A program made the position numbers and the translations under genes. The notes under the pieces are model-generated. The model worked only from the letters and a program-made list of their open reading frames with translations. It was not told where the DNA came from and made no database searches. 64,000 bases of DNA from Aurantiacibacter atlanticus (GTDB taxonomy: Bacteria > Pseudomonadota > Alphaproteobacteria > Sphingomonadales > Sphingomonadaceae). This document shows positions 1 to 64,000 of the stretch, piece by piece (position 1 is the stretch's first letter; each line of letters begins with the position of its first letter). The stretch spans positions 1,488,001 through 1,552,000 of the forward strand of contig NZ_CP011310.1 in assembly GCF_001077815.2 (NCBI RefSeq). The letters run 5' to 3'.

Positions 1-640
<640 letters not shown>

Positions 641-949
641 CTAGCAAGCATCAAACCTATCCCTATCATACAGCTTGCGGCCGATGCGCCGGTCAAGAGC
701 GCGGCAAACATCGCGCCACCACAAGAATGTTTCGTGGTCGCCTGCTGCAAAGGCGGTGATTGCCTGGTCATGCGCGCTCTGTGCGGCAGACAGTCCATGC
801 TTCGCGAATTGGCGCAGGGCGGCATTGAAATGTGGCGGGCTGACAAGATCGCCATTATCATTTGCCGCGCGTGTATGAAACCCGCGAACCCGATCAGGGG
901 TCATGCGTGCGGAACATTTTGTGGCTGGGGCTGCGAAACGGATCGACAT
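641..949 (-). CDS. Small hypothetical protein (102 aa)
   Basis: An unrecognised soluble protein of 102 residues. The start at 949 is chosen over an upstream ATG at 1003 because an AGGAAA ribosome-binding site lies about nine bases before it, and because the protein then begins MSIRFAAPATKCS. The middle carries RAANDNGDLVSPPHFNAA, a phrase of a kind I associate with small sphingomonad proteins. The C-terminal half is amphipathic and rich in Ala, His and Arg (LRQFAKHGLSAAQSAHDQA). There are no membrane segments or signal peptide. It shares its strand with the cell-wall hydrolase upstream and mdh downstream but is separated from both by more than 100 bases, so it is probably a single gene. Function unknown. 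Confidence 0.6.
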   Translation of the reverse strand: MSIRFAAPATKCSARMTPDRVRGFHTRAANDNGDLVSPPHFNAALRQFAKHGLSAAQSAHDQAITAFAAGDHETFLWWRDVCRALDRRIGRKLYDRDRFDAC

Positions 950-1096
950 GGTGCGGATTTTTCCTGCTTGTTGCTGATGCCGGATTGGCGACCGCAGCGA
1001 CAATTAGCCCAGTTGGACTAAGTGAAGGTTCCACAGGATGGTTTCCGAAATCTTATTCGTGATATCCAAAGGCTTACCACAGCCTTGCCGCACACC

Positions 1097-2176
1097 TCAG
1101 GGGCGTTCAATCCAGCGGCCACTATTGGCATATTCGGACCGTATATTACCGCTGCGCGGTGCGGAGGCGAGAGGGGCGGTGCCTTCGGCCACCGCTGCAA
1201 CAGACGGTTTGGGCTGCGCGGCAGAGTGACTAATCGGGCCAGTTTCAGTTGATGCGGCGGCGATGACCGGAGCCGAAGCAGGATCAGGAGCATTGGGCGT
1301 CAATGCGCGTGCCCGTGCTGCTGATGGTTCGGCACCGGCATAGGAGGCGGTAAAGGCAGAAGGCCGTCCCGCTGCGCCACGCCACCTGTAAAACTTGTGC
1401 GCCCCGATCACGCTGACGGTGTCGAGGCTGCTGGCCCAATAGGGATTTATCGCCAGCGTGTGGTAGTGTGTGGCTGTCCCCACGGGTGCGTAAGCCACGC
1501 CTGCAAGTGCTTCTCTTGCAATGCGGCTGGCACGGTCCCAGCCAGATCGCGAAGGCTGCCTTGCCAGCGATCCATCGCAGGTGAAGGAAAACTGACACCC
1601 GGTCGTGCGCTCGCTTCCCTGATAGACAACGCCGCACACGCTGCGCGGATAGGCGGTATGTGCCACGCGATTGAGCACTACCTGTGCCACTGCACGCTGG
1701 CCCGCATCGCTCTCGCTGGCAGCTTCGTAATAGATTGCCTGGGCCATACACTGCTGCGCGCGGACATGATCACGATCCGACCCGGCAATGCGCAGCGGGG
1801 CAGCGGCAAGCGGCAGGTCTGCGAGCTTGGATGAAGGCGTAAAGGCGGGCGCTCCAATCACGGCGATTGGTTTATCCCACCCTTCCGCATCAACCATGTG
1901 CGGCGCATCCTCGAGATAGTAGAAGGCTGAGCCGGGAAAGCTGAGACCCGGCGTTTCGAACGGCATCTGCTTCACTGCTTGCGCTGTGATGGCATCCCTC
2001 TGCAAGGCAGCGATGGTGTCCGGTGCGGCCAGTGCAGGCACGGCAAGGGCCACGCCGACAATTGCCATTCGCTTGGCAACGCCCATCAACCGCGCACGCA
2101 GCGGCTGGCGCCGGCTGCGAAAATCGCGCCTTGGCTGCGCCTGAGCTGTTACGGCGAAAGGAGGGATCTGATCCAC
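1097..2176 (-). CDS. Cell wall hydrolase, SleB family
   Basis: A 359-residue predicted peptidoglycan hydrolase. The N-terminus is basic and followed by one hydrophobic stretch (about residues 35-52, VGVALAVPALAA), which is either an uncleaved anchor or a signal sequence. The SleB (hydrolase_2) domain covers about residues 142-245, with AIYYEAASES containing the expected catalytic Glu151, then VAQVVLNRVAH and the Cys-containing CGVVYQGSERTTGCQFSFTC. The C-terminal ~100 residues are Ala/Pro/Ser-rich and low in complexity. In sporeformers SleB is a germination lytic enzyme; alphaproteobacterial homologues presumably act in cell-wall turnover, which is inference. It stands alone on the minus strand, divergent from the B12 operon. 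Confidence 0.85.
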   Translation of the reverse strand: MDQIPPFAVTAQAQPRRDFRSRRQPLRARLMGVAKRMAIVGVALAVPALAAPDTIAALQRDAITAQAVKQMPFETPGLSFPGSAFYYLEDAPHMVDAEGWDKPIAVIGAPAFTPSSKLADLPLAAAPLRIAGSDRDHVRAQQCMAQAIYYEAASESDAGQRAVAQVVLNRVAHTAYPRSVCGVVYQGSERTTGCQFSFTCDGSLARQPSRSGWDRASRIAREALAGVAYAPVGTATHYHTLAINPYWASSLDTVSVIGAHKFYRWRGAAGRPSAFTASYAGAEPSAARARALTPNAPDPASAPVIAAASTETGPISHSAAQPKPSVAAVAEGTAPLASAPRSGNIRSEYANSGRWIERP

Positions 2177-2334
2177 GTGTTTGCCTTATGTTGGCCAGCC
2201 CTTTGCAACACGCCTGAAGTTCAACCCGTATCGGAACGGGACGAAGACGATAGAGAAAGGCGACTTGTCGGGGCGTAATTCTGTGCCTAAAGGGCCGGCG
2301 ACGTCACGGGTTGTTCGCGCTATGTCATGAAAGA

Positions 2335-2510
2335 CGTGGGGCGGGCCTAAGAGGGAAAGGGGTTCAACGCCCCCGCTGCCCCCGCAACTGTGACCGGGAA
2401 GCAATCCGGCCAAATGCCACTGTGCTTGAATCAGGCGCGGGAAGGCGGCAGGAAAGCGTTGATCCGGGAGCCAGGAGACCTGCCAGTGACTGTCGTTCGG
2501 CCATCGGGCG
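2335..2510 (+). ncRNA. Cobalamin (adenosylcobalamin) riboswitch
   Basis: The leader of the B12 uptake operon contains hallmark cobalamin-riboswitch segments in the right order: AAGAGGGAA near 2349, GCTGCCCCCGCAACTGT at 2375-2391, and the B12 box GAGCCAGGAGACCTGCC at 2468-2484. The core is about 175 nt. A terminator-like hairpin follows 20 nt after the aptamer and then btuB, so ligand binding probably favours termination and lowers uptake when cobalamin is plentiful. The exact 5' and 3' limits are estimates. Confidence 0.95.
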
Positions 2511-2529
2511 GGGTGCACCGGTAGCCAGC

Positions 2530-2564
2530 GGGAGAGCGCCATTTCGGGCGCTCCCTCCGTTTTG
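2530..2564 (+). terminator. Riboswitch expression-platform terminator
   Basis: A GC-rich hairpin (GGGAG-A-GCGCC, loop ATTTC, then GGCGC-TCCC) followed by a short run TCCGTTTTGAG. It lies between the cobalamin aptamer and the btuB start, the expected place for a transcription attenuator. The T-tract is short, so a partly translational mechanism is also possible. Confidence 0.7.
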
Positions 2565-2595
2565 AGCGACATGTTCGTTCTATATCGGAGGTCTT

Positions 2596-4497
2596 GTGTA
2601 CAAATATCTATTTTTCAGCGTTTCTTTCGCCGCACTCGCCATTCCTGCAGCGGCGCAGGATGGGTCCGGAACGCTAGCCAGTGATAGTGTAAGTTCCGCC
2701 GAGACAAATATCACCGTGACAGCGACCGGAACGCGGATCGAGCTGGAGGATACCGGCCAGCAGGTTACCATTATTGGCGAGGAGGAAATTCGTGCTGTGC
2801 AAGGGCCTGATCTGACCCGTGTGCTCGAACGGGTGCCCGGTCTGACTTTCAGCCGCAATGGCGGCTTGGGCGGCTTTACCGGTGTGAGGCTGCGCGGGTC
2901 CGAAGCGGAACAGGTCCTGATCGTGCTTGACGGTGTCCGCGTGTCGGACCCGGCGGCTCCTTCGGGCGGGTTCGATTTCGGCAATCTGTTATCGGGCAAT
3001 CTTGCCAAGCTGGAGGTGATCCGCGGCTCCAACTCCACTATCTGGGGTTCAGACGCGATGGGCGGCGTAATTGTTGCCTCCACCAGAGCGGACACAGGAC
3101 TGGTCGCCAGCGCGGAATATGGTGCGGATGACAGCGTAACTGCCAATGCCTCGGCCGGAATCGGCGATGCCGATACCGGCTTCATTGGCGCATCGGCCAA
3201 TTTCGCCCGCACCGACGGCTTCTCATCTGCCGCCAGCGGCACTGAGGCCGACGGGTTCGAACAATGGGCAATCGAAGGCCATGGCCGGTATTACTTTTCC
3301 GATGCATTCGAGGTTTTTGCCCGCATTCGGCAGACTGAAGGCACGCTGGAACTGGATGGATTGACTTTCCCCGCATATACCCTTGCCGATACTGACGAGG
3401 AACAGGATACGCGGCAGACATTCGGCTCTGCCGGGGCCGTGCTCGATACAGGACCACTCTTCCTGACAGCGAGCTACAGTTTTGCAGACACTGCTCGCGA
3501 TAATCTCGACGGTAGCGGCTCCACGACATTCAGCAGCGATGGCGAGTCTGATCGCATATCCCTGCGCGGCGAATGGCGGCCTATCGGTCCGCTCTTGCTG
3601 AACTTCGGCGCGCAGAACGAATGGACCAGTTACGAGACATTATACGACACGGGCGATTCAACCAGCATCCTTGGCGCCTATGCGCAGGCTGGTGTGGAGT
3701 GGCGTGGCATATCGGGCCATATCGGCGTACGCATTGACGATCACGAAGATTTCGGCAGCGAAATCAGCTTCGGGGCCGATATCAGCTATGAATTGGTTGA
3801 TAGCTGGCGACTGCGGGCAAGCATTGGCGAAGGGTTCAAGGCGCCCAGCCTGTTCCAGCTCCTGTCCGACTACGGCAATAGGGAGCTATCACCCGAACAT
3901 TCGACCAGTTACGATTTTGGTATTGCCTATGGCGACCGTGCATTGACGGATCGCCCTTTATACGGGGCGGTTACGCTTTATCGCCGAGATACTGAAGATC
4001 AGATCGCTTTTGTCAGCTGTTTTGGCGCAAGCACCGATATCTGCACAGACAGGCCCTATGGCACATATGACAATCAAGACCGCACGCGCGCGCAAGGCGT
4101 GGAAGCAGAACTGCGGGCGCGAATTGCCGAGACCGTTGTGCTGGGCGCGGTATATTCCTTGATCGAAACGGAAAACCGTGGTGCCGGGCCCAATGCCGGC
4201 AATGTACTTGCCCGCCGCCCGCGCCATGCCGCTACTTTCACCGGTGAGTGGTCGCCTGTTCCGGCACTGTCGCTGGGTGCTGACCTGCGCGTAGTTTCGG
4301 GAAGTTTCGATGATGCGGGCAATTCCTCGCGGCTCGAAGGATATGAAGTGATGAGCCTGCGTGCAGCATTCGACGTGACCGAGGCTGTGCAGATTTTCGG
4401 CCGGGTCGAAAATGTCTGGGACGAAGATTACCAGACAGCTGCCGGATATGCGACGCGCGGCTCTGCTGCCTTTGTGGGGGCCAGGCTGGCATTGTGA
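2596..4497 (+). CDS. btuB: TonB-dependent vitamin B12 receptor BtuB
   Basis: A 633-residue outer-membrane TonB-dependent receptor for cobalamin. The signal peptide ends AIPAAAQD (about residues 1-20). A TonB-box-like NITVTATGTRIE is near residue 38, the plug domain covers roughly residues 45-150 (VTIIGEEEIRAVQGPDLTRVL, VLIVLDGVRVSDPA, KLEVIRGSNSTIWGSDAMGG), and the rest is a beta-barrel ending in Phe-rich/aromatic strands and ALARLAL-type tail GARLAL. The start is GTG at 2596, four bases after CGGAGG. The cobalamin riboswitch directly upstream and btuFCD directly downstream identify the substrate better than the receptor sequence alone. Its stop overlaps the btuF start (GTGA). Confidence 0.95.
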   Translation: MYKYLFFSVSFAALAIPAAAQDGSGTLASDSVSSAETNITVTATGTRIELEDTGQQVTIIGEEEIRAVQGPDLTRVLERVPGLTFSRNGGLGGFTGVRLRGSEAEQVLIVLDGVRVSDPAAPSGGFDFGNLLSGNLAKLEVIRGSNSTIWGSDAMGGVIVASTRADTGLVASAEYGADDSVTANASAGIGDADTGFIGASANFARTDGFSSAASGTEADGFEQWAIEGHGRYYFSDAFEVFARIRQTEGTLELDGLTFPAYTLADTDEEQDTRQTFGSAGAVLDTGPLFLTASYSFADTARDNLDGSGSTTFSSDGESDRISLRGEWRPIGPLLLNFGAQNEWTSYETLYDTGDSTSILGAYAQAGVEWRGISGHIGVRIDDHEDFGSEISFGADISYELVDSWRLRASIGEGFKAPSLFQLLSDYGNRELSPEHSTSYDFGIAYGDRALTDRPLYGAVTLYRRDTEDQIAFVSCFGASTDICTDRPYGTYDNQDRTRAQGVEAELRARIAETVVLGAVYSLIETENRGAGPNAGNVLARRPRHAATFTGEWSPVPALSLGADLRVVSGSFDDAGNSSRLEGYEVMSLRAAFDVTEAVQIFGRVENVWDEDYQTAAGYATRGSAAFVGARLAL

Positions 4498-5297
4498 GAA
4501 TGCTGGCCGCTTTGCTGCTGATCCTGCCGGGGTGCCAACAAGCCCCGGCAGGATCAGCGGTGGACGCGGCCACGGTGGTCAGCCTCAACCCTTGCACCGA
4601 TGCCATCCTCTCCGAAATCGCAGCTCCGGGGCAATTGCTGGCGATATCGCATTACAGCCAGAACAAGCGGTCCAGTTCCATGCCACTGGACGTTGCCGCA
4701 AGCTATCGCACCACTGGCGGAAGTGCAGAAGAAGTGCTCGCCCTTGCACCAGACATGGTGGTTGCGGATGTTTTCCTTGCTCCAGCCACCCGCCACGCAT
4801 TGGAACAGGCCGGTATCGAAATCGTGACCGTCGGTATCCCCAGCAGCCTTGACCACAGCGTCGGGCAAATCGCACTTCTTGGCGAAGCAACCGGCAATAC
4901 GGCACGCGCCGATGCCCTTGTGCAGGAGGTGACAGTGGCATGGGATAGCCACGAATGGACCGGCCAGCCGATTTCAGCGCTATTGTTGCAAGAAGGCGAT
5001 ATCGTTGCGGGCCAAGGATCGCTCGCCCATGCCCTGCTGATACAGGCAGGATTTTCCAGCCTGTCTGCTGCGCGTGGGTTGGGGCAGGGCGCGCATCTGC
5101 CGCTGGAACATGTGCTGGCCGAGCCGCCCCAAGTCGTGATCACGGCGGGCGGAGGCCGGATGCAGCAACATCCCGCACTTGGCGCCATCCCCGGCATGCA
5201 GCATCACCTGTTTGACCCGACCTTGCTCTATTGCGGCGGGCCGACAATCCCGCGTGCGCTCGACCGATTGACCGAAATTCGAAGGTCGGCACAATGA
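4494..5297 (+). CDS. btuF: Cobalamin ABC transporter substrate-binding lipoprotein
   Basis: A 267-residue periplasmic binding protein of the BtuF/FecB class (helical backbone). A lipobox LILPGC puts the lipidated Cys at residue 14, so it is probably anchored to a membrane. The conserved opening strand VVSLNPCTDAILSEIA, the AEEVLALAPDMVVADVF segment and the C-terminal GGGRMQQHPALGAIPGMQ are typical of this family. It captures cobalamin delivered by BtuB and hands it to BtuCD. The GTG start at 4494 overlaps the btuB stop by four bases, and the stop overlaps btuC as ATGA, so translational coupling is likely. The gene is under the upstream riboswitch. Confidence 0.9.
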   Translation: MRMLAALLLILPGCQQAPAGSAVDAATVVSLNPCTDAILSEIAAPGQLLAISHYSQNKRSSSMPLDVAASYRTTGGSAEEVLALAPDMVVADVFLAPATRHALEQAGIEIVTVGIPSSLDHSVGQIALLGEATGNTARADALVQEVTVAWDSHEWTGQPISALLLQEGDIVAGQGSLAHALLIQAGFSSLSAARGLGQGAHLPLEHVLAEPPQVVITAGGGRMQQHPALGAIPGMQHHLFDPTLLYCGGPTIPRALDRLTEIRRSAQ

Positions 5298-6256
5298 CTC
5301 GCGCATCGTACCTCTTTACCGCGCTGTTGGTTATGGCGTTGCCATTATCGCTGTTGGCCGGGCGCGTTTGGGTTGATCCGGAGGTTACGCCCAACGCGAT
5401 TGTCATCCTTGCGCAATTGCGTCTGCCGCGTGCGCTGCTGGCAATTATCGTGGGCGCGGGTCTGGGTGCGGCGGGCGCGGCGATGCAGGGCTATTTGCGC
5501 AATCCGCTCGCCGATCCGGGCTTGTTCGGAATCGCGCCCGGTGCCGCCTTGGGGGCCGTGATCGCGCTCTATCTCGGCATATCGAGCGCCTTGCTGCTTC
5601 CCGCCTTTGCGCTGGTCGGGGGGAGTGGTGCAATGGCGCTTTTGGCGCTGATTGCCGGGCGCACGGCCAGCCCCGCCCACGGCATTGCGCTGTTCACATT
5701 GGCAGGCATGATGATTGCCAGCCTTGCAGGGGCTCTCACCAGTCTTGCCATCAGCCTTGCCCCCAACGCCTTTGCGATGAGCAGCATTGTCACCTGGCTG
5801 ATGGGCGCGCTGACCGATCGCAGCTGGCAGGACGTCTCCATCGCAGCCCCTCTAACGCTGGCTGGCGTGGCGTTGCTTTGGGCCGCGGGGCGCGCGCTCG
5901 ATGCCCTAACGCTGGGGGAAGTTGCAGCCCGTTCATTGGGCGTCGATCCGCGCCGCGTGCGCTGGCTGATGGTAGTTGGCACCGGCCTTACCGTGGGGAG
6001 CGGGGTCGCGGTGGCGGGCATCATCGGCTTTGTCGGACTTATCGTTCCGCATCTTGTGCGCCCGCTTACGGACCGTCGCCCGTCGAGCCTGATCGTGCCG
6101 TCTGCACTTGCGGGCGCACTGCTGGTCCTGGTGGCTGATATGATCGTGCGTGTGCTGCCGCTTGTTACGGAATTGCGGCTGGGCATTGCACTCAGCCTCA
6201 TTGGCGCGCCATTTTTCCTGTGGCTGCTGTTGCGTATGCGAAGGGGCCTTGCATGA
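5294..6256 (+). CDS. btuC: Cobalamin ABC transporter permease (FecCD family)
   Basis: A 320-residue inner-membrane permease with about ten hydrophobic segments and the FecCD signature (RLPRALLAIIVGAGLGAAGA, residues about 38-57; LADPGLFGIAPGAALGA; GFVGLIVPHLVRPL near residue 250). The start at 5294 is chosen because it overlaps the btuF stop as ATGA; the longer in-frame extension lies inside btuF and has no signal for a start. BtuC dimers pair with two BtuD ATPases and one BtuF to move cobalamin into the cytoplasm. Its stop overlaps the btuD start, again as ATGA. Confidence 0.93.
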   Translation: MTRASYLFTALLVMALPLSLLAGRVWVDPEVTPNAIVILAQLRLPRALLAIIVGAGLGAAGAAMQGYLRNPLADPGLFGIAPGAALGAVIALYLGISSALLLPAFALVGGSGAMALLALIAGRTASPAHGIALFTLAGMMIASLAGALTSLAISLAPNAFAMSSIVTWLMGALTDRSWQDVSIAAPLTLAGVALLWAAGRALDALTLGEVAARSLGVDPRRVRWLMVVGTGLTVGSGVAVAGIIGFVGLIVPHLVRPLTDRRPSSLIVPSALAGALLVLVADMIVRVLPLVTELRLGIALSLIGAPFFLWLLLRMRRGLA

Positions 6257-6978
6257 CACTTTGTGCAGAAGCCCTGACAATCACAGGCAGGCTGGATAAT
6301 GTGAGCGCGACGCTGGAAACCGGCGCGATTACTGCGATTTGTGGTCCCAATGGCGCGGGCAAGTCCACGCTACTCTCCTCACTCGCAGCGCTGATTGATA
6401 CGCAAGACGGCCAGCTATTGCTGGATGGCAAACCGCTGTCATCGCTTTCCGCGCGCAAGCGGGCGCAAAGGATCGGATATCTTCCGCAATCGGGCGAGGT
6501 GGCATGGGATGTGGCGGTGCGTCAACTGGTTGCACTTGGCCGCCTTCCGCATCGTGACGAGGGCAAAGCGCAAGTCGCGCGTGCCATTGCCGAATGCCAG
6601 CTCGATGATCTTGAATCACGTCGCATGTCCACCCTTTCAGGTGGAGAGAAAGCACGGGCCTTGCTGTCGCGGGTGCTGGCGGGGGAGCCGCAATGGATCC
6701 TTGCCGACGAACCTCTCGCCGCGCTCGATCTGGCGCACCAGCTGGCGATATTGCGGGTGTTGCGCAGGCAGGCCGATGCCGGATGTGGCGTAGTTCTCGT
6801 GCTGCACGATCTCGCGCTTGCGATGAACCATGCAGACAGGGTGCTTGTGCTGAATAACGGCCGCCTGCAAGCAGACAGCGCCCCCGAAGAGGCGCTGTCC
6901 ACTGGCATTATTGCCGAAGTCTGGGGTGTGAAAGCGCGCTGGCTGGGTGAACCCGGCGCACGCGCACTCTCTACCTGA
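6253..6978 (+). CDS. btuD: Cobalamin ABC transporter ATP-binding protein
   Basis: A 241-residue ABC ATPase: Walker A GPNGAGKST at residues 31-39, Q-loop around LPQSGEV (78-82), signature LSGGE at 128-132, Walker B WILADEP at 148-154 and a switch His in VLVLHDLALAMNH. The start at 6253 overlaps the btuC stop (ATGA); the upstream in-frame codons belong to btuC. It powers BtuCD-F import and is the last gene of the riboswitch-controlled operon. It converges on the M3 dipeptidase gene with only ten bases between stops and no obvious terminator. Confidence 0.93.
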   Translation: MTLCAEALTITGRLDNVSATLETGAITAICGPNGAGKSTLLSSLAALIDTQDGQLLLDGKPLSSLSARKRAQRIGYLPQSGEVAWDVAVRQLVALGRLPHRDEGKAQVARAIAECQLDDLESRRMSTLSGGEKARALLSRVLAGEPQWILADEPLAALDLAHQLAILRVLRRQADAGCGVVLVLHDLALAMNHADRVLVLNNGRLQADSAPEEALSTGIIAEVWGVKARWLGEPGARALST

Positions 6979-6988
6979 TCTCAACCCC

Positions 6989-9190
6989 TTATTGGGCGCT
7001 CTGCGCCCCGGTCGGTTCAGTGTCGCCCGGAATCAGCCCGCGTGCTTCAAGCAATGGCTCGACCCGTGGATCGCGCCCGGTGAAATCACGAAACATCTGC
7101 TCATAGGTCTTTGAATGACCCTGTCCGAGGAAGGTCGACACAATACGATCGCCCATCTCGCGGTTCATGCCGCCATTTGCCTCGACATAGCTATAGGCAT
7201 CATGGTGCAGCATTTCCGTCCAAGTGTAGGCGTAATAGCCTGCATCATAGCCATGTTCAACGATGTGCCGGAAATAGGGCGTGTGATACCGCGGCGGAAC
7301 GAGGTCTGAACGAAGGCCGATCCGGTCAAGCGCGGCGGCTTCAAATGCCATCACATCTGTCGGGGCGGCAACATTCGGGTCCAGCGAATGCCATTCCATG
7401 TCGAGCAGCGATGCAGCGATAACCTCGCCAAAGCTGTGGCCCTGATTGAATTTGCCGGCGCGATTGATCGCCTCGACCAGTTCGTTCGGGATCACTTCGC
7501 CGGTTTCGTTATGACGCGCATAGCGTTGCAGAACTTCGGGCACGGCGGCGAAATTCTCGTGAAACTGGCTGGGGAATTCTACCCAGTCGCGTGCCGAATT
7601 AGTGCCCGAAAGCGAAGGATATTGCTGATTGGCGAATATGCCGTGCAAGGCGTGGCCGAATTCATGGAACATTGTCGTCACATCGTCCCAAGTCGCCAAT
7701 GCTGGCTGACCGGGAGCCGGCGGAGCAATGTTCTGCGTATTGGTCACGACAGGACGCAGGCCAAGCAGATGGCTCTGTTCGATAAAGTTGCTCATCCATG
7801 CGCCGCCGCGCTTGCTCTCGCGCTGCATGGGATCAAAGTAGAATAGCGCGATAGGCTCGCCGTCATGCAGCACGGTATAGACGCTCACATCGGGGTGATA
7901 TGTGGGAATATCGCTGCGCTTCTCAAAGGTCAGGCCGTAAAGCTGCCCGGCCATGTAGAACACACCGTCCTCAAGCACATTTTCGACGACGAAATACTGC
8001 TTAATCTCCTCATTATCGAGAGCATAGCGTTCCTGACGAACCAGGGCCGCATAATACTCCCAATCCCAAGGGGCGAGGGTGAAATCGTGCCCGTCAGCTT
8101 CCAGGCGGGCCTGCAAAACGGCCGCTTCGCGTTCCTGCGTAGCGCGCAAAGCGGGCACCATGTCGGACATGAACTTGATCGCCTGTGCGGGATCGGAAAC
8201 CATGCGATCATACATTTGCCAATTTGCATGGCTCGGCTCACCGAACAATTGTGCGCGGCGATTGCGTAGTGCAATTGTCTCGCGGATCATGGGGAGGGTG
8301 GTGGTTTCACCGGTCTGGTTGCGGTTTATGCTGGAACGGAACAAACGTTCGCGCACTTCGCGGTTTTCAAGCTGGGACAGCATCGGCACGCTGGTGGTGT
8401 TGCTGACGCTCAGAATGTAATGTCCGTCCTGTCCTGCCGCAGTAGCAGCGGCTGCCGCCGCCGCGATCTGGCCTTCGGACAGCCCGACAAGCTCATCACG
8501 GTCCGTAACGACAATGGATGCGCCGTTCTGGCCTTGAGTGATCAACTGCGAAATCTGTGAGGAAAGCGAGGACAGTCTTTCGTTGATCTGGCGCAGTTCG
8601 GTTTGCTCGGCCGCGCCAAGTTCTGCACCGCGATGGACAAAGTCCTGATAGGTCGTTTCCAGCAGCATGGCATCTTCGGGGGTCATCGCCATGGCGGCAC
8701 GATTGTCGTAAATCGCTTTCACCCGGGCAAACAATTGCGGATTGAGATAGATCGCGTCTGTCTTTGCCGCGATCTTGGGTGCCAGATCTTCATCAGTTGC
8801 GGCAATCGTATCGTTGATGTTGGCCGAAACGATCTGGCTGAAAGCACTGTAGGCGCGGCCAAACACCTGACCCGAGCGCTCCATCGCGACCAGCGTATTG
8901 GCCATAGTGGGCGGGTTTGGATTGTTGGCAATGGCCTCAATCTCGGCACTCTCGATAGCAATGGCTTCCTCGATGATACCTTGCCAATCGGCATCCGATA
9001 CCTGGTCGAATTGCGGCGCATGCATATAGAGCGGCGAAAGTTCCGCAAAGACGCTCGTCGCTGCGGGAATCTCGGGGTTGTAATCCTCAACCTGGGGAAT
9101 GCCGGCAGTGGCCATGTCAGACTCCTGGGTGGTGGTACAAGCGGTCGCCATTGCGGCGATCATTGTGGTGGCGAGCAAGCGCGATTTCAT
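6989..9190 (-). CDS. dcp: M3 family peptidyl-dipeptidase (Dcp-like), lipoprotein
   Basis: A 733-residue zinc metallopeptidase of family M3. The zinc motif HEFGH is at residues 509-513 within TTMFHEFGHALHGIF, with the downstream third ligand expected in the region SQFHENFA. The N-terminus is a lipoprotein signal (AAMATAC, Cys18), so this copy is probably exported to the periplasm and membrane-anchored. Such dipeptidyl carboxypeptidases release C-terminal dipeptides from peptides. Full length compared with E. coli Dcp (about 680) plus the leader. It is a single gene converging on the btu operon. Confidence 0.92.
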   Translation of the reverse strand: MKSRLLATTMIAAMATACTTTQESDMATAGIPQVEDYNPEIPAATSVFAELSPLYMHAPQFDQVSDADWQGIIEEAIAIESAEIEAIANNPNPPTMANTLVAMERSGQVFGRAYSAFSQIVSANINDTIAATDEDLAPKIAAKTDAIYLNPQLFARVKAIYDNRAAMAMTPEDAMLLETTYQDFVHRGAELGAAEQTELRQINERLSSLSSQISQLITQGQNGASIVVTDRDELVGLSEGQIAAAAAAATAAGQDGHYILSVSNTTSVPMLSQLENREVRERLFRSSINRNQTGETTTLPMIRETIALRNRRAQLFGEPSHANWQMYDRMVSDPAQAIKFMSDMVPALRATQEREAAVLQARLEADGHDFTLAPWDWEYYAALVRQERYALDNEEIKQYFVVENVLEDGVFYMAGQLYGLTFEKRSDIPTYHPDVSVYTVLHDGEPIALFYFDPMQRESKRGGAWMSNFIEQSHLLGLRPVVTNTQNIAPPAPGQPALATWDDVTTMFHEFGHALHGIFANQQYPSLSGTNSARDWVEFPSQFHENFAAVPEVLQRYARHNETGEVIPNELVEAINRAGKFNQGHSFGEVIAASLLDMEWHSLDPNVAAPTDVMAFEAAALDRIGLRSDLVPPRYHTPYFRHIVEHGYDAGYYAYTWTEMLHHDAYSYVEANGGMNREMGDRIVSTFLGQGHSKTYEQMFRDFTGRDPRVEPLLEARGLIPGDTEPTGAQSAQ

Positions 9191-9346
9191 GCGAACAGCC
9201 TCTGCTTTCTGTGTGTTTTATATGGGGCAAAATTGGGATAAACTACATAGTTGCCATTGAAACGATACTCATAGAGATAGCAGGCCAGCCTGCCAAGTCT
9301 GTGAACTAACGTTCGGCAGGGCGATCCGTTGCATTTCCTCGTCTGT

Positions 9347-9973
9347 TCAAGGGGCAGAGTTCCGATATTCGGCAAGGGCCTGCTGGTTTACCGTGACAAT
9401 TCTTGGCGGGCCACCGGGCGTATCGACTGACAACCAAATCGCGCCCAGTGCAAAGAACGCACCCTGATCTGGCACGACTGTCGTATCGCCCAGTGCCAGA
9501 TCCTGCATCAACGTCAGCATGGGTCGGGAAAGGATCTGTTCCAAATCCGCATCGGAAAGTTCGGTCAGTTCACGCCTGTTACCTTTCGCATCGATATACA
9601 GAAAAGGCAGACGCATCTGAGACCGAATGACTTGGGTGTCACCAGATGCCGCAGCGCTGTTGATAGTTTCTAATGTTTCGGAGAAAATGCTTGGCGAAGT
9701 GCCCAGCACGCAAGAAATGGTCCCTCCTGAGACTTCATCATGGCTTCGGTCGAATTTGTGATCAGGATTGCCTTGCTGGCCCCAAACGAGGGAGAGGCAG
9801 TCCTGAGTGGCCTCAGCTTCCAGATTAGCCAAGGAGGTCAGTGGATCGCTGCCATCAGGCGGTGCATCGCCGCCGGGTTCGACCTGGCAGGCTGACAACA
9901 GCAAGCTGCCAGCGAGCAAAACATAGGAAGCAAGATCTCGCCATGGAATTATTATCCGGCCTGCATACAACAT
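9347..9973 (-). CDS. Putative lipoprotein, unknown function
   Basis: A 208-residue protein with a membrane-export leader ending in the lipobox LLLSAC (Cys at about residue 29). The mature part contains two further Cys residues (TQDCLSL and GTISCVLG), which could form a disulphide, and otherwise looks like a small globular periplasmic domain (LPFLYIDAKGNRRELTEL). I do not recognise the family. It follows the GH24 lysozyme gene by 14 bases on the same strand, so the two are probably co-transcribed; the lipoprotein might act with, or against, that lysozyme, but this is only a guess from context. Confidence 0.7.
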   Translation of the reverse strand: MLYAGRIIIPWRDLASYVLLAGSLLLSACQVEPGGDAPPDGSDPLTSLANLEAEATQDCLSLVWGQQGNPDHKFDRSHDEVSGGTISCVLGTSPSIFSETLETINSAAASGDTQVIRSQMRLPFLYIDAKGNRRELTELSDADLEQILSRPMLTLMQDLALGDTTVVPDQGAFFALGAIWLSVDTPGGPPRIVTVNQQALAEYRNSAP

Positions 9974-9987
9974 GGCCCGCAGTCCTG

Positions 9988-10809
9988 CTATGCGTCTGAC
10001 AGGCGCGTAACGCCAATGCCTGCAGGGCGCGGATCTTCATATTTTGCGTCCATGAAGATAGCCTCTCGCCGCTTGGATCGATAGACAAGACCTTTCGCCT
10101 TGGCTCCGGCGGCGTGATAATAATGTAATTCGCGCGCAATGTCCCGATATTCGCCGCGGGCAATAGCCCGATTAAGCATCGGGCTCTCGTTTTCGCTGAC
10201 ATTGCCTTCGCCTACATTGTAAACGAGATCGGCCAGCGCATCGAATTCATGCTGATAAAGCATTAGATCACCCACCAATCTCCTTACGGCGCGTTCTGCC
10301 TGTCTCAGATCGTTTTCAAGGAGCCTGAGCGCACGTTCAAACGATATCGTATCCCCGACCTTGAGCCTGTCTTCAGGACAGACCAGATGCCCGACGCCAA
10401 CGGTGGGATATCCAGCAACATCTCGATAGACTGTGAGACGAACGCCCTCTTCCTGCGCAAGGGTTTCTTTCATGGCATCGCTTACGCCGATATGTTTTGC
10501 AGGGATGCGCATCTGCGTAGCATCGCGCGTCAATTCCAATGCGAATTCAGGAGGTTGGTGGCCAACTTCTATTGCCCCTGTGCTCAACGCCATGATCGAT
10601 CCCGACATTGCCAAGGCTGTCTTGCGCTTCCTGCCATACTTCATACGCAAAGCTGATGAGGTTTTACAGCGGCGCAATCGCTTTATAAATTCGGTAAGCC
10701 TCTGACGCCGTTTGCGACGCTGGGGAGCAGGCGTTGTAGCAGGGGAAATAATCTTCACGTTTTGTTGGCGAGAATTCGTCGCTTTCGGGGGAGTGTGAAG
10801 TCTGGACAT
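9988..10809 (-). CDS. Lysozyme, GH24 (phage-type muramidase)
   Basis: A 273-residue protein whose second half is a GH24 lysozyme domain. The catalytic E-8-D-5-T arrangement is visible as Glu121, Asp130 and Thr136 in EEGVRLTVYRDVAGYPTVGVGH. The first 60 residues are strongly basic and then comes a weakly hydrophobic stretch (TALAMSGSIMALSTGAI), which may be an anchor or signal-arrest sequence. An internal start near residue 56 (MKYGRKRK) is possible and would give a more usual length. GH24 enzymes cleave N-acetylmuramic acid-GlcNAc bonds; family members are mostly phage endolysins, but no other phage genes are nearby. Probably co-transcribed with the lipoprotein downstream. Confidence 0.85.
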   Translation of the reverse strand: MSRLHTPPKATNSRQQNVKIISPATTPAPQRRKRRQRLTEFIKRLRRCKTSSALRMKYGRKRKTALAMSGSIMALSTGAIEVGHQPPEFALELTRDATQMRIPAKHIGVSDAMKETLAQEEGVRLTVYRDVAGYPTVGVGHLVCPEDRLKVGDTISFERALRLLENDLRQAERAVRRLVGDLMLYQHEFDALADLVYNVGEGNVSENESPMLNRAIARGEYRDIARELHYYHAAGAKAKGLVYRSKRREAIFMDAKYEDPRPAGIGVTRLSDA

Positions 10810-10997
10810 TCTTGGGCATTACTTTCCGGCGATGTTCATCATGTGCTGGTGGTCATTGTCTCAGCGTGCATCGCACTTGATTGTTTCTTTCTATCTCTGT
10901 TTCATTCTAACAACGGGCAAGCGGCGCATTTGGTCCTCACTTCGTCCGATGCAGCGCACGTTCCACGCGCAGGCGACACTATGCGTGCTATTATAAA

Positions 10998-11531
10998 TTA
11001 CTGAAAACTAGTTATTTTTGAATATATAGCGCCATTCTCGGTAAGGCTGCTTTGAAACAGATCAAACCCGCGAACGGGCCAGGGGCCAAGAGACAATGCC
11101 CCATGCTTGGCAAGCCACAGGCCAACCGGCGCGCTTGAATTATTCAGCCTGGCGACAGTGACATGCGGAACAAATTTTCGTGTTTCGGCTGGCAAACCTG
11201 CGCGGCGGCAAGCCATTTCGATGCTATATTTCAGATCCGCCAATTCGGCAGAGTGTTCTACCCGTGCCCAGATCGCCTTGGCACGGCTCCTTGTCTCGAA
11301 ATGTCCCACACCTTCCAGGCGGGTGGTGAAGGGCCTGAAGGAAACGCTCTCCAGTGCTGTCACTACATCGTCAAACGAGTGACGGTCCACTTCTCCGATA
11401 AAGCGCAAGGTAATGTGAAGATTATCCGCGTCCTGCCACCGCGCCCCGTTCACCCCCTCCATCGTGTCGAGCAATGCCTCGCCAATGGGTTCGGGCAGTG
11501 GGAGTGCAATAAAGAGACGGCGCTGGTTCAT
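10998..11531 (-). CDS. thpR: RNA 2',3'-cyclic phosphodiesterase (2'-5' RNA ligase family)
   Basis: A 177-residue member of the 2H phosphoesterase superfamily. Both HxTx catalytic motifs are present: HITL (His39) and HVTV (His123). The N-terminal RLFIALPLPEPIGEAL and the FETRSRAKAIWARV segment match the bacterial ThpR/LigT group, which hydrolyses 2',3'-cyclic phosphodiester ends of RNA. Length is typical. It stands alone on the minus strand, downstream of the broken adhesin gene and separated from it by a terminator hairpin. Confidence 0.93.
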   Translation of the reverse strand: MNQRRLFIALPLPEPIGEALLDTMEGVNGARWQDADNLHITLRFIGEVDRHSFDDVVTALESVSFRPFTTRLEGVGHFETRSRAKAIWARVEHSAELADLKYSIEMACRRAGLPAETRKFVPHVTVARLNNSSAPVGLWLAKHGALSLGPWPVRGFDLFQSSLTENGAIYSKITSFQ

Positions 11532-11683
11532 AATACGCAGGACATGGCTGGTTTAGGCAAAGGTTTCGACCATTTGATCGTGCAAGCTGGCTGCATATCT
11601 GGATCGCTCTTGCTTTGCCAACGGAGCGACAATCAGGAATTTGTGGCTTTGCTGTCCGGAGGCTTTTTCTCAACATGATCAAA

Positions 11684-11716
11684 GGCCGCCACACCTCGGA
11701 TAAGGGTGCGGCGGCC
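11684..11716 (-). terminator. Terminator after the adhesin gene
   Basis: On the minus strand a 12-13 bp GC stem (GGCCGCCGCACCC with GGTGTGGCGGCC) is followed by TTTGATC. It lies about 50 bases after the adhesin stop codon, as expected for its rho-independent terminator. Confidence 0.75.
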
Positions 11717-11769
11717 AATGTCATTTAGTCAGGCGGGCAATCGTGACCGCACTGATGTCTTACTTTTGA

Positions 11770-13865
11770 TCAGAAGCTGAATCCTGCACCAGCGCTGAAG
11801 CCGCCTTTGCCGTGCGTATCCAGCGTTCCGCCAGCCTTGATGACGCCCTGTCCATCGCTGAACGAGGTCGACATGCCAATCGCAAAAGCGGTTTCTCCGC
11901 GATAGTGACCAACTGCTCCGCCAACCATCATGCGGCCCGTTTCCATCGTTTGCGGAATTCCGGCCACAGCCATCGCGCCCGCGGTACCAGCGAAGGCTTC
12001 GTCCCGTAGGTTTTCAAGATCGAACGACATGGCGCTTAAACTGTCACTCAGGATCGAAAAGCGTTGGTCTGTGTAAGTCATGGAATCCGCCAGCACGTCA
12101 CTCAGTCCCGCTTGGAGTTGGCCGAGATTGACAGCGTCATTGGCGAGGGTGCCCGAAGCGACATTGTGCAATTGCACCGCCTGTCCGGAGTTGATGCCGA
12201 CCAGTGTTACATCCTGCGTCACCGTGCCGCCATTGCTGAGCGTGGGAGAATCCGGATCTGAATATTGCACTGCGACCACAGTGCTTCCCTGCAAATTTAG
12301 GCTGACGGCTGTGATATCAGCAGTATTCTGGTCGATATCACTTCTATTCATCGCCACAGCGTCATTTGTCGCCGCCAATTGCGCACCATTAACGGCATCG
12401 GTTGAGCTGGCTGACAACGTTCCCGCCGCCACATTGGTGACACGGACCGGGTCCGGCGTAGCGCCGAAGAAAGCCGCCGTATTTGTCGGGACCGTGCTGG
12501 GGGTGAAGCCATCTGCATCTGAAACGTAACCAACTGGCACATTGTCGACCTGTGCCTGCACCTCTGTGATGAAGGTGGCATTATTGGTCACCTGAGTATC
12601 AAGATTGGCAACGTCGCCCTCAACCGTGGTCACGCGGCCATCCAGCGTGGTGATATCGCCCTCGGTAATTGCCAGTCGCCCGTCGAGAGAAGCAATATCG
12701 CCTTCATTGACAGTGACCCGGCCGTCTATGCTGGCGATATCGCCTTCGTTCACCGTTACACGACCATCCAGATTCGCAATATCGCCCTCATTCACCGTCA
12801 CCCGGTCATCAAGGTCATCGATATTCGCCTGTTGCCCGCCGATCTGTGTTGACAGATTCGAGATGGCGGTGGTGTTGGATGCGATGTTGGTTTCGTTCAC
12901 GCCAACACGCCCGTCCAGATCAGCCACAGCTTCATTGGTGGCGAAAAGCTGCGCGCCATTTACGGCATCGGTAGACGTGGCGGACAAAGCACCGTTCGCC
13001 ACATTCGTGATTGTGGTTCCACCTGCACCGTCCAGGGTGATGGTGTCATATGACGTGCCATCATATTGCACAGCAAAATCCTGCAGGTCAGAAATGTCAG
13101 ATGTATTGGTCGCGACATCGGTCTGAAGGCCGCCAATGGCAGCGCCGTTTGCGTCCACCGCGACATTTGTCGCAGCGAGCTGGTTGCCGGTAACTGCATC
13201 GGTTGAACCGGACGCAACCGTCCCATCGGCAAGGTTTGTAACGGTGGTTCCGCCTGTGCCTGCCAAGGTAACTACGTCTTGCGTAGCGCTGTCATATTGC
13301 ACAGCATCGGCAACCGAAGCATTCACGGAATTGATGGCAGCCTGAACCTGGCCTACAGTGGCCGCATCATTATCGTCGGAACCGGGTGCTACATTCGTGA
13401 TCTGGCGATAAGCGCCTGCCGATCCTACCGAAAATGAGCCCACGGAATCTTGCGTTCCCGAAAGGAAGTTTGCCGTATAGCCAGCTTGCGGTCCACGATC
13501 GGCCAGCGATCCGGCACCCAGTGCAACGCTGTTTGCGGCAGTGACGGAAGCACCTGAGCCTATGGCGATCGCTCCACCTGCGCCTACTGAAGTTGTCGCG
13601 CCATTGCCAAACGCAATGGCATCGATTTCACCCGCCGAAGCAGCAGTACCATCGCCCAAGCCCGTTATCTGATTGCCACCGATTGAAAGGCCGGCAGCAT
13701 TGTTGAGCGCGTAGCCATCTGAAGTCAGATTACAATCGGATGGGCCGACAAGATTGCCGTCGGTATCGATCAATTGCAGTGAAATAGGATCACCCGCCGC
13801 TATACCTGCCAGGATGTCATCGACTTCCAGATCCACATCGGTGATGTTGAGCAAAGGAGGCAAGA
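11770..13865 (-). pseudogene. Trimeric autotransporter adhesin (YadA-like), main part, separated from its start by an IS
   Basis: About 697 codons of a trimeric autotransporter. In order: left-handed YadA-like head repeats (AIAFGNGATTSVGAGGAIAIG, SVALGAGSLADRG), several neck/stalk modules of the type TDAVNGAQLFATN, a coiled-coil stalk of 14-residue repeats, and a C-terminal YadA membrane anchor of about 100 residues (TYTDQRFSILSDSL to GGFSAGAGFSF, ending in Phe). The open frame now begins right at the IS3 insertion with no signal peptide or ribosome-binding site, so it cannot be exported as such. The start and signal peptide are on the other side of the insertion at 16488-16726. Joining the two sides with one AAGA copy gives an uninterrupted 777-codon frame counted from the GTG at 16729 (776 from the preferred ATG). 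No other inactivating mutation is visible. Confidence 0.9.
12600..12812 (-). repeat. Tandem 42-bp repeats encoding the adhesin stalk
   Basis: Five 14-residue units of the form DGRVTVNEGDIANL (variants DDRVTVNEGDIANL, DGRLAITEGDITTL, DGRVTTVEGDVANL) in tandem. Fourteen residues are two heptads, fitting a coiled-coil stalk. At DNA level the units are near-identical in the middle three copies, so copy number could change by slippage or recombination. Confidence 0.85.
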
Positions 13866-13906
13866 TGACGTGACCCCCAGCTTTCCCCCAGCTGGGATTA
13901 GAGCCG
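13866..13906. repeat. IS3-family terminal inverted repeat (OrfB end)
   Basis: Begins TGACGTGACCCCCAGC and contains GGGATTAGAGCC. The first 13 bases are identical to the inverted other end. The target duplication AAGA lies immediately outside at 13862-13865. Confidence 0.93.
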
Positions 13907-14809
13907 GGCGGTTGTTTTGCGCATCAGCGCGGTTGAAGCAATGGGCTGCGTAGCGGAGCCCGTAGGGCGTAGCGAAGCAGGCCATTGCTTATCCAGTTCA
14001 GCGGCGAACGCCGCCGGTGTTGCGTAACCGAGAGACGAGTGTGGTCGCTCCCGATTGTAGTCTTCGACCCAGGCCGCGATCTCGACACGGGCATGGGCCA
14101 TACTCAAGAACAGCGTCTCGTTGAGCAGTTCGTCCCGCATCCGGCCATTGAAGCTCTCGACATAGCCATTCTGCATCGGCCTTCCGGGCGCGATGTAATG
14201 CCACTCCACGCCGACCTCGCCGCACCATGCCAGCACAGCGTTGCTGGTGAGCTCGGTGCCATTGTCGCTGACGATCATGCCTGGCTTGCCGCGCTGTTCG
14301 ATCAGTGCGGTCAGCTCGCGAACGACACGGCGACCAGAGATCGAGGTGTCCGGCACCGCTGCCAGGCACTCCCGGGTCACGTCATCGACCACGTTGAGCA
14401 CCCGGAACCGTCTTCCCGAAGCCATCTGGTCGTGAACAAAGTCCAGGCTCCAGCGCTGGTTCGGCAGCGCCAGAACCGGAGCAGGTGCCCTTGTGCCAAC
14501 AGCACGCCTGCGGCTACGTCGTCGCCTGACCGCCAAGCCTTCCTCACGGTAGAGCCTCTGGGTCTTCTTGCGGTTGATCATGATCCCCTCCCGGCGCAGC
14601 AGGATATGCAGACGGCGATAGCCGAACCGGCGACGCTGGTTGGCCAGCTCGCGCAGCTTCTCACGCAGATCGACGTCATCGTCCCGGGTGGAACGGTAAC
14701 GCACGCTCTTGCGATCAGCATCGATGACACGGCACGCCCGCCGCTCGCTCATCCCATGGCACGCCTGGAGATGAGCAACAGCTTCCCGCTGCGCGGCGGG
14801 CGTCAAAAC
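13898..14809 (-). pseudogene. IS3-family transposase OrfB (DDE integrase part), cut off from OrfA
   Basis: About 303 codons encoding the catalytic half of an IS3/IS407-type transposase. It has the HTH_21-like start ([35 protein letters not shown]), then an rve integrase core with the DDE residues in [24 protein letters not shown] and the [16 protein letters not shown] segment. The open frame runs further upstream to 14962, but that extension is antisense IS1111 sequence and not part of the protein. Joined to OrfA at the IS1111 target site the frame is continuous (see findings), so this half was separated by the nested insertion and is probably not expressed as a functional transposase. Confidence 0.92.
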
Positions 14810-14816
14810 TAATGGG

Positions 14817-14832
14817 ATGACCCGCCCTGTCC
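14817..14832 (+). repeat. IS1111-type subterminal inverted repeat, left
   Basis: ATGACCCGCCCTGTCC, the exact inverted copy of 16143-16158. The similarity continues loosely with TTCCATGCA on this side and ATGCA on the other. Confidence 0.9.
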
Positions 14833-14869
14833 TTCCATGCACATTCGGCGGACTGAGAAGGAGGTAATT

Positions 14870-15922
14870 ATGAGCATACGCAACCAACCAAGAGATGCAG
14901 CCGTCTTCGGCATCGACATTGGCAAAACAGTCTTTCACGTTGTCGGCCTCGATGCGGCCCATGCACCGATCCAGAAGGCGACATTCAGGCGGGAGACGTT
15001 GCTGCAGTTTTTCGAACGCGCGTCGCCGGTTCTGGTCGGGATGGAAGCATGCCCCGGTTCGCAGTGGCTGGCGCGCAAGCTGCTAGGGATGGGGCACACA
15101 GTTAGGATCGTGCCGGCACAATTCGTGAAGCCCTTCGTAAAGTCGAACAAGAACGACATCATCGACGCGGAAGCCATTGCGGAAGCCGTCACTAGGCCGA
15201 CGATGCGCTTCGTAGAGATAAGGACACCGGAGCAGATCGACCTGCAAGCACTCCACCGGGTGCGAGACCGGATGATCGCCCATCGAACGAGGCTGATCAG
15301 CCAGATGCGCGCCTTCTGTCTCGAGTATGGTATCGCGATCCATCAGGGCGCAGGCAAGTTCAAGGCCGAGATACCGCGCGTGCTTGCGGATGAGACCAAC
15401 GAGCTCACCCCTTCGATGCGCCGGATCCTGACGGAGGTTCACGGCGAGATGATGGAACTCGAACAGCGCATCACAGCCATGAACCACGAGATCGAAGCCA
15501 TCGCCGCGCGCAGCGATACCGCACGGCGCCTGATGACTGTGCCGGGCATCGGACCGCTGGCCTCGACCGCTCTGCTGGCGGCGGCAGGGTCGGGACGTCA
15601 GTTCCGCAGGGCACGTGATCTCGCTGCCTGGCTCGGTCTAGTGCCGCGCGAACACTCGACCGGCGGGAAGACTAAGCTGCTTGGCATCAGCAAGCGCGGC
15701 AATAAATACCTGCGAAGGATGATCGTCCATGGTGCTCGATCCTGTGTTACACATCTCGATAGAAGCAGGGACCGCTTGGGCCCATGGCTCGACGGGCTTG
15801 AGAGCAGGATGCACAAGAACAAGGTCACGGTCGCCCTGGCTGCCAAGATCGCTCGCGTTGTCTGGGTGATTCTGACCAAGCCGGGCGCCACCTACGAGCG
15901 GCGCGTTCCAGCGTTCGGCTGA
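14870..15922 (+). CDS. IS110-family (IS1111 subgroup) transposase
   Basis: A 350-residue DEDD transposase. The N-terminal RuvC-like domain begins [17 protein letters not shown] (first acidic residue in DIGK), with [14 protein letters not shown] and [13 protein letters not shown] supplying the further acidic residues. The C-terminal transposase_20 domain has the motif [16 protein letters not shown] and the conserved Ser region [30 protein letters not shown]. The start at 14870 follows a perfect AAGGAGG by six bases. It is full length and intact, so this copy may still be active. IS110-family enzymes use an RNA guide encoded in the element's non-coding end; here the long non-coding end is downstream. 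Confidence 0.95.
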
Positions 15923-16142
15923 ACGGCGCCGCCACCAACTGCGAGGTTCGTAAGAGTGATGACGAGACAGTGGACCAGCGCATCGTAAGCCCCGTCAAAA
16001 AAGCGGGCAGAAAGCCCGAAGCATTTATCTGGGAACGAGGCGCGCGGATCTCATCAAGGCCTGGCCGCAACAGCGGCCCACTCGCGAGAGGCCGGATACA
16101 TTTGTGCAGACTGGCACCGTCAACACCAATCGACCCTTGCAT
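15923..16142 (+). ncRNA. Candidate bridge/seekRNA region of the IS1111-type element
   Basis: About 220 nt between the transposase stop and the right inverted repeat, with no gene. In IS1111-type elements this end is known to encode the targeting RNA. It contains CGTCAAAA at 15993-16000, identical to the bases immediately left of the insertion (14801-14808), followed by a hairpin CGGGC-AGAAA-GCCCG at 16004-16018. This is what a target-guide loop would look like. RNA limits and structure are not determined; only the match and the hairpin are seen directly. Confidence 0.5.
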
Positions 16143-16158
16143 GGACAGGGCGGGTCAT
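16143..16158 (+). repeat. IS1111-type subterminal inverted repeat, right
   Basis: GGACAGGGCGGGTCAT, the exact reverse complement of 14817-14832. It supplies the stop codon that now ends OrfA of the host IS. Confidence 0.9.
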
Positions 16159-16160
16159 AC

Positions 16161-16421
16161 ATTTTTTGCCAGAAGATCCTTCAACGCCGCCTTGTCCAGC
16201 ATCGCATCGGCCAGCAAACGCTTCAGCTTCGCGTTCTCGCTCTCCAGCTCCTTCAGCCGCCGGGCATCGGACACTTCCATCCCGCCATACTTCGACTTCC
16301 AGTTGTAGATCGTCGCTTCAGATACACCGTGCCGACGGGCAAGGTCAGCGGTCTTGGCTCCCGCCTCCGCTTCCTTCAGCACGCCAATGATCTGCTCTTC
16401 TGAAAACCTCGTTCTCTTCAT
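16161..16421 (-). pseudogene. IS3-family transposase OrfA (HTH part), cut off from OrfB
   Basis: 87 codons of the DNA-binding half of the IS3-family transposase. It starts MKRTRFSEEQIIGVLKEAEA, with the helix-turn-helix ARRHGVSEATIYNWKSKYGG and a leucine-zipper-like segment RLKELESENAKLKRLLAD. The current reading frame ends at 16155, where a stop is supplied by the inserted IS1111 repeat. In the uninterrupted element the frame would run on through LLAKNV into [10 protein letters not shown] of OrfB. Confidence 0.92.
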
Positions 16422-16443
16422 CTCGTCCGTCCTTCTGTCAGGG

Positions 16444-16487
16444 CCGGACTCTAATCCAACTTGGAGGAAAATCAGGGGGTCACGTCA
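16444..16487. repeat. IS3-family terminal inverted repeat (OrfA end)
   Basis: Read inwards from 16487 it begins TGACGTGACCCCCTGATT and contains GGATTAGAGTCC. It matches the other end exactly over 13 bases and partly beyond. The target duplication AAGA follows at 16488-16491. Confidence 0.93.
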
Positions 16488-16726
16488 AAGACAACCGATA
16501 CGGATAGCAAGTCGTCAACCAGATTTTCTACGCCGCTGGCAACGGGCACAACGGCCTGGCCGACAATATCTGTGATCGCCGAATTCTGAAGCCGTACGCC
16601 GGTACACACATCGACCACTGGTTGAAGCGCTTGAGCATGGACCGGAGCTGTGAAGGCAGCGCCTTGCAAAGTAGCCAACGCAACGGAAGCGCACAGAGTA
16701 TAGGTAATATTCTTACGAGTTGTCAT
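16488..16726 (-). pseudogene. Trimeric autotransporter adhesin, N-terminal fragment with signal peptide
   Basis: The true start of the adhesin. It begins MTTRKNITYTLCASVALATL and has a signal peptide ending near AFTAPVHAQA, then VVDVCTGVRLQNSAITDIVGQ and DDLLSVSVV, where the IS3 element enters. The ATG at 16726 is preferred over the GTG at 16729 because GGAGAG lies seven bases upstream of it. Transcription and export signals are intact, but the reading frame enters IS sequence and stops at 16472, leaving an exported stump of about 84 residues. The fragment is in frame with 11770-13861 once the insertion is removed. Confidence 0.9.
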
Positions 16727-16957
16727 CACGATTCTCTCCCATTTTTTTTTCGTGGAAGCCCTGTGGTGACAGTGAATAGAAAATTAATTGTAAACGAATT
16801 TCAAAAATCTCGGCGTTATTCGCGGCTTGTGAGAGATACTTGCGAAAGAAACCGATATTCGCTCTAGAGCATTGATTGATTTGTTCTAGCTTTGGGACGC
16901 ACCATGCCTTTCGCCATCCAGCCGACTCGAAGGTCTCCGCTGCCTTTTGACTAGCGC

Positions 16958-16972
16958 GAACATTTCATGAAC
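16958..16972. promoter_or_regulatory. LexA (SOS) box upstream of uvrA
   Basis: GAAC-ATTTCAT-GAAC, i.e. GTTC-N7-GTTC on the other strand, the LexA operator of alphaproteobacteria. It lies 82 bases before the uvrA start, a normal position for repression of uvrA. The rest of the 325-base gap 16730-17054 holds a 10-bp palindrome GCTCTAGAGC at 16861 but no gene. Confidence 0.85.
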
Positions 16973-17054
16973 ATTTAGCCTGTCTCATTCCGGTGTGCGA
17001 TGCCGCACTCTGCTCCTCTGGACTCGCCGCACACTAAACCCCACTTGGATCGCC

Positions 17055-19970
17055 ATGGCTCTCACACAAATTTCCGTAAAAGGTGCCCGCGAGCATAACC
17101 TCAAGGGCGTCGATATTGATCTGCCGCGCGATGCGTTGATCGTCATCACCGGCCTTTCGGGCAGCGGCAAAAGCTCGCTCGCCTTCGACACGATCTATGC
17201 TGAGGGGCAGCGCCGCTATGTCGAGAGCCTGAGTGCTTACGCGCGCCAGTTTCTTGAAATGATGCAGAAGCCCGATGTTGAACATATTGACGGGCTTTCC
17301 CCGGCGATCAGCATCGAGCAGAAGACCACCAGTCGCAATCCGCGCTCCACCGTGGCCACGGTGACTGAAATCTATGACTACATGCGGCTTTTGTGGGCGA
17401 GGGTGGGCATTCCCTATTCGCCAGCTACCGGCTTGCCAATTGAGGCGCAGACCGTTTCAAACATGGTCGACCGCGTTATGGCCTTGCCTGAAGGCACGCG
17501 GCTTTATTTGCTTGCTCCGGTCGTGCGCGGTCGCAAGGGCGAATATCGCAAAGAGATGGCCGAGTGGCAAAAAGCCGGTTTCACCCGCGTCCGCGTCGAC
17601 GGCGAAATGTATGACATCGAGGATGTCCCTGCGCTCGACAAGAAATTCAAGCACGATATCGAGGTCGTGGTCGATCGGCTTGCAGTCAAGCCAGAGCTGG
17701 AGACGCGCCTTGCCGATAGTTTCGAAACCGCGCTGAAGCTGGCTGACGGACTGGCCTATGCCGACCTTGCCGACGGTGTGGTGCCTGGGCGCGAAAATGA
17801 GGCGGATGGTGGCGGCGCGATGAAGGGGGCTGGGCTACCCGCCAACCGCATCGTTTTCTCCGAGAAATTTGCCTGCCCTGTTTCTGGCTTCACAATTGAG
17901 GAAATTGAACCCCGGCTGTTTTCCTTCAACGCGCCGCAGGGTGCCTGCCCGACTTGTGATGGCATTGGCGAAAAGCAGCTGTTTGATCCGCAGCTGGTCG
18001 TTCCCAATGAAGAACTGACACTGAAAAAGGGCGCGATAGCCCCCTGGGCCAAGAGTAATCCGCCATCGCCCTATTACCTGCAGGTCCTGGCGAGTCTCGC
18101 GCGCAAATATGATTTCGATCTGGAGACACCCTGGAGCCAGTTGAGTGAGGCCAATCAGGACATCATCCTCTACGGCACCAAGGGCAAGCGCGTTCCGTTG
18201 ACTTTCAAGGACGGGCGCAAGGAATATACGGTTGAAAAGCCTTTCGAAGGCGTGATCGGCAATCTTAATCGCCGCATGGTGCAAACCGAAAGCGCATGGA
18301 TGCAGGAGGAACTCAGCAAGTTCCAGACCGCGCAACCGTGCGAAACATGCAATGGCGCGCGGCTGAATGAAAAGGCGCGGGCGGTCAAGATCGTCGACAC
18401 GGATATCTCTCAGCCTACGCGGTTCAGCGTGGCTGATGCATTGGCCTGGTTTACCGCTCTGCCAGATAAGCTTGGCAACACGCAGAACCAGATTGCCAAG
18501 GCCATTCTGAAAGAAATTGTCGAGCGGCTTGGCTTCCTCAATAATGTTGGGCTGGATTACCTCAATCTTGATCGGACAAGTGGCACGTTGAGCGGCGGGG
18601 AAAGCCAGCGCATCCGCCTCGCCAGCCAGATCGGAAGCGGCCTTTCGGGCGTGCTTTACGTGCTGGATGAACCCAGCATCGGCCTTCATCAGCGCGATAA
18701 TGACCGGCTTCTGGAAACGCTCAAGCGGCTGCGCGATCTGGGCAATACGGTGATCGTGGTAGAGCATGACGAGGACGCTATCCGTGCGGCCGATTACGTG
18801 GTGGACCTTGGCCCGGGTGCTGGTGTGCATGGCGGCGAAGTTGTGGCGGAGGGAACACTCAAGCAGATACTCAAGGCAAAGAACTCCCTTACCGCCGATT
18901 ATCTGACCGGACGCCGCGAGATCGCTGTTCCGCCTGTTCGGCGCAAGGGCAATCGGCACAAGCTGACCGTGCATGGTGCGCGTGCCAATAATCTCGACAA
19001 TGTAACCGCATCAATTCCGCTAGGCACCTTCACCTGTATCACCGGCGTATCAGGGTCGGGCAAATCAAGTTTTACCATCGACACGCTTTATGCATCCGCT
19101 GCACGCACCTTGAACGGTGCGCGCGTAATTGCCGGCGCGCATGACAAGGTGACTGGCCTCGAATATTGCGACAAGGTTATCGAAATCGACCAGTCGCCCA
19201 TTGGTCGTACGCCGCGCAGCAACCCTGCCACATATACGGGTGCTTTCACTCAGATCAGGGACTGGTTTGCAGGATTGCCCGAAGCGAAGGCGCGTGGTTA
19301 CAAGCCGGGTCGCTTCAGTTTCAACGTAAAGGGCGGACGCTGCGAGGCTTGTAAGGGTGACGGCCTGATCAAGATTGAGATGCACTTTCTGCCCGATGTC
19401 TATGTTACCTGCGAGGAATGCGGCGGTAAGCGATATAATCGCGAGACCCTGGAAGTGAAATTCAAGGGCCTGTCCATTGCAGACGTCCTGGACATGACGA
19501 TCGAAGACGCAGAAGGCTTCTTCAAGGCGGTGCCATCCATCCGCGACAAGATGCACATGCTGAATGAAGTCGGGCTGGGTTACGTCAAGGTAGGCCAACA
19601 GGCGACTACGCTTTCAGGCGGTGAGGCGCAGCGCGTGAAGCTGGCGAAGGAACTGAGCAAGCGCAGCACCGGGCAAACGCTTTATATCCTTGATGAGCCT
19701 ACCACGGGGCTGCATTTTGAAGACGTGCGCAAATTGCTCGAAGTCCTGCATCGGCTGGTTGATCAAGGCAATTCCGTCGTTGTGATCGAGCATAATCTCG
19801 ATGTTATTAAAACGGCGGATTGGGTTCTGGATCTTGGCCCGGGCGGCGGCGTCCGCGGCGGCAAGATCGTTGCCGAGGGGACACCTGAAGATGTTGCGGC
19901 AGAACCGCTTTCCTTTACCGGCCAGTATCTACACCCCATGCTGATGCGACAGAAAGACGCTGCTGAATAG
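17055..19970 (+). CDS. uvrA: Excinuclease ABC subunit A
   Basis: A 971-residue UvrA, the damage-recognition ATPase of nucleotide excision repair. Two ABC modules are visible: Walker [10 protein letters not shown] near residue 33 with signature LSGGESQRI and [10 protein letters not shown], and a second Walker [10 protein letters not shown] with LSGGEAQRV and LDEPTTGLH. The large zinc finger is complete ([10 protein letters not shown]...CEECGGKRY). The smaller one reads CPVS...CPTC, lacking the second of four Cys residues. The start at 17055 ([16 protein letters not shown]) is the family start; an in-frame extension to 16995 has no support. An SOS box lies upstream, so the gene is probably LexA-controlled like recA in this window. 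Confidence 0.97.
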
Positions 19971-19995
19971 AGCTTTTGAAGGGTGGCAGTAACAA

Positions 19996-20020
19996 CCAGA
20001 AACGATTTCTGGCGGATTTT
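19996..20020 (+). terminator. Probable uvrA terminator
   Basis: A hairpin CCAGAAA-CGA-TTTCTGG followed by CGGATTTT, 25 bases after the uvrA stop. The stem is only 7 bp and not very GC-rich, so termination may be partial; a further T-run lies at 20085-20090. Confidence 0.5.
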
Positions 20021-20106
20021 AAATAATTGCGCTAAAACTAAACCTAGCGGTCTGTCGGGGCCGGATACTTGGCCTGCGGCAGCCTTTTTTAAAAGGGGAA
20101 GTCGCA

Positions 20107-20529
20107 ATGAAAACCATTATAGTCTCTGCGCTTTGCAGCTTGGTATTGGCACAGCCTGTCATGGCGCAGCAAAGCGTGTTCATTGGCGTACCGATGTTCA
20201 GCGAATATGTTCCGGGTAACGGTGGCCAAGAAAATGCTGCAGGCGATTTCGACAGCGAATTTGACAGCGCTAACAGTCGCATATGCTACTATCTTGAATT
20301 GAACGGTGTGAGAAATCCAATCGGTCTGGCAATCCATCGCGGAGAGGAAGGCGAAAACGGGCCACAGGTCGTTTCCCTGACCCTTCCCAACAGTCCTGAT
20401 GAGGAAACATGTGTGACGGTGGATGGCGACTTGATCGCCGAAATGGCTGGCGCGCGTGACGATTTCTATATCATCGTCACAACACCTGGTAATTCCGACG
20501 GAGCGATAAGAGGGCAACTTAGCCACTGA
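20107..20529 (+). CDS. Secreted CHRD-domain-like protein
   Basis: A 140-residue exported protein with a signal peptide ending VLAQPVMAQQ (cleavage near residue 21). The mature part resembles a CHRD domain: SRICYYLELNGVRNPIGLAIHRGEEG, then VVSLTLPNSPDEETCVTVDG, and the closing motif DDFYIIVTTPGNSDGAIRGQL, which is the most characteristic part. CHRD domains are found in chordin and in many bacterial secreted proteins of unknown role. A ribosome-binding site AGGGGAAG precedes the start. Single gene between uvrA and an oxygenase-like gene. Confidence 0.75.
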   Translation: MKTIIVSALCSLVLAQPVMAQQSVFIGVPMFSEYVPGNGGQENAAGDFDSEFDSANSRICYYLELNGVRNPIGLAIHRGEEGENGPQVVSLTLPNSPDEETCVTVDGDLIAEMAGARDDFYIIVTTPGNSDGAIRGQLSH

Positions 20530-20772
20530 TCGACCAGCAGAGATTGCAGGCTGGACGGAGTCTAAAGCAAGTCCAGTCATTTGCCGGAGGATATCTTGCC
20601 ATATATGGTCCAATTGTGCGCGCGGGTTCGGGTGCTTTCCCTCAGGCTATTCTGTCGGCCTGGCATAGGGCGAATGTGCTTTAACGCCGATAAGGTCGAG
20701 GACGACCTTGCAACCTGACTTCCGGATTGCTTTATCTGCCCATTCCATCAACCGGGAAGGGACTACCGGACC

Positions 20773-21420
20773 ATGGCTGCTGCTACTAAAGCCGCGTCGA
20801 AAACGGCGCGCGATTTCACCGTGAAACCGCTCTTCGCTGAACCATATTTTGTGACCAATATCGCCGATGCAATCAGCCCCAAGCAGCTTGATTATATCAA
20901 ACATCTGAAGATGCAAAAAAACCAGGTGAACCAGATCTCCGAGGAATTGTACCTGTTTGACAGGCCGGAGCTGGCCAGCATCAAGCATGCGATTGATGAG
21001 GTGCTGGCGATCTATGCAAGCGAAGTGATGGGCTTGGAACAGCGCCTTGAAGTTACGCAAAGCTGGAGCCTGACGAACCCTCCGGGCGTGGGCATGCACG
21101 GGCACACTCACTCCAATTCGGTAATCTCGGGCTCGCTATATTATGCGCCCCTACCGGACCCACCCGGCAACATGATTTTTGAAAGGTTTAATGGATACCG
21201 CCAGCTGGAGCTTGCTGTGCGCACGGACCGAACGAATATCTACAATGCCCCACGCAATGCCATCGTCCCAAAGCAGGGTGACGTCCTACTCTTTTCCAGC
21301 GCTATCCAGCATTATGTTGAACCCAACGCATCAGATACCATGCGTTATTCAATCGCCTTCAACACCTTTGTGCGCGGCAAGATCGGATCATTCCGCGATG
21401 TCAGCGAATTGAAGCTTTAG
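20773..21420 (+). CDS. Putative 2OG-Fe(II) oxygenase
   Basis: A 215-residue protein resembling the small 2-oxoglutarate/Fe(II) oxygenase family TIGR02466. The diagnostic region is GMHGHTHSNSVISGSLYY (residues 107-124), where closely spaced His residues precede an NS-x-ISG-x-YY pattern, and the later SSAIQHYVEPN and MRYSIAFN supply a distal His and the Arg expected to bind 2-oxoglutarate. There is no signal peptide, so it is cytoplasmic. The natural substrate of this family is not known to me. The ribosome-binding site AAGGGA is about ten bases before the ATG. Confidence 0.75.
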   Translation: MAAATKAASKTARDFTVKPLFAEPYFVTNIADAISPKQLDYIKHLKMQKNQVNQISEELYLFDRPELASIKHAIDEVLAIYASEVMGLEQRLEVTQSWSLTNPPGVGMHGHTHSNSVISGSLYYAPLPDPPGNMIFERFNGYRQLELAVRTDRTNIYNAPRNAIVPKQGDVLLFSSAIQHYVEPNASDTMRYSIAFNTFVRGKIGSFRDVSELKL

Positions 21421-21431
21421 GGTAGGGAGGC

Positions 21432-22010
21432 TCAGCCTTCCAGCAGTTCAAGTTCCACATTGCCGTGACCCGAACGGATGATGCCGATTTCTTCGGCGGC
21501 CGCGCGTGAGAGGTCCAGAACACGGCCGCGCACAAACGGCCCACGATCATTTATGCGAACTACCACTGAACGGCCAGTACGCGGGTTGGTCACGTTGACG
21601 CGGCTGCCAAAGGGTAATGTGCGATGGGCAGCGGTCAATTCGTGCATATCGAACCGTTCTCCATTGGCTGTAGGGCGCCCGTGGAACCGCCGACCATAAT
21701 AGCTGGCGATGCCGCTTCCAAGTGTGCGCGTTGCCGGTTCTGCTGGCTCAATCGTGGTAATGTCGACTGCACTGGCGGGGCGCACAGGATCAGCTGGTAT
21801 ATCGTACCGGGCAAAAGCCTCTTCAAAAACAGCCTCTTCACTTGGGGCGAAAGATGGCGCAGTTGCGGTATTTCCAGCCACAGAAGGTGCCGTGAAGCTG
21901 ACTTGTTGCTGATCTTCAGCATGGCCGTGCCCAGTTGCACCGATCAGAGTTAGCGCGCCCAGTGCGGCCACGATATGCGGCCAGTGCCGGTAGGTTTTGG
22001 TTCCCGTCAT
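21432..22010 (-). CDS. rlpA: RlpA-like septal ring lytic transglycosylase
   Basis: A 192-residue exported protein with an N-terminal hydrophobic signal (about residues 12-30). The C-terminal half is a double-psi beta-barrel of the RlpA family: [58 protein letters not shown] with the catalytic Asp in NDRGPF. RlpA cleaves peptidoglycan strands lacking stem peptides and helps daughter-cell separation. There is no SPOR domain, and the protein is shorter than E. coli RlpA, as is common in alphaproteobacteria. No lipobox is seen. Confidence 0.88.
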
Positions 22011-22819
22011 GCAGGCTTCTTTAGCCGTGAAGGTGCTAAAAACCCATCAGATGGAAGGTCGCTTAGCGTCCTTCGGGGGCCGTTTGCCGTGAAACGTGGC
22101 CAGAATGCGGCGAAGCGTTTGCGCCAAATGGAACGTTTTACGGTTAATGGCCGGGTTTGGTGGACGAATCGGTACCGCGAAAGAGAAATGGGGCCGGCAT
22201 TGCTGCCGACCCCACTCTCACCGGCGTGTGGATCCCCGAGGGGATGCTTGGCGCCTGGCGTGTCTCCTTTCGCGTCCCGACCTTGCAGCCCGGTAACGTC
22301 CGGATATGTCGCCCGGCGCTCGCGCCGGTGCCGGATCAGATTTTCCGATTGGCGATATCGCGAACGATCTCAGCCTGTCTTTCCACCTGTCCGAGACCAA
22401 TCTTGTCCTCTGGCACCTCAAGCGGTCCTTTCGATACCGAAATATCTCCATTTCCATCAGTGCCGGATTTCTCTTCCGGCCTTTACCAATGATCGCTTCG
22501 TGCGGTTTCAACAGTTCGATTGGTGTCCAACTCCCGAAAGAGCCTTCGTTCCGCCCGTTCCTCTTCCGCGACAATGCAATCATCGCGTCGAACACTTCCA
22601 TGTCGCCTCTGTATCAAGATCGGCAGGCGATCCTTCGTGACGGTGACTTTCCGTTTTCGATGATTTGAGAATGCGCAAACGGCGCGAGTCGCACAAGGTT
22701 GCCAGCCTCGAGTTTTCCACTTCTGTCAAAAATCGCGGTGGACAAGGGTGGATAAGTCAACGGCTGGACCTCAATGCGACATAATATTTCAAAATCGCAA
22801 ATCGGCATCGGAATAGTGG
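22011..22819. other. 0.8-kb stretch without a convincing gene; hairpins and possible gene relic
   Basis: No protein family is recognisable on either strand. On the minus strand there is a 127-codon frame (22218-22601, starting MEVFDAMIALSRKR) and, in another frame, a longer coding-like stretch broken by a TAA and ending with VERQAEIVRDIANRKI near 22345; codon use in both is poor (many CGA, GGA, AGA). Strong hairpins read on the minus strand: CCGGCGC-GA-GCGCCGG near 22320, ATCCCC-TC-GGGGAT near 22237, GGGGTCGGC-AGCAAT-GCCGGCCCC then ATTTCTCTTT near 22190-22213, and GAAGGACGCTAAGCGACCTTC at 22054-22074 with CCATCTGATGG-GTTTTT after it. Three DnaA-box-like sequences lie at 22712-22755. It may be a structured RNA, a decayed gene, or both. 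Confidence 0.45.
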
Positions 22820-24058
22820 CTAACCCTGACGGCGATCCCGTTGTGCAAGCAAACGCAGGCGCAGGGCATTCAGTTTGATGAAACCAGCGGCATCGGCCTG
22901 ATCATAGGCGCCCGCATCATCTTCAAACGTCACGTGAGCTTCGGAATAAAGCGAATGCTGTGATTTGCGACCGACTATGCTGGCCAGCCCCTTGTAGAGC
23001 TTCAGCCGGACGGTGCCGCTGACCTTCTCCTGGCTGAGATCAATGGCGGCCTGCAGCATCTCGCGCTCAGGGCTGAACCAGAATCCATTGTAGATTAGCT
23101 CTGCATATTTCGGCATCAATTCATCTTTGAGATGTGCCGCGCCGCGATCCAGCGTGATCTGTTCCATCCCTCGATGGGCAACGGCATAGATTTCACCGCC
23201 GGGCGTTTCATACATGCCGCGGCTTTTCATGCCTACAAAACGGTTCTCAACAAGATCGAGACGACCGATGCCGTGTTTCCTACCCAGCTCGTTGAGCGCG
23301 GTGAGAAGGCTGGCCGGGCTCATGGCGTCCCCATTAAGCGCCATACCGTCCCCCCGTTCGAAATCCAGCGTGATATATTCCGGGGTGTCAGGCGCATTTT
23401 CTGGGTGATCAGTGCGCGAATATACGTAATCCGGCGTTTCCTCCCACGGATCTTCTAGCACCTTGCCTTCCGAAGAGGTGTGCAAAAGGTTGGCGTCGGT
23501 GGAGAAAGGACTGTCGCCGCGCTTGTCCTTGGGCACCTGTATCTGGTGCTTTTCAGCCCAATCGATAAGAGCGGTCCGGCTGGTTAGGTCCCATTCGCGC
23601 CATGGGGCGATGACCGTGATATCGGGATCGAGCGCATAGGCAGACAGTTCGAAGCGGACCTGATCGTTACCCTTGCCGGTGGCACCATGGGCAATAGCAT
23701 CGGCGCCAGTTTCATGCGCAATTTCAACGAGGCGCTTGGAAATTAGCGGTCGCGCGATTGACGTGCCGAGCAGATAGTCGCCCTCGTATCGGGCGTTGGC
23801 GCGCATCATAGGAAAAACGAAATCACGGACGAATTCCTCGCGCACATCTTCGATGAAGATGTGCTTGTCCGGAATGCCCATCGCCTGCGCCTTGGCACGA
23901 GCAGGCTCAATTTCTTCGCCTTGGCCGAGATCTGCCGTGAACGTAACCACTTCCAGCCCGCGCTCCTTCATCAGCCATTTGGCGATGACGCTGGTATCGA
24001 GGCCGCCCGAATAGGCGAGCACGACCCGTTTGATTTCAGGGCGCTTGGATTCTGACAT
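22820..24058 (-). CDS. argG: Argininosuccinate synthase
   Basis: A 412-residue cytoplasmic enzyme that joins citrulline and aspartate using ATP to make argininosuccinate, the penultimate step of arginine synthesis. The PP-loop [13 protein letters not shown] is at residues 12-24, followed by [13 protein letters not shown] and the [15 protein letters not shown] signature around residue 120. Length is normal. It stands alone on the minus strand; argH is not in the window. Confidence 0.97.
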
Positions 24059-24132
24059 GGACGTTTCCTGTTGGCGAATTTTTCGTCGCGGCGGTTAGCA
24101 GCGGAAATGCGTCACCGCAATCAACGGATCGA

Positions 24133-24690
24133 TCAGGAAATCTCCTCCACGCCCAATTGGGGGTTTCGGCGGGCGATATAGTTGAGCCACGCCTTGGGGC
24201 GGCGCAGATATTGTTCGGGCACATCAACATCCAATCCAGCAAGCTCAGCAAGACGCGCGACAAAGTGGATACAATTGTTGTCATCAAGGTCATAATACGG
24301 CCCTGGATAATCGCGCCAAGCGATCACTTCTACCTTCATGCGGCGGTATTCGGCATCGGTCAGCGTGATGGAGAAGTGGCGGTTGGTGCGACCTATAGTG
24401 CGCTCTGTCTCGGTCAGGATCATGTGTTCAGCAGGGCCTGAAGTGATCGCAGCCGATGTGTTGCGGGCGGAGAAGCCGAAATTTTCATTCACCACCGTTC
24501 CGTCTTCCATCCTGCCTTCGAAAACCACGAATGTGTGCGGATAACGGCCCCATAGAACCGAACCGTTGAATGAATGGAAATGTGCATCGACTTGAGCCGA
24601 AGCGGGCATCGCAATGCCCATGACGGCAAGCATGAGCAAAATTCCGGTCCACAGTCGGACGGGGCTGAAACGCAGGGCTGAAAAGTTCAT
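24133..24690 (-). CDS. Conserved-looking secreted protein, unknown family
   Basis: A 185-residue protein with a signal peptide (hydrophobic core GILLMLAVMGIAMPASAQ, cleavage near residue 33). The mature part has a beta-rich half (NGSVLWGRYPHTFVVFEGRM) and ends with YDLDDNNCIHFVARLAELAGL. A Cys placed before a helix and followed by a His (NCIHF) recalls the Asn-Cys active-site helix of papain-like NlpC/P60-type and Lnb-type (DUF4105) proteins, but I cannot confirm the family. Its start overlaps the MATE exporter gene stop by four bases (24687-24690), so the two are translationally coupled; why a secreted protein would accompany a MATE exporter is unclear. Confidence 0.65.
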   Translation of the reverse strand: MNFSALRFSPVRLWTGILLMLAVMGIAMPASAQVDAHFHSFNGSVLWGRYPHTFVVFEGRMEDGTVVNENFGFSARNTSAAITSGPAEHMILTETERTIGRTNRHFSITLTDAEYRRMKVEVIAWRDYPGPYYDLDDNNCIHFVARLAELAGLDVDVPEQYLRRPKAWLNYIARRNPQLGVEEIS

Positions 24691-26057
24691 GGTCTGGTTT
24701 CGGGCCTTTTTATCGATCCGGGTAAAGTTGGGACCTTGATTTCACGCAGCAAGCCTGGGAAATACAATGCCAGCCCGCCAGCGCGCAACAGGTAGCTTGC
24801 GGTGATCGCGATCCACACGCCCCAATTATCGAGCGGCCTCAGCGAGTAATCGAGGGCAACATACAGGATCGTTGCTGCAATGCCCGCATTGCGCAAAGCG
24901 CGGCCGCGGGTAGTGCCGATGAAGATACCGTCGAGCATCCAACTTGGCATACCCACCAGCGGCACCAGTGCAGCAAAGGGCAGGAACCGGCGGGCTTCGG
25001 CGCGCACTTGCGCATCAGTGGTGAGGATGTCGATTACTGCGTCACCTGCGAGCAGGAAGGCGAGCGCGAATACCACGCCGCTGGCGAGGGCAAATTCACT
25101 TGTCAGCCGGATAGAGCGCATGAACTGTTGCCGGTCACGCGCGCCATATGCCCGTCCCACACGCTCCTCTGCGGTGAATGCAAATGCGTCGAGGATAAAG
25201 GCGGCGACATTGACGAATTGCAGCAGCACATGATTGGCCGCCAGCGCCGCTGCCCCGATACGCGCGCCCGCATTGGCGAACCATGCGAACAGCAGCAGAA
25301 GCGCGATCGTGCGGATCATGATGTCGCGATTGACAGCGAACAAGCGCAAAAGGCGCGTGCGATCGAACAAGAGTGCGCGCGGCGTCCGACGGGTGAGAGC
25401 GATGAGGTTTGCCCCAGCGACCCGGCTCATGATTACAAGCCCCAGTGCCAGCGCCAGCCATTCTGCACATGCCGTGCCAAGCCCCACGCCAAAGGTGCCC
25501 ATGTCCAAGCCCCAGACGAACCAGATATCGAGCGCGACATTGGCAAGATTCATGGCGATCTGGAGTGCCAGCGCTTCTCGCGTGCGGCCAAGGCCGAGCA
25601 ACCAGCCATTCATCGCATAGACTGCCAGTGCAGCGGGCGCACCATAGAAACGCCCCTGCATGTAACCCGCAGCCTCGCTCGTAACTGCGTCAGATCCGGC
25701 CATGATGGCAAACGCAAGCTGTCCGATAGGTGCGCTCAGCGCGAGCACCGCGACACCCAACGCAAAGCCGATGCCAAGCGCACGCAGCAGCAGTGCATCC
25801 ACTTCGCGCGGGTCGCCAGAGCCATTGGCCTGCGCCGTCAATCCGGTCATCCCCATGCGCAGGAAGCCAAAGGTCCAGAAAACCAGATTGATTATCGTTG
25901 CGCCAAGGGCAACGCCTGCCAGGGCAGTGGCATCGCCGGTGCGCCCGATCACGGCGGTATCGACAATTCCGACGAGCGGCACCGAAGCCTGCCCGAGCAT
26001 GATCGGCCAGGCCTGCGTAAAGATGCTGGCGCGGGTAAGGGGATGAGCAGCGTTCAT
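24687..26057 (-). CDS. MATE-family efflux transporter (DinF-like)
   Basis: A 456-residue inner-membrane protein with about twelve hydrophobic segments in the MATE arrangement of two bundles. The N-terminal PIMLGQASVPLVGIVDTAVIG and the LGATIINLVFWTFGFLRMGMTGLTAQA segment match the DinF subgroup of cation-coupled multidrug exporters. DinF genes are often next to lexA and SOS-controlled; I see neither lexA nor an SOS box here. The gene is upstream of, and overlaps, the secreted protein at 24133. Confidence 0.92.
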   Translation of the reverse strand: MNAAHPLTRASIFTQAWPIMLGQASVPLVGIVDTAVIGRTGDATALAGVALGATIINLVFWTFGFLRMGMTGLTAQANGSGDPREVDALLLRALGIGFALGVAVLALSAPIGQLAFAIMAGSDAVTSEAAGYMQGRFYGAPAALAVYAMNGWLLGLGRTREALALQIAMNLANVALDIWFVWGLDMGTFGVGLGTACAEWLALALGLVIMSRVAGANLIALTRRTPRALLFDRTRLLRLFAVNRDIMIRTIALLLLFAWFANAGARIGAAALAANHVLLQFVNVAAFILDAFAFTAEERVGRAYGARDRQQFMRSIRLTSEFALASGVVFALAFLLAGDAVIDILTTDAQVRAEARRFLPFAALVPLVGMPSWMLDGIFIGTTRGRALRNAGIAATILYVALDYSLRPLDNWGVWIAITASYLLRAGGLALYFPGLLREIKVPTLPGSIKRPETRP

Positions 26058-26147
26058 CGTGTGCCGCTATTCGCTGGCGCTAACTCAAGAAGCAAGCGCG
26101 GCGACATGGTGGCCGCCGCGCCGTGCAATCATCTTCGCGGAAACGCG

Positions 26148-27470
26148 TTACTCCGCTGCTTCCTTAAGCTCTGGATCGAGGTGCCATTCGGGCGGTTCTT
26201 CCAGCCCGCGTAGGCGTTCCGATTCCTCATACATAAAATCGCGGGTCATCGGGATGGCTGCACGATTCTTAACATAGACTAGCTGCCAGTTGACCATATT
26301 GCCGTTGCGAAAGCTCTGCTCTGCGCCAGCAAGGTAAAACAGCCACATGCGATAGAAAACCTCGTCATACAATTCGACGATCTCGTCCTTGTGCATGACA
26401 GTGCGGTTATACCATTCCTCCAGCGTATGGCTGTAATGAAAGCGCATGGCTTCCACGTCCATCACTTGCCAACCAAACTTTTCACTTTGGGTGACCAGTT
26501 CAGAAAGCGCAGGAATGTATCCTCCGGGGAAGATATATTTGCGCGTCCATTTATCGGTGAAGCCCGGCCCGCCAGCGCGTCCGCAACAATGGCTGAACAT
26601 CACCCCATCGGGTTTGAGCAGGCGGTTGGTATGCGCGAAGAATTCAGGATAGTGCGGAGTGCCCACATGTTCGAGCAGGCCAACTGACGTGATCCGATCG
26701 AATTTACCGGTTACGTCGCGATAATCCATCAGCGCGAACTTCACTTTGTCCGAGACGCCAGCTTCCTTTGCACGTTCCTTGCAATAGGCGATCTGGTCCG
26801 GTGCCAGCGCAACGCCCAACACTTCGCAGCCATAGGTGCGGTGCAGATATAATGCGAGGCCGCCCCAGCCACAGCCGATATCCAGGATCCGCATATTGGG
26901 GCCGTTCTCGGGGGTAATGTTAAGCTTGGCGGCAATATGCGCCTTCTTGTCGAGCTGCGCCTTTTCCAGGCTGTCGGTCAGATTGCGGTGATAGCCCATA
27001 GTATATTGCCTGTCTTCATCGAGAAACAGCTCATATAGGCGACGGGTGAGGTTATAGGTGTGTTCGGCATTCTTGCGGGCCTTGCCCTTAAGATTGACGC
27101 TATCCGCCTTGGCAATGGCCTTTTGCATCGCCTTGCGGATCGGCCCCTTGGGCTTCAACGGCACATCGCCATGTACCTTGGTATTTTCCGTAACATAAAG
27201 CAGCATGTCGCGGATATCGTGCGGTTCTTCCACGACAATCCAGCCCCACATGAAAGCCTCGCCCGCACCATATTGCGGATAGCGCGCGATATGGTTGGCT
27301 GCCTTGGCATTGGTCAGCCGGATTTTCATCGGGCCCTTGTCCATCCCATGCACCGCATCGTCCGCGCCGGGGCCGTATTCATAAACCTTGCCATCGTGGT
27401 CGGTGACGATGAACTTGCCGCGCTTGATCCCGGCTTTCAGAAATTTGTCGAGCAACCACATAAGGCTCAA
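26148..27470 (-). CDS. cfa: Cyclopropane-fatty-acyl-phospholipid synthase
   Basis: A 440-residue S-adenosylmethionine-dependent enzyme that converts unsaturated acyl chains of membrane phospholipids to cyclopropane rings. The N-terminal SCP2-like lipid-binding part (residues about 1-140) is followed by the methyltransferase domain with motif I ILDIGCGWGGLALYL near residue 195 and TSVGLLEHVGTPHYPEFF. The C-terminal HTLEEWYNR and RMWLFYLAGAEQSFRNG are family signatures. Single gene, divergent from the DUF1801 gene with 79 bases between starts, which must hold both promoters. Confidence 0.95.
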   Translation of the reverse strand: MSLMWLLDKFLKAGIKRGKFIVTDHDGKVYEYGPGADDAVHGMDKGPMKIRLTNAKAANHIARYPQYGAGEAFMWGWIVVEEPHDIRDMLLYVTENTKVHGDVPLKPKGPIRKAMQKAIAKADSVNLKGKARKNAEHTYNLTRRLYELFLDEDRQYTMGYHRNLTDSLEKAQLDKKAHIAAKLNITPENGPNMRILDIGCGWGGLALYLHRTYGCEVLGVALAPDQIAYCKERAKEAGVSDKVKFALMDYRDVTGKFDRITSVGLLEHVGTPHYPEFFAHTNRLLKPDGVMFSHCCGRAGGPGFTDKWTRKYIFPGGYIPALSELVTQSEKFGWQVMDVEAMRFHYSHTLEEWYNRTVMHKDEIVELYDEVFYRMWLFYLAGAEQSFRNGNMVNWQLVYVKNRAAIPMTRDFMYEESERLRGLEEPPEWHLDPELKEAAE

Positions 27471-27549
27471 TCCCCTAAATTTTCATGATTCTGCCACGCG
27501 GTTTGCGGACCGTTTGCCGTGAAGTCAATCAAGGGGTAAACTTGCCCTC

Positions 27550-27990
27550 ATGAGTGAGAACAAGACCAAGCCCACCACACAGACCGTTGAGGCGTTCATC
27601 GACGCTGGTGACCATAGCGGCAAGCGTGAAGATGCAAGGGTCCTCAATGCGATGTTCTGCCGGGTAACAGGTGAGCCGCCCGTCATGTGGGGGCCGAGTA
27701 TGATTGGCTACGGCAGCTATCACTACAAATATGATAGTGGACGCGAAGGTGATTTCTTGCGGGCCGGGTTCAGCCCACGCAAGACCAGACTTTCGCTCTA
27801 TCTGATGGGTGAATATTGCGACGATGTCACGTCCAAGAAGAACGAGGAAATTCTGTCACGCCTCGGCAAGTATTCGCAAGAGAAAAGCTGCCTTTACATC
27901 AACAAGCTGGCCGATGTTGACCTGGAGGCGCTGGAGCTGCTGATATCGGTCAACTGGGCTGCGATGAACGCGCTTTACCCGCCTGAATGA
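27550..27990 (+). CDS. DUF1801 (YdhG-like) protein
   Basis: A 146-residue cytoplasmic protein of the YdhG/DUF1801 family: the MWGPSMIGYGSYHYKYDSGREGDF segment and the LSLYLMGEYC strand are characteristic. The fold is known from structures (frataxin-like), but no function is established. Single gene divergent from cfa and converging on the molybdopterin oxidoreductase operon, with 13 bases between stops. Confidence 0.85.
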   Translation: MSENKTKPTTQTVEAFIDAGDHSGKREDARVLNAMFCRVTGEPPVMWGPSMIGYGSYHYKYDSGREGDFLRAGFSPRKTRLSLYLMGEYCDDVTSKKNEEILSRLGKYSQEKSCLYINKLADVDLEALELLISVNWAAMNALYPPE

Positions 27991-28003
27991 CCTTTCAGGC
28001 GGA

Positions 28004-28771
28004 TCAGATGCCCGCATACCATTGATAACCAGCAACATCCTCCCAATAACCGCCGTGCCCGCCATTGATATCATCCAAAGAGGCGACGGCTTCAACACCG
28101 GTCAGATATTTGGCGTGTTTATATCCTAACTGCCGTTCGAGACGCAGCCTGAGAGGGGCCCCATTGAGGACAGGCAGGGGTTCACCATTCAGTTGATGCG
28201 CGATGATTGTTTGCGGATGCGCCGCATCATCGAGATCGCAGCTTTCGTAATAGTCGACGCGAGTGCTGTCTTCCGATTGGCCGCGCATGAAGTAATCTGC
28301 GCAACGAAAGACAATGAAATTCGCCTCGCTCTGCAATCCTGCCAGATCGAGAATCGACGAAAGCTGCGGTCCGGTCCATTCGCCAATTGCGCTCCAGCCT
28401 TCGACGCAATCGTGCCGCGTAATCTGCGTACGCTGGGGCAGGGCACGGATGTCGCTGAGAGACAGATCCAGCGGATTATCCACCAATCCGCTTACTGAAA
28501 GCCGCCAGTTGGCAAAGTTCTCGGCCTCGGCAGCGCGATAGGCCGGAGTATCCACGGTTCGATTGCCATTGCCGCGAAAAAAGGGGGAAATATCGGCACG
28601 GCTATATTCGGGTGCCATCGTTATCCGACCGCCGCCTAAAGCACGATGAAGGCCGCGGTGCCAGCTTTCTGCGGTGTCGGCCAGTGTGTCGAACCATTGG
28701 GTCTCGCCAATTTTCGAACATCCGGCGAGAAGACTCGCCCCTGCTGCCACAAGAAAATTGCGCCGTTTCAT
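28004..28771 (-). CDS. Periplasmic molybdopterin-dependent oxidoreductase (sulfite-oxidase fold)
   Basis: A 255-residue protein with a twin-arginine motif and lipobox together (MKRRNFLVAAGASLLAGC, Cys18), so it is probably exported folded with its cofactor and lipid-anchored. The oxidoreductase_molyb domain is clear: WRLSVSGLVDNPLDLSLSDI, then RHDCVEGWSAIGEWTG, whose Cys is the expected molybdenum ligand, and GAPLRLRLERQLGYKHAKYLTGVE. MsrP, which repairs oxidised methionine, is a relative, but the substrate here is unknown. The gene start overlaps the cytochrome b gene stop by four bases; that protein is the likely electron donor or acceptor. Confidence 0.9.
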   Translation of the reverse strand: MKRRNFLVAAGASLLAGCSKIGETQWFDTLADTAESWHRGLHRALGGGRITMAPEYSRADISPFFRGNGNRTVDTPAYRAAEAENFANWRLSVSGLVDNPLDLSLSDIRALPQRTQITRHDCVEGWSAIGEWTGPQLSSILDLAGLQSEANFIVFRCADYFMRGQSEDSTRVDYYESCDLDDAAHPQTIIAHQLNGEPLPVLNGAPLRLRLERQLGYKHAKYLTGVEAVASLDDINGGHGGYWEDVAGYQWYAGI

Positions 28772-29466
28772 GGGGTCTTCCCACCGGTTATCATATCACG
28801 GATCTGACGGACCGGCCCTGCCAGCACGACCAGCGCAATATGGACGATGAAAAAACCGAACAATCCCCAGGCCATGATAAAATGTATCGACCGTGCGCTC
28901 TGCCGCCCGCCGAAAAGATCTGTCATCCAGGGCCACGCCGCTTCCATGCCCGGGCTCATCACCATCCCGGTGAAGATCATCGATGGCAGCATGACGAACA
29001 ATACAGACGCATAGGCAATCTTTTGCAGGATATTGTATTTGCCATCGCCATGTTCAAAATTCAGCCGAAGATGTTGTCTGATGTCCTCGGTGATGCTGGA
29101 CAGCCGCCATTCACGCGCCCTGGCAAAAAGATTGCGAAACATATGGCCATTGATCAGTGCGGCAATCAAAAATGTCAGCAATCCGAACCCCAGCACGAGC
29201 GAGAAGATGATATGCCAGTCACGCGCGCCAGATAAGCTGTAATAATTCGGGATTGTGGCCCAGCCGGGAAAACGCGGCACGACCAGCCATGCCTGGTCCG
29301 GAGAAAACCCCCAATCGCCCCAATAGAGTCGGCGATGGGCGTTGGAAATATTCAGCCCGCTCATGAACAGGATGATGACGCTGGCAGCGTTGATCCAGTG
29401 CCAGATGCGGGTGGACAAGGCGTGGCGCCTTCTTCCGCGCGGCGCGGATTTACGTGAAGCGATCAC
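28768..29466 (-). CDS. Membrane cytochrome b (partner of the molybdopterin oxidoreductase)
   Basis: A 232-residue di-haem cytochrome b561/Ni-Fe-hydrogenase-type subunit with four main membrane segments. Candidate haem ligands are visible as His residues in LSTRIWHWINAASVIILF, GARDWHIIFSLVLG and MAWGLFGFFIVHIALV. It should pass electrons between the quinone pool and the periplasmic molybdoenzyme, the role MsrQ has for MsrP, though MsrQ is a different family. It overlaps both neighbours by four bases, making a tight three-gene unit with the SDR gene upstream. Confidence 0.88.
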   Translation of the reverse strand: MIASRKSAPRGRRRHALSTRIWHWINAASVIILFMSGLNISNAHRRLYWGDWGFSPDQAWLVVPRFPGWATIPNYYSLSGARDWHIIFSLVLGFGLLTFLIAALINGHMFRNLFARAREWRLSSITEDIRQHLRLNFEHGDGKYNILQKIAYASVLFVMLPSMIFTGMVMSPGMEAAWPWMTDLFGGRQSARSIHFIMAWGLFGFFIVHIALVVLAGPVRQIRDMITGGKTP

Positions 29467-30224
29467 GCCTCGCTTCCCTTTCTTTCGATAAAGATCACAT
29501 CACGCGTCTGGTCGAGCAGGTGCTGTCCTGAATCGACGTGTATATTCTGCCCTGATGCCAGCGGCCCCTCGGCAAGAAACAGCGCTGCATCAGCAACTTC
29601 GGCAACGCCGGTGCGACGTTGCAGCAGGTTCAACGTGTGTGAGCGATCAGCTTCCTGCGCGGATTGATCATGGCTGGGCAGGATCGCACCGGGAGACAGC
29701 GTGTGAACGCGATCATTTCCCTTCACGGCCATAGCCAGCATGCGTGCCGCAATATCCGCGGCTGATTTGCTCATAGTATAGCTGAAAAAGTCGGGGTTGA
29801 GATTAGCCAGTTTCTGATCGGTCACCTGTATCACGCAGCGCCCGGCGTTGCTCTTCGCACTGGCGAGATAGGTTTGGGCCATCAGGGCTGGCGATGCGGC
29901 ATTGATCGTCATGGATCGTGCATTCGTCATTGGATCAAGACGGGTTACTTCGTCAGCCTTGAACATTGATGCGCAATTGACGAGGCATCGCCAGTCGCCA
30001 AGCTTATCGGCTAGATTTCGTACCATGTCCTCGCCGGCAAGCGGATCGGACAAATCGCATTGCACAGCCTGTGCGCTCGGCAGCGCCGCGGCGAGAGCTT
30101 CTGCAGAGTCACTAGACCGATTGTAATGCACAATCACATGCCAGCCTGCCTCTGCAAACCGCTCACATATCCCTCGGCCAAGCCGTTTTGCACCGCCTGT
30201 GACGAGAACGCTTGGAAGGGTCAC
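29463..30224 (-). CDS. SDR-family reductase, FolM/pteridine-reductase-like
   Basis: A 253-residue short-chain dehydrogenase. The cofactor motif VTGGAKRLGRGI (residues about 7-18) and HYNRSS, with Arg after the second strand, suggest NADPH. The catalytic pair is YTMSK; the usual catalytic Ser position reads VIQVTDQ, as in FolM-type dihydromonapterin/dihydrofolate reductases and pteridine reductases. It is the first gene of the overlapping unit with cytochrome b and the molybdopterin oxidoreductase. A pterin link between them is attractive but unproven. Confidence 0.85.
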   Translation of the reverse strand: MTLPSVLVTGGAKRLGRGICERFAEAGWHVIVHYNRSSDSAEALAAALPSAQAVQCDLSDPLAGEDMVRNLADKLGDWRCLVNCASMFKADEVTRLDPMTNARSMTINAASPALMAQTYLASAKSNAGRCVIQVTDQKLANLNPDFFSYTMSKSAADIAARMLAMAVKGNDRVHTLSPGAILPSHDQSAQEADRSHTLNLLQRRTGVAEVADAALFLAEGPLASGQNIHVDSGQHLLDQTRDVIFIERKGSEA

Positions 30225-30310
30225 GGCGATATCCGGCTTGTCGGGCGAAAATGAAAGCTCATGATCTCAACGATAGGCGGATGCGGCGTCTCCGCAAGCC
30301 TGCCGCAGCG

Positions 30311-32377
30311 CTATTCGCTATCGGGGACCTTGGCGCGAAGTTCTTCCAGCCAGACCGTGGCGACCGCATCGCTCGGCGCGCGCCAGTCACCGCGCGGAGA
30401 CAGGGCGCCGCCCGCGCTTACCTTTGGTCCATTGGGCATCGCACTGCGCTTGAATTGGCTGAATTCGAAGAACCGCAACACGAATTTTTCCAGCCATTTG
30501 CGAATGGTGGGCAGGTCATAGGCATTCTTTGCGGCTTCGGGGAAATCATGCGGCCACATGCCCCCCTGCGCATCCTTCCATGCATGCCAGCACAAAAATG
30601 CGACATGGCTTGGCTGTTGTCCCCACCTCAAGACGTGGTGGAGAAAGAAATCATTGAGTTCATAAGGGCCAATGATGCTCTCGGTGCTCTGGATTGAGCC
30701 ATCCTTGCCTGCCGGGACAAGTTCGGGACTAATCTCTGTGCCAAGCACTGCATCAAGCGCTTTATCGACGGCCGGATCGAATTGTTCTGTCCGCATCGTC
30801 CATCGGATCAGATACTGGATCAGCGTCTTTGGCACACCGGCATTCACCGCGTAATGGCTCATCTGGTCGCCCACGCCATATGTGCACCAGCCCAGTGCCA
30901 TTTCACTCAAGTCGCCTGTGCCGATGACAAACCCCTTGTGATGGTTGGCCAAGCGGAAAAGGTAATCCGTGCGCAAGCCTGCCTGCACATTTTCGAAGGT
31001 GACATCATGGACCGGTTCACCATCGGCAAAAGGATGATCCATGTCCGAAAGCATCTGCCGTGCAGCTGGCTTGATGTCGATTTCATCAGCGGTGACGCCA
31101 AAAGCTTCCATGAGCTTCCATGCACTGGATCTGGTTTCATCGGAGGTCGCAAAGCCAGGCATTGTATAGGCGTGGATGGTAGTGCGTGGGAGGCCCAGCT
31201 TGTCGCAAGCCTTGGCCGCGACGATCAGAGCGTGGGTGGAATCCAGTCCGCCTGATATTCCTATGACCAGCGCCTTGGTGCCCGTGGCCTGCATCCGCCT
31301 CATCAGCGCATCGACCTGAATATTGAACGCTTCGTAAGCGTCATGATCCAGTTTTTCGAGCCGGTTCGGCACGAAAGGGAAGCGCCGGATCGGCCGCTGC
31401 AAGCCGATATCGCCCTGTTTCCGGGCATGGTCGAAGCTGATGGTTCGAAAACTGTCTTCGGGACGTCCGGCGTCCTCGGCAGCATCATTAAACGTACCCA
31501 TGCGCATGCGATCATTAAGGATGCGGCGCGTGTCTATATCGGTGACGCACAATTCAGGCTCCAGCTCGAACCGCACGCTTTCGATCATCAGGTCGCCAAG
31601 TTCATAGATCATACCTTGGCCATCCCACGAAAGATCCGTGGTGCTCTCACCAAAGCCGCTGGCAGAATAGGCATAGGCACACACAAGCCTGCTGGAACTG
31701 GCGCGTGAAAGCAGATGCCGTTCATCGGACTTTCCGATGGTTATATTGCTGGCGGAAAGATTGAGCAGTATTGTCGCACCTGCCAGTGCGGCGAGAGTGC
31801 CGGGCGGATTGGGGCTCCAGAAATCTTCGCAGATCTCGATGCCGAATGTGAAGCCGGGGAACTTGCTATCGGAAAAGATGAGATCGGTGCCGAAAGGCAC
31901 TTCCTCACCATTCACAGGTAACCATAGATTTTGGCAATTATTGCCACGGGCGAACCAGCGTTTTTCGTAAAATTCCCGATAATTGGGGAGAAAGCTCTTG
32001 GGAACTGCGCCCAAAATCTCGCCACGGGCGATGACTATGGCGCAATTATAGATGCGACCGTTGCGGCGCAGTGGTGCGCCGATAACTAGCACGGGTGTCA
32101 GCGCCTCGCTCTTCGCGCGGATCACCTCGATCCCGTCTTCCACTGCATCGAGCAATGCCGCCTGTATGTGAAGATCGTCCAGCGCGTAGGAGGAGAGGCA
32201 CATTTCAGGATATAGCAGCAGATCAACATGTTGCTGATGCGCCATTTCGGCCTGCTCAATGATGCCTTGGGTGTTGTAGCTGACATCGGCTGTGCGGCAT
32301 TTGGGCGTACTGGTAGCCACCCGCACAAAGCCGTGGGTGTGCATGTCGAAGAAAGGGTGATCGTGCGTGTTCATCAT
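30311..32377 (-). CDS. nadE: NAD+ synthase, glutamine-dependent
   Basis: A 688-residue two-domain enzyme making NAD from nicotinate adenine dinucleotide, ATP and glutamine, the last step of NAD synthesis. The N-terminal glutaminase is a nitrilase-fold domain with the triad Glu58 (LLYPEMC), Lys127 (VPKSFLPNY) and Cys183 (GIEICEDFW). The C-terminal NAD synthase domain has the PP-loop VIGISGGLDSTHAL near residue 380 and GTGDLSEMALGWCTYG. Length is in the range of the long glutamine-dependent form. Single gene on the minus strand. Confidence 0.96.
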   Translation of the reverse strand: MMNTHDHPFFDMHTHGFVRVATSTPKCRTADVSYNTQGIIEQAEMAHQQHVDLLLYPEMCLSSYALDDLHIQAALLDAVEDGIEVIRAKSEALTPVLVIGAPLRRNGRIYNCAIVIARGEILGAVPKSFLPNYREFYEKRWFARGNNCQNLWLPVNGEEVPFGTDLIFSDSKFPGFTFGIEICEDFWSPNPPGTLAALAGATILLNLSASNITIGKSDERHLLSRASSSRLVCAYAYSASGFGESTTDLSWDGQGMIYELGDLMIESVRFELEPELCVTDIDTRRILNDRMRMGTFNDAAEDAGRPEDSFRTISFDHARKQGDIGLQRPIRRFPFVPNRLEKLDHDAYEAFNIQVDALMRRMQATGTKALVIGISGGLDSTHALIVAAKACDKLGLPRTTIHAYTMPGFATSDETRSSAWKLMEAFGVTADEIDIKPAARQMLSDMDHPFADGEPVHDVTFENVQAGLRTDYLFRLANHHKGFVIGTGDLSEMALGWCTYGVGDQMSHYAVNAGVPKTLIQYLIRWTMRTEQFDPAVDKALDAVLGTEISPELVPAGKDGSIQSTESIIGPYELNDFFLHHVLRWGQQPSHVAFLCWHAWKDAQGGMWPHDFPEAAKNAYDLPTIRKWLEKFVLRFFEFSQFKRSAMPNGPKVSAGGALSPRGDWRAPSDAVATVWLEELRAKVPDSE

Positions 32378-32451
32378 CAGCGCCCATAGCGCACAATTAC
32401 GAGCGATGGGAAAAATCCTGCGGCCTTTGAAAGCCGAAATGATTTATCCCT

Positions 32452-32500
32452 CCCTAAAAGCCAGACGCCGCCGCTCCTCTTGCAAGGAACGGCGGCGTCT
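32452..32500 (-). terminator. Terminator after the glycine-zipper gene
   Basis: On the minus strand an 11-bp GC stem AGACGCCGCCG/CGGCGGCGTCT, extended by TTCC/GGAG, is followed by GGCTTTTA. It begins 22 bases after the stop of the gene at 32522. Confidence 0.8.
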
Positions 32501-32521
32501 ACAGGCAGTCAGATGTCTAGG

Positions 32522-32983
32522 TTATCGGCAGCGGGCATTGCCACGGTCAACTTCGCGTCCCAGCAGACCACCAAGCGCGGCGCCAAGAACGGTGCCGACT
32601 GTGCGATCACCACGTGAATCGACTTCACGACCGATCAATGCACCACCAGCGGCACCGATGATCAGACCCGTCGTGCCATTGCCACGTTCGCAGTGGTAAC
32701 GGCCGTCTCGGCCACGCCACACACGATCGCCACGGCGAACCTGGCGCGGTTCATAATAGCGGCCATGATCGTCATATTCACGATGGCGCGCTCGACGATG
32801 GTTGCGACTCCGACGGTCTTGGCGGCGATCATAACGATCATGGCGATCATAACGATCACCACGGTCATTTTCGTAATAGCCATTGGCAGGTGCCCAGGAT
32901 GGGGGCCCACCGTCCGCCATTGCAGGCGCAGCGGGCAAGGCCAACGTGGTGGCAGCGGCGATTGCAAGTAGTGTCTTATTCAT
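32522..32983 (-). CDS. Exported glycine-zipper 2TM domain protein
   Basis: A 153-residue protein with a signal peptide ending PAAPAMADGG. The middle (about residues 35-75) is extremely rich in Arg, Asp, Tyr and His with RYDRHDRYDRRQDRR repeats, and contains an RcnB-like RRGDRVWRGRDGRYHC. The C-terminus is a glycine zipper (GLIIGAAGGALIGREVD, then GTVLGAALGGLLGREVD), the membrane-inserting motif of the 17-kDa surface-antigen/SlyB group. It is probably periplasmic or attached to the outer membrane; role unknown, sometimes linked to envelope stress. Two Cys residues flank the zipper. Confidence 0.82.
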   Translation of the reverse strand: MNKTLLAIAAATTLALPAAPAMADGGPPSWAPANGYYENDRGDRYDRHDRYDRRQDRRSRNHRRARHREYDDHGRYYEPRQVRRGDRVWRGRDGRYHCERGNGTTGLIIGAAGGALIGREVDSRGDRTVGTVLGAALGGLLGREVDRGNARCR

Positions 32984-33167
32984 GATGACTTCCTTTCATC
33001 GATTCGGCATCGCTCTCTTAGCCGGACGAGATGCTTATCGTTCAGTTAAGTCAAACCTCAGATGAACAGAACGTTGGAATTCCCGTTAAGAGATAAAGCG
33101 AATGGTTTCGACGATAAGGCGTGGGAAAATGCTGTCGAAATCACGTCCTGACACATGCGAAGATATC

Positions 33168-33206
33168 GGAAATGAAGGATGGGAGTTTCCCCCTTCCTTC
33201 ATTTCC
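33168..33206 (-). other. Long perfect stem-loop after rlmN
   Basis: A 12-bp perfect stem GGAAATGAAGGA/TCCTTCATTTCC enclosing a second small stem GGGA-GTTT-CCC, 11 bases after the rlmN stop. There is no T-run on the minus strand, so it may protect the mRNA end or be an atypical terminator. Confidence 0.55.
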
Positions 33207-33216
33207 ATAGCCAAAA

Positions 33217-34458
33217 TCAGCTCGCGCTGGCTGCTTCTGCCACTTCGCGATCCAGTAGGGCACGAGTCTTCTTTTCGGCAGCCGTTTTCAGCTGACCGCA
33301 GGCAGCATCAATATCACGGCCACGCGGGGTGCGGACAGGAGCAGAGATGCCGCCTTCAAAAACGATGTCGGAAAAACGCTTGATGCGTTCAGGCGTCGAA
33401 CATTCATAGTTCGAGCCCGGCCAAGGATTGAAAGGTATCAGATTGACCTTGGCGGGAAGTTTGTAATGGCGCAGTAGACGAACCAGTTCGTGGGCGTCCG
33501 CGTCACTGTCATTCTTATCCTTGAGCATCACATATTCGAAGGTAATGCGCCGAGCATTGGACGCGCCCGGATAATCGGCGCAGGCCTGCAAGAGCTCATC
33601 TATCCCGAACTTGCGATTGATTGGAACGATTTCGTCACGGACATTCTTTGTCACAGCGTGAAGTGAAACGGCAAGATTGACGCCAATTTCTTCGCCGCAG
33701 CGCGCCATGGCAGGCACAACGCCGCTGGTGGAAAGGGTGATGCGGCGCTTCGAAAGGGCCAGTCCGCCGCCATCCATCACCAGCTTTAAGGCATCACGAA
33801 CATTGTCGAAATTGTACAAGGGTTCACCCATGCCCATCATCACGATATTGGTGAGCAAGCGGCCATCAGCGGTATATTCCGCCTCGTCTTCCACTTCGGA
33901 AATATCCATGCGGCCCTTGGGCCATTCGCCCAATGCGTCGCGCGCAAGCATCACCTGTCCGACGATTTCACCCGGCGTGAGATTGCGCACCAGTCGCATG
34001 GTGCCGGTATGGCAGAAGGTGCAATTGAGCGTGCAGCCAATTTGGCTGGAGACACAGAGCGTCCCGCGATCGGCATCAGGAATAAACACCATCTCGAAAT
34101 CGTGACCGTCGGCAGTACGCAGCAACCATTTGCGCGTTCCGTCAGTGGAATGTTGTGCCTCAACAATTTCGGGGCGGCCGATGACGAAACGTTGCGTAAG
34201 CCACGGGCGCATGGTCTTGGCGATGTCAGTCATCGCTTCAAACTCGATCACGCCGCGGTGATAAAGCCAGTGAAACACCTGCTTGGCCCGTAACTTGGCC
34301 TGCTTCGTGTCGAGACCTGCGTCCGCAAACAATTCGGCAATGCGTGCCTTTGGCAATCCGATGAGGTCCACGCGTCCATCATCACGCGGTGTGATATCAC
34401 GCGCGACGGGAACCGGATCAACTTGTCCGGGAATGGTCATAAGTGTCGTATCGGTCAT
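33217..34458 (-). CDS. rlmN: Dual-specificity RNA methyltransferase RlmN
   Basis: A 413-residue radical-SAM enzyme that methylates C2 of A2503 in 23S rRNA and A37 in some tRNAs. The [4Fe-4S]-binding CxxxCxxC is Cys142, Cys146, Cys149 ([13 protein letters not shown]), with [15 protein letters not shown] following and the catalytic second Cys near the C-terminus (AACGQL). The start at 34458 ([12 protein letters not shown]) has GAGG five bases upstream; a longer in-frame start at 34680 adds 74 unlike residues and is rejected. Confidence 0.96.
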
Positions 34459-34833
34459 GGGAACCTCGCATATAGGCGCGGCAGAGCGAAATGAAAAGTC
34501 GCCGTCCAACGTGCCAGGCCAGGCATCGCCCCGGCGGTTCACGCTGACTGCAAGGCCCGCATGAATGATTTTCAGGATGAACCGCCCAGATTTGTCGGAA
34601 CCACGATGAATGGCGGGGCCCATACGATAAAAACCATGCGGGCGCCGCGCGTAATGCTTGAAGGTCCAATTCGTTTCCACACCTCATCGCACAGGGCCAT
34701 CGGGTCGACGAAATAATGTGTTGCAGATACGCAACATTATTCTTGTTGTTTTATATTCATGAAACGCAAGTGTTTCTCGCGACTTATATCGATGCAGCGC
34801 ACTCATCGCGTGTGCATTCAAAATGGAGTATTT
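34459..34833. other. Divergent promoter region between rlmN and the outer-membrane protein gene
   Basis: No gene is evident in this 375-base gap. It must contain promoters for rlmN (minus) and the outer-membrane protein (plus). An imperfect inverted repeat lies at 34712-34741: AATAATG-TG-TTGC, loop AGATAC, then GCAA-CATTATT. It could be an operator or, if transcribed, a leader hairpin for the outer-membrane protein gene about 90 bases downstream. Confidence 0.5.
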
Positions 34834-35520
34834 ATGAAAAAGTCTATCGCGTTCATCCTCGCCTCGGCCTCGGCCACCGCTATTGCGGTTCCGGCGTCTG
34901 CGCAGGACAATTCGGCTTTTACCGGTCCGCGTATCGAAGGTATCGCAGGCTATGACATCAGCAAGGCCGGCAGCGATGTCGACAATGATCTCAATGACGA
35001 GGACGATCAGTCCATCGATGGTTTCATGTATGGTGTCGGTATCGGTTATGACTTCGCGGTCAATAATATTGTCCTTGGTGTGGAAGCTGAACTGACTGAT
35101 TCGACAGCCAAGTCTGAGATTGATGACGGTGATTTGGAAGACCTCGGCTTCGGTGCCCGGCTGAAAACCGGCCGTGACCTCTATCTCGGTGCCCGCGCCG
35201 GTGTGCTCGCTAACCCGCGCACACTGATTTACGTCAAGGGCGGTTACACCAACGCTCGTTTCGACCTTTTGGCCGATGACGGCTCGACTGAGATCGAAAC
35301 CGATCTCGATCTTGACGGTTTCCGCGTCGGCGCAGGTGCAGAATATGCACTGTCAGAAAACAGCTTTGTGAAGCTTGAATACCGCTATTCGAACTATTCC
35401 GAAGGCGAATTCGATTTCGAAGATAACGATTTCTTCGATGATGACACTGGCGAAAGCGGCCGTTTCGACGCCGATCTTGACCGTCATCAGGTTGCGGTTG
35501 GCTTCGGCTACCGCTTCTAA
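34834..35520 (+). CDS. Outer-membrane beta-barrel protein (Omp25/OmpA-barrel-like)
   Basis: A 228-residue small porin-like protein. The start at 34834 has GGAG six bases upstream and gives a signal peptide MKKSIAFILASASATAIAVP ending ASAQ; the in-frame extension to 34759 is rejected. The mature part is an eight-strand-type barrel (GFMYGVGIGYDFAV, FGARLKTGRDLYLGARAGV, TLIYVKGGYTNARF, FVKLEYRYSNYSEG) ending with the outer-membrane C-terminal pattern HQVAVGFGYRF. Loops are unusually rich in Asp and Glu (DFEDNDFFDDDTGES), so it is strongly acidic and could bind cations. Confidence 0.88.
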   Translation: MKKSIAFILASASATAIAVPASAQDNSAFTGPRIEGIAGYDISKAGSDVDNDLNDEDDQSIDGFMYGVGIGYDFAVNNIVLGVEAELTDSTAKSEIDDGDLEDLGFGARLKTGRDLYLGARAGVLANPRTLIYVKGGYTNARFDLLADDGSTEIETDLDLDGFRVGAGAEYALSENSFVKLEYRYSNYSEGEFDFEDNDFFDDDTGESGRFDADLDRHQVAVGFGYRF

Positions 35521-35540
35521 TAGATCGCCATCAAGAAAAT

Positions 35541-35575
35541 GGGGCCGGTGGAGCAATCCTCCGGCCCTTTTTCGT
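35541..35575 (+). terminator. Terminator of the outer-membrane protein gene
   Basis: GGGCCGG-TGGAG-CAAT-CCTC-CGGCCC followed by TTTTTCG, 21 bases after the stop codon. A standard rho-independent terminator that also separates the gene from the converging IalB-like gene. Confidence 0.9.
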
Positions 35576-35586
35576 GTCTACTCTAT

Positions 35587-36084
35587 TTACCGCGCCTGCC
35601 TTGATCGCGTGCAGCCTACACCAGCAGCATCAATCGCGGTGGCCGCTCCATCAAGGCTGTAGCGATCAGTGAAGCGGTTGCCGCGATTGTCGATTGCGCT
35701 GATGCTCATTCGTCCTGCCGCGCGCATCGCGGCAACTATGGCGGTATCGGTGGCGGCATCAACTGCCCAGGCATCGCCGGCGCCCGCGACAAGGTTGAAG
35801 CGAGCAGCGCCAATTGCCAACCGCACGCGCGGCGTATCTGACAAATGTCGGCTAAGTTTGAAATGCACCTGAGAACGGAGGTTGCGTGCCGGCCAGTTGC
35901 CCACGCTGGAATAGGGCTGGTAATCGCGCCGCGCACGGCTTTCCTGCGCCTCTGCGATGGCATAGCAGCGCGGTGTATCGGGATCCCGGAAGGCACCCCA
36001 TTCGCCAAATACGCCCAGACTGTCGCGCGCGTTGAGCGGAGCAGCAAGGGCAAGCAGGCTCAGAAGTAGCAATAAACGCATCAT
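35587..36084 (-). CDS. IalB-like periplasmic protein
   Basis: A 165-residue exported protein with a signal peptide (LLLLLSLLALAAPLNA). The mature part (FGEWGAFRDPDTPRCYAIAEA, RMSISAIDNRGNRFTDRYSLDG, AIDAAGVGC) has the layout of invasion-associated locus B family proteins: a WGAF opening, a Cys in the second strand and a C-terminal Cys that could pair with it. Members are common in alphaproteobacteria and only in a few pathogens linked to host-cell entry; here a general envelope role is more likely. Assignment rests on pattern only. Confidence 0.65.
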   Translation of the reverse strand: MMRLLLLLSLLALAAPLNARDSLGVFGEWGAFRDPDTPRCYAIAEAQESRARRDYQPYSSVGNWPARNLRSQVHFKLSRHLSDTPRVRLAIGAARFNLVAGAGDAWAVDAATDTAIVAAMRAAGRMSISAIDNRGNRFTDRYSLDGAATAIDAAGVGCTRSRQAR

Positions 36085-36263
36085 ATCCGTTCTATAATCA
36101 TCGCCGTGGTTAACGCAAAATGCGCAAAATCGTACCGGATGTTACCGGTTTTTCTGGCTTTTCCCGCACATTTATGCCATATGAATGAAGACGGAGGGGG
36201 TTCTCCTACAACCCGATTAGAAGAAAGGCGTCCTTGGCAAAATGGCCGGGTGGCGAATTAAAG

Positions 36264-36917
36264 ATGAGCCTGTTTGCCGATTACAATTTGCCCTTTGCCA
36301 TTGCACTCGGGGTGATCCTTTTACTCGGTTTCTTGCAGATTATCGGTGTTGGAGATTTCGATTTCGGCGGCGACGTCGAACTTGATCTGGACATTGATGC
36401 CGACGCCGAGATTGCTGATCCCACCAGCGCGGGCCTTGGCGGCGCGCTGACCACGTTGTTGGGGTTGGGCAAGGTGCCCTTCTTCGTGTGGCTGATGACC
36501 TTCCTGTTCATATTCGCCTTGATCGGCATGGGGGTGCAGGGGTTTGCCGACGAATTGACGGGATCGCCGCTCTATCCCTGGCTTGCAGCGCTTATCGCCG
36601 GCGGTGCCAGCTTGCCCGTTACCGCCACGCTGGTGCGCCCACTGGGACGCATCATGCCGCAGGATGAAACCTCTGCCGTCCGGCTTGACAGTCTTGTCGG
36701 CAAACGCGGCACGATTACCACCGGAAAAGCTGAAAAAGGCTCGCCCGCCCGCGCCAAGGTGCGCGACCGTTTCGGACATGCACATTATGTCATGGTGGAG
36801 CCACATGAAGATGCCGCCGTGATCCCGGCAGGTGATCAGGTCTTGCTCGTGCGCCGCGAAGGCCAGACCTTCTTTGGTGTGCCACTGGCCGAGCGCAAGC
36901 TGGCCCCCATGAATTAG
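36264..36917 (+). CDS. yqiJ: YqiJ-like inner-membrane protein with OB-fold domain
   Basis: A 217-residue protein that begins MSLFADYNLPFAIALGV, close to the start of E. coli YqiJ, which fixes the start at 36264 rather than the TTG at 36234. Two or three membrane segments (FAIALGVILLLGFLQII; FFVWLMTFLFIFALIGMGV; WLAALIAGGASLPV) are separated by an acidic stretch DVELDLDIDADAEIAD, and the C-terminal half is an OB-fold (LVGKRGTITTGKAEKGSPARAKVRDRFG) as in NfeD-type partners of flotillins. It precedes the flotillin gene by 62 bases. The pair is thought to organise membrane domains; its exact role is unknown. Confidence 0.88.
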   Translation: MSLFADYNLPFAIALGVILLLGFLQIIGVGDFDFGGDVELDLDIDADAEIADPTSAGLGGALTTLLGLGKVPFFVWLMTFLFIFALIGMGVQGFADELTGSPLYPWLAALIAGGASLPVTATLVRPLGRIMPQDETSAVRLDSLVGKRGTITTGKAEKGSPARAKVRDRFGHAHYVMVEPHEDAAVIPAGDQVLLVRREGQTFFGVPLAERKLAPMN

Positions 36918-36979
36918 GAGCGCCCTTTTCGGGCTCCAGGGCGCCGGCGTTATAAAAAGTTCAACTATAAGGAGAAGAA

Positions 36980-38737
36980 ATGGATAGTCTGCTAGATATT
37001 GGCCTCATCGGGATCACCGGGGGTATTTTCCTTTTCCTCGTATTTCTCATGTTCCTCATCAAACTTTACCACCGCGCATCCAAGGAAACCGCTTTTGTGC
37101 GGACCGGTGTCGGGGGCGAGAAAGTGGTGATGAATGGCGGCGCACTGGTGCTGCCGGTGTTCCACGAAACGATGCCCGTAAACATGAACACGCTGGTGCT
37201 CTCGGTCATCCGCCGCGATGCCGAGGCTCTGATTACGCTCGACCGCTTGCGAATCGATGTGAAGGCCGAATTCTATGTTCGTGTGAAGCCCGACAGCGAA
37301 GCCATCGCTATGGCCGCGCAGACGCTGGGCCAGCGCACCATGCAGCCCGAAGCGCTGAAAGATCTCGTCGAAGGTAAATTCGTCGACGCCCTGCGCTCGG
37401 TTGCAGCCGGAATGACGATGAACGAGCTGCATGAACAGCGCGCAGATTTTGTCCAGAAGGTGCAGCAAGTTTCGTCCAACGATCTCGCGATGAACGGGCT
37501 GGAACTGGAATCGGTTTCGCTCACCGGGCTCGACCAGACCAGTATCGAACATTTCAACGCCAATAACGCCTTCGATGCCGAAGGTCTGACCAAGCTGACC
37601 GAGCAGATCGAAGCGCGCAAGAAACTGCGCAATGATATCGAGCAGGACACGCGCGTCCAGATGGAGACGAAGAACCTCGAAGCTGACACCAAATCGTTCG
37701 AGATCGGCCGTGACAAGGAATATGCGCGGCTGGGGCAAGAGCGCGAGGTGGAAGTCCGCCGTGCATCGCAAATGTCAGAAATCGCCCGCGAACAGGCAGA
37801 GCGCCAGCGTGAAGCCGATGCCGCACGGATCGAGGCGAAGAAGCAGGTGGACGCCCAGCAGATCGAGGCGGATCGTCTGGTGGAAGAAGCTCGCATCGAT
37901 CAGGTGCGCGCTCTGGAAATCGCACGTCAGGAACAGCAGATCGCCGTCCAGAACAAGTCGCGTGAGGAAAGCCAGGCCAAATCGGAAGCTGACGCAGCAC
38001 GTGCCAAGGCTGTAGAGGCTGAGGAACGCGTCGCCACCGCTCGTGAAAGCGAGATTGCAGAGCGTCAGAAAAAGATTGAACTGATCGAGGCTGCCAAGCA
38101 GGCAGAACGCGATGCCATCGGTATCAAGGTGGAAGCAGAGGCGGAACGCGATGCTGCATCAAACCGTGCTGAAGCCTTGCGGGTGGAAGCGCAAGGTGAG
38201 GCTGAAGCCGAAAAGCTGAGCGCCGATGCTGCACGCGTCCGGTTCGAAGTCGAAGCTGCCGGTCAGCGTGCCGTAAATGAGGCGGCCAACATCCTTTCGA
38301 TGGAGCAGATTTCGCTCCAGACGAAGCTGGCTCTGCTCGAAGTGCTGCCTGAAGCGATCCGCGAAAGCGCCAAGCCGATGGAAGCGATTGATAGTATCAA
38401 GATCGTACAGGTCGATGGGCTCACCCAGAAGACCGGTCCCGCCGGTGGCAATGGCGGCGGTGCAGGCGCAGGTGGAGGCAGCGGCAACCTTGCCAATGAT
38501 GCCGTCGCCGCGGCGCTTGCCTATCGCGCGCAGGCTCCAGTGCTCGATGGCCTGATGAAGGAGCTGGGCCTGAATGGCTCATCGCTGGGCGATCTGGTGA
38601 AGGGTGCGGTGGATGGCAATGCCGACACGCAATTCGCTGCTGATGCGGCGCTTACCGACGAAGCCCAGTCGCCGAACCTGTCTGTGCAAGGGTCAGACAA
38701 GGGCGGAGGCGACGAAGATACCCAAGCAGCTAAGTAA
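36980..38737 (+). CDS. yqiK: Flotillin family protein (YqiK-like)
   Basis: A 585-residue SPFH/flotillin protein. One N-terminal membrane segment (GGIFLFLVFLMFLIKLY) is followed by the SPFH domain (about residues 30-220, KVVMNGGALVLPVFHETMPVN, VKAEFYVRVKPDSEAIA) and a long Ala/Glu/Arg coiled coil (about 225-460) typical of flotillins. The C-terminus has a glycine-rich spacer (GGNGGGAGAGGGSGN) and a variable tail. Flotillins form oligomers on the inner membrane and mark fluid microdomains. AAGGAG is placed well before the ATG. It is co-oriented with yqiJ and followed by a strong terminator. Confidence 0.92.
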   Translation: MDSLLDIGLIGITGGIFLFLVFLMFLIKLYHRASKETAFVRTGVGGEKVVMNGGALVLPVFHETMPVNMNTLVLSVIRRDAEALITLDRLRIDVKAEFYVRVKPDSEAIAMAAQTLGQRTMQPEALKDLVEGKFVDALRSVAAGMTMNELHEQRADFVQKVQQVSSNDLAMNGLELESVSLTGLDQTSIEHFNANNAFDAEGLTKLTEQIEARKKLRNDIEQDTRVQMETKNLEADTKSFEIGRDKEYARLGQEREVEVRRASQMSEIAREQAERQREADAARIEAKKQVDAQQIEADRLVEEARIDQVRALEIARQEQQIAVQNKSREESQAKSEADAARAKAVEAEERVATARESEIAERQKKIELIEAAKQAERDAIGIKVEAEAERDAASNRAEALRVEAQGEAEAEKLSADAARVRFEVEAAGQRAVNEAANILSMEQISLQTKLALLEVLPEAIRESAKPMEAIDSIKIVQVDGLTQKTGPAGGNGGGAGAGGGSGNLANDAVAAALAYRAQAPVLDGLMKELGLNGSSLGDLVKGAVDGNADTQFAADAALTDEAQSPNLSVQGSDKGGGDEDTQAAK

Positions 38738-38759
38738 GCCAGTCGCTTGGTTGAAGTGA

Positions 38760-38793
38760 GAAGGCCCCCGGTCGAAAGATCGGGGCCTTTTTA
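38760..38793 (+). terminator. Terminator of the yqiJ-yqiK unit
   Basis: AAGGCCCC-CGGTCGAAAGATCG-GGGGCCTT followed by TTTATT, 24 bases after the yqiK stop. A clear rho-independent terminator. Confidence 0.92.
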
Positions 38794-38807
38794 TTGCGCG
38801 CTGCTCA

Positions 38808-39076
38808 TTAATTCGGCTCCACAAGACGGCAATGTTCGCGCCAATAGATTGCCTCCACGAATGTCAGGCCCAGTGCCAACAGAATTATTGCCCCGCCCCG
38901 CGCTCGCCAAACGGACCGGTAAACAGGGTCACCAAGAAAACATCGATCGCGCGCAGGGCACGTGGATAGACAGCGTCCGCGAACAACTGCCGCATGAAAC
39001 CTGTTGCCGCCTGCGCAGCCAAGAATGCCATGAATGCAAACACACCCACTGCTTTCAGCCAAGGACGATTAGTCAT
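38808..39076 (-). pseudogene. Small two-helix membrane protein, frameshifted
   Basis: Two overlapping minus-strand frames read as one protein when joined. Frame one (from 39076) gives MTNRPWLKAVGVFAFMAFLA, continues through VYPRALRAIDVFLVTLFTG and stops after GERGAGQ. The other frame continues AIILLALGLTFVEAIYWREH to a stop at 38808. Adding one G in the run GGGGCGGGGC (about 38890-38899) would give an intact protein of about 90 residues with two membrane helices. Either the gene is mutated, or the sequence has a homopolymer error, or the short 63-residue form is real. Function unknown. Confidence 0.55.
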
Positions 39077-39150
39077 GAGAGCCGTTATGCGCGAAGTCGG
39101 TTAAGACTTCGGTGCAAGCCTCTCATCGGAATACAAAAATTGGTGGAGGC

Positions 39151-39651
39151 TCAGCCGCTCGTTTCAGGATAGCAAATCGCCACAACTTCCCACTCTTTCT
39201 CCCCGCCGGGAAGCCGCACACTGCGCAGATCGCCCACTTCGGCGCGGCGCAATGCGCGGGCGATCGGGCTGGACCAGCCAACGCGGCCTGCGCTGGCATC
39301 CTGTTCCTTGTCTCCTACGATAGTGAGAGTGCGTTCCTCGTCATCCTCGTCGGCGATGGTGACGGTTGCGCCGAAGAACACGCGGCTCTTGTCTGGCTGC
39401 TCGCACGGATCGACGACTTTGGCAAACTTCATGACCTTTGAGAGATAGGACAGCTCACGGTCGATCTCGCGCATGCGCTTGCGGCCATAAAGGTAATCGC
39501 CGTTCTCGCTGCGATCCCCATTGCCCGCCGCCCAGCTGACGATCTCCGTGATCTCGGGTCGCTCGGTGCCTAGCAAATGGTCATAGCGCGCCTTCAGCGC
39601 AGCAAGCCCTGCAGGCGTGATAGGGTTGGTCTTGTCAGGAGAAGCGGACAT
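39151..39651 (-). CDS. greB: Transcription elongation factor GreB
   Basis: A 166-residue Gre factor: N-terminal coiled coil (ITPAGLAALKARYDHLL to LSYLSKVMKF) carrying the acidic tip residues around GDRSENGDYLYGRKRMREID, and a C-terminal FKBP-like domain (VGDKEQDASAGRVGWSSPIARALRRAEVGD). YGRKRMREID favours GreB over GreA. It enters the secondary channel of RNA polymerase and stimulates cleavage of backtracked RNA. Single gene; converges with nothing and follows the lytic transglycosylase gene by 81 bases. Confidence 0.93.
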   Translation of the reverse strand: MSASPDKTNPITPAGLAALKARYDHLLGTERPEITEIVSWAAGNGDRSENGDYLYGRKRMREIDRELSYLSKVMKFAKVVDPCEQPDKSRVFFGATVTIADEDDEERTLTIVGDKEQDASAGRVGWSSPIARALRRAEVGDLRSVRLPGGEKEWEVVAICYPETSG

Positions 39652-39732
39652 TTTCGTACATCAGGGAGTCGTAAAAGGATGGAACCCTGCCAGCACTGAG
39701 CCGGCAGGCTGCCATGCACAAGGCGCAAACCG

Positions 39733-41724
39733 TTATCGCAGGAAATCGGTTACATTGCGGCCCTGTGCTCGTCCCGCCCGTTCCGGATAAAGCGCCTCGT
39801 AAACAACCGCATTCTCGATCACGCGTTGGACGTAGTTCTTCGTCTCGAAAAAGCCGATTTCCTCGATCCAGCGCAGCCAATCGCCTGTTTGACGAGGGTC
39901 GCCATTCTCGCGCAGCCAGCGGTTCACATTGCCTGGCCCAGCATTGTAGGCGGCGATGGCGAGGGGGTAACTGCCGTCATAATAGGCCACCAACCGCTCA
40001 ATGTGGTTGGAGCCAAGCCGCATCGCATATTGCGGATCGCTCATCAGGCGGCTGGCCGAATATTGCACACCTGCGCGGCGCGCTTCTTCTTGCGCTGTTG
40101 CCGGCATGAATTGCATCAGCCCGCGCGCACCGGCATGGCTGATAGCATTTTCAGCAAACTGGCTTTCCTGACGCGCAAGCGAGTGGACAAGAGTCCAGTT
40201 TACGCCCGGGGGTGTCTGCAGGGTCGGGAAGCCGATCCGGGTGAAGCCTGCGTGACCGTCTGCCGCAGCGGCATCCGACAGATTTACGGCAAGATCACGC
40301 CTCCCGATTTCGCGGGCAAGCTCTGCCACAAGGATATGTTCACCCACGGTTTCTGCCTCATCGGCGATAGCACGGTAAAAGCGGATACCGGTTGACCACG
40401 GCGCATCGCGCGCCACTTCGCTGACTGCACTGGTGATTGGCGCGGAAAGGAATTCCAGTCGCTCTTCAGAGGTCGGGGTGCCTACGGGCGCGGCAGCATA
40501 TTCGGGTATCGGACGCCCAAGTCTGCTCAGCGCCAGAAGACCGTAGAAACGATCCGTATATTCCGCAGCCATTTCGTAATGCCGCTGGGCCTCGGCGCTC
40601 ATGCCAGCCTGGCGATAAGCCTCACCTGCCCAGAAAAAGCCCTTGGACCTTGTCTGGCTGGTGCGTGCAGACGCGCCATATTGGTAAAACAGGGGCGCTG
40701 CCGAAGCGCCATCGCTAAGATGCCACAGAGCGTTGGTCCCGCCCGCCCACATTAATGACGTGTAATCATCGCGCAGCTTGTATTCCATGCCGGAGATATC
40801 TTCGCCAGGAGCAAAAGCTTCCAGCGCGCGCGCAGCCACACGCGGCGTATCAGGACGGCTGGCCGCACGTCCAACGGCGAGCAATTCGGTAATCCACAAG
40901 GTGCGGTCAAAGGGCAGGGCAGCCAGTGGCGGACTGTCCACGATCATGCGAACAGCCTCTCCCGCGCGGCCTTCCTGACGCAATTCGCGGCTGCGATTAT
41001 ACAGATAACCGGGGTCAGCATATGCACTTGCCGCCGTCGTTGCCCCATCACCACCTTGCAGAATAGCGAGCCTTGCAGCGAAAAGATTGCGTTTCGTAGG
41101 CGAAGTCCGGATGATCTGGCGAGCGGCTGCATCGGCATCACGCTGCCATAGGAGCGCATCCATACGCTGATCGTGATCGGCCTGTGTCATGCTGGTGCCG
41201 TGGGTGGTCAGCAAAGCGGCCTCTGCGGTTGGACTCATTTCGCCACCGCGCCATGCCTGGATTGCCCAGTGCCGCGAAAGAGCGGGATCCTGCCCCATCA
41301 GTGCCAGGGCATAATGCGCCTTTGCGTAGTTGGTGACAGGCTCCTTCGCTGCAAAGAAACCGAGCAACAATTGCGGATCGACGAATTCTTCGCGCAACCG
41401 GGTTTCAGCGCGGATGCGCAAGGTGTTTTCATCCGGAAAGCCGGGATTTGCGGCCAAGAAGCTGGCATAATGATTGAAAGGCAATTGTGCCTGCCTGTCA
41501 TTCCACAGGGCTTCCCACCGTGCGATCTCGCCGGCCATCGCGCCGGGTTGCCGCGCGACCAGATCAGCGCGCGCGCGGTCCCACTCACTCGCCTCCTGTG
41601 CTTGCGCAGCCACAGGTGCGGTTAAAGGAGCGGTGAAGGCAGCCACAGCGATGGTGGCGAGTAAGTAAGAGCGAACCATGCTGGACATATTGGCAAAGCT
41701 CTCCTTATCAGGCGGTGAATACAT
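39733..41724 (-). CDS. slt: Soluble lytic murein transglycosylase
   Basis: A 663-residue periplasmic enzyme that cuts peptidoglycan to 1,6-anhydromuropeptides. The signal peptide core is YLLATIAVAAFTAP ending VAAQAQEA. A long alpha-superhelical region of TPR-like helices (about residues 60-470) precedes the SLT domain, with the catalytic Glu in LVHSLARQESQFAENAIS, then GARGLMQFMPATA and AIAAYNAGPGNVNRWL. I chose the start at 41724 because GGAGG lies five bases before it; an ATG at 41688 with AGGAG eleven bases away would remove twelve residues, and 41970 is too far upstream. Confidence 0.92.
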   Translation of the reverse strand: MYSPPDKESFANMSSMVRSYLLATIAVAAFTAPLTAPVAAQAQEASEWDRARADLVARQPGAMAGEIARWEALWNDRQAQLPFNHYASFLAANPGFPDENTLRIRAETRLREEFVDPQLLLGFFAAKEPVTNYAKAHYALALMGQDPALSRHWAIQAWRGGEMSPTAEAALLTTHGTSMTQADHDQRMDALLWQRDADAAARQIIRTSPTKRNLFAARLAILQGGDGATTAASAYADPGYLYNRSRELRQEGRAGEAVRMIVDSPPLAALPFDRTLWITELLAVGRAASRPDTPRVAARALEAFAPGEDISGMEYKLRDDYTSLMWAGGTNALWHLSDGASAAPLFYQYGASARTSQTRSKGFFWAGEAYRQAGMSAEAQRHYEMAAEYTDRFYGLLALSRLGRPIPEYAAAPVGTPTSEERLEFLSAPITSAVSEVARDAPWSTGIRFYRAIADEAETVGEHILVAELAREIGRRDLAVNLSDAAAADGHAGFTRIGFPTLQTPPGVNWTLVHSLARQESQFAENAISHAGARGLMQFMPATAQEEARRAGVQYSASRLMSDPQYAMRLGSNHIERLVAYYDGSYPLAIAAYNAGPGNVNRWLRENGDPRQTGDWLRWIEEIGFFETKNYVQRVIENAVVYEALYPERAGRAQGRNVTDFLR

Positions 41725-41802
41725 TCTTCCTCCAGTAGGAATTTTCGGATGGGCGTGAAAATAATTTCGCGTCTTCACAATCATAACGCAGGAGCGGCGA
41801 CA

Positions 41803-42684
41803 ATGTTCACAGGTTCGATACCGGCGCTGGCGACCCCATTTCGTGACGGGGCATTCGACGAATCGGCTTATCGGCGGTTCATTGAATGGCAGATCGATAA
41901 CGGCGCGAGCGCGCTTGTGCCATGCGGCACCACTGGCGAAAGTGCCACGCTGGATAATGACGAGCATCACCTGATCATCAAGACCTGTGCCGAAGCTGCC
42001 GCGGGCCGGGTGCCGGTCATTGCAGGCGCGGGCAGCAACGATACGCAGACAGCGTTATGGCATATCAAGGAAGCGCAGATTGCCGGTGCCGACGCATTGC
42101 TGCTGGTCGCGCCTTATTACAACAGGCCCAGCCAGGCCGGGTTGCTGGCGCATTTCAGCTATCTGGCAGAACGGACCGATCTGCCTATCGTGCTGTATAA
42201 TGTGCCGGGGCGCTCAGTCACTGACATCCTTCCCGAAACAGTAGTGGAACTGCATCGCCGGTTCCCTGAGAAAATTGTGGCATTGAAGGATGCGAGTGGT
42301 GATCTCTCGCGCGTTGTTACCCATCGCATCGGTGCCCCGCAGCTGTGCCAGCTTTCAGGGGACGATCCGCTGATGCTGGCAGGGTACGCATTGGGGCAGG
42401 TGGGATGCATCTCGGTCACCGCGAATGTCGCGCCCAGGATGTGTGCCGATTTCCACGCTGCGGCAGCGCAAGGCGATTTTGCCACTGCGCGCGAGATAAA
42501 CGAGCGGCTTTATCCACTTCACAAGGCGATGTTTGCTGATGCATCGCCTTCCCCTGCAAAATATGCGTTGAGCAAGCTGTTCGACTGGTTTTCGCCAGAA
42601 GTGCGGCTGCCAATTGTCGATTGCTCTGACGCGGCGAAGGCGGCTGTGGATGAGGCAATTGAAGGAGCAGGGGTGACGCCATGA
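41803..42684 (+). CDS. dapA: 4-hydroxy-tetrahydrodipicolinate synthase
   Basis: A 293-residue aldolase-type enzyme condensing pyruvate with aspartate semialdehyde, first step of the lysine/diaminopimelate branch. The Schiff-base Lys162 is in KIVALKDASGD, Tyr132 in VLYNVPGRS, and the GTTGES loop is at residues 42-47. The start at 41803 (MFTGSIPALATPF) has AGGAG about nine bases upstream. Its stop overlaps the DUF885 gene start as ATGA. Confidence 0.96.
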   Translation: MFTGSIPALATPFRDGAFDESAYRRFIEWQIDNGASALVPCGTTGESATLDNDEHHLIIKTCAEAAAGRVPVIAGAGSNDTQTALWHIKEAQIAGADALLLVAPYYNRPSQAGLLAHFSYLAERTDLPIVLYNVPGRSVTDILPETVVELHRRFPEKIVALKDASGDLSRVVTHRIGAPQLCQLSGDDPLMLAGYALGQVGCISVTANVAPRMCADFHAAAAQGDFATAREINERLYPLHKAMFADASPSPAKYALSKLFDWFSPEVRLPIVDCSDAAKAAVDEAIEGAGVTP

Positions 42685-43970
42685 AACTTTTCGCCATTGC
42701 CGCTGCCGCACTTGCGCTGACATCCTGCTCTACCATGCCCAATGTCCCGCCGCCTGCTCTGGACGATCTGGCGCAGCGATATCTGGCGTTGCAGCTGGCG
42801 ATTGGCGAAAAAGACCCCGGCTATGTCGATGCCTATTACGGGCCGCAAGAACTCGCCATCCATGCCGCTGCGCAGGCGGAACAAAACACCTTGCCAATCC
42901 TTCAGGCTCGCGTCCTTGCGCTCGACACGAATTTACGGTCCCTGCCCGTCGAGGCGGGAAGCGTAGAGGCGCAAAGGGTGCGCTATCTGCGGGCCATGCT
43001 CAATTCGGCGAAGGTGCGATTGCGCATGTTGCGCGGAGAAAAAATTGCCTTCCAGGACGAGGCTGAGGGCCTGTTTGGCGTACGACCCGAAATGATCGAC
43101 CTTGCGACGCTTGATCCGGTGCTGGCGCAGATAGAAACGCTTGTGCCCGGCGATGGCCCGCTGCACGAACGCGTGAACGCCTTTCGTGATCGCTTCATTA
43201 TCCCAAATGATCGGCTGAGCGCCGCAATCGATGCCGCCGTGGCCGAATGTCGCGCTCGCACGCTGCCGCATATTCCGCTGCCGGAGAGTGAAAGTTTTGA
43301 TCTTTCGCTTGTTATCGACAAGCCATGGGGCGGCTTCAACTACTATCAGGGAGATTACCATTCAGTCATCGAGATCAACACTGATCTGCCCACGCGTCTT
43401 GATCGCGCGGTGGATGTGGGGTGTCATGAAGCTTATCCCGGTCACCACGTCTATTCGACATTGATTGAACGGGATCGCGTGAACGGTTTGGGTCAGATCG
43501 AATATACGCTCCTTCCGCTTTATTCGCCGCGGGCAATCATTTCTGAAGGCAGCGCCGAATATGGCGTGAAACTGGCTTTTCCGGGCGACAGCCAATTGGA
43601 ATACGAACGCGAAGTTCTGGCGCCGCTGGCAGGTCTCGAAGCAGATGATTTGCAGGCCTATTACGATTTGCGCGAAGCAACCGAAGCGCTTTCAGGTGCA
43701 TATTATACAATCGCCGCTGGCTATCTTGATGGCGCGATGACCCGCGAAGAAGCGATTGCTGCATCAATGCGCTACCGGCTACTCAGCCGCGAACGCGCAG
43801 AGCAGAACCTTCGCTTCATGGATACCTATCGCAGTTACGTGATCAATTACGGACTTGGTGAGGAGATTGTTGGCAATGCGGTGGAAGCGGGGGATGCGGA
43901 CATGGCAGCGCGCTGGCAGCGGTTTATCGACATCCTCAATTCGCCCACCCTGCCGGAAGATTTGATGTAG
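42681..43970 (+). CDS. DUF885 family lipoprotein, probable metallopeptidase
   Basis: A 429-residue protein with a lipobox ALTSC (Cys16), so it is exported and lipid-anchored. The motif VGCHEAYPGHHVYSTL contains the HEAxPGHH signature of DUF885, a family thought to be zinc-dependent peptidases related to the M32-like fold; the downstream SEGSAEYGVKLAF supplies a candidate third ligand Glu. Shorter than many DUF885 proteins (about 550-600). It overlaps dapA by four bases, an odd pairing of a lysine-biosynthesis enzyme with an envelope peptidase, perhaps reflecting recycling of cell-wall peptides. Confidence 0.85.
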   Translation: MKLFAIAAAALALTSCSTMPNVPPPALDDLAQRYLALQLAIGEKDPGYVDAYYGPQELAIHAAAQAEQNTLPILQARVLALDTNLRSLPVEAGSVEAQRVRYLRAMLNSAKVRLRMLRGEKIAFQDEAEGLFGVRPEMIDLATLDPVLAQIETLVPGDGPLHERVNAFRDRFIIPNDRLSAAIDAAVAECRARTLPHIPLPESESFDLSLVIDKPWGGFNYYQGDYHSVIEINTDLPTRLDRAVDVGCHEAYPGHHVYSTLIERDRVNGLGQIEYTLLPLYSPRAIISEGSAEYGVKLAFPGDSQLEYEREVLAPLAGLEADDLQAYYDLREATEALSGAYYTIAAGYLDGAMTREEAIAASMRYRLLSRERAEQNLRFMDTYRSYVINYGLGEEIVGNAVEAGDADMAARWQRFIDILNSPTLPEDLM

Positions 43971-44169
43971 CAATGGGGATCCTTGGCGATCGCCAATGGA
44001 GCAGTAGAGGTTCCCGCTTCGCAATTTGTTGAACCATCGCTGGCGCCCATGGCGGGCAGCTATGACCGCGATTGGACCAAACTGAGGAACTTGATCCTTT
44101 GCAAGACCGGATCAATCCTTCTTCGATAGGGTTTGCAGTAGCGTTTCGAACGCCTACATGCAGCGCCCC

Positions 44170-44652
44170 ATGGCTCGACCCAAACCCGCTACCTTCGACA
44201 AACAGAAAGTTGTCGCCGAAAACCGCAAGGCGCGGTTCAACTATCATATCGAAGAAACCTTCGAGGCCGGGATCGCGCTGCAGGGCACCGAGGTCAAGGC
44301 GTTACGCGGTGGTGAAGGTTCTATCGCGGAAAGTTACGCCGAGGTAAAAGACGGACAAGTCTTCCTCGTCAACGCCAACATCCCTGAATACAGCCACGGC
44401 AATCGTCTGAATCATGAACCCAAGCGGCCGCGCAAGCTGCTCCTGAATACCCGCGAAATCGATAAATTCGTGGGCGCGGTGGAGCGCAAGGGCATGACCC
44501 TTGTTCCGCTATCGGTCTATTTCAACGCACGTGGGCGGGCGAAGGTGGAGCTGGCACTGGCCAAGGGCAAACAGGCCCATGACAAGCGCGCGACCATGAA
44601 AGATCGTGACTGGAAGCGGGACAAGGCTCGTTTGATGCGCGACAAAGGGTAA
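44170..44652 (+). CDS. smpB: SsrA-binding protein SmpB
   Basis: A 160-residue basic protein that binds tmRNA and delivers it to stalled ribosomes for trans-translation. The OB-fold core is plain: [46 protein letters not shown]-like [11 protein letters not shown], and the basic C-terminal tail [17 protein letters not shown]. The start at 44170 ([11 protein letters not shown]) is favoured over 44158 by family comparison. Single gene downstream of dapA/DUF885. Confidence 0.96.
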
Positions 44653-44736
44653 TTCGCGGTGTGCGCCGGCTCTGGTAGTGAGCTGGCTATTGCTGTTATT
44701 ACCCTTCGTCGCCTGTTGTCATCTTTTCGCCTGATC

Positions 44737-44752
44737 CTACCTAGATAGGTAG
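44737..44752. promoter_or_regulatory. Perfect palindrome upstream of DUF2062-cckA
   Basis: CTACCTA-GA-TAGGTAG, a 7-bp perfect inverted repeat, 30 bases before the DUF2062 start. It could be an operator or a leader hairpin. No known regulator is assigned. Confidence 0.4.
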
Positions 44753-44781
44753 TGCAAACCGTGTATGGGCCACACAACGAC

Positions 44782-45348
44782 ATGGTGAGAAATGCGATCA
44801 GATGGCTTTCGGCACGCGTGCCGGAAATGCCCAAGCGCTCTGATATGGAGCGTAATCGCTGGCTTGCGCCTATCTCCCATCGATTTGGCAGATCCGAATT
44901 GTGGCGCTTTACTCGCCGATCCGTACCTCGTGGGGCCGCGCTGGGCCTGTTCGCCGCATTCATCCTGCCGGTCGGGCAGATTTTTCTTGCCGCTTTTCTT
45001 GCCTTGCCAGCGCGTGCTAATGTTCCTGTGGCTGCCGCCGTCACATTTGTGACCAACCCTTTCACCGTGCCATTCTGGCTGTTGATTGCGAATAAGGTCG
45101 GGCGATTTGCGCTGAAGGTGGACCCGGATGCCTTCGGGTCTGCAAAGGCGGCGCTGGAGCAGGGGTGGTGGGTCCAATTCGGCTGGTGGCTTGAAACCGC
45201 GGGGGTTACTGCCTTCGGTTTCGTGGTGCTTTCCGTGGTGACGGCCGCACTCGGCTATCTTTTGTCCAGTTTTCTCTGGCGCTTGGTTGTCGCGCGCAAA
45301 TGGACGCGCAGGGCCGGACGCCGCAAAGTGTTGCACCCCGCCGAATGA
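44782..45348 (+). CDS. DUF2062 membrane protein
   Basis: A 188-residue protein with the DUF2062 layout: WRFTRRSVPRGAALGLFAAF entering the first membrane segment, the loop ARANVPVAAAVTFVTNPFTVPFW with the conserved TNPFT motif, and two further hydrophobic segments near the C-terminus. The family is found in many proteobacteria and its function is unknown. The start is placed at the ATG 44782; GTG 44752 is possible but lies within a palindrome. Its stop overlaps the cckA start as ATGA, so the two are co-translated. Confidence 0.85.
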   Translation: MVRNAIRWLSARVPEMPKRSDMERNRWLAPISHRFGRSELWRFTRRSVPRGAALGLFAAFILPVGQIFLAAFLALPARANVPVAAAVTFVTNPFTVPFWLLIANKVGRFALKVDPDAFGSAKAALEQGWWVQFGWWLETAGVTAFGFVVLSVVTAALGYLLSSFLWRLVVARKWTRRAGRRKVLHPAE

Positions 45349-47822
45349 GCATGCTGAAGTTGCAGGAATCGCGGCGGATGGTGGATGGTCTCGCCGTGGC
45401 GGCGGCCGTGCTCGCCAGCGTGGCACTTATCCAGTTTGCGGCCGGAAGCATCACGGTTACGCTGGCCTATACTGGCGGACTGGTGGTTCTTGGCCTTATT
45501 GCGTTTGTCGCCGGACGCACTCCCGCAAGTAATCCGGTAACGCAAAGCACGGACGTCCCGGACTGGGCTGTGACCGTGGCCGCAATCGAGCTGCCTGATC
45601 TTGCCATTGCCATCACCGATCGTGCCAACCGTCTGGTCTGCGCCAATTCCGCGTTTGAGCTGTGGTTCGGGTCCAGTAATGGCCCGCCCCGCCTGCCGGT
45701 GGACGGGGCAAGTGCAGATCAGCTTGCGCGGCTGGCACGGGCTTCATGGCGGGATGGTAAGGCTGAACCGGTCACGATCGCAGATGAACATCGCAGTTGG
45801 ACGGCAAGTGCAGTGCGCGCCGGGCGCGGGGATGATTACATGATCTGGCGGTTCTCGCCAGTCGTTCGAAGCGAGCCTATTGCAAAGATCGGCAAACACA
45901 TTTCTGGCCTTTTTGGCCGTGTGTTGGGTGCGGCAGGTATTGTTGTTGCTCTGGTCTCTCCGGATGGAACGGTGCGTGCAGGCAATCAGGCGCTCGCCCG
46001 CCGTGCATTTGGAGACGAGACGGCGCGCATGACCGGGCAAGAGTTTGTTCACCTGCTACGATCCGACGAACGTGAACGGATTTATTTTGCCCGTGAAGGC
46101 AAGAAGGGCAGCCCGCAAACGCTGGTGCAAGTTCCTTTGGCTGACCCTGACGAGGCTGCCCGCGAGGCGGTGCCCGGCAAGGCGACGGCGGAATCGCCGT
46201 CTCTCATGCTCCTGATCGATGCCGGTATCGGGATTGGCGGATGGAGCAGCGAAACAAAAGGACAGGCAGCGCAACTCGAAGGTTTGCTGGGGCAACTGCC
46301 CCTGGGTCTCGCCACAACTGATCGTGACGGGCATTTCATCTTTGCCAATCCCGCCTTCCGGCGCGCTGCGGGAATCACCAGTGATGATCTGCCGCCCTAT
46401 CCCGGTGATATTGTGGTCGCGCGTGACAAGACGGCAATGTCCGATGCCGTGCGCCGGTTTGGCCAGGGTCCGGCAAGTTCCGGCGATATCGCTGTGCGAC
46501 TGCGCAATGATCCTGATGAGCCGGTGAGCATGGGTCTGGCCGGTGTCCGCGGGCTGGGCGAGGCGGCGGTGCTGATGAGCCTTGCCGATACAACTGAAGA
46601 AGCGCGTCTCAAAAGACAGGTGGCGCAGGCCACCAAGATGCAGGCGGTTGGCCAGTTGGCGGGCGGTGTTGCGCATGATTTCAATAATGTGCTGACCGCG
46701 ATAATTGGCTATTGCGACCTGATGTTGCTGCGCCACACGCCGGGTGACAGCGATTATGACGATATCCAGCAGATCAAGGCCAATTCCAACCGCGCCGCCA
46801 GCCTGACCCGGCAATTGCTAGCTTTCAGCAGGCAGCAGACCCTGCAACCCGAGATTATCCAGCTGCCCGATATTCTGTCCGAGGTGGGCCAGCTGCTCAA
46901 GCGTCTGCTGGGCGCAAAGATCACGCTGAAGGTGCAGCATGATCGTGATCTCGGCCTTGTGCGTGCCGATCCGCGCCAGCTGGAGCAGGTGATCATAAAT
47001 CTTGCGGTCAACGCCCGCGATGCAATCCAGTCTGCCGGCGGCGGTGAAGGGACGGCGGGCACGCTGTCCTTCGTGACGCGGCGCGTAGAGGCCCGCGATA
47101 TACGCCGCATGGGGACAGAGATAATCCCCGCAGGCGATTATACCGTGCTGATCGCAGAAGATACGGGCGGTGGCATCCCGCAAAATGTCATTGGCAACAT
47201 CTTCGAACCGTTTTTCACGACGAAGGAGCAGGGCAAGGGGACAGGGCTCGGCCTTTCCACGGTTTATGGCATCGTCAAGCAATCGGGCGGTTTCATCTTT
47301 GCGGGCAATGCCAAAGGCCCTGATGGCAAGGTAAAGGGCGCGCGCTTTACGCTCTATCTGCCGGTCCACCATGTCACGGAAGAGGAAATCAAGAAGGCCG
47401 AAGCCGAAGAGACTTCCCGTGAATGGTCAGGGGGCGGCACGATCCTGCTTGTGGAGGATGAAGACATGGTCCGCGCCGTGGCCGAACGCGCATTGGCGCG
47501 TCAGGGCTACACAATTGTCACTGCCAGTGACGGGGATGAAGGGCTTGAAGCCTTTCTGAAAGAACCTGACCGCTTCGACATGGTTCTGACTGATGTCGTG
47601 ATGCCCAGCATGGATGGCCCGGCCATGGCGAAGGAAATTCGCAAGGCCCGGCCTCGGCTGCCCATCTTGTTCATGTCCGGATATGCCGAAGAGCAATTGC
47701 GAGGCGAAATTGACATCGACAATATGTATTTCATTCCCAAGCCTTTCAGCGTCAAACAGATAGGTGAGAAGGTTGGCGATGTATTGCGCCATTCATCGCG
47801 CAGCGAACGGAACGACCGATAA
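45345..47822 (+). CDS. cckA: Cell-cycle hybrid histidine kinase CckA
   Basis: An 825-residue membrane hybrid kinase at the top of the CtrA cell-cycle phosphorelay of alphaproteobacteria. Two membrane helices (about residues 15-60) are followed by PAS-like regions (about 85-175, 195-285 and 310-415), the dimerisation domain with His444 in GGVAHDFNNVLTAII, and the ATPase domain (INLAVNARDAIQ, EDTGGGIP, GKGTGLGLSTVYG). The C-terminal receiver has its phospho-acceptor Asp750 in DMVLTDVVMP. CckA phosphorylates CtrA and CpdR through ChpT. The start overlaps the DUF2062 stop (ATGA). Confidence 0.93.
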   Translation: MSMLKLQESRRMVDGLAVAAAVLASVALIQFAAGSITVTLAYTGGLVVLGLIAFVAGRTPASNPVTQSTDVPDWAVTVAAIELPDLAIAITDRANRLVCANSAFELWFGSSNGPPRLPVDGASADQLARLARASWRDGKAEPVTIADEHRSWTASAVRAGRGDDYMIWRFSPVVRSEPIAKIGKHISGLFGRVLGAAGIVVALVSPDGTVRAGNQALARRAFGDETARMTGQEFVHLLRSDERERIYFAREGKKGSPQTLVQVPLADPDEAAREAVPGKATAESPSLMLLIDAGIGIGGWSSETKGQAAQLEGLLGQLPLGLATTDRDGHFIFANPAFRRAAGITSDDLPPYPGDIVVARDKTAMSDAVRRFGQGPASSGDIAVRLRNDPDEPVSMGLAGVRGLGEAAVLMSLADTTEEARLKRQVAQATKMQAVGQLAGGVAHDFNNVLTAIIGYCDLMLLRHTPGDSDYDDIQQIKANSNRAASLTRQLLAFSRQQTLQPEIIQLPDILSEVGQLLKRLLGAKITLKVQHDRDLGLVRADPRQLEQVIINLAVNARDAIQSAGGGEGTAGTLSFVTRRVEARDIRRMGTEIIPAGDYTVLIAEDTGGGIPQNVIGNIFEPFFTTKEQGKGTGLGLSTVYGIVKQSGGFIFAGNAKGPDGKVKGARFTLYLPVHHVTEEEIKKAEAEETSREWSGGGTILLVEDEDMVRAVAERALARQGYTIVTASDGDEGLEAFLKEPDRFDMVLTDVVMPSMDGPAMAKEIRKARPRLPILFMSGYAEEQLRGEIDIDNMYFIPKPFSVKQIGEKVGDVLRHSSRSERNDR

Positions 47823-47992
47823 TCGGCGCCAAGCCGCGTCACTACAGGCTGTTTTATGCCCGCCCACTCCAGTTAGAAATGTTGATTGCCTGGCTGGTCT
47901 GGGTCACGGTGTTGTTCAGTCAAGATACAGGCGATGATACCTTATAACACGACGTAAGCCGCTCCCGCGTGCCAGAGAGAGGGGAATCTCAC

Positions 47993-49465
47993 ATGACCAA
48001 GCGCCTTTTTGCTGCAACACTGTTCGCCGCCACAGCTTTCGCCTTGCCCGCTTTGGCGCAGGAGCAGGAGGAGAGCGCGCAGGGCGATGTTTCAGTTACC
48101 ATCTACCAGAACAATCAGGCGCTTGTGCAGGATATCCGCAATCTGAACATCGGGCGCGGTCGCACACGGATCGAATTTCCTGATGTCTCGGCGCAAATCC
48201 GTCCGGCAACACTCAGCTTCAATGCGGATGGCACCGCAATTGTGGAACAGAATTTCGATTTCGATCTGTTGACCCCGCAAAAACTGATGGAAAAGGCGAT
48301 AGGGCAAACGGTGACATTGGTGCGGACCAATCCTGCCACCGGTACGGAATTGCGCGAACAGGCTGAAATTCTTTCCACCGCTGGCGGCGTAGTTGTGCGC
48401 ATCGGTGACCGGATCGAGGTGCTGCGCGACGATGGTCTGCCGGTGCGAGTCATCTTTGATGGCGTGCCGACCAATCTGCGCGCCCGGCCTACGCTCTCTG
48501 TCACGCTGGAAAGCAACCGTTCAGGCACGCGCCCGGCCTCCATCCGCTATCTCACGCCCGGTCTCGGCTGGTCATCGGATTATGTCGCCATGTATGACGA
48601 AGGGCGCGGTACGGTTGATATGCAGGGCTGGGTCACGCTGACCAACAATACCGGCACGACTTTTCAAAATGCCGATACGCTGCTAGTTGCAGGCAATCCC
48701 AGCGTAAGGGGCTCTGGCCCGCGCCCGGATATGGTGCGTCCCGGAACTGAAACGGCAGAGCGGGAAAGACTTGGCGATTTCTATCTCTATCCGATCGAAG
48801 GACGCACGACGATCGCGAATGCGCAGACCAAGCAGGTAAGCTTTCTGGACGTGCAGGGCGTTCCTGCAAGGCGGGTCTATTCCATAGGTTCTGGCTGGCT
48901 TGCCAGTGACGAGGATTTCCGCCCCGCGTCCAGTGCCATAAGCTTCAATTCAAGCAGCGACGGCGGGCTGGGTGACGCGCTTCCTGCCGGCACGGTGCGC
49001 TTTTATCAGCGCGATGCGCAGGGCAATCCACAATTCATCGGCGAAAATGGCATTGGTCACACACCGATGGGCAGCACGCTCTCATTGCGCACTGGCAATG
49101 CCTTTGATGTCTTTATGCAGGCCGAGGTGGAAAACCGTCAGGTCATCACGTCGGCAGAGTATGCGCGCAGCGCCCGCTATCGCGTGTTTGAAGACGGGGA
49201 GTTGGTGCGAGAAGTAAAGGTCGATCATGCAGTCGATTATTATCGCACCACCATGCGCTACACCTTCACCAACGCCAAGCCAGAGCCGGTGGAGGTCGAA
49301 TTGACGCAAGGCGGTCTCGATAGGGGTTGGTGGGGCCGCGATTTCCGTGTCGTGTCTGAAGATATGGCGGGCGAGCAAATCAATTTCGGCACCCGGCTAT
49401 ACCGCGTCACCGTGCCCGCAAACGGGGAGCGTGTCGTGCGTGTAACCTACGAATCGCGGTTCTGA
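47993..49465 (+). CDS. Secreted DUF4139 protein (first of tandem pair)
   Basis: A 490-residue exported protein: signal peptide MTKRLFAATLFAATAFALPA ending LAQ. The N-terminal ~120 residues (SVTIYQNNQALVQDIRNLNIGRG) resemble the DUF4140-like opening, and the rest is DUF4139 (IRYLTPGLGWSSDYVAMYDEG, GWVTLTNNTGTTFQNADTLLVAG, RYTFTNAKPEPVEVELTQ). The start at 47993 has AGGGGA nine bases upstream. DUF4139 proteins are beta-rich and of unknown function. Its paralogue follows after 11 bases. Confidence 0.85.
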   Translation: MTKRLFAATLFAATAFALPALAQEQEESAQGDVSVTIYQNNQALVQDIRNLNIGRGRTRIEFPDVSAQIRPATLSFNADGTAIVEQNFDFDLLTPQKLMEKAIGQTVTLVRTNPATGTELREQAEILSTAGGVVVRIGDRIEVLRDDGLPVRVIFDGVPTNLRARPTLSVTLESNRSGTRPASIRYLTPGLGWSSDYVAMYDEGRGTVDMQGWVTLTNNTGTTFQNADTLLVAGNPSVRGSGPRPDMVRPGTETAERERLGDFYLYPIEGRTTIANAQTKQVSFLDVQGVPARRVYSIGSGWLASDEDFRPASSAISFNSSSDGGLGDALPAGTVRFYQRDAQGNPQFIGENGIGHTPMGSTLSLRTGNAFDVFMQAEVENRQVITSAEYARSARYRVFEDGELVREVKVDHAVDYYRTTMRYTFTNAKPEPVEVELTQGGLDRGWWGRDFRVVSEDMAGEQINFGTRLYRVTVPANGERVVRVTYESRF

Positions 49466-49476
49466 GGGGCGGGGCA

Positions 49477-51078
49477 ATGCGCCTGCTCGCAACCGCCTTT
49501 GTCTCGCTGCTTTTCAGTGGCGCGCCACTGGCAGCGCAAGATCGCGCGGTGGTCAATGCATCGCAACCGTCCGCTCTTGCAGTTACCGTTTATCGTGATC
49601 CCGATCGCGGCACCGCAGAGGCCATGAATGTCGATTGGCCGCGCGGCTTTGCGATGATTTCGGAAACGCGCACCGTTACCCTTCCGGCAGGCGAATCGCG
49701 CATTCGTTTCGATGGCGTGGCAGAAGGCATGGTAGCCGTGTCCGCCATCGTCACCGGACTTCCGGGCGGGGCGATCGAGAAAAATCGGAATGCCGATCTG
49801 CTCAGTCCCGCCGCTTTGGTAGACGGGTCTTTAGGCAATCGCGTGCGCATAACCCGTACCAATCCGGCAACCGGAATGGAGACGACCCAAAGTGCAATAG
49901 TGCGCACCCGCGCTGACGGCGGATTGGTGCTGCAGACACAGTATGGATATGAGGCGGTGCGCTGTTCCGGCATCCCTGAACGGCTGACGTTTGATGGCGT
50001 CTTTGATGGCCTGTCAGCCAATCCCGTATTCTCGATAGATACGCGCGTTGCCAGCGGCGGCACATATACCGTCACCCTCTCATACCTCGCCTGGGGTTTC
50101 GATTGGGACGCAAATTACGTCGCTACCCTTCACGAAGGGCGCGATAGCGATGACGTTCGCTTTGATCTGACCAGCTGGCTCACAATCCTCAACGACAATG
50201 GTCAAAGCTTTGCCGGGGCAGAGCTGATGGCGGTGGCTGGCACGCTGAACGTGGTGAGCGATTTTGAGGATCTGTCCGACCCGCCACTCGCGCGACCTCT
50301 TCGACTTACGTGTTATCCGATTGGCAGCACCGCTGCCGGATCGCCGGTGCGCTATCCTTATCCGCCACCGCCTCCGCCACCACCTCCGCTAATGGCCATG
50401 CGTAGTGAAGCGATCACGGTCACCGGCTCACGCGTTATGGCAGACATGGAAGCGCCGATGGCGGTGATGGCAACAGAAGAGCAGCTGGGTGATCTCAAGC
50501 TTTATCGCGTACCAGTGCCGGTTGATGTCAATGCGCAAGGAATGAAGCAGGTAGCCTTCCTGCGAGAAGAGGCGGTGCGCGGCGAAATCGTTTATGAAAG
50601 CGACTGTCTGCCTTGGGATTGGGAGGAAAGTAGGCCTGAAGCGGCTCTAATAATGCTGGAAACGATCAATGATGAGCGCCACGGCCTCGGTATGGCCTTG
50701 CCATCAGGGTCGGTTACCGTTTTCGAACGCGGACCGCTTGGCGAATTCTTGGTCGCTGAAGAAAATTTGCGTGATTACGCCAATGGGCAGGACGTTGAAT
50801 TGACGCTCGGCGAAAGCGCACAAGTCTTCGCCAGCTGTAGAAGCGTGAGCGGCAAAGATCCTTTGGCAAGCGATGCCGAGTGGGTGGGAATGCAAGCCTC
50901 CTTTACCAATGCAAATCCACATGCGGTCACCATCAGGCTACAACTCGGTGCGCCTTCGCAATGGCGCTTCCAGGGCATTCGGGAACGTGTCCGTAATGGT
51001 CAGCGAATCGTGATGATCACTGTGCCAGCCAATGGTATCAGGGACGTTAAATGGCAGGTTCGCAGCGTCGAAGACTAA
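49477..51078 (+). CDS. Secreted DUF4139 protein (second of tandem pair) with polyproline insert
   Basis: A 533-residue paralogue of the preceding protein, sharing the order of motifs (VRITRTNPATGMETTQSAI against VTLVRTNPATGTELREQ; YLAWGFDWDANYVATLHEG against YLTPGLGWSSDYVAMYDEG). Signal peptide ends APLAAQ. It differs by four extra Cys residues and by an insert near residues 293-320: a run of nine prolines followed by EAITVTGSRV, which looks like the TonB-box region of sphingomonad TonB-dependent receptors. Probably co-transcribed with its neighbour. Function unknown. Confidence 0.85.
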   Translation: MRLLATAFVSLLFSGAPLAAQDRAVVNASQPSALAVTVYRDPDRGTAEAMNVDWPRGFAMISETRTVTLPAGESRIRFDGVAEGMVAVSAIVTGLPGGAIEKNRNADLLSPAALVDGSLGNRVRITRTNPATGMETTQSAIVRTRADGGLVLQTQYGYEAVRCSGIPERLTFDGVFDGLSANPVFSIDTRVASGGTYTVTLSYLAWGFDWDANYVATLHEGRDSDDVRFDLTSWLTILNDNGQSFAGAELMAVAGTLNVVSDFEDLSDPPLARPLRLTCYPIGSTAAGSPVRYPYPPPPPPPPPLMAMRSEAITVTGSRVMADMEAPMAVMATEEQLGDLKLYRVPVPVDVNAQGMKQVAFLREEAVRGEIVYESDCLPWDWEESRPEAALIMLETINDERHGLGMALPSGSVTVFERGPLGEFLVAEENLRDYANGQDVELTLGESAQVFASCRSVSGKDPLASDAEWVGMQASFTNANPHAVTIRLQLGAPSQWRFQGIRERVRNGQRIVMITVPANGIRDVKWQVRSVED

Positions 51079-51142
51079 GAGTCGGCATGGCACCGCTCTT
51101 CTCGATAAGAGGTCGGGAATTGCAGTAACCCAACATTATTTT

Positions 51143-51157
51143 GTTCCACTCTTGTTC
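51143..51157. promoter_or_regulatory. LexA (SOS) box upstream of recA
   Basis: GTTC-CACTCTT-GTTC, the alphaproteobacterial LexA operator, 77 bases before the recA start. The adjacent bases form a second, palindromic arrangement TGTTC-TTATG-GAACA at 51153-51167 that shares the right half-site. Confidence 0.9.
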
Positions 51158-51233
51158 TTATGGAACAAACTGCGTACAAACGCTTTCGTTGAAGAGTTGA
51201 AACCACCCCTAGCGAAGTGACGGAGGCCGTGTC

Positions 51234-52301
51234 ATGGCAAGTGCGAATCTAAAGCTCGTCGAAAAGGAATCCAACGTGGATCGTCAGAAGGCACTCGATG
51301 CCGCACTTGCGCAGATTGATCGCGCATTCGGTAAAGGTTCGGCAATGAAGCTGGGCAGCAGGGAAGCGATGAATGTGGAAGCCATTTCCACTGGCTCGCT
51401 CGGTCTCGATATCGCTCTCGGAATTGGCGGCCTGCCCAAGGGACGCGTGATCGAGGTGTATGGCCCCGAAAGTTCCGGTAAGACCACTTTGGCGCTTCAC
51501 GTCATTGCTGAGGCGCAGAAGGGCGGCGGAACCGCAGCCTTCGTGGATGCCGAACATGCGCTTGATCCTGTTTACGCTCGCAAGCTGGGCGTTGATATTG
51601 ACGAATTGATCGTGTCGCAGCCCGATACTGGCGAACAGGCACTCGAAATTACCGATACGCTCGTACGCTCGAACGCGATTGACGTGCTGGTGGTCGATTC
51701 AGTCGCCGCTCTGGTTCCCCGCGCCGAAATCGAAGGTGAGATGGGTGATAGTCATGTCGGATTGCAGGCCCGGCTCATGTCGCAATCCTTGCGCAAGCTT
51801 ACCGGTTCGATAAATCGCTCGAAATGCATGGTTATTTTCATCAACCAGCTGCGCATGAAAATCGGTGTCATGTATGGCAATCCCGAAACGACCACGGGCG
51901 GGAACGCCCTGAAGTTTTATGCTTCGGTTCGTCTAGACATTCGCCGCACCGGCCAGATCAAGGACCGGGACGAAGTTGTGGGTAATGCCACTCGCGTAAA
52001 GGTCGTGAAGAACAAGGTTGCGCCGCCGTTTAAGCAGGTCGAATTCGATATAATGTATGGCGAAGGCATCTCGAAGATCGGCGAGATTCTCGATCTCGGT
52101 GTCAAGGCAGGCATCGTTGAGAAATCAGGTTCCTGGTTCAGCTACGATAGCGTACGCATTGGCCAGGGCCGAGAGAATGCGAAGACCTTTCTCAAGGAAA
52201 ATTCCGAAATTTGCGCCAAGTTGGAAACTGCTATTCGTGGTAAAACCGACGAGGTCGCCGAGGAAATGATGACGGGGCCGGACGCGAACCCCGAAGACTG
52301 A
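51234..52301 (+). CDS. recA: Recombinase RecA
   Basis: A 355-residue RecA, the strand-exchange protein of homologous recombination and the co-protease that triggers LexA cleavage. Walker [10 protein letters not shown] is at residues 77-85, Walker B region [19 protein letters not shown]1 and L2 loop regions around [14 protein letters not shown] and [29 protein letters not shown]. The acidic C-terminal tail is present. GGAGG lies seven bases before the ATG. An SOS box precedes it and a hairpin follows it, so it is probably monocistronic. Confidence 0.98.
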
Positions 52302-52337
52302 TCCTCAAGAGGGTCATAATCAGGCCCTGCGAAACCG

Positions 52338-52377
52338 GAGCCGGCGAAGGTAGCCAATTGGCACCACCGCCGGCTTC
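52338..52377 (+). terminator. Probable recA terminator
   Basis: A hairpin with arms GAGCCGGCG-AAGGT-GCC and GGC-ACC-CGCCGGCTTC around AATT, 36 bases after the recA stop, followed by TTCGCG. Strong stem but a weak T-run. Confidence 0.6.
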
Positions 52378-52427
52378 TTCGCGTGTGGGGCAATTGAATT
52401 GCAGTAACCTTGTGCTACTGCAAATGG

Positions 52428-53249
52428 ATGGAACAGGGCGAATGGCAGGGGCGTACGGGCGCAGCATGGGCAGCCGAATGGCGCCGGACCGATCGCAGCT
52501 TCAATGTGCTGACAGAACAGTTACTGGCCCGCACACGAAATTTCAGTTTCAAAACGGCGCTTGATATCGGTTGCGGCGCAGGGGAATTATCTCTCGCCAT
52601 AGCGCGCGGCAGGCCGAACATTACAATCACCGGCGTCGACATCTCGCAGCAGCTTATCGACGTCGCGAGACAACGCGGCGATCGCATGACGAATCTGTCT
52701 TTCGAAGTGGCTGATGCCTCAGACTGGTCATGTGACAGCGCCTCTGCTCCCGATCTTCTTATATCGCGCCACGGTGTGATGTTCTTCGATTATCCGCGCA
52801 CGACATTCGAAAATCTGGTCAATCAATCTGCTGATGGTGCTGGCTTGCTGTTCTCTTGCTTCGGTGATCGTTCCTCCAACCCGATGTTTACGGAAGTCGC
52901 GCGTCTTTTGCCGGAGCCTCCCGCACCGTCAGCGCCGAATAAGCCTGGCCTGTTTGCCTTTGCAGATCCCGGGCATGTCGAAACCATCCTTGGCGGCAGT
53001 GGCTGGACGCACATTGCTGCTGAGCCGTTCGATTTTCCCATGATTGCCGGTTCTGGTGAAGACCCGGTTGAGGATGCCGTGGCATATTTTTCCTGCATCG
53101 GCCCCGCCGCTAATATGGCCTCTGAACTGGATAGCGATGCATTTGACCGCTTTCAGGATCGGGTGCGCAACCTCGCCGCAAGCCGCCTTTACGATGGCAT
53201 TGTCGCTTTCCCGGCTTCTGCTTGGATTGTAACCGCGCGCAAGGGATGA
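52428..53249 (+). CDS. Class I SAM-dependent methyltransferase
   Basis: A 273-residue cytoplasmic methyltransferase. Motif I is ALDIGCGAGELSLAIA (near residue 44), then ITGVDISQQLIDVARQRG, and the motif IV region PDLLISRHGVMFF. The opening MEQGEWQGRTGAAWAAEWRRTDRSF is a form seen in a sphingomonad methyltransferase group next to recA; the start at 52428 fits it better than 52410. No ribosome-binding site stands out. The substrate is unknown. It lies between recA and alaS on the same strand. Confidence 0.85.
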   Translation: MEQGEWQGRTGAAWAAEWRRTDRSFNVLTEQLLARTRNFSFKTALDIGCGAGELSLAIARGRPNITITGVDISQQLIDVARQRGDRMTNLSFEVADASDWSCDSASAPDLLISRHGVMFFDYPRTTFENLVNQSADGAGLLFSCFGDRSSNPMFTEVARLLPEPPAPSAPNKPGLFAFADPGHVETILGGSGWTHIAAEPFDFPMIAGSGEDPVEDAVAYFSCIGPAANMASELDSDAFDRFQDRVRNLAASRLYDGIVAFPASAWIVTARKG

Positions 53250-53360
53250 TCGGGCAGTCAGGTCTGGATGCGTGACAAGGACGCATCATGAGAGAATAGG
53301 AAGACTACATTGCATGCATTGCGCTTGTCGTCGCCGGTTCCAGCGCCTAATTCGCACTCC

Positions 53361-56033
53361 ATGCAATCGACCAATGATATTCGCCGTGCGTTTCTGGACT
53401 ATTTCGCGCAAGCCGATCACGAGATCGTGCCATCGGCTCCGCTCGTCCCGTATAACGATCCTTCTCTCATGTTCGTCAATGCAGGCATGGTGCCTTTCAA
53501 GAACGTGTTCACGGGGGTCGAGACGCCGCCTGCGCCGCGTGCCACCAGCAGTCAGAAGTGCGTTCGCGCGGGCGGCAAGCACAATGATCTCGATAACGTA
53601 GGATACACAGCGCGCCATCTCACATTCTTCGAGATGCTCGGCAATTTCAGTTTCGGCGATTATTTCAAGGAACGCGCGATCGAATTGGCCTGGAACATGG
53701 TCACCAGGGAATTCGGTCTCGCAGCAGATCGGCTGACCGTCACTGTCTACCACACAGATGACGAGGCTTACGCCCTCTGGAAGAAGATCGCTGGCTTGCC
53801 CGATGAACGCATCATTCGCATTGCGACCAATGACAATTTCTGGGCGATGGGTTCGGATGGCCCTTGCGGACCGAGTTCCGAAATTTTCTGGGACCACGGG
53901 CCGGACGTGGCAGGTGGTCCTCCCGGCTCACCTGAAGAGGACGGGGACCGTTTCGTCGAGGTTTGGAACCTCGTCTTTATGCAGCATGTCCAGCAGGCTG
54001 ATGAGATTACAGGCAATCTGCCGCGTCCCAGTATCGACACCGGAATGGGGCTTGAACGCATGGCGACCGTTCTTCAAGGCGTTCACAACGTCTTTGAAAC
54101 GGATACTTTTTGCAATCTAATCGAGGCGAGCGAAGATCTGCTCAAGGCCAAGGCGGATGAGACCACCATCGCCAGCCATCGTGTGATTGCGGATCACCTG
54201 CGATCCACCAGTTTTCTGATTGCCGATGGCGTGATGCCATCAAATGAAGGCCGCGGGTACGTGCTTCGCCGGATCATGCGGCGGGCCATGCGGCATGCGC
54301 ATTTGCTGGGGGCGGAGCAGCCCTTGATGCACCGTCTTGTGCCAACGCTGATCAGCGAAATGGGTCAGGCCTACCCTGATCTTCCGCGCGGCCAGGCGCT
54401 GATCACTGAAGTGTTGGAGCGGGAAGAGACGCGCTTTCGCCAGACCCTTGAAAAGGGCCTGCGTCTGCTTGATGAAGAAAGTGCCGGTTTACATGAAGGC
54501 GATAATTTGAAGGGTGAGACTGCCTTCAAACTCTACGATACATATGGGTTCCCTTATGATCTTACCGAAGATGCCTTGCGTAACCGCGGCATCAGCGTGG
54601 ACAAGGATGGTTTCGATGCTGCCATGGCGCGGCAGAAAGCAGCCGCCCGTGCCGCGTGGAAAGGCACAGGCGCCGCAGCCGACGAAGAGCTGTGGTTCGA
54701 CATTGCCGAACGCGAAGGCGCAACCGAATTTACCGGCTATAGCGCTGTCGAGGGTGAAGGCCACGTCGTTGCGCTGGTGGTGGATGGCAAGGAGGTCCAG
54801 TCTGCCGATAGCGGGCAGGACGTCACCGTGCTCACCAATCAGACACCGTTCTATGGCGAAAGTGGTGGGCAGGCTGGCGATGCCGGTGAAATAAATGGCG
54901 ATCACCGCCTGGAAATTGAGGTTGAGGATACGTCCAAGCCGCTTGGTCGGCTGCATGCGCATAATGGCAAGATCACATCCGGGCGGATTTCAGTGGGTGA
55001 TACGGTCCACCTTGCAGTCGATGCAGAACGGCGCGATCAGATACGAGCTAACCATTCGGCAACGCATCTGGTCCATGCCGCGCTGCGGCACCATTTGGGT
55101 GATCATGTAACGCAAAAGGGATCACTGGTAGCACCAGAGCGGCTCCGCTTCGATTTCTCGCATCCCAAGCCTATGTCGCCATCGCAAATCATGGCGATCG
55201 AGGCCGAAGTGAATGCCGAAATCCGCGCTAACGACGAGGTGGTGACCCGCTTGATGAGCCCGGATGATGCCATTGAAGCAGGGGCGATGGCCTTATTTGG
55301 CGAAAAATACGGCGAAGAAGTTCGCGTGCTCTCTATTGGCCGTTCAGACTGGAATAGCTCAGGCTATAATTATTCTGTTGAATTATGTGGTGGCACCCAT
55401 GTCCGTGCAACTGGGGATATCGGCCTGTTCCGCATTGTTTCCGAAAGTGCGGTATCATCAGGTGTCAGACGGATTGAGGCGCTGACCGGAGAGGCTGCGC
55501 GTCAATGGCTGGTAGCACGCGAGGAATCACTGAAGACCGTTGCTGCCACGCTTAAGACCGCGCCTGACGAAGTAGAAGGCCGCGTTGCCGCTCTGGTCGA
55601 TGAGCGCAAGCGCCTGGAACGCGAACTTGCCGAAGCGAAAAAGCAGCTCGCGCTTGGCGGCGGGGCAGGAGGTGCCGCTCCTGCTGCAAATGAGGATATC
55701 GGCGGTATCGCTTATTCGGGCCAGGTCATTGATGGCATCGATCCCAAGGAATTGCGTGGGCTTCTGGACGAGGCGAAGTCTCGGCTTGGAACGGGCGCTG
55801 CAGCAATCGTGGCGGTGAATGATGGCAAAGCGGCCATAGCTGCAGCGGTCACGAACGACCTTTTAGAGCGCCTCAGCGCGGTCGATCTCGTGCGCGCAGG
55901 TGTCGAAGCGGTTGGCGGAAAGGGCGGCGGTGGCCGCCCGGATATGGCGCAAGGTGGCGGACCAGATGGGGATAAGGCAGATGCGGCAATAGACGCCGTC
56001 CGCAAGGTTATCGCCAGCAAGGTCAGTGCCTGA
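53361..56033 (+). CDS. alaS: Alanine-tRNA ligase
   Basis: An 890-residue class II synthetase charging tRNA-Ala. The order is complete: aminoacylation core from [20 protein letters not shown] through [16 protein letters not shown] and [17 protein letters not shown], tRNA-recognition helices, the editing domain with zinc ligands [12 protein letters not shown] and [15 protein letters not shown], and the C-terminal DHHA1/C-Ala domain with a Gly-rich stretch ([16 protein letters not shown]). The start at 53361 is the family start; an in-frame TTG at 53310 would add 17 residues and has AGGAAG before it, so it cannot be fully excluded. Confidence 0.97.
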
Positions 56034-56050
56034 ATTTAAGGCCGCAAGAC

Positions 56051-56079
56051 CGGTCGGGACAGATTGCTCTGCCCGACCG
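56051..56079. terminator. Hairpin between alaS and the convergent small gene
   Basis: CGGTCGGG-A-CAGA-TTGC-TCTG-CCCGACCG, a 12-bp nearly perfect stem 18 bases after the alaS stop. There is no T-run on either side, but its place between two convergent genes suggests a shared terminator. Confidence 0.6.
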
Positions 56080-56096
56080 CGCTTGCGAATTAACCG

Positions 56097-56267
56097 CTAG
56101 CCCACACGATTTTGCGAAGAACGGCGACGGTCGCCCTCGCTGCCACGCGGCACGTCCTTCATATTGCGTTCGTGCCGCGCATTTGCGGGGCTGCCATCAG
56201 CGACATTGGCTGGCTTGAACTTCTCGTCATTCGAAGTTGGCTTGGTAGGATCAGTTTTCTTGCTCAT
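56097..56267 (-). CDS. Small hydrophilic protein (56 aa)
   Basis: A 56-residue very polar protein, MSKKTDPTKPTSNDEKFKPA then NVADGSPANARHERNMKDVP and a basic end. The start at 56267 is well supported by AAAGGAG seven bases upstream; an in-frame ATG ten codons further up has no such signal. It is rich in Asn, Asp, Lys and Arg, lacks hydrophobic segments, and is probably disordered. It recalls small stress-related sphingomonad proteins in composition but I do not recognise the family. Confidence 0.65.
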   Translation of the reverse strand: MSKKTDPTKPTSNDEKFKPANVADGSPANARHERNMKDVPRGSEGDRRRSSQNRVG

Positions 56268-56321
56268 TCGATCTCTCCTTTCCCTACCAACGGTCAAAGC
56301 CCGCTGAGTGTCCCGGGAAGA

Positions 56322-58088
56322 TCAATTTTCGGCGGTGCTGGTGCGCAATTTCGGTTTGTGTTCAAGCGCGCCGTCGCGTTGAATTCGCACGCGATATTCG
56401 TCACGTTTTTCATGGATTGAGGCAATTACCGGACCCATCGGTACGCCGATGTCGACCAGCGCTGCCTCCGATAGCTGCAATGAGCTTTCGAGTGTTTCGG
56501 GCACTGCTGTGCTGGCCCCGCAGCGATAAAGCTCCGCTGCGTGGAAACTGTCTCGCGCGCGAGCAATGATCGGCAAATCAGGGTGGGAAGCGCGCAGCTT
56601 GCGGACCATGCGCTGGGCCAGGATATGTTCGTCCATTGTCAGGATGACCGCAGGTGCATGGCCAATGCCGAGATTGTCCAGCGCGTCTTCCCGCAAGGCA
56701 TTGCCGAACACCGCATAATAGCCTTCATGGCGCGCTTCTTCGACCAGATCGGGATTGGAATCGATCGCGACATAGGGCTGGTCATGACGCTGAAGCATTT
56801 GCGCAACCAGCTTTCCGACACGGCCAAAGCCGACAATGACAACACGGGGTGCCTCGGCATCGCCATCCAGCTCATCCAGTGAAGGCGCGGGCTCAACGCG
56901 GCGGGCGACCATCTTGCCCAGCAAGGCAAGCAACGGTGTGATCGTAAGGCCAATGGCGGTAACGATCTGCCAGAATTGCGCTGTACCGGGCTGTATCAGC
57001 ATCGCCCCGGCACCGGCAGACAGCACGATCAGCGTGGTTTCAGAAGGGCTGGCCATCAGTATGCCGGTTTCTGTCGCGGTCGCCCTGCGCGCACCCATGA
57101 GCCGCAGCAATACGCCTGTCACCACGGCCTTCAGTACCAGAACGCCCACAACCGCGCCCGCGATGAGCGCGAGATTATCCCAGATAGTGGCAAGGTCGAT
57201 ACCCATGCCCACGGTGATGAGGAACACACCCAGCGCAAGCCCCTTGAACGGCTCCATTATGCCTTCGACCTCGGTGTGATACTCTGTCTCTGCAATCAGC
57301 AATCCGGCGATCAATGCCCCTACAATAGGTGAAAGGCCGACAATGGTTGTGGCGAGGCTGGCGCCGATCACCACCAGCATGCTGGCGGCGAGAAACAGTT
57401 CCGGGCTCTTCGTGCGGGCGGCTTGCGCAAACAGGCGGGGCAGCAACAGGCGCCCGGCAATCATCATGACGGCGATCACAAGCCCGCCTTTCCAAAGCGT
57501 TTCCAGCAATCCACCCAATCCCTCTGCATCGGCATTGGGGGCCAGCGCGCCAAGCAGGAATATGATCGGGACGATCATGATATCCTCAAACAACAGCATC
57601 GACAGGGCTGCGCGGCCAACCGGCGTATTCGTCCCGGAAATCGGCAGAACGAGCGCTGTCGATGAAAAGGCAAGCGCAAGGCCAAGGGCGAGGGCGCCTG
57701 TCCAATATTGGCCCATCATCGAAAGCACCGATGCCAGCATTGTCCCGATGACCAATAATTCCAGCGCACCAAGCCCGAACACTAATTTGCGCAATTGCCA
57801 AAGGCGGTTGAAGCTCAGTTCCAGCCCGATACTGAACAGCAGCAGGATGATGCCGAATTCGGCAAAGGGTTCAAGCCGTTCGGGATCAGTGATCGTGATA
57901 TGGCTAAGCCATTCATATTCAAACACCATCCGGCCAAGGCCATATGGTCCGACAAGCAGCCCTACCAGAATGAACCCGATGATCGGGGTGACTCGAAAGC
58001 GCGCAAATAGCGGGATGATGATGCCTGTTGCGCCAAGGATGACCAAGGCATCCTTCATGAGTGGTGAAATTGCTTCGGCTCCGTGCAT
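56322..58088 (-). CDS. CPA2-family cation/proton antiporter (KefB/YbaL-like)
   Basis: A 588-residue inner-membrane antiporter. About twelve to thirteen membrane segments (residues 10-385, including PIIGFILVGLLVGPYGLG, SSTALVLPISGTN, LLFEDIMIVPIIFLLG with the transport-site Asp) are followed by a cytoplasmic TrkA-N/RCK domain beginning PRVVIVGFGRVGKLVAQML that should bind NAD(H) and gate the channel. There is no TrkA-C domain. It exports K+ (or Na+) against protons. The start at 58088 (MHGAEAISPLM) is preferred over 58124. Single gene. Confidence 0.92.
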   Translation of the reverse strand: MHGAEAISPLMKDALVILGATGIIIPLFARFRVTPIIGFILVGLLVGPYGLGRMVFEYEWLSHITITDPERLEPFAEFGIILLLFSIGLELSFNRLWQLRKLVFGLGALELLVIGTMLASVLSMMGQYWTGALALGLALAFSSTALVLPISGTNTPVGRAALSMLLFEDIMIVPIIFLLGALAPNADAEGLGGLLETLWKGGLVIAVMMIAGRLLLPRLFAQAARTKSPELFLAASMLVVIGASLATTIVGLSPIVGALIAGLLIAETEYHTEVEGIMEPFKGLALGVFLITVGMGIDLATIWDNLALIAGAVVGVLVLKAVVTGVLLRLMGARRATATETGILMASPSETTLIVLSAGAGAMLIQPGTAQFWQIVTAIGLTITPLLALLGKMVARRVEPAPSLDELDGDAEAPRVVIVGFGRVGKLVAQMLQRHDQPYVAIDSNPDLVEEARHEGYYAVFGNALREDALDNLGIGHAPAVILTMDEHILAQRMVRKLRASHPDLPIIARARDSFHAAELYRCGASTAVPETLESSLQLSEAALVDIGVPMGPVIASIHEKRDEYRVRIQRDGALEHKPKLRTSTAEN

Positions 58089-58124
58089 GGCGATGGTGTA
58101 TGACAGGCTTGATGCAGGCCGCAA

Positions 58125-58457
58125 TGGACAATTCAGGAGAAAATGGCCGCGAGGTTGGTCGTGGTCGGTGGTGGTCCTGTCGATATGGCGCTACTCGGGT
58201 TTCCCTTCTGCAATGGCAGTAGCGACCCGACAGCCGGATTGCGCATGGTAACCAGGCTGCGCGATTGGCGCGTGGGGCAGATCCCAATCAGTTGCTCCAC
58301 TGCTTCTGGACTGGATGCATGGATGCCATTTGTAAGGATGCTGCACCAGGCCGGCGACCGGTGAACTAAACTTGCGCTGTGAAGCATCGGGGGAAACTCC
58401 CTTGCGAATTGCGCCGGACCCCGTGACACAGATCAACGGATCGCTAAGCATGGGCAC
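58125..58457. other. Divergent gap between antiporter and putP
   Basis: I see no gene or recognisable RNA in these 330 bases. Open frames exist on both strands (for example 58133-58429 minus) but their composition is not that of a protein. The stretch must hold the promoters of the antiporter gene and putP. Confidence 0.4.
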
Positions 58458-59939
58458 ATGCAGACATCAACGATCATCGCTCTCGCCGCTTATTTCATTC
58501 TAATGCTTGCTATCGGCCTTTACGCCTGGAAGCGCTCGACCGAGGATAGCGAAGGGTATTTGCTCGGTGGACGGAATCTGCATCCGGCGGTCGCGGCGCT
58601 TTCTGCCGGGGCGTCCGACATGTCGGGCTGGCTGCTGCTTGGCCTGCCCGGCGCGCTTTACGCAACGGGGCTGGTCGAGGCGTGGATAGGTATCGGGCTT
58701 TTTGTCGGCGCAGTGGTGAACTGGATCGTCGTGGCTCCGCGCCTGCGCCAGCAGACGGTGGATTATGGCAATGCGCTGACAATCCCGGAATTCCTTGCCA
58801 ATCGCTTTCCTGACAAGGCGGTGGCCCTGCGAGTGGTTTCCGCGATCATTATCGTCGTGTTTTTTGCGGTCTATTCCGCGGCGGGCCTCGTGGGTGGAGG
58901 CCTGCTGTTCGAAAGCACCTTTATCGATGGCCAGGTCATGGGTTTCAGTCCCTATATGGCTGGCGTGATGCTCACAGCTCTGGTCGTATTGGCCTATACG
59001 ATGGTGGGAGGATTTCTGGCGGTTAGCCTGACAGATTTCGTGCAGGGCTGCATCATGGTGCTGGCGCTGGTCGTGATGCCGCTGGTGGTGCTTTACGGGC
59101 AGGGCGGTGGAGGCATTGGCCAGATGACGCAGACCCTGAAAAGCATGGATCCTGATTTCCTCAGCTGGTTCAGCGGATTGAGCGTGATTGGCTTCCTCAG
59201 CGCCGTGGCATGGGGCCTTGGCTATTTCGGGCAGCCACATATCATCGTGCGTTTCATGGCAGTGCGCGAGGGCGGGATTCCCGCGGCTCGCAATATCGGG
59301 TTAAGCTGGATGGCGGTCGCACTGATCGGTGCGCTCGGCATTGGTCTTGCCGGACGCGCCTATGTGGAGCGCAATCCGGCCCTGACGCTGGAGAACCCGG
59401 AAACGATCTTTATCCTGCTCGCCAACACGCTGTTTCATCCCTTTGTGACCGGCTTCCTGCTGGCGGCTTTGCTCGCTGCTATCATGTCAACGATCTCCAG
59501 CCAGTTGCTGGTCAGCTCCAGCTCTTTGGCGGAAGATTTTTACCGCCTGTTCCTGAAAAAGAACGCAAGCGAACGCGAGATGGTCAATGTCGGCCGCGTC
59601 AGCGTGGCATTGGTTGCAGTGGCTGCCATCGTCATTGCGAGCGACCCTGAAAGCGGTGTTCTGGCGCTGGTCGCCAATGCGTGGGCAGGCTTTGGCGCGG
59701 CGTTCGGCCCGCTGATCATTCTATCGCTGACATGGAAACGCATGACCGGTGCGGGCGCCGTTGCGGGTCTCGTGACGGGCGCTGTGGTAGTGATGGCGTG
59801 GATTGCGCTCGGCTGGAACGGTGCGTTCCTTGGTGGGCCGGGCGTGTATGAAATCATTCCGGGTTTTGTCGCCGCCTGGCTGGCAATCTGGCTGGTGAGC
59901 AAGGCGACGAGAAAGGACGCGCCCGTGCTGGAGGCCTAG
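58458..59939 (+). CDS. putP: Sodium/proline symporter
   Basis: A 493-residue member of the sodium:solute symporter family with about thirteen membrane segments. PutP-type signatures include LGGRNLHPAVAALSAGASDMSGWLLLGLPG near the N-terminus, with residues of the sodium site in AGASDMSGW, GGFLAVSLTDFVQG and AAIMSTISSQLLVSSSSLAEDFY. It imports proline with Na+ for use as nutrient or osmoprotectant. Its end overlaps that of the convergent GNAT-nitrilase gene by four bases. Confidence 0.93.
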   Translation: MQTSTIIALAAYFILMLAIGLYAWKRSTEDSEGYLLGGRNLHPAVAALSAGASDMSGWLLLGLPGALYATGLVEAWIGIGLFVGAVVNWIVVAPRLRQQTVDYGNALTIPEFLANRFPDKAVALRVVSAIIIVVFFAVYSAAGLVGGGLLFESTFIDGQVMGFSPYMAGVMLTALVVLAYTMVGGFLAVSLTDFVQGCIMVLALVVMPLVVLYGQGGGGIGQMTQTLKSMDPDFLSWFSGLSVIGFLSAVAWGLGYFGQPHIIVRFMAVREGGIPAARNIGLSWMAVALIGALGIGLAGRAYVERNPALTLENPETIFILLANTLFHPFVTGFLLAALLAAIMSTISSQLLVSSSSLAEDFYRLFLKKNASEREMVNVGRVSVALVAVAAIVIASDPESGVLALVANAWAGFGAAFGPLIILSLTWKRMTGAGAVAGLVTGAVVVMAWIALGWNGAFLGGPGVYEIIPGFVAAWLAIWLVSKATRKDAPVLEA

Positions 59940-61537
59940 CCTCCGCCGGGCCCATGCTGCTGCATTGGCGGCGGGCCTGATGGGTCATTTTGTGTCGCAC
60001 CTTCGCGGTGCTCCCACTCGATACGATAAAGGTCGAAGCGACGGTCTGCGAGATTGCGGACAGTCCCTTCGGCTCTCGCCCAAGCAAGGTCTGCCAGATT
60101 CACATCGCTGATGGTCAGCGTTTCGACATTTTCGGAGGCCTCCGCAGCGATACCATCGCGTGCGAAGGGGAAGTCGCAGGGCGTCAGTATGCAGCTTTGC
60201 GCATATTGAATGTCCATATTGGCGACATTGGGCAGGTTCCCGACATTGCCGCTCATCACCACATAGCACTGGTTTTCGATCGCGCGGGCCTGCGCACAGT
60301 ATCGCACGCGCATATAGCCCTGTCTGCTGTCCGTACAGAAAGGCACAAAGATGATACGCGCACCTTCGTCACACAGGCGGCGCGCAAGTTCGGGAAATTC
60401 GGAATCGTAACAGATGAGAACGCCAATGGGGCCGCAGTCCGTCTGAATCACATCGACCGCATCGCCGCCACGAATATTCCACCAATACGCCTCGTTAGGA
60501 GTGGGGTGAATCTTTTCCTGTTCGTGGATTGAACCATCGCGCAGGCACACCATCGCGACATTGTGGATGTCGCCATCCTCCATGCGTGTCGGGTGCGATC
60601 CACCGATGATATTGATATTATATCTGAGCGCCATTTCCGAGAGCGCCTCTCGGATGCGGGGCGTATAATCGGACAAGCATTCAATGCTTTCAAGCGGGGA
60701 TAATTCTTTCTCTTCAGCGCTCAATAGCATCAGCGTGAAAAGTTCAGGAAAGAGGATGAAATCCGCTTCGTAATCGCTTGCAACGTCTACAAAATATTTG
60801 ATCTGGCGCAGGAATTCGTCAAAATCCTTAACCGCACGCGCCTGCAATTGACAGGTTGCGACCCGCACATTTTCAACCCCTCGCGGAACGCGGGCCTGCG
60901 GGCTGGCTTCCTGATCGACGAAGGGGTTTCGCCATACCATGTGGACCGCATTGCCGCGGCTGTTGGAATCTTCCGGCAGGTATTTTGCCAAGACGCCAAT
61001 AGGTTCAAAGCCGTTGGCAAGCTGGAAGCGCAGGACAGGATCATGGATTTTCCCGGAAATTACCTGATCAAGATAATCTGCCGGCCCATCCACCCGACGC
61101 CAGCTTTTGCGCAGGTTCGGCATGCGTCCGCCAAAGACGATACCTTTGAGTTCGAGCTGTTCGGCCAGCTTTCGCCGTTCTTCATATAGGCGCCTGCCGA
61201 TACGCGTGCCGCGCACCTTGGGGTCAACGCACATTTCATAGCCATATAGCCAGTCGCCCAATGGATCATGGCGGCTGCCATAACCATTGCCGGTAATTTC
61301 GTCCCAGCTATGCGGACGCAGCGCCTTATCACCGCTGATGCGCATGGTGGCGCAATAGCCGATCAGCTTGTCATCCAGCAGGGCCACAAAGCAGCCTTGC
61401 GGATAATTGTTCAGCTGCCCGCGAATTTCGCCCTGTGTATAGGGCGCAAAATCATCATAGACACGCTTGGCGAGAGTGGCGATGCGGCGCACATCGCCAC
61501 TCTCGGCCTGGCGAATTTCGAGCCGGGCCTTGGTCAT
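59936..61537 (-). CDS. GNAT acetyltransferase-nitrilase fusion protein
   Basis: A 533-residue two-domain enzyme. Residues about 5-200 are a GNAT acetyltransferase (IRQAESGDVRRIATLAKRVY, CVDPKVRGTRIGRRLYEERR, the acetyl-CoA loop). Residues about 225-490 are a carbon-nitrogen hydrolase with the full triad Glu265 (LFPELFTL), Lys342 (EKIHPTPNE) and Cys376 (VLICYDSEFPEL). The tail is Pro/Gln/Gly-rich. Fusions of this kind occur in several bacteria; whether the GNAT acylates a substrate that the amidase then hydrolyses is not known. GGGGAG precedes the start. It lies 63 bases after icd on the same strand. Confidence 0.9.
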   Translation of the reverse strand: MTKARLEIRQAESGDVRRIATLAKRVYDDFAPYTQGEIRGQLNNYPQGCFVALLDDKLIGYCATMRISGDKALRPHSWDEITGNGYGSRHDPLGDWLYGYEMCVDPKVRGTRIGRRLYEERRKLAEQLELKGIVFGGRMPNLRKSWRRVDGPADYLDQVISGKIHDPVLRFQLANGFEPIGVLAKYLPEDSNSRGNAVHMVWRNPFVDQEASPQARVPRGVENVRVATCQLQARAVKDFDEFLRQIKYFVDVASDYEADFILFPELFTLMLLSAEEKELSPLESIECLSDYTPRIREALSEMALRYNINIIGGSHPTRMEDGDIHNVAMVCLRDGSIHEQEKIHPTPNEAYWWNIRGGDAVDVIQTDCGPIGVLICYDSEFPELARRLCDEGARIIFVPFCTDSRQGYMRVRYCAQARAIENQCYVVMSGNVGNLPNVANMDIQYAQSCILTPCDFPFARDGIAAEASENVETLTISDVNLADLAWARAEGTVRNLADRRFDLYRIEWEHREGATQNDPSGPPPMQQHGPGGG

Positions 61538-61600
61538 GCCGCTCCCCTTTCACACCGGCGAAGGGGGAGGGCATATTGGCCCGCCACGATCACCTTGGGA

Positions 61601-62827
61601 TCAACCCTGTGCCTGCTTGCTCATCTCGGCTTCCAGACCATCGACAATGGCTTCGAAGAACTGCTCTGTCGTCATCCAGCTCTGGCTGGGGCCGATGAGC
61701 AGCGCGAGATCTTTCGTCATCTTGCCATTTTCGACACATTCTATGCAGACGCGCTCCAATGTTTCGGCAAAGGCAACGACATCGGGTGTATTGTCGAAAC
61801 GACCGCGATAGATGAGGCCGCGGGTCCAGGCGAAGATGCTGGCGATGGGGTTGGTGCTGGTCGCCTTGCCTTCCTGATGCTGGCGATAATGGCGGGTTAC
61901 AGTGCCATGTGCGGCTTCCGCTTCCACGGTCTTGCCGTCGGGTGTCATCAAGACCGAGGTCATCAGGCCGAGCGAACCGAAGCCCTGTGCCACGATATCG
62001 GACTGCACATCGCCATCGTAATTCTTGCAGGCCCAGACAAATTTTCCGTTCCACTTGAGCGCGGCCGCAACCATGTCATCGATCAGGCGGTGTTCGTAGC
62101 CAATGCCGGCTTCCTTGAACTTGTCGGCAAACTCGGCGTCGAAAATTTCCTGGAACAAGTCCTTGAAGCGGCCATCATATTTCTTGAGAATGGTGTTCTT
62201 GGTCGAGAGATAGACCGGCCAGCCACGATCAAGCCCGTAATTAAGGCTGGCGCGCGCGAAATCGCGGATCGAATCGTCCAGATTATACATCGCCATAGCG
62301 ACGCCGGGGCTTTCGAATTCAAATACGTCGAGATCAATTTTCTCGCCATCTTCGCCTTCGAACACCAGACGCAGCTTGCCAGCGCCGGGGATCAGCGTGT
62401 CAGTGGCGCGATATTGGTCGCCAAAAGCATGGCGACCCACAACAATCGGATCGGTCCAGCCGGGGACGAGGCGCGGGACGTTATCGATCACGATAGGTTC
62501 GCGGAAAACCACGCCGCCGAGAATATTGCGGATCGTGCCATTGGGCGAACGCCACATCTGCTTGAGATCGAATTCTTCGACGCGCGCTTCATCCGGGGTG
62601 ATGGTGGCGCATTTTACGCCCACGCCATGTTCCTTGATGGCATTGGCGGCATCAATGGTGATCTGATCATCAGTCTCGTCGCGCTTTTCGACCGAGAGAT
62701 CGTAATATTTCAGGTCGACATCGAGGTAGGGAAGGATCAGTCGTTCACGTATCCATTGCCAGATGATCTTCGTCATCTCGTCGCCGTCGATTTCAACGAT
62801 GGGGTTCTTGACCTGAATTTTCGCCAT
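61601..62827 (-). CDS. icd: Isocitrate dehydrogenase, NADP-dependent
   Basis: A 408-residue enzyme of the eukaryote-like (subfamily II) homodimeric class, starting [20 protein letters not shown]. It oxidises isocitrate to 2-oxoglutarate in the TCA cycle. Substrate and metal residues are in RSPNGTIRN (Ser/Asn contacts isocitrate), [38 protein letters not shown] with the metal-binding Asp pair, and [12 protein letters not shown] contacts NADP. Length is normal. Second TCA gene of the window beside mdh. Confidence 0.97.
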
Positions 62828-62890
62828 GGGGCTTCCCTGTGTCTCGAATTTCTAGAATGCGGTGAAGTTTGGCGCGTCTTTAGCAGGGCC

Positions 62891-63985
62891 TTAACGAGGT
62901 GCAAGGGATGGCTGGACAGGAATTCGTGCCAATTCGGCAAATGACGCGATCAAGCGAGGAGCGATATGCGCCAATGCGATGGCAGCGCGCGCGCCAATCC
63001 GGCTTTCGGCAGCGTGCCATGCAGCAGATGCAAGCCTGACGGGTCTGCGCGCCAGATTTGCGAAGTTTTTCTGGAATGCGCCGGCGTCCTTTCCCTCCCA
63101 ATGATATTTGGCAGCCATTATACCGCTCGCCAGTGCGATCGAAATGCCCTCTCCGGCAAGCGATGGGATGACTGCGGCCTGATCCCCAAGGCGGTAAAGG
63201 CGGTCTTCTGTATTGCTGCAAATCCAACCGTAAGGCACCGCGCCAATGGTATCGAAGCGTGCATCCTGCCAATCATCGCCCAATCGTTCTGCCAGGGCAG
63301 GGCTTTCGTGAGTCAGCTGTTCGAACAAGTCCACCGGCGATCCGCCTGACCTGGCGAGCGCAGATTTGCGGAGCGCAAGGCAAATGTTGGTAGAGCCATT
63401 TTCCTGCTGCACGATTCCGGCATAGCCACCTTTGAACAAATGCAGTTCGATTGCGCCGCCCAATAATTGGTCCCGCAAAGCGGACCGAGGTAGGCGTAAG
63501 CGCAAACCAAGCGTCTTATCCCTGGCGCGGCGGGGCCGGGAAAGCCCGCGCATGTCATGCTTGCCCACTGCAAGGAAGATTGTCTCCGCCTTCCAATCCA
63601 TTGCATGGCCCTGAGCGGTGCCTTCTGAAATTGCGCGGATAGTATCGCATTCGATCCTCGCTCCGTGCTGCAAGGCGACCTTTCTCATCGCAGAGTCCAA
63701 GGCATGGCGTGACAGGCCATAGCCGGTTTGCGGCAAGTCCATCGAAGCCTCTCTTGCACCAGCGAATAACCTGAGACGCGATACAAATTGCGCACCTGCT
63801 GCATGGATATCCACGCCAAGTGCTCGCAATTGCTCGGCTGTGCGCCAGCTCAGAAATCCGCCGCAAAGGGGATCTCCCACGTCTTCATCGCGGTCGATAA
63901 GAGTGGATGTAATGCCGAACTGCGCCAATCTGATGGCCGCTGCATTTCCGGCAGGCCCGGCCCCAATGATGAGGGGCGAATCCAT
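62891..63985 (-). CDS. FAD-dependent oxidoreductase (geranylgeranyl-reductase-like)
   Basis: A 364-residue flavoprotein of the UbiH/geranylgeranyl-reductase superfamily. The dinucleotide fold opens with LIIGAGPAGNAAAIRLAQFG (GxGxxG at residues 8-13) and ends its second strand with TLIDRDEDVGDPLCGGFLS; the second FAD motif is YRLGDQAAVIPSLAGEGIS. The ATG shares bases with a TGA (TGATG) in a frame open to the window edge, which suggests a tightly coupled upstream gene outside the window. In sphingomonads such a flavoprotein often accompanies a type III polyketide synthase and a methyltransferase; that is only suggested by context I cannot see. Confidence 0.85.
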   Translation of the reverse strand: MDSPLIIGAGPAGNAAAIRLAQFGITSTLIDRDEDVGDPLCGGFLSWRTAEQLRALGVDIHAAGAQFVSRLRLFAGAREASMDLPQTGYGLSRHALDSAMRKVALQHGARIECDTIRAISEGTAQGHAMDWKAETIFLAVGKHDMRGLSRPRRARDKTLGLRLRLPRSALRDQLLGGAIELHLFKGGYAGIVQQENGSTNICLALRKSALARSGGSPVDLFEQLTHESPALAERLGDDWQDARFDTIGAVPYGWICSNTEDRLYRLGDQAAVIPSLAGEGISIALASGIMAAKYHWEGKDAGAFQKNFANLARRPVRLASAAWHAAESRIGARAAIALAHIAPRLIASFAELARIPVQPSLAPR

Positions 63986-64000
63986 CAGCGAATCTGTGAG

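Follow-up and report, generated by a model that had tools for sequence, protein, structure and literature searches.

The window, a stretch of 64,000 nucleotides from Aurantiacibacter atlanticus (contig NZ_CP011310.1), contains an IS3-family element that is itself interrupted by an insertion sequence of the IS1111 type. The interrupted IS3 is bounded by a 4-bp duplication, AAGA, at 13862-13865 and 16488-16491, and it parts the signal-peptide-like start of a gene for a YadA-like trimeric autotransporter adhesin from the stalk and anchor part; the adhesin gene is regarded as broken because the IS3 sits between its two parts. The features of the locus are as follows.

11770-13863 and 16488-16729, minus strand: fragments of the YadA-like adhesin gene (from domains, the AAGA duplication and, for the signal-peptide part, inspection by eye)
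13866-14809, minus strand: OrfB half of the interrupted IS3-family element (rve and HTH_21 domains; IS3 ends)
14810-16161, plus strand: the inserted element, an insertion sequence of the IS1111 type with 1352 bp (its borders follow from IS3 copies that lack it and from a second target site)
14810-14832, plus strand: left end, a 7-bp extension TAATGGG and the 16-bp subterminal repeat ATGACCCGCCCTGTCC
14870-15922, plus strand: DEDD transposase, 350 aa (Pfam, NCBIfam, PDB); a longer frame from 14837 is also open
16137-16161, plus strand: right part of a putative circle-junction promoter, TTGCAT, 17 bp, then CA joined to the left-end bases TAAT (14810-14813), with 8 of the 12 consensus positions matching
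16143-16161, plus strand: right end, the 16-bp subterminal repeat and a 3-bp extension ACA
16162-16487, minus strand: OrfA half of the interrupted IS3-family element (HTH_Tnp_1; IS3 ends)

Comparison with nine intact copies of this IS3 in the same genome shows that the left flank ends in CGTCAAAAC at 14809 and that the inserted element begins at 14810. In the sense of the IS3, the element was inserted at GGCAAAAAA^GTTTTGACG, and the insertion splits the A6G heptamer between orfA and orfB (AAAAAA^G). The A6G heptamer is the -1 frameshift site of IS3 elements, and orfB of the window IS3 lies in the -1 frame of orfA. The slippery OrfA/OrfB region of IS3-family elements, which the sequence-only reading had named as the target, is thus the site that was entered. 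Nine of the 11 occurrences of the motif HMAYTTTTTTG in the genome are the intact IS3 copies, so a guide of such length would find IS3 copies.

Ends, transposase, and genomic copies of the element

The subterminal inverted repeats of 16 bp are perfect, with extensions of 7 bp on the left and 3 bp on the right, a layout described for the IS1111 family. A longer non-coding region downstream of tnp is usual for the family, and the window element has 239 non-coding nucleotides past the transposase stop codon versus 60 ahead of the start. In the transposase, Pfam finds DEDD_Tnp_IS110 and Transposase_20 (a RuvC-type N-terminal and a Transposase_20 C-terminal domain), the NCBIfam model 'IS110 family RNA-guided transposase' is passed with 334 bits, and the C-terminal part matches the ISCro4 and IS621 transposases of the PDB; the D-E-D-D residues and a GL-P----S(t)G motif are visible in the translation by eye. 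No target duplication accompanies the element, and its joined flanks are found exactly in eight of the nine intact IS3 copies. By sequence, the element is assigned to the IS1111 family. A weak match of 14870-15919 to the NCBI model of the TIGR-Tas endonuclease (20.7 bits, with a cut-off of 100) was also observed.

The genome holds four copies of the element, three in one IS3-family element type and one in a different IS3. The type that was hit in the window has 12 copies as counted by the OrfA domain, 3 occupied and 9 intact. In the three composites the IS3 halves are identical and the IS3 ends intact, and each has a 4-bp duplication of its own (CAAA, AAGA, CCGC). The fourth copy, L004, is byte-identical to the window copy over its 1352 bp and is inserted at GGGCGTTACCAT^TTTTTGATG in an IS3 that differs from the window IS3 (64.9% OrfB identity). 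Two IS3 types have hence been entered by byte-identical elements in the same genome. A second IS3-type group of this genome (G000 C1), with seven places carrying PF01527 at 43-47 bits, has none of the four copies inside.

The predicted guide RNA

The features that bear on the guide are the following, all of them in the non-coding region downstream of the transposase gene except for the first, which lies in the left flank.

14801-14808, plus strand: CGTCAAAA of the left flank, judged coincidental
15957-16110, plus strand: region of the predicted guide RNA, of which 154 nt were folded (structure conserved in 27 relatives; single-sequence fold)
15996-16002, plus strand: putative T guide CAAAAAA, the complement of right flank TTTTTTG, identical in letters to the slippery run of IS3
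16004-16018, plus strand: hairpin CGGGC-AGAAA-GCCCG between the T and B guides (helix 5)
16019-16027, plus strand: putative B guide AAGCATTTA, which reads in the orientation of the left flank and core
16050-16054, plus strand: possible donor guide CTCAT, a potential pairing partner, with one G-U, of ATGGG in the left end (from conservation, the pairing by eye)
16096-16101, plus strand: possible donor guide ATACAT, with the letters of the predicted circle junction ATACA^T

The consensus structure, derived from 27 of 39 prepared stretches, has 46 pairs, and 96.5% of its cells pair; sliding the partners against each other cuts pairing to 30-41%. Both sides have changed in 21 pairs, whereas shuffled alignments give a mean of 8.3 and none in 500 reached as many. 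The fold of the single sequence is ordinary (z -1.08; 22 of 200 shuffles as good), and a search of 14700-16300 against Rfam at E up to 1 gave zero matches. The internal loop that separates helices 4 and 5 carries the two guides, one on each strand, in the order T and then B, which is the published order of IS1111 seekRNAs; those are described as carrying first the complement of the top strand of the target and then that of the bottom strand. The covarying RNA, together with the agreement of guides and targets described below, supports the earlier proposal that the 3' non-coding end carries a guide. A second internal loop holds CTCAT and ATACAT, and pairing of these with the element ends may be possible. 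Over 78 elements the right end and this motif combine as ACA with ATACA in 68, ACG with ATACG in 7, and ATA with ATACA in 1, with none in 2, a distribution that amounts to essentially one clade-level change.

Insertion sites and guides of the relatives

Relatives were collected from GTDB genomes, other genomes and plasmids; of 55 plasmid records with at least 60% identity, 21 and later 6 more were used. The ends were called by script, and tblastn served to detect IS3 OrfA and OrfB in the flanks. Ends stayed unpaired in 31 of 86, 10 of 51 and 1 of 21 loci, which were truncated, degraded, at a contig edge or differently built. A tree of 90 transposases was made by a quick method, omitting 8 duplicates, rows of less than 40% identity, and rows of 240 residues or fewer. 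A pattern scan of IMG/VR matched 15 stretches, none of them encoding a relative.

Two supported branches of 46 and 5 rows form a group of 51 elements, of which 45 are bordered by OrfB on the left and by OrfA on the right. Four others have one IS3 half (L016, L023, L037, L070) and two have neither (L014, L017), while outside the two branches none of 39 rows has both halves and a single one (L076) has one. These 45 of 51 rows lie at the IS3 junctions where the sequence-only reading expected the relatives, and they support its suggestion that the element preys on other insertion sequences. All 45 run antisense to the IS3, an orientation that the test required. The OrfA and OrfB matches begin within 10 bases of the border, with the exception of L163 (29), whose matches are weak, and L164 (25). 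The IS3 prey is diverse, its OrfB identity to that of the window IS3 being 38.8% in L021 and 34.2% in L052. One branch of 54 rows holds both branches as well as L040, L055 and L120, which lie outside IS3, and the 51 elements are on that account treated as a group and not as a demonstrated clade.

In the aligned non-coding regions such a pair of guides flanks a hairpin, as three examples show. L040 sits at TCCAGA^TACAGCACT and carries the guides AGTGCTGTA and CCAGATA; L078 sits at CCCCCC^TTTGCGCCA with TGGCGTAAA and CCCCTTT, and L153 at CATAGC^TTTCGGCG with CGCCGAAA and TAGCTA. When guides and flanks were permuted among elements, the cognate score exceeded the permuted mean in 34 elements (T guide 213 vs 186.5, B guide 180 vs 142.7), in 14 representatives (89 vs 63.6 and 76 vs 51.1) and in 12 divergent elements (75 vs 51.0 and 66 vs 43.0), and 0 of 20000 permutations equalled it in each of the three sets; in this run the stem of L077 was misplaced, which lowers its match. 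Because shared descent inflates permutation counts, guide classes were also counted on the tree, over 50 of the 51 rows (L050 is without a guide region). T guides of the form [CT]GAAA go with the flank TTTCG in 7 of 7 elements, versus 0 of 43 of the remainder, and B guides AG[CT]T with the left flank AG[CT] in 11 of 12 versus 0 of 38, the classes having been picked after viewing the data. On the tree, the T class switches twice, both times in agreement with the flank (sign test p 0.5), and for the B class five of six independent pairs agree, none opposes and one is unchanged (p 0.0625). CGAAA guides with TTTCG targets occur on two separate branches, in L153 and L160 and in L052, L029, L165, L166 and L167, a pattern that looks like repeated redirection to another IS3 type. 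The anticipated covariation of guides with targets is found.

Three rules were then written beforehand and tested on hold-out elements. Out of 69 loci, 40 had been seen or were repeated, 6 were without ends and 2 had less than 52% identity; four of the 21 new ones (L227, L248, L260, L272) were dropped on inspection for wrong or truncated ends. The loci came from six of nine plasmid hits named in advance (H7, H10, H19, H24, H29, H37) and from other genome loci. Of the remaining 17 elements one, L239, is a second copy on a plasmid seen before. Both IS3 halves flank 14 of the 17 and one half flanks 3 (L255, L256, L257). With guides read by eye, the T rule was kept in 17 of 17, with one positive case (L256), and the B rule in 16 of 17, the exception being L270.

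The agreement is not uniform. In the window copy the T guide is good and the B guide fits its own left flank poorly (score 3; by eye 2 of 6 positions are Watson-Crick and 4 of 6 with wobble). Ten elements with guides of the CAAAAAA type, six of the first survey and four of the hold-out, are found with a mismatch at TTCTT flanks; either mismatches are tolerated or these insertions were otherwise helped. The T guide of L055 is unfit for its right flank (score 3). L014 has the same guides up to one base and is not in an IS3: its site lies 46 bp behind an open frame of 260 aa, in a terminator-like hairpin followed by a T-run (CCCCCAT^TTTTTTG; L014 2420-2441 and the right flank), and here the target sequence, not IS3 identity, seems to decide. 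The sister group with ACG right ends (L075, L076, L077, L078, L080, L082, L101, L102) occupies varied sites, several with well-matched guides, and may represent natural redirection outside IS3.

These data bear on what exactly is recognised and by what. The sequence-only reading had put forward as the guide an eight-base match in the same sense as the left flank: CGTCAAAA is indeed present at 14801-14808 and again at 15993-16000, with the hairpin beginning three bases past the second occurrence. The exact border lies one base further, at 14809/14810. Exact as this match is, the earlier estimate of its chance probability (well under a few percent) is too low. When the element's non-coding region was shuffled with a first-order Markov model, 554 of 5000 shuffles (11%) matched the 20-bp left flank on the same strand over 8 or more bases, and 1379 of 5000 (28%) did so when both flanks and both strands were allowed. 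At the site of the byte-identical L004 the longest same-strand match between left flank and guide region is 3 bases, and of 17 elements compared only the window copy reaches 8, the remaining 16 having 2-5. Matches to the right flank's complement span 4-9 bases in these elements. That CGTCAAAA itself is the guide is thus largely refuted and hardly credible. CAAAAAA, which shares part of this stretch, is instead complementary to the right flank, and the likely guide for the left flank is found beyond the hairpin, at 16019-16027. Recognition by a protein or by DNA shape, namely a T-run beside a GC-rich stretch, with an incidental likeness to the guides, would agree with TTTTTT being common to many targets and with the hairpin and T-run entered by L014. 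We consider it very unlikely and do not favour it given the permutation scores and the joint switches: L040, L075, L077 and L078 lie at very different sequences with matching guides at the same RNA positions, and guide and flank change together.

The three identical copies could also go back to one insertion, the interrupted IS3 then having been copied in trans by IS3 transposase, which the nine intact IS3 copies could supply. The identical halves, intact IS3 ends and own duplications of all three composites speak for such hitchhiking, yet the fourth copy lies in a different IS3 and the relatives occupy many IS3 types, and we find it unlikely. It can hold for the three identical copies but fails for the overall pattern. 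With intact IS3 ends and a duplication of its own in each composite, both routes of spread are possible for these three, guided insertion into three IS3 copies or transport of one interrupted IS3; the fourth copy requires a separate insertion.

Proposed targeting, known systems, and consequences for the prey

The reading that we prefer is that an IS1111-family element with a seekRNA-type guide targets the IS3 frameshift junction, and on the sequence evidence it is very probably correct. Borders, target, orientation, and the covariation of the RNA and of guides with targets come from the comparisons, and the mechanism proposed from them would run as follows. The downstream non-coding region would encode a seekRNA or bridge RNA that is made, is bound by the DEDD transposase and leads it to the orfA/orfB junction of IS3 elements, with a single orientation that is antisense to the IS3. 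Both short guides would be presented around a hairpin by one internal loop. To the right of the insertion point the T guide CAAAAAA would pair with the top strand; to its left, and over the core, the B guide AAGCAUUUA would pair with the bottom strand. As the letters of the T guide are those of the IS3 slippery run, the element would aim at the very signal that IS3 needs for its OrfAB transposase. Across relatives, the guides shift along with the junction sequence of the IS3 entered.

Several known systems are similar in parts. According to PMC11187229, ISEc11, ISKpn4, ISPst6 and ISPa11, IS1111 elements with demonstrated seekRNAs, likewise have a DEDD transposase, 7/3 subterminal repeats, a downstream non-coding region, no duplication, one orientation, and two short target matches, top-strand and then bottom-strand complement. 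Their targets differ, being a short linear sequence for ISEc11, attC for ISKpn4 and ISPst6, and REP for ISPa11, as opposed to the IS3 orfA/orfB junction here. ISEc21, described in the same paper, is also RNA-guided with a target within IS3-family elements, but it is of the IS110 type, has an upstream non-coding region and a reversed guide order, and is directed at the codon of the second D of DDE, unlike the window element with its frameshift junction. IS4321 and IS5075 are IS1111 members that are likewise aimed at another mobile element, namely at the terminal inverted repeat of transposons of the Tn21 family. In PMC11208160, the IS621 bridge RNA and those predicted for IS1111 elements similarly have internal loops with target and donor guides; the IS1111 ones are predicted in the right end, whereas the IS621 RNA is in the left end, and the donor loop of the window element is proposed from conservation. 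Within one open-licence library of papers, to which the search was confined, we found no report of the IS3 orfA/orfB junction as a target. If the proposed targeting is true, a natural recombinase guide copies a ribosomal recoding signal, which the prey cannot freely change, and follows that signal across prey types. The several dozen natural guide-target pairs, with defined borders and mismatched cases included, could teach the rules of tolerance and redirection of IS1111 recombinases.

The cut, at AA^N, falls two codons ahead of the usual orfA stop; it leaves OrfA nearly whole and would block the OrfAB fusion. When the flanks of the 45 insertions are joined, 37 have orfB in the -1 frame of orfA and 8 have it in a different frame; in 35 the native orfA stop is 4 bases beyond the border. 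With the insert in place, the length of OrfA is unchanged in 7, greater in 36 and smaller in 2, and the OrfAB fusion would be interrupted in all 45; the interrupted IS3 would presumably no longer be self-mobile. A wider picture, which we offer tentatively and hold to be somewhat doubtful, is that of predator and prey: an IS1111 group would live on the orfA/orfB frameshift signal of IS3 elements, re-evolving its guides as the signal differs (the tree shows at least two changes from TTTTT to TTTCG), while copies making only OrfA may repress the remaining IS3s and intact IS3 ends may carry the insert as a passenger. Seen from the IS3 side, the right end at 16155-16161 reads TGTATGA and supplies an orfA stop at the native place in 7 of the 45, and with ends of the TGTATGGT or similar type OrfA is mostly extended.
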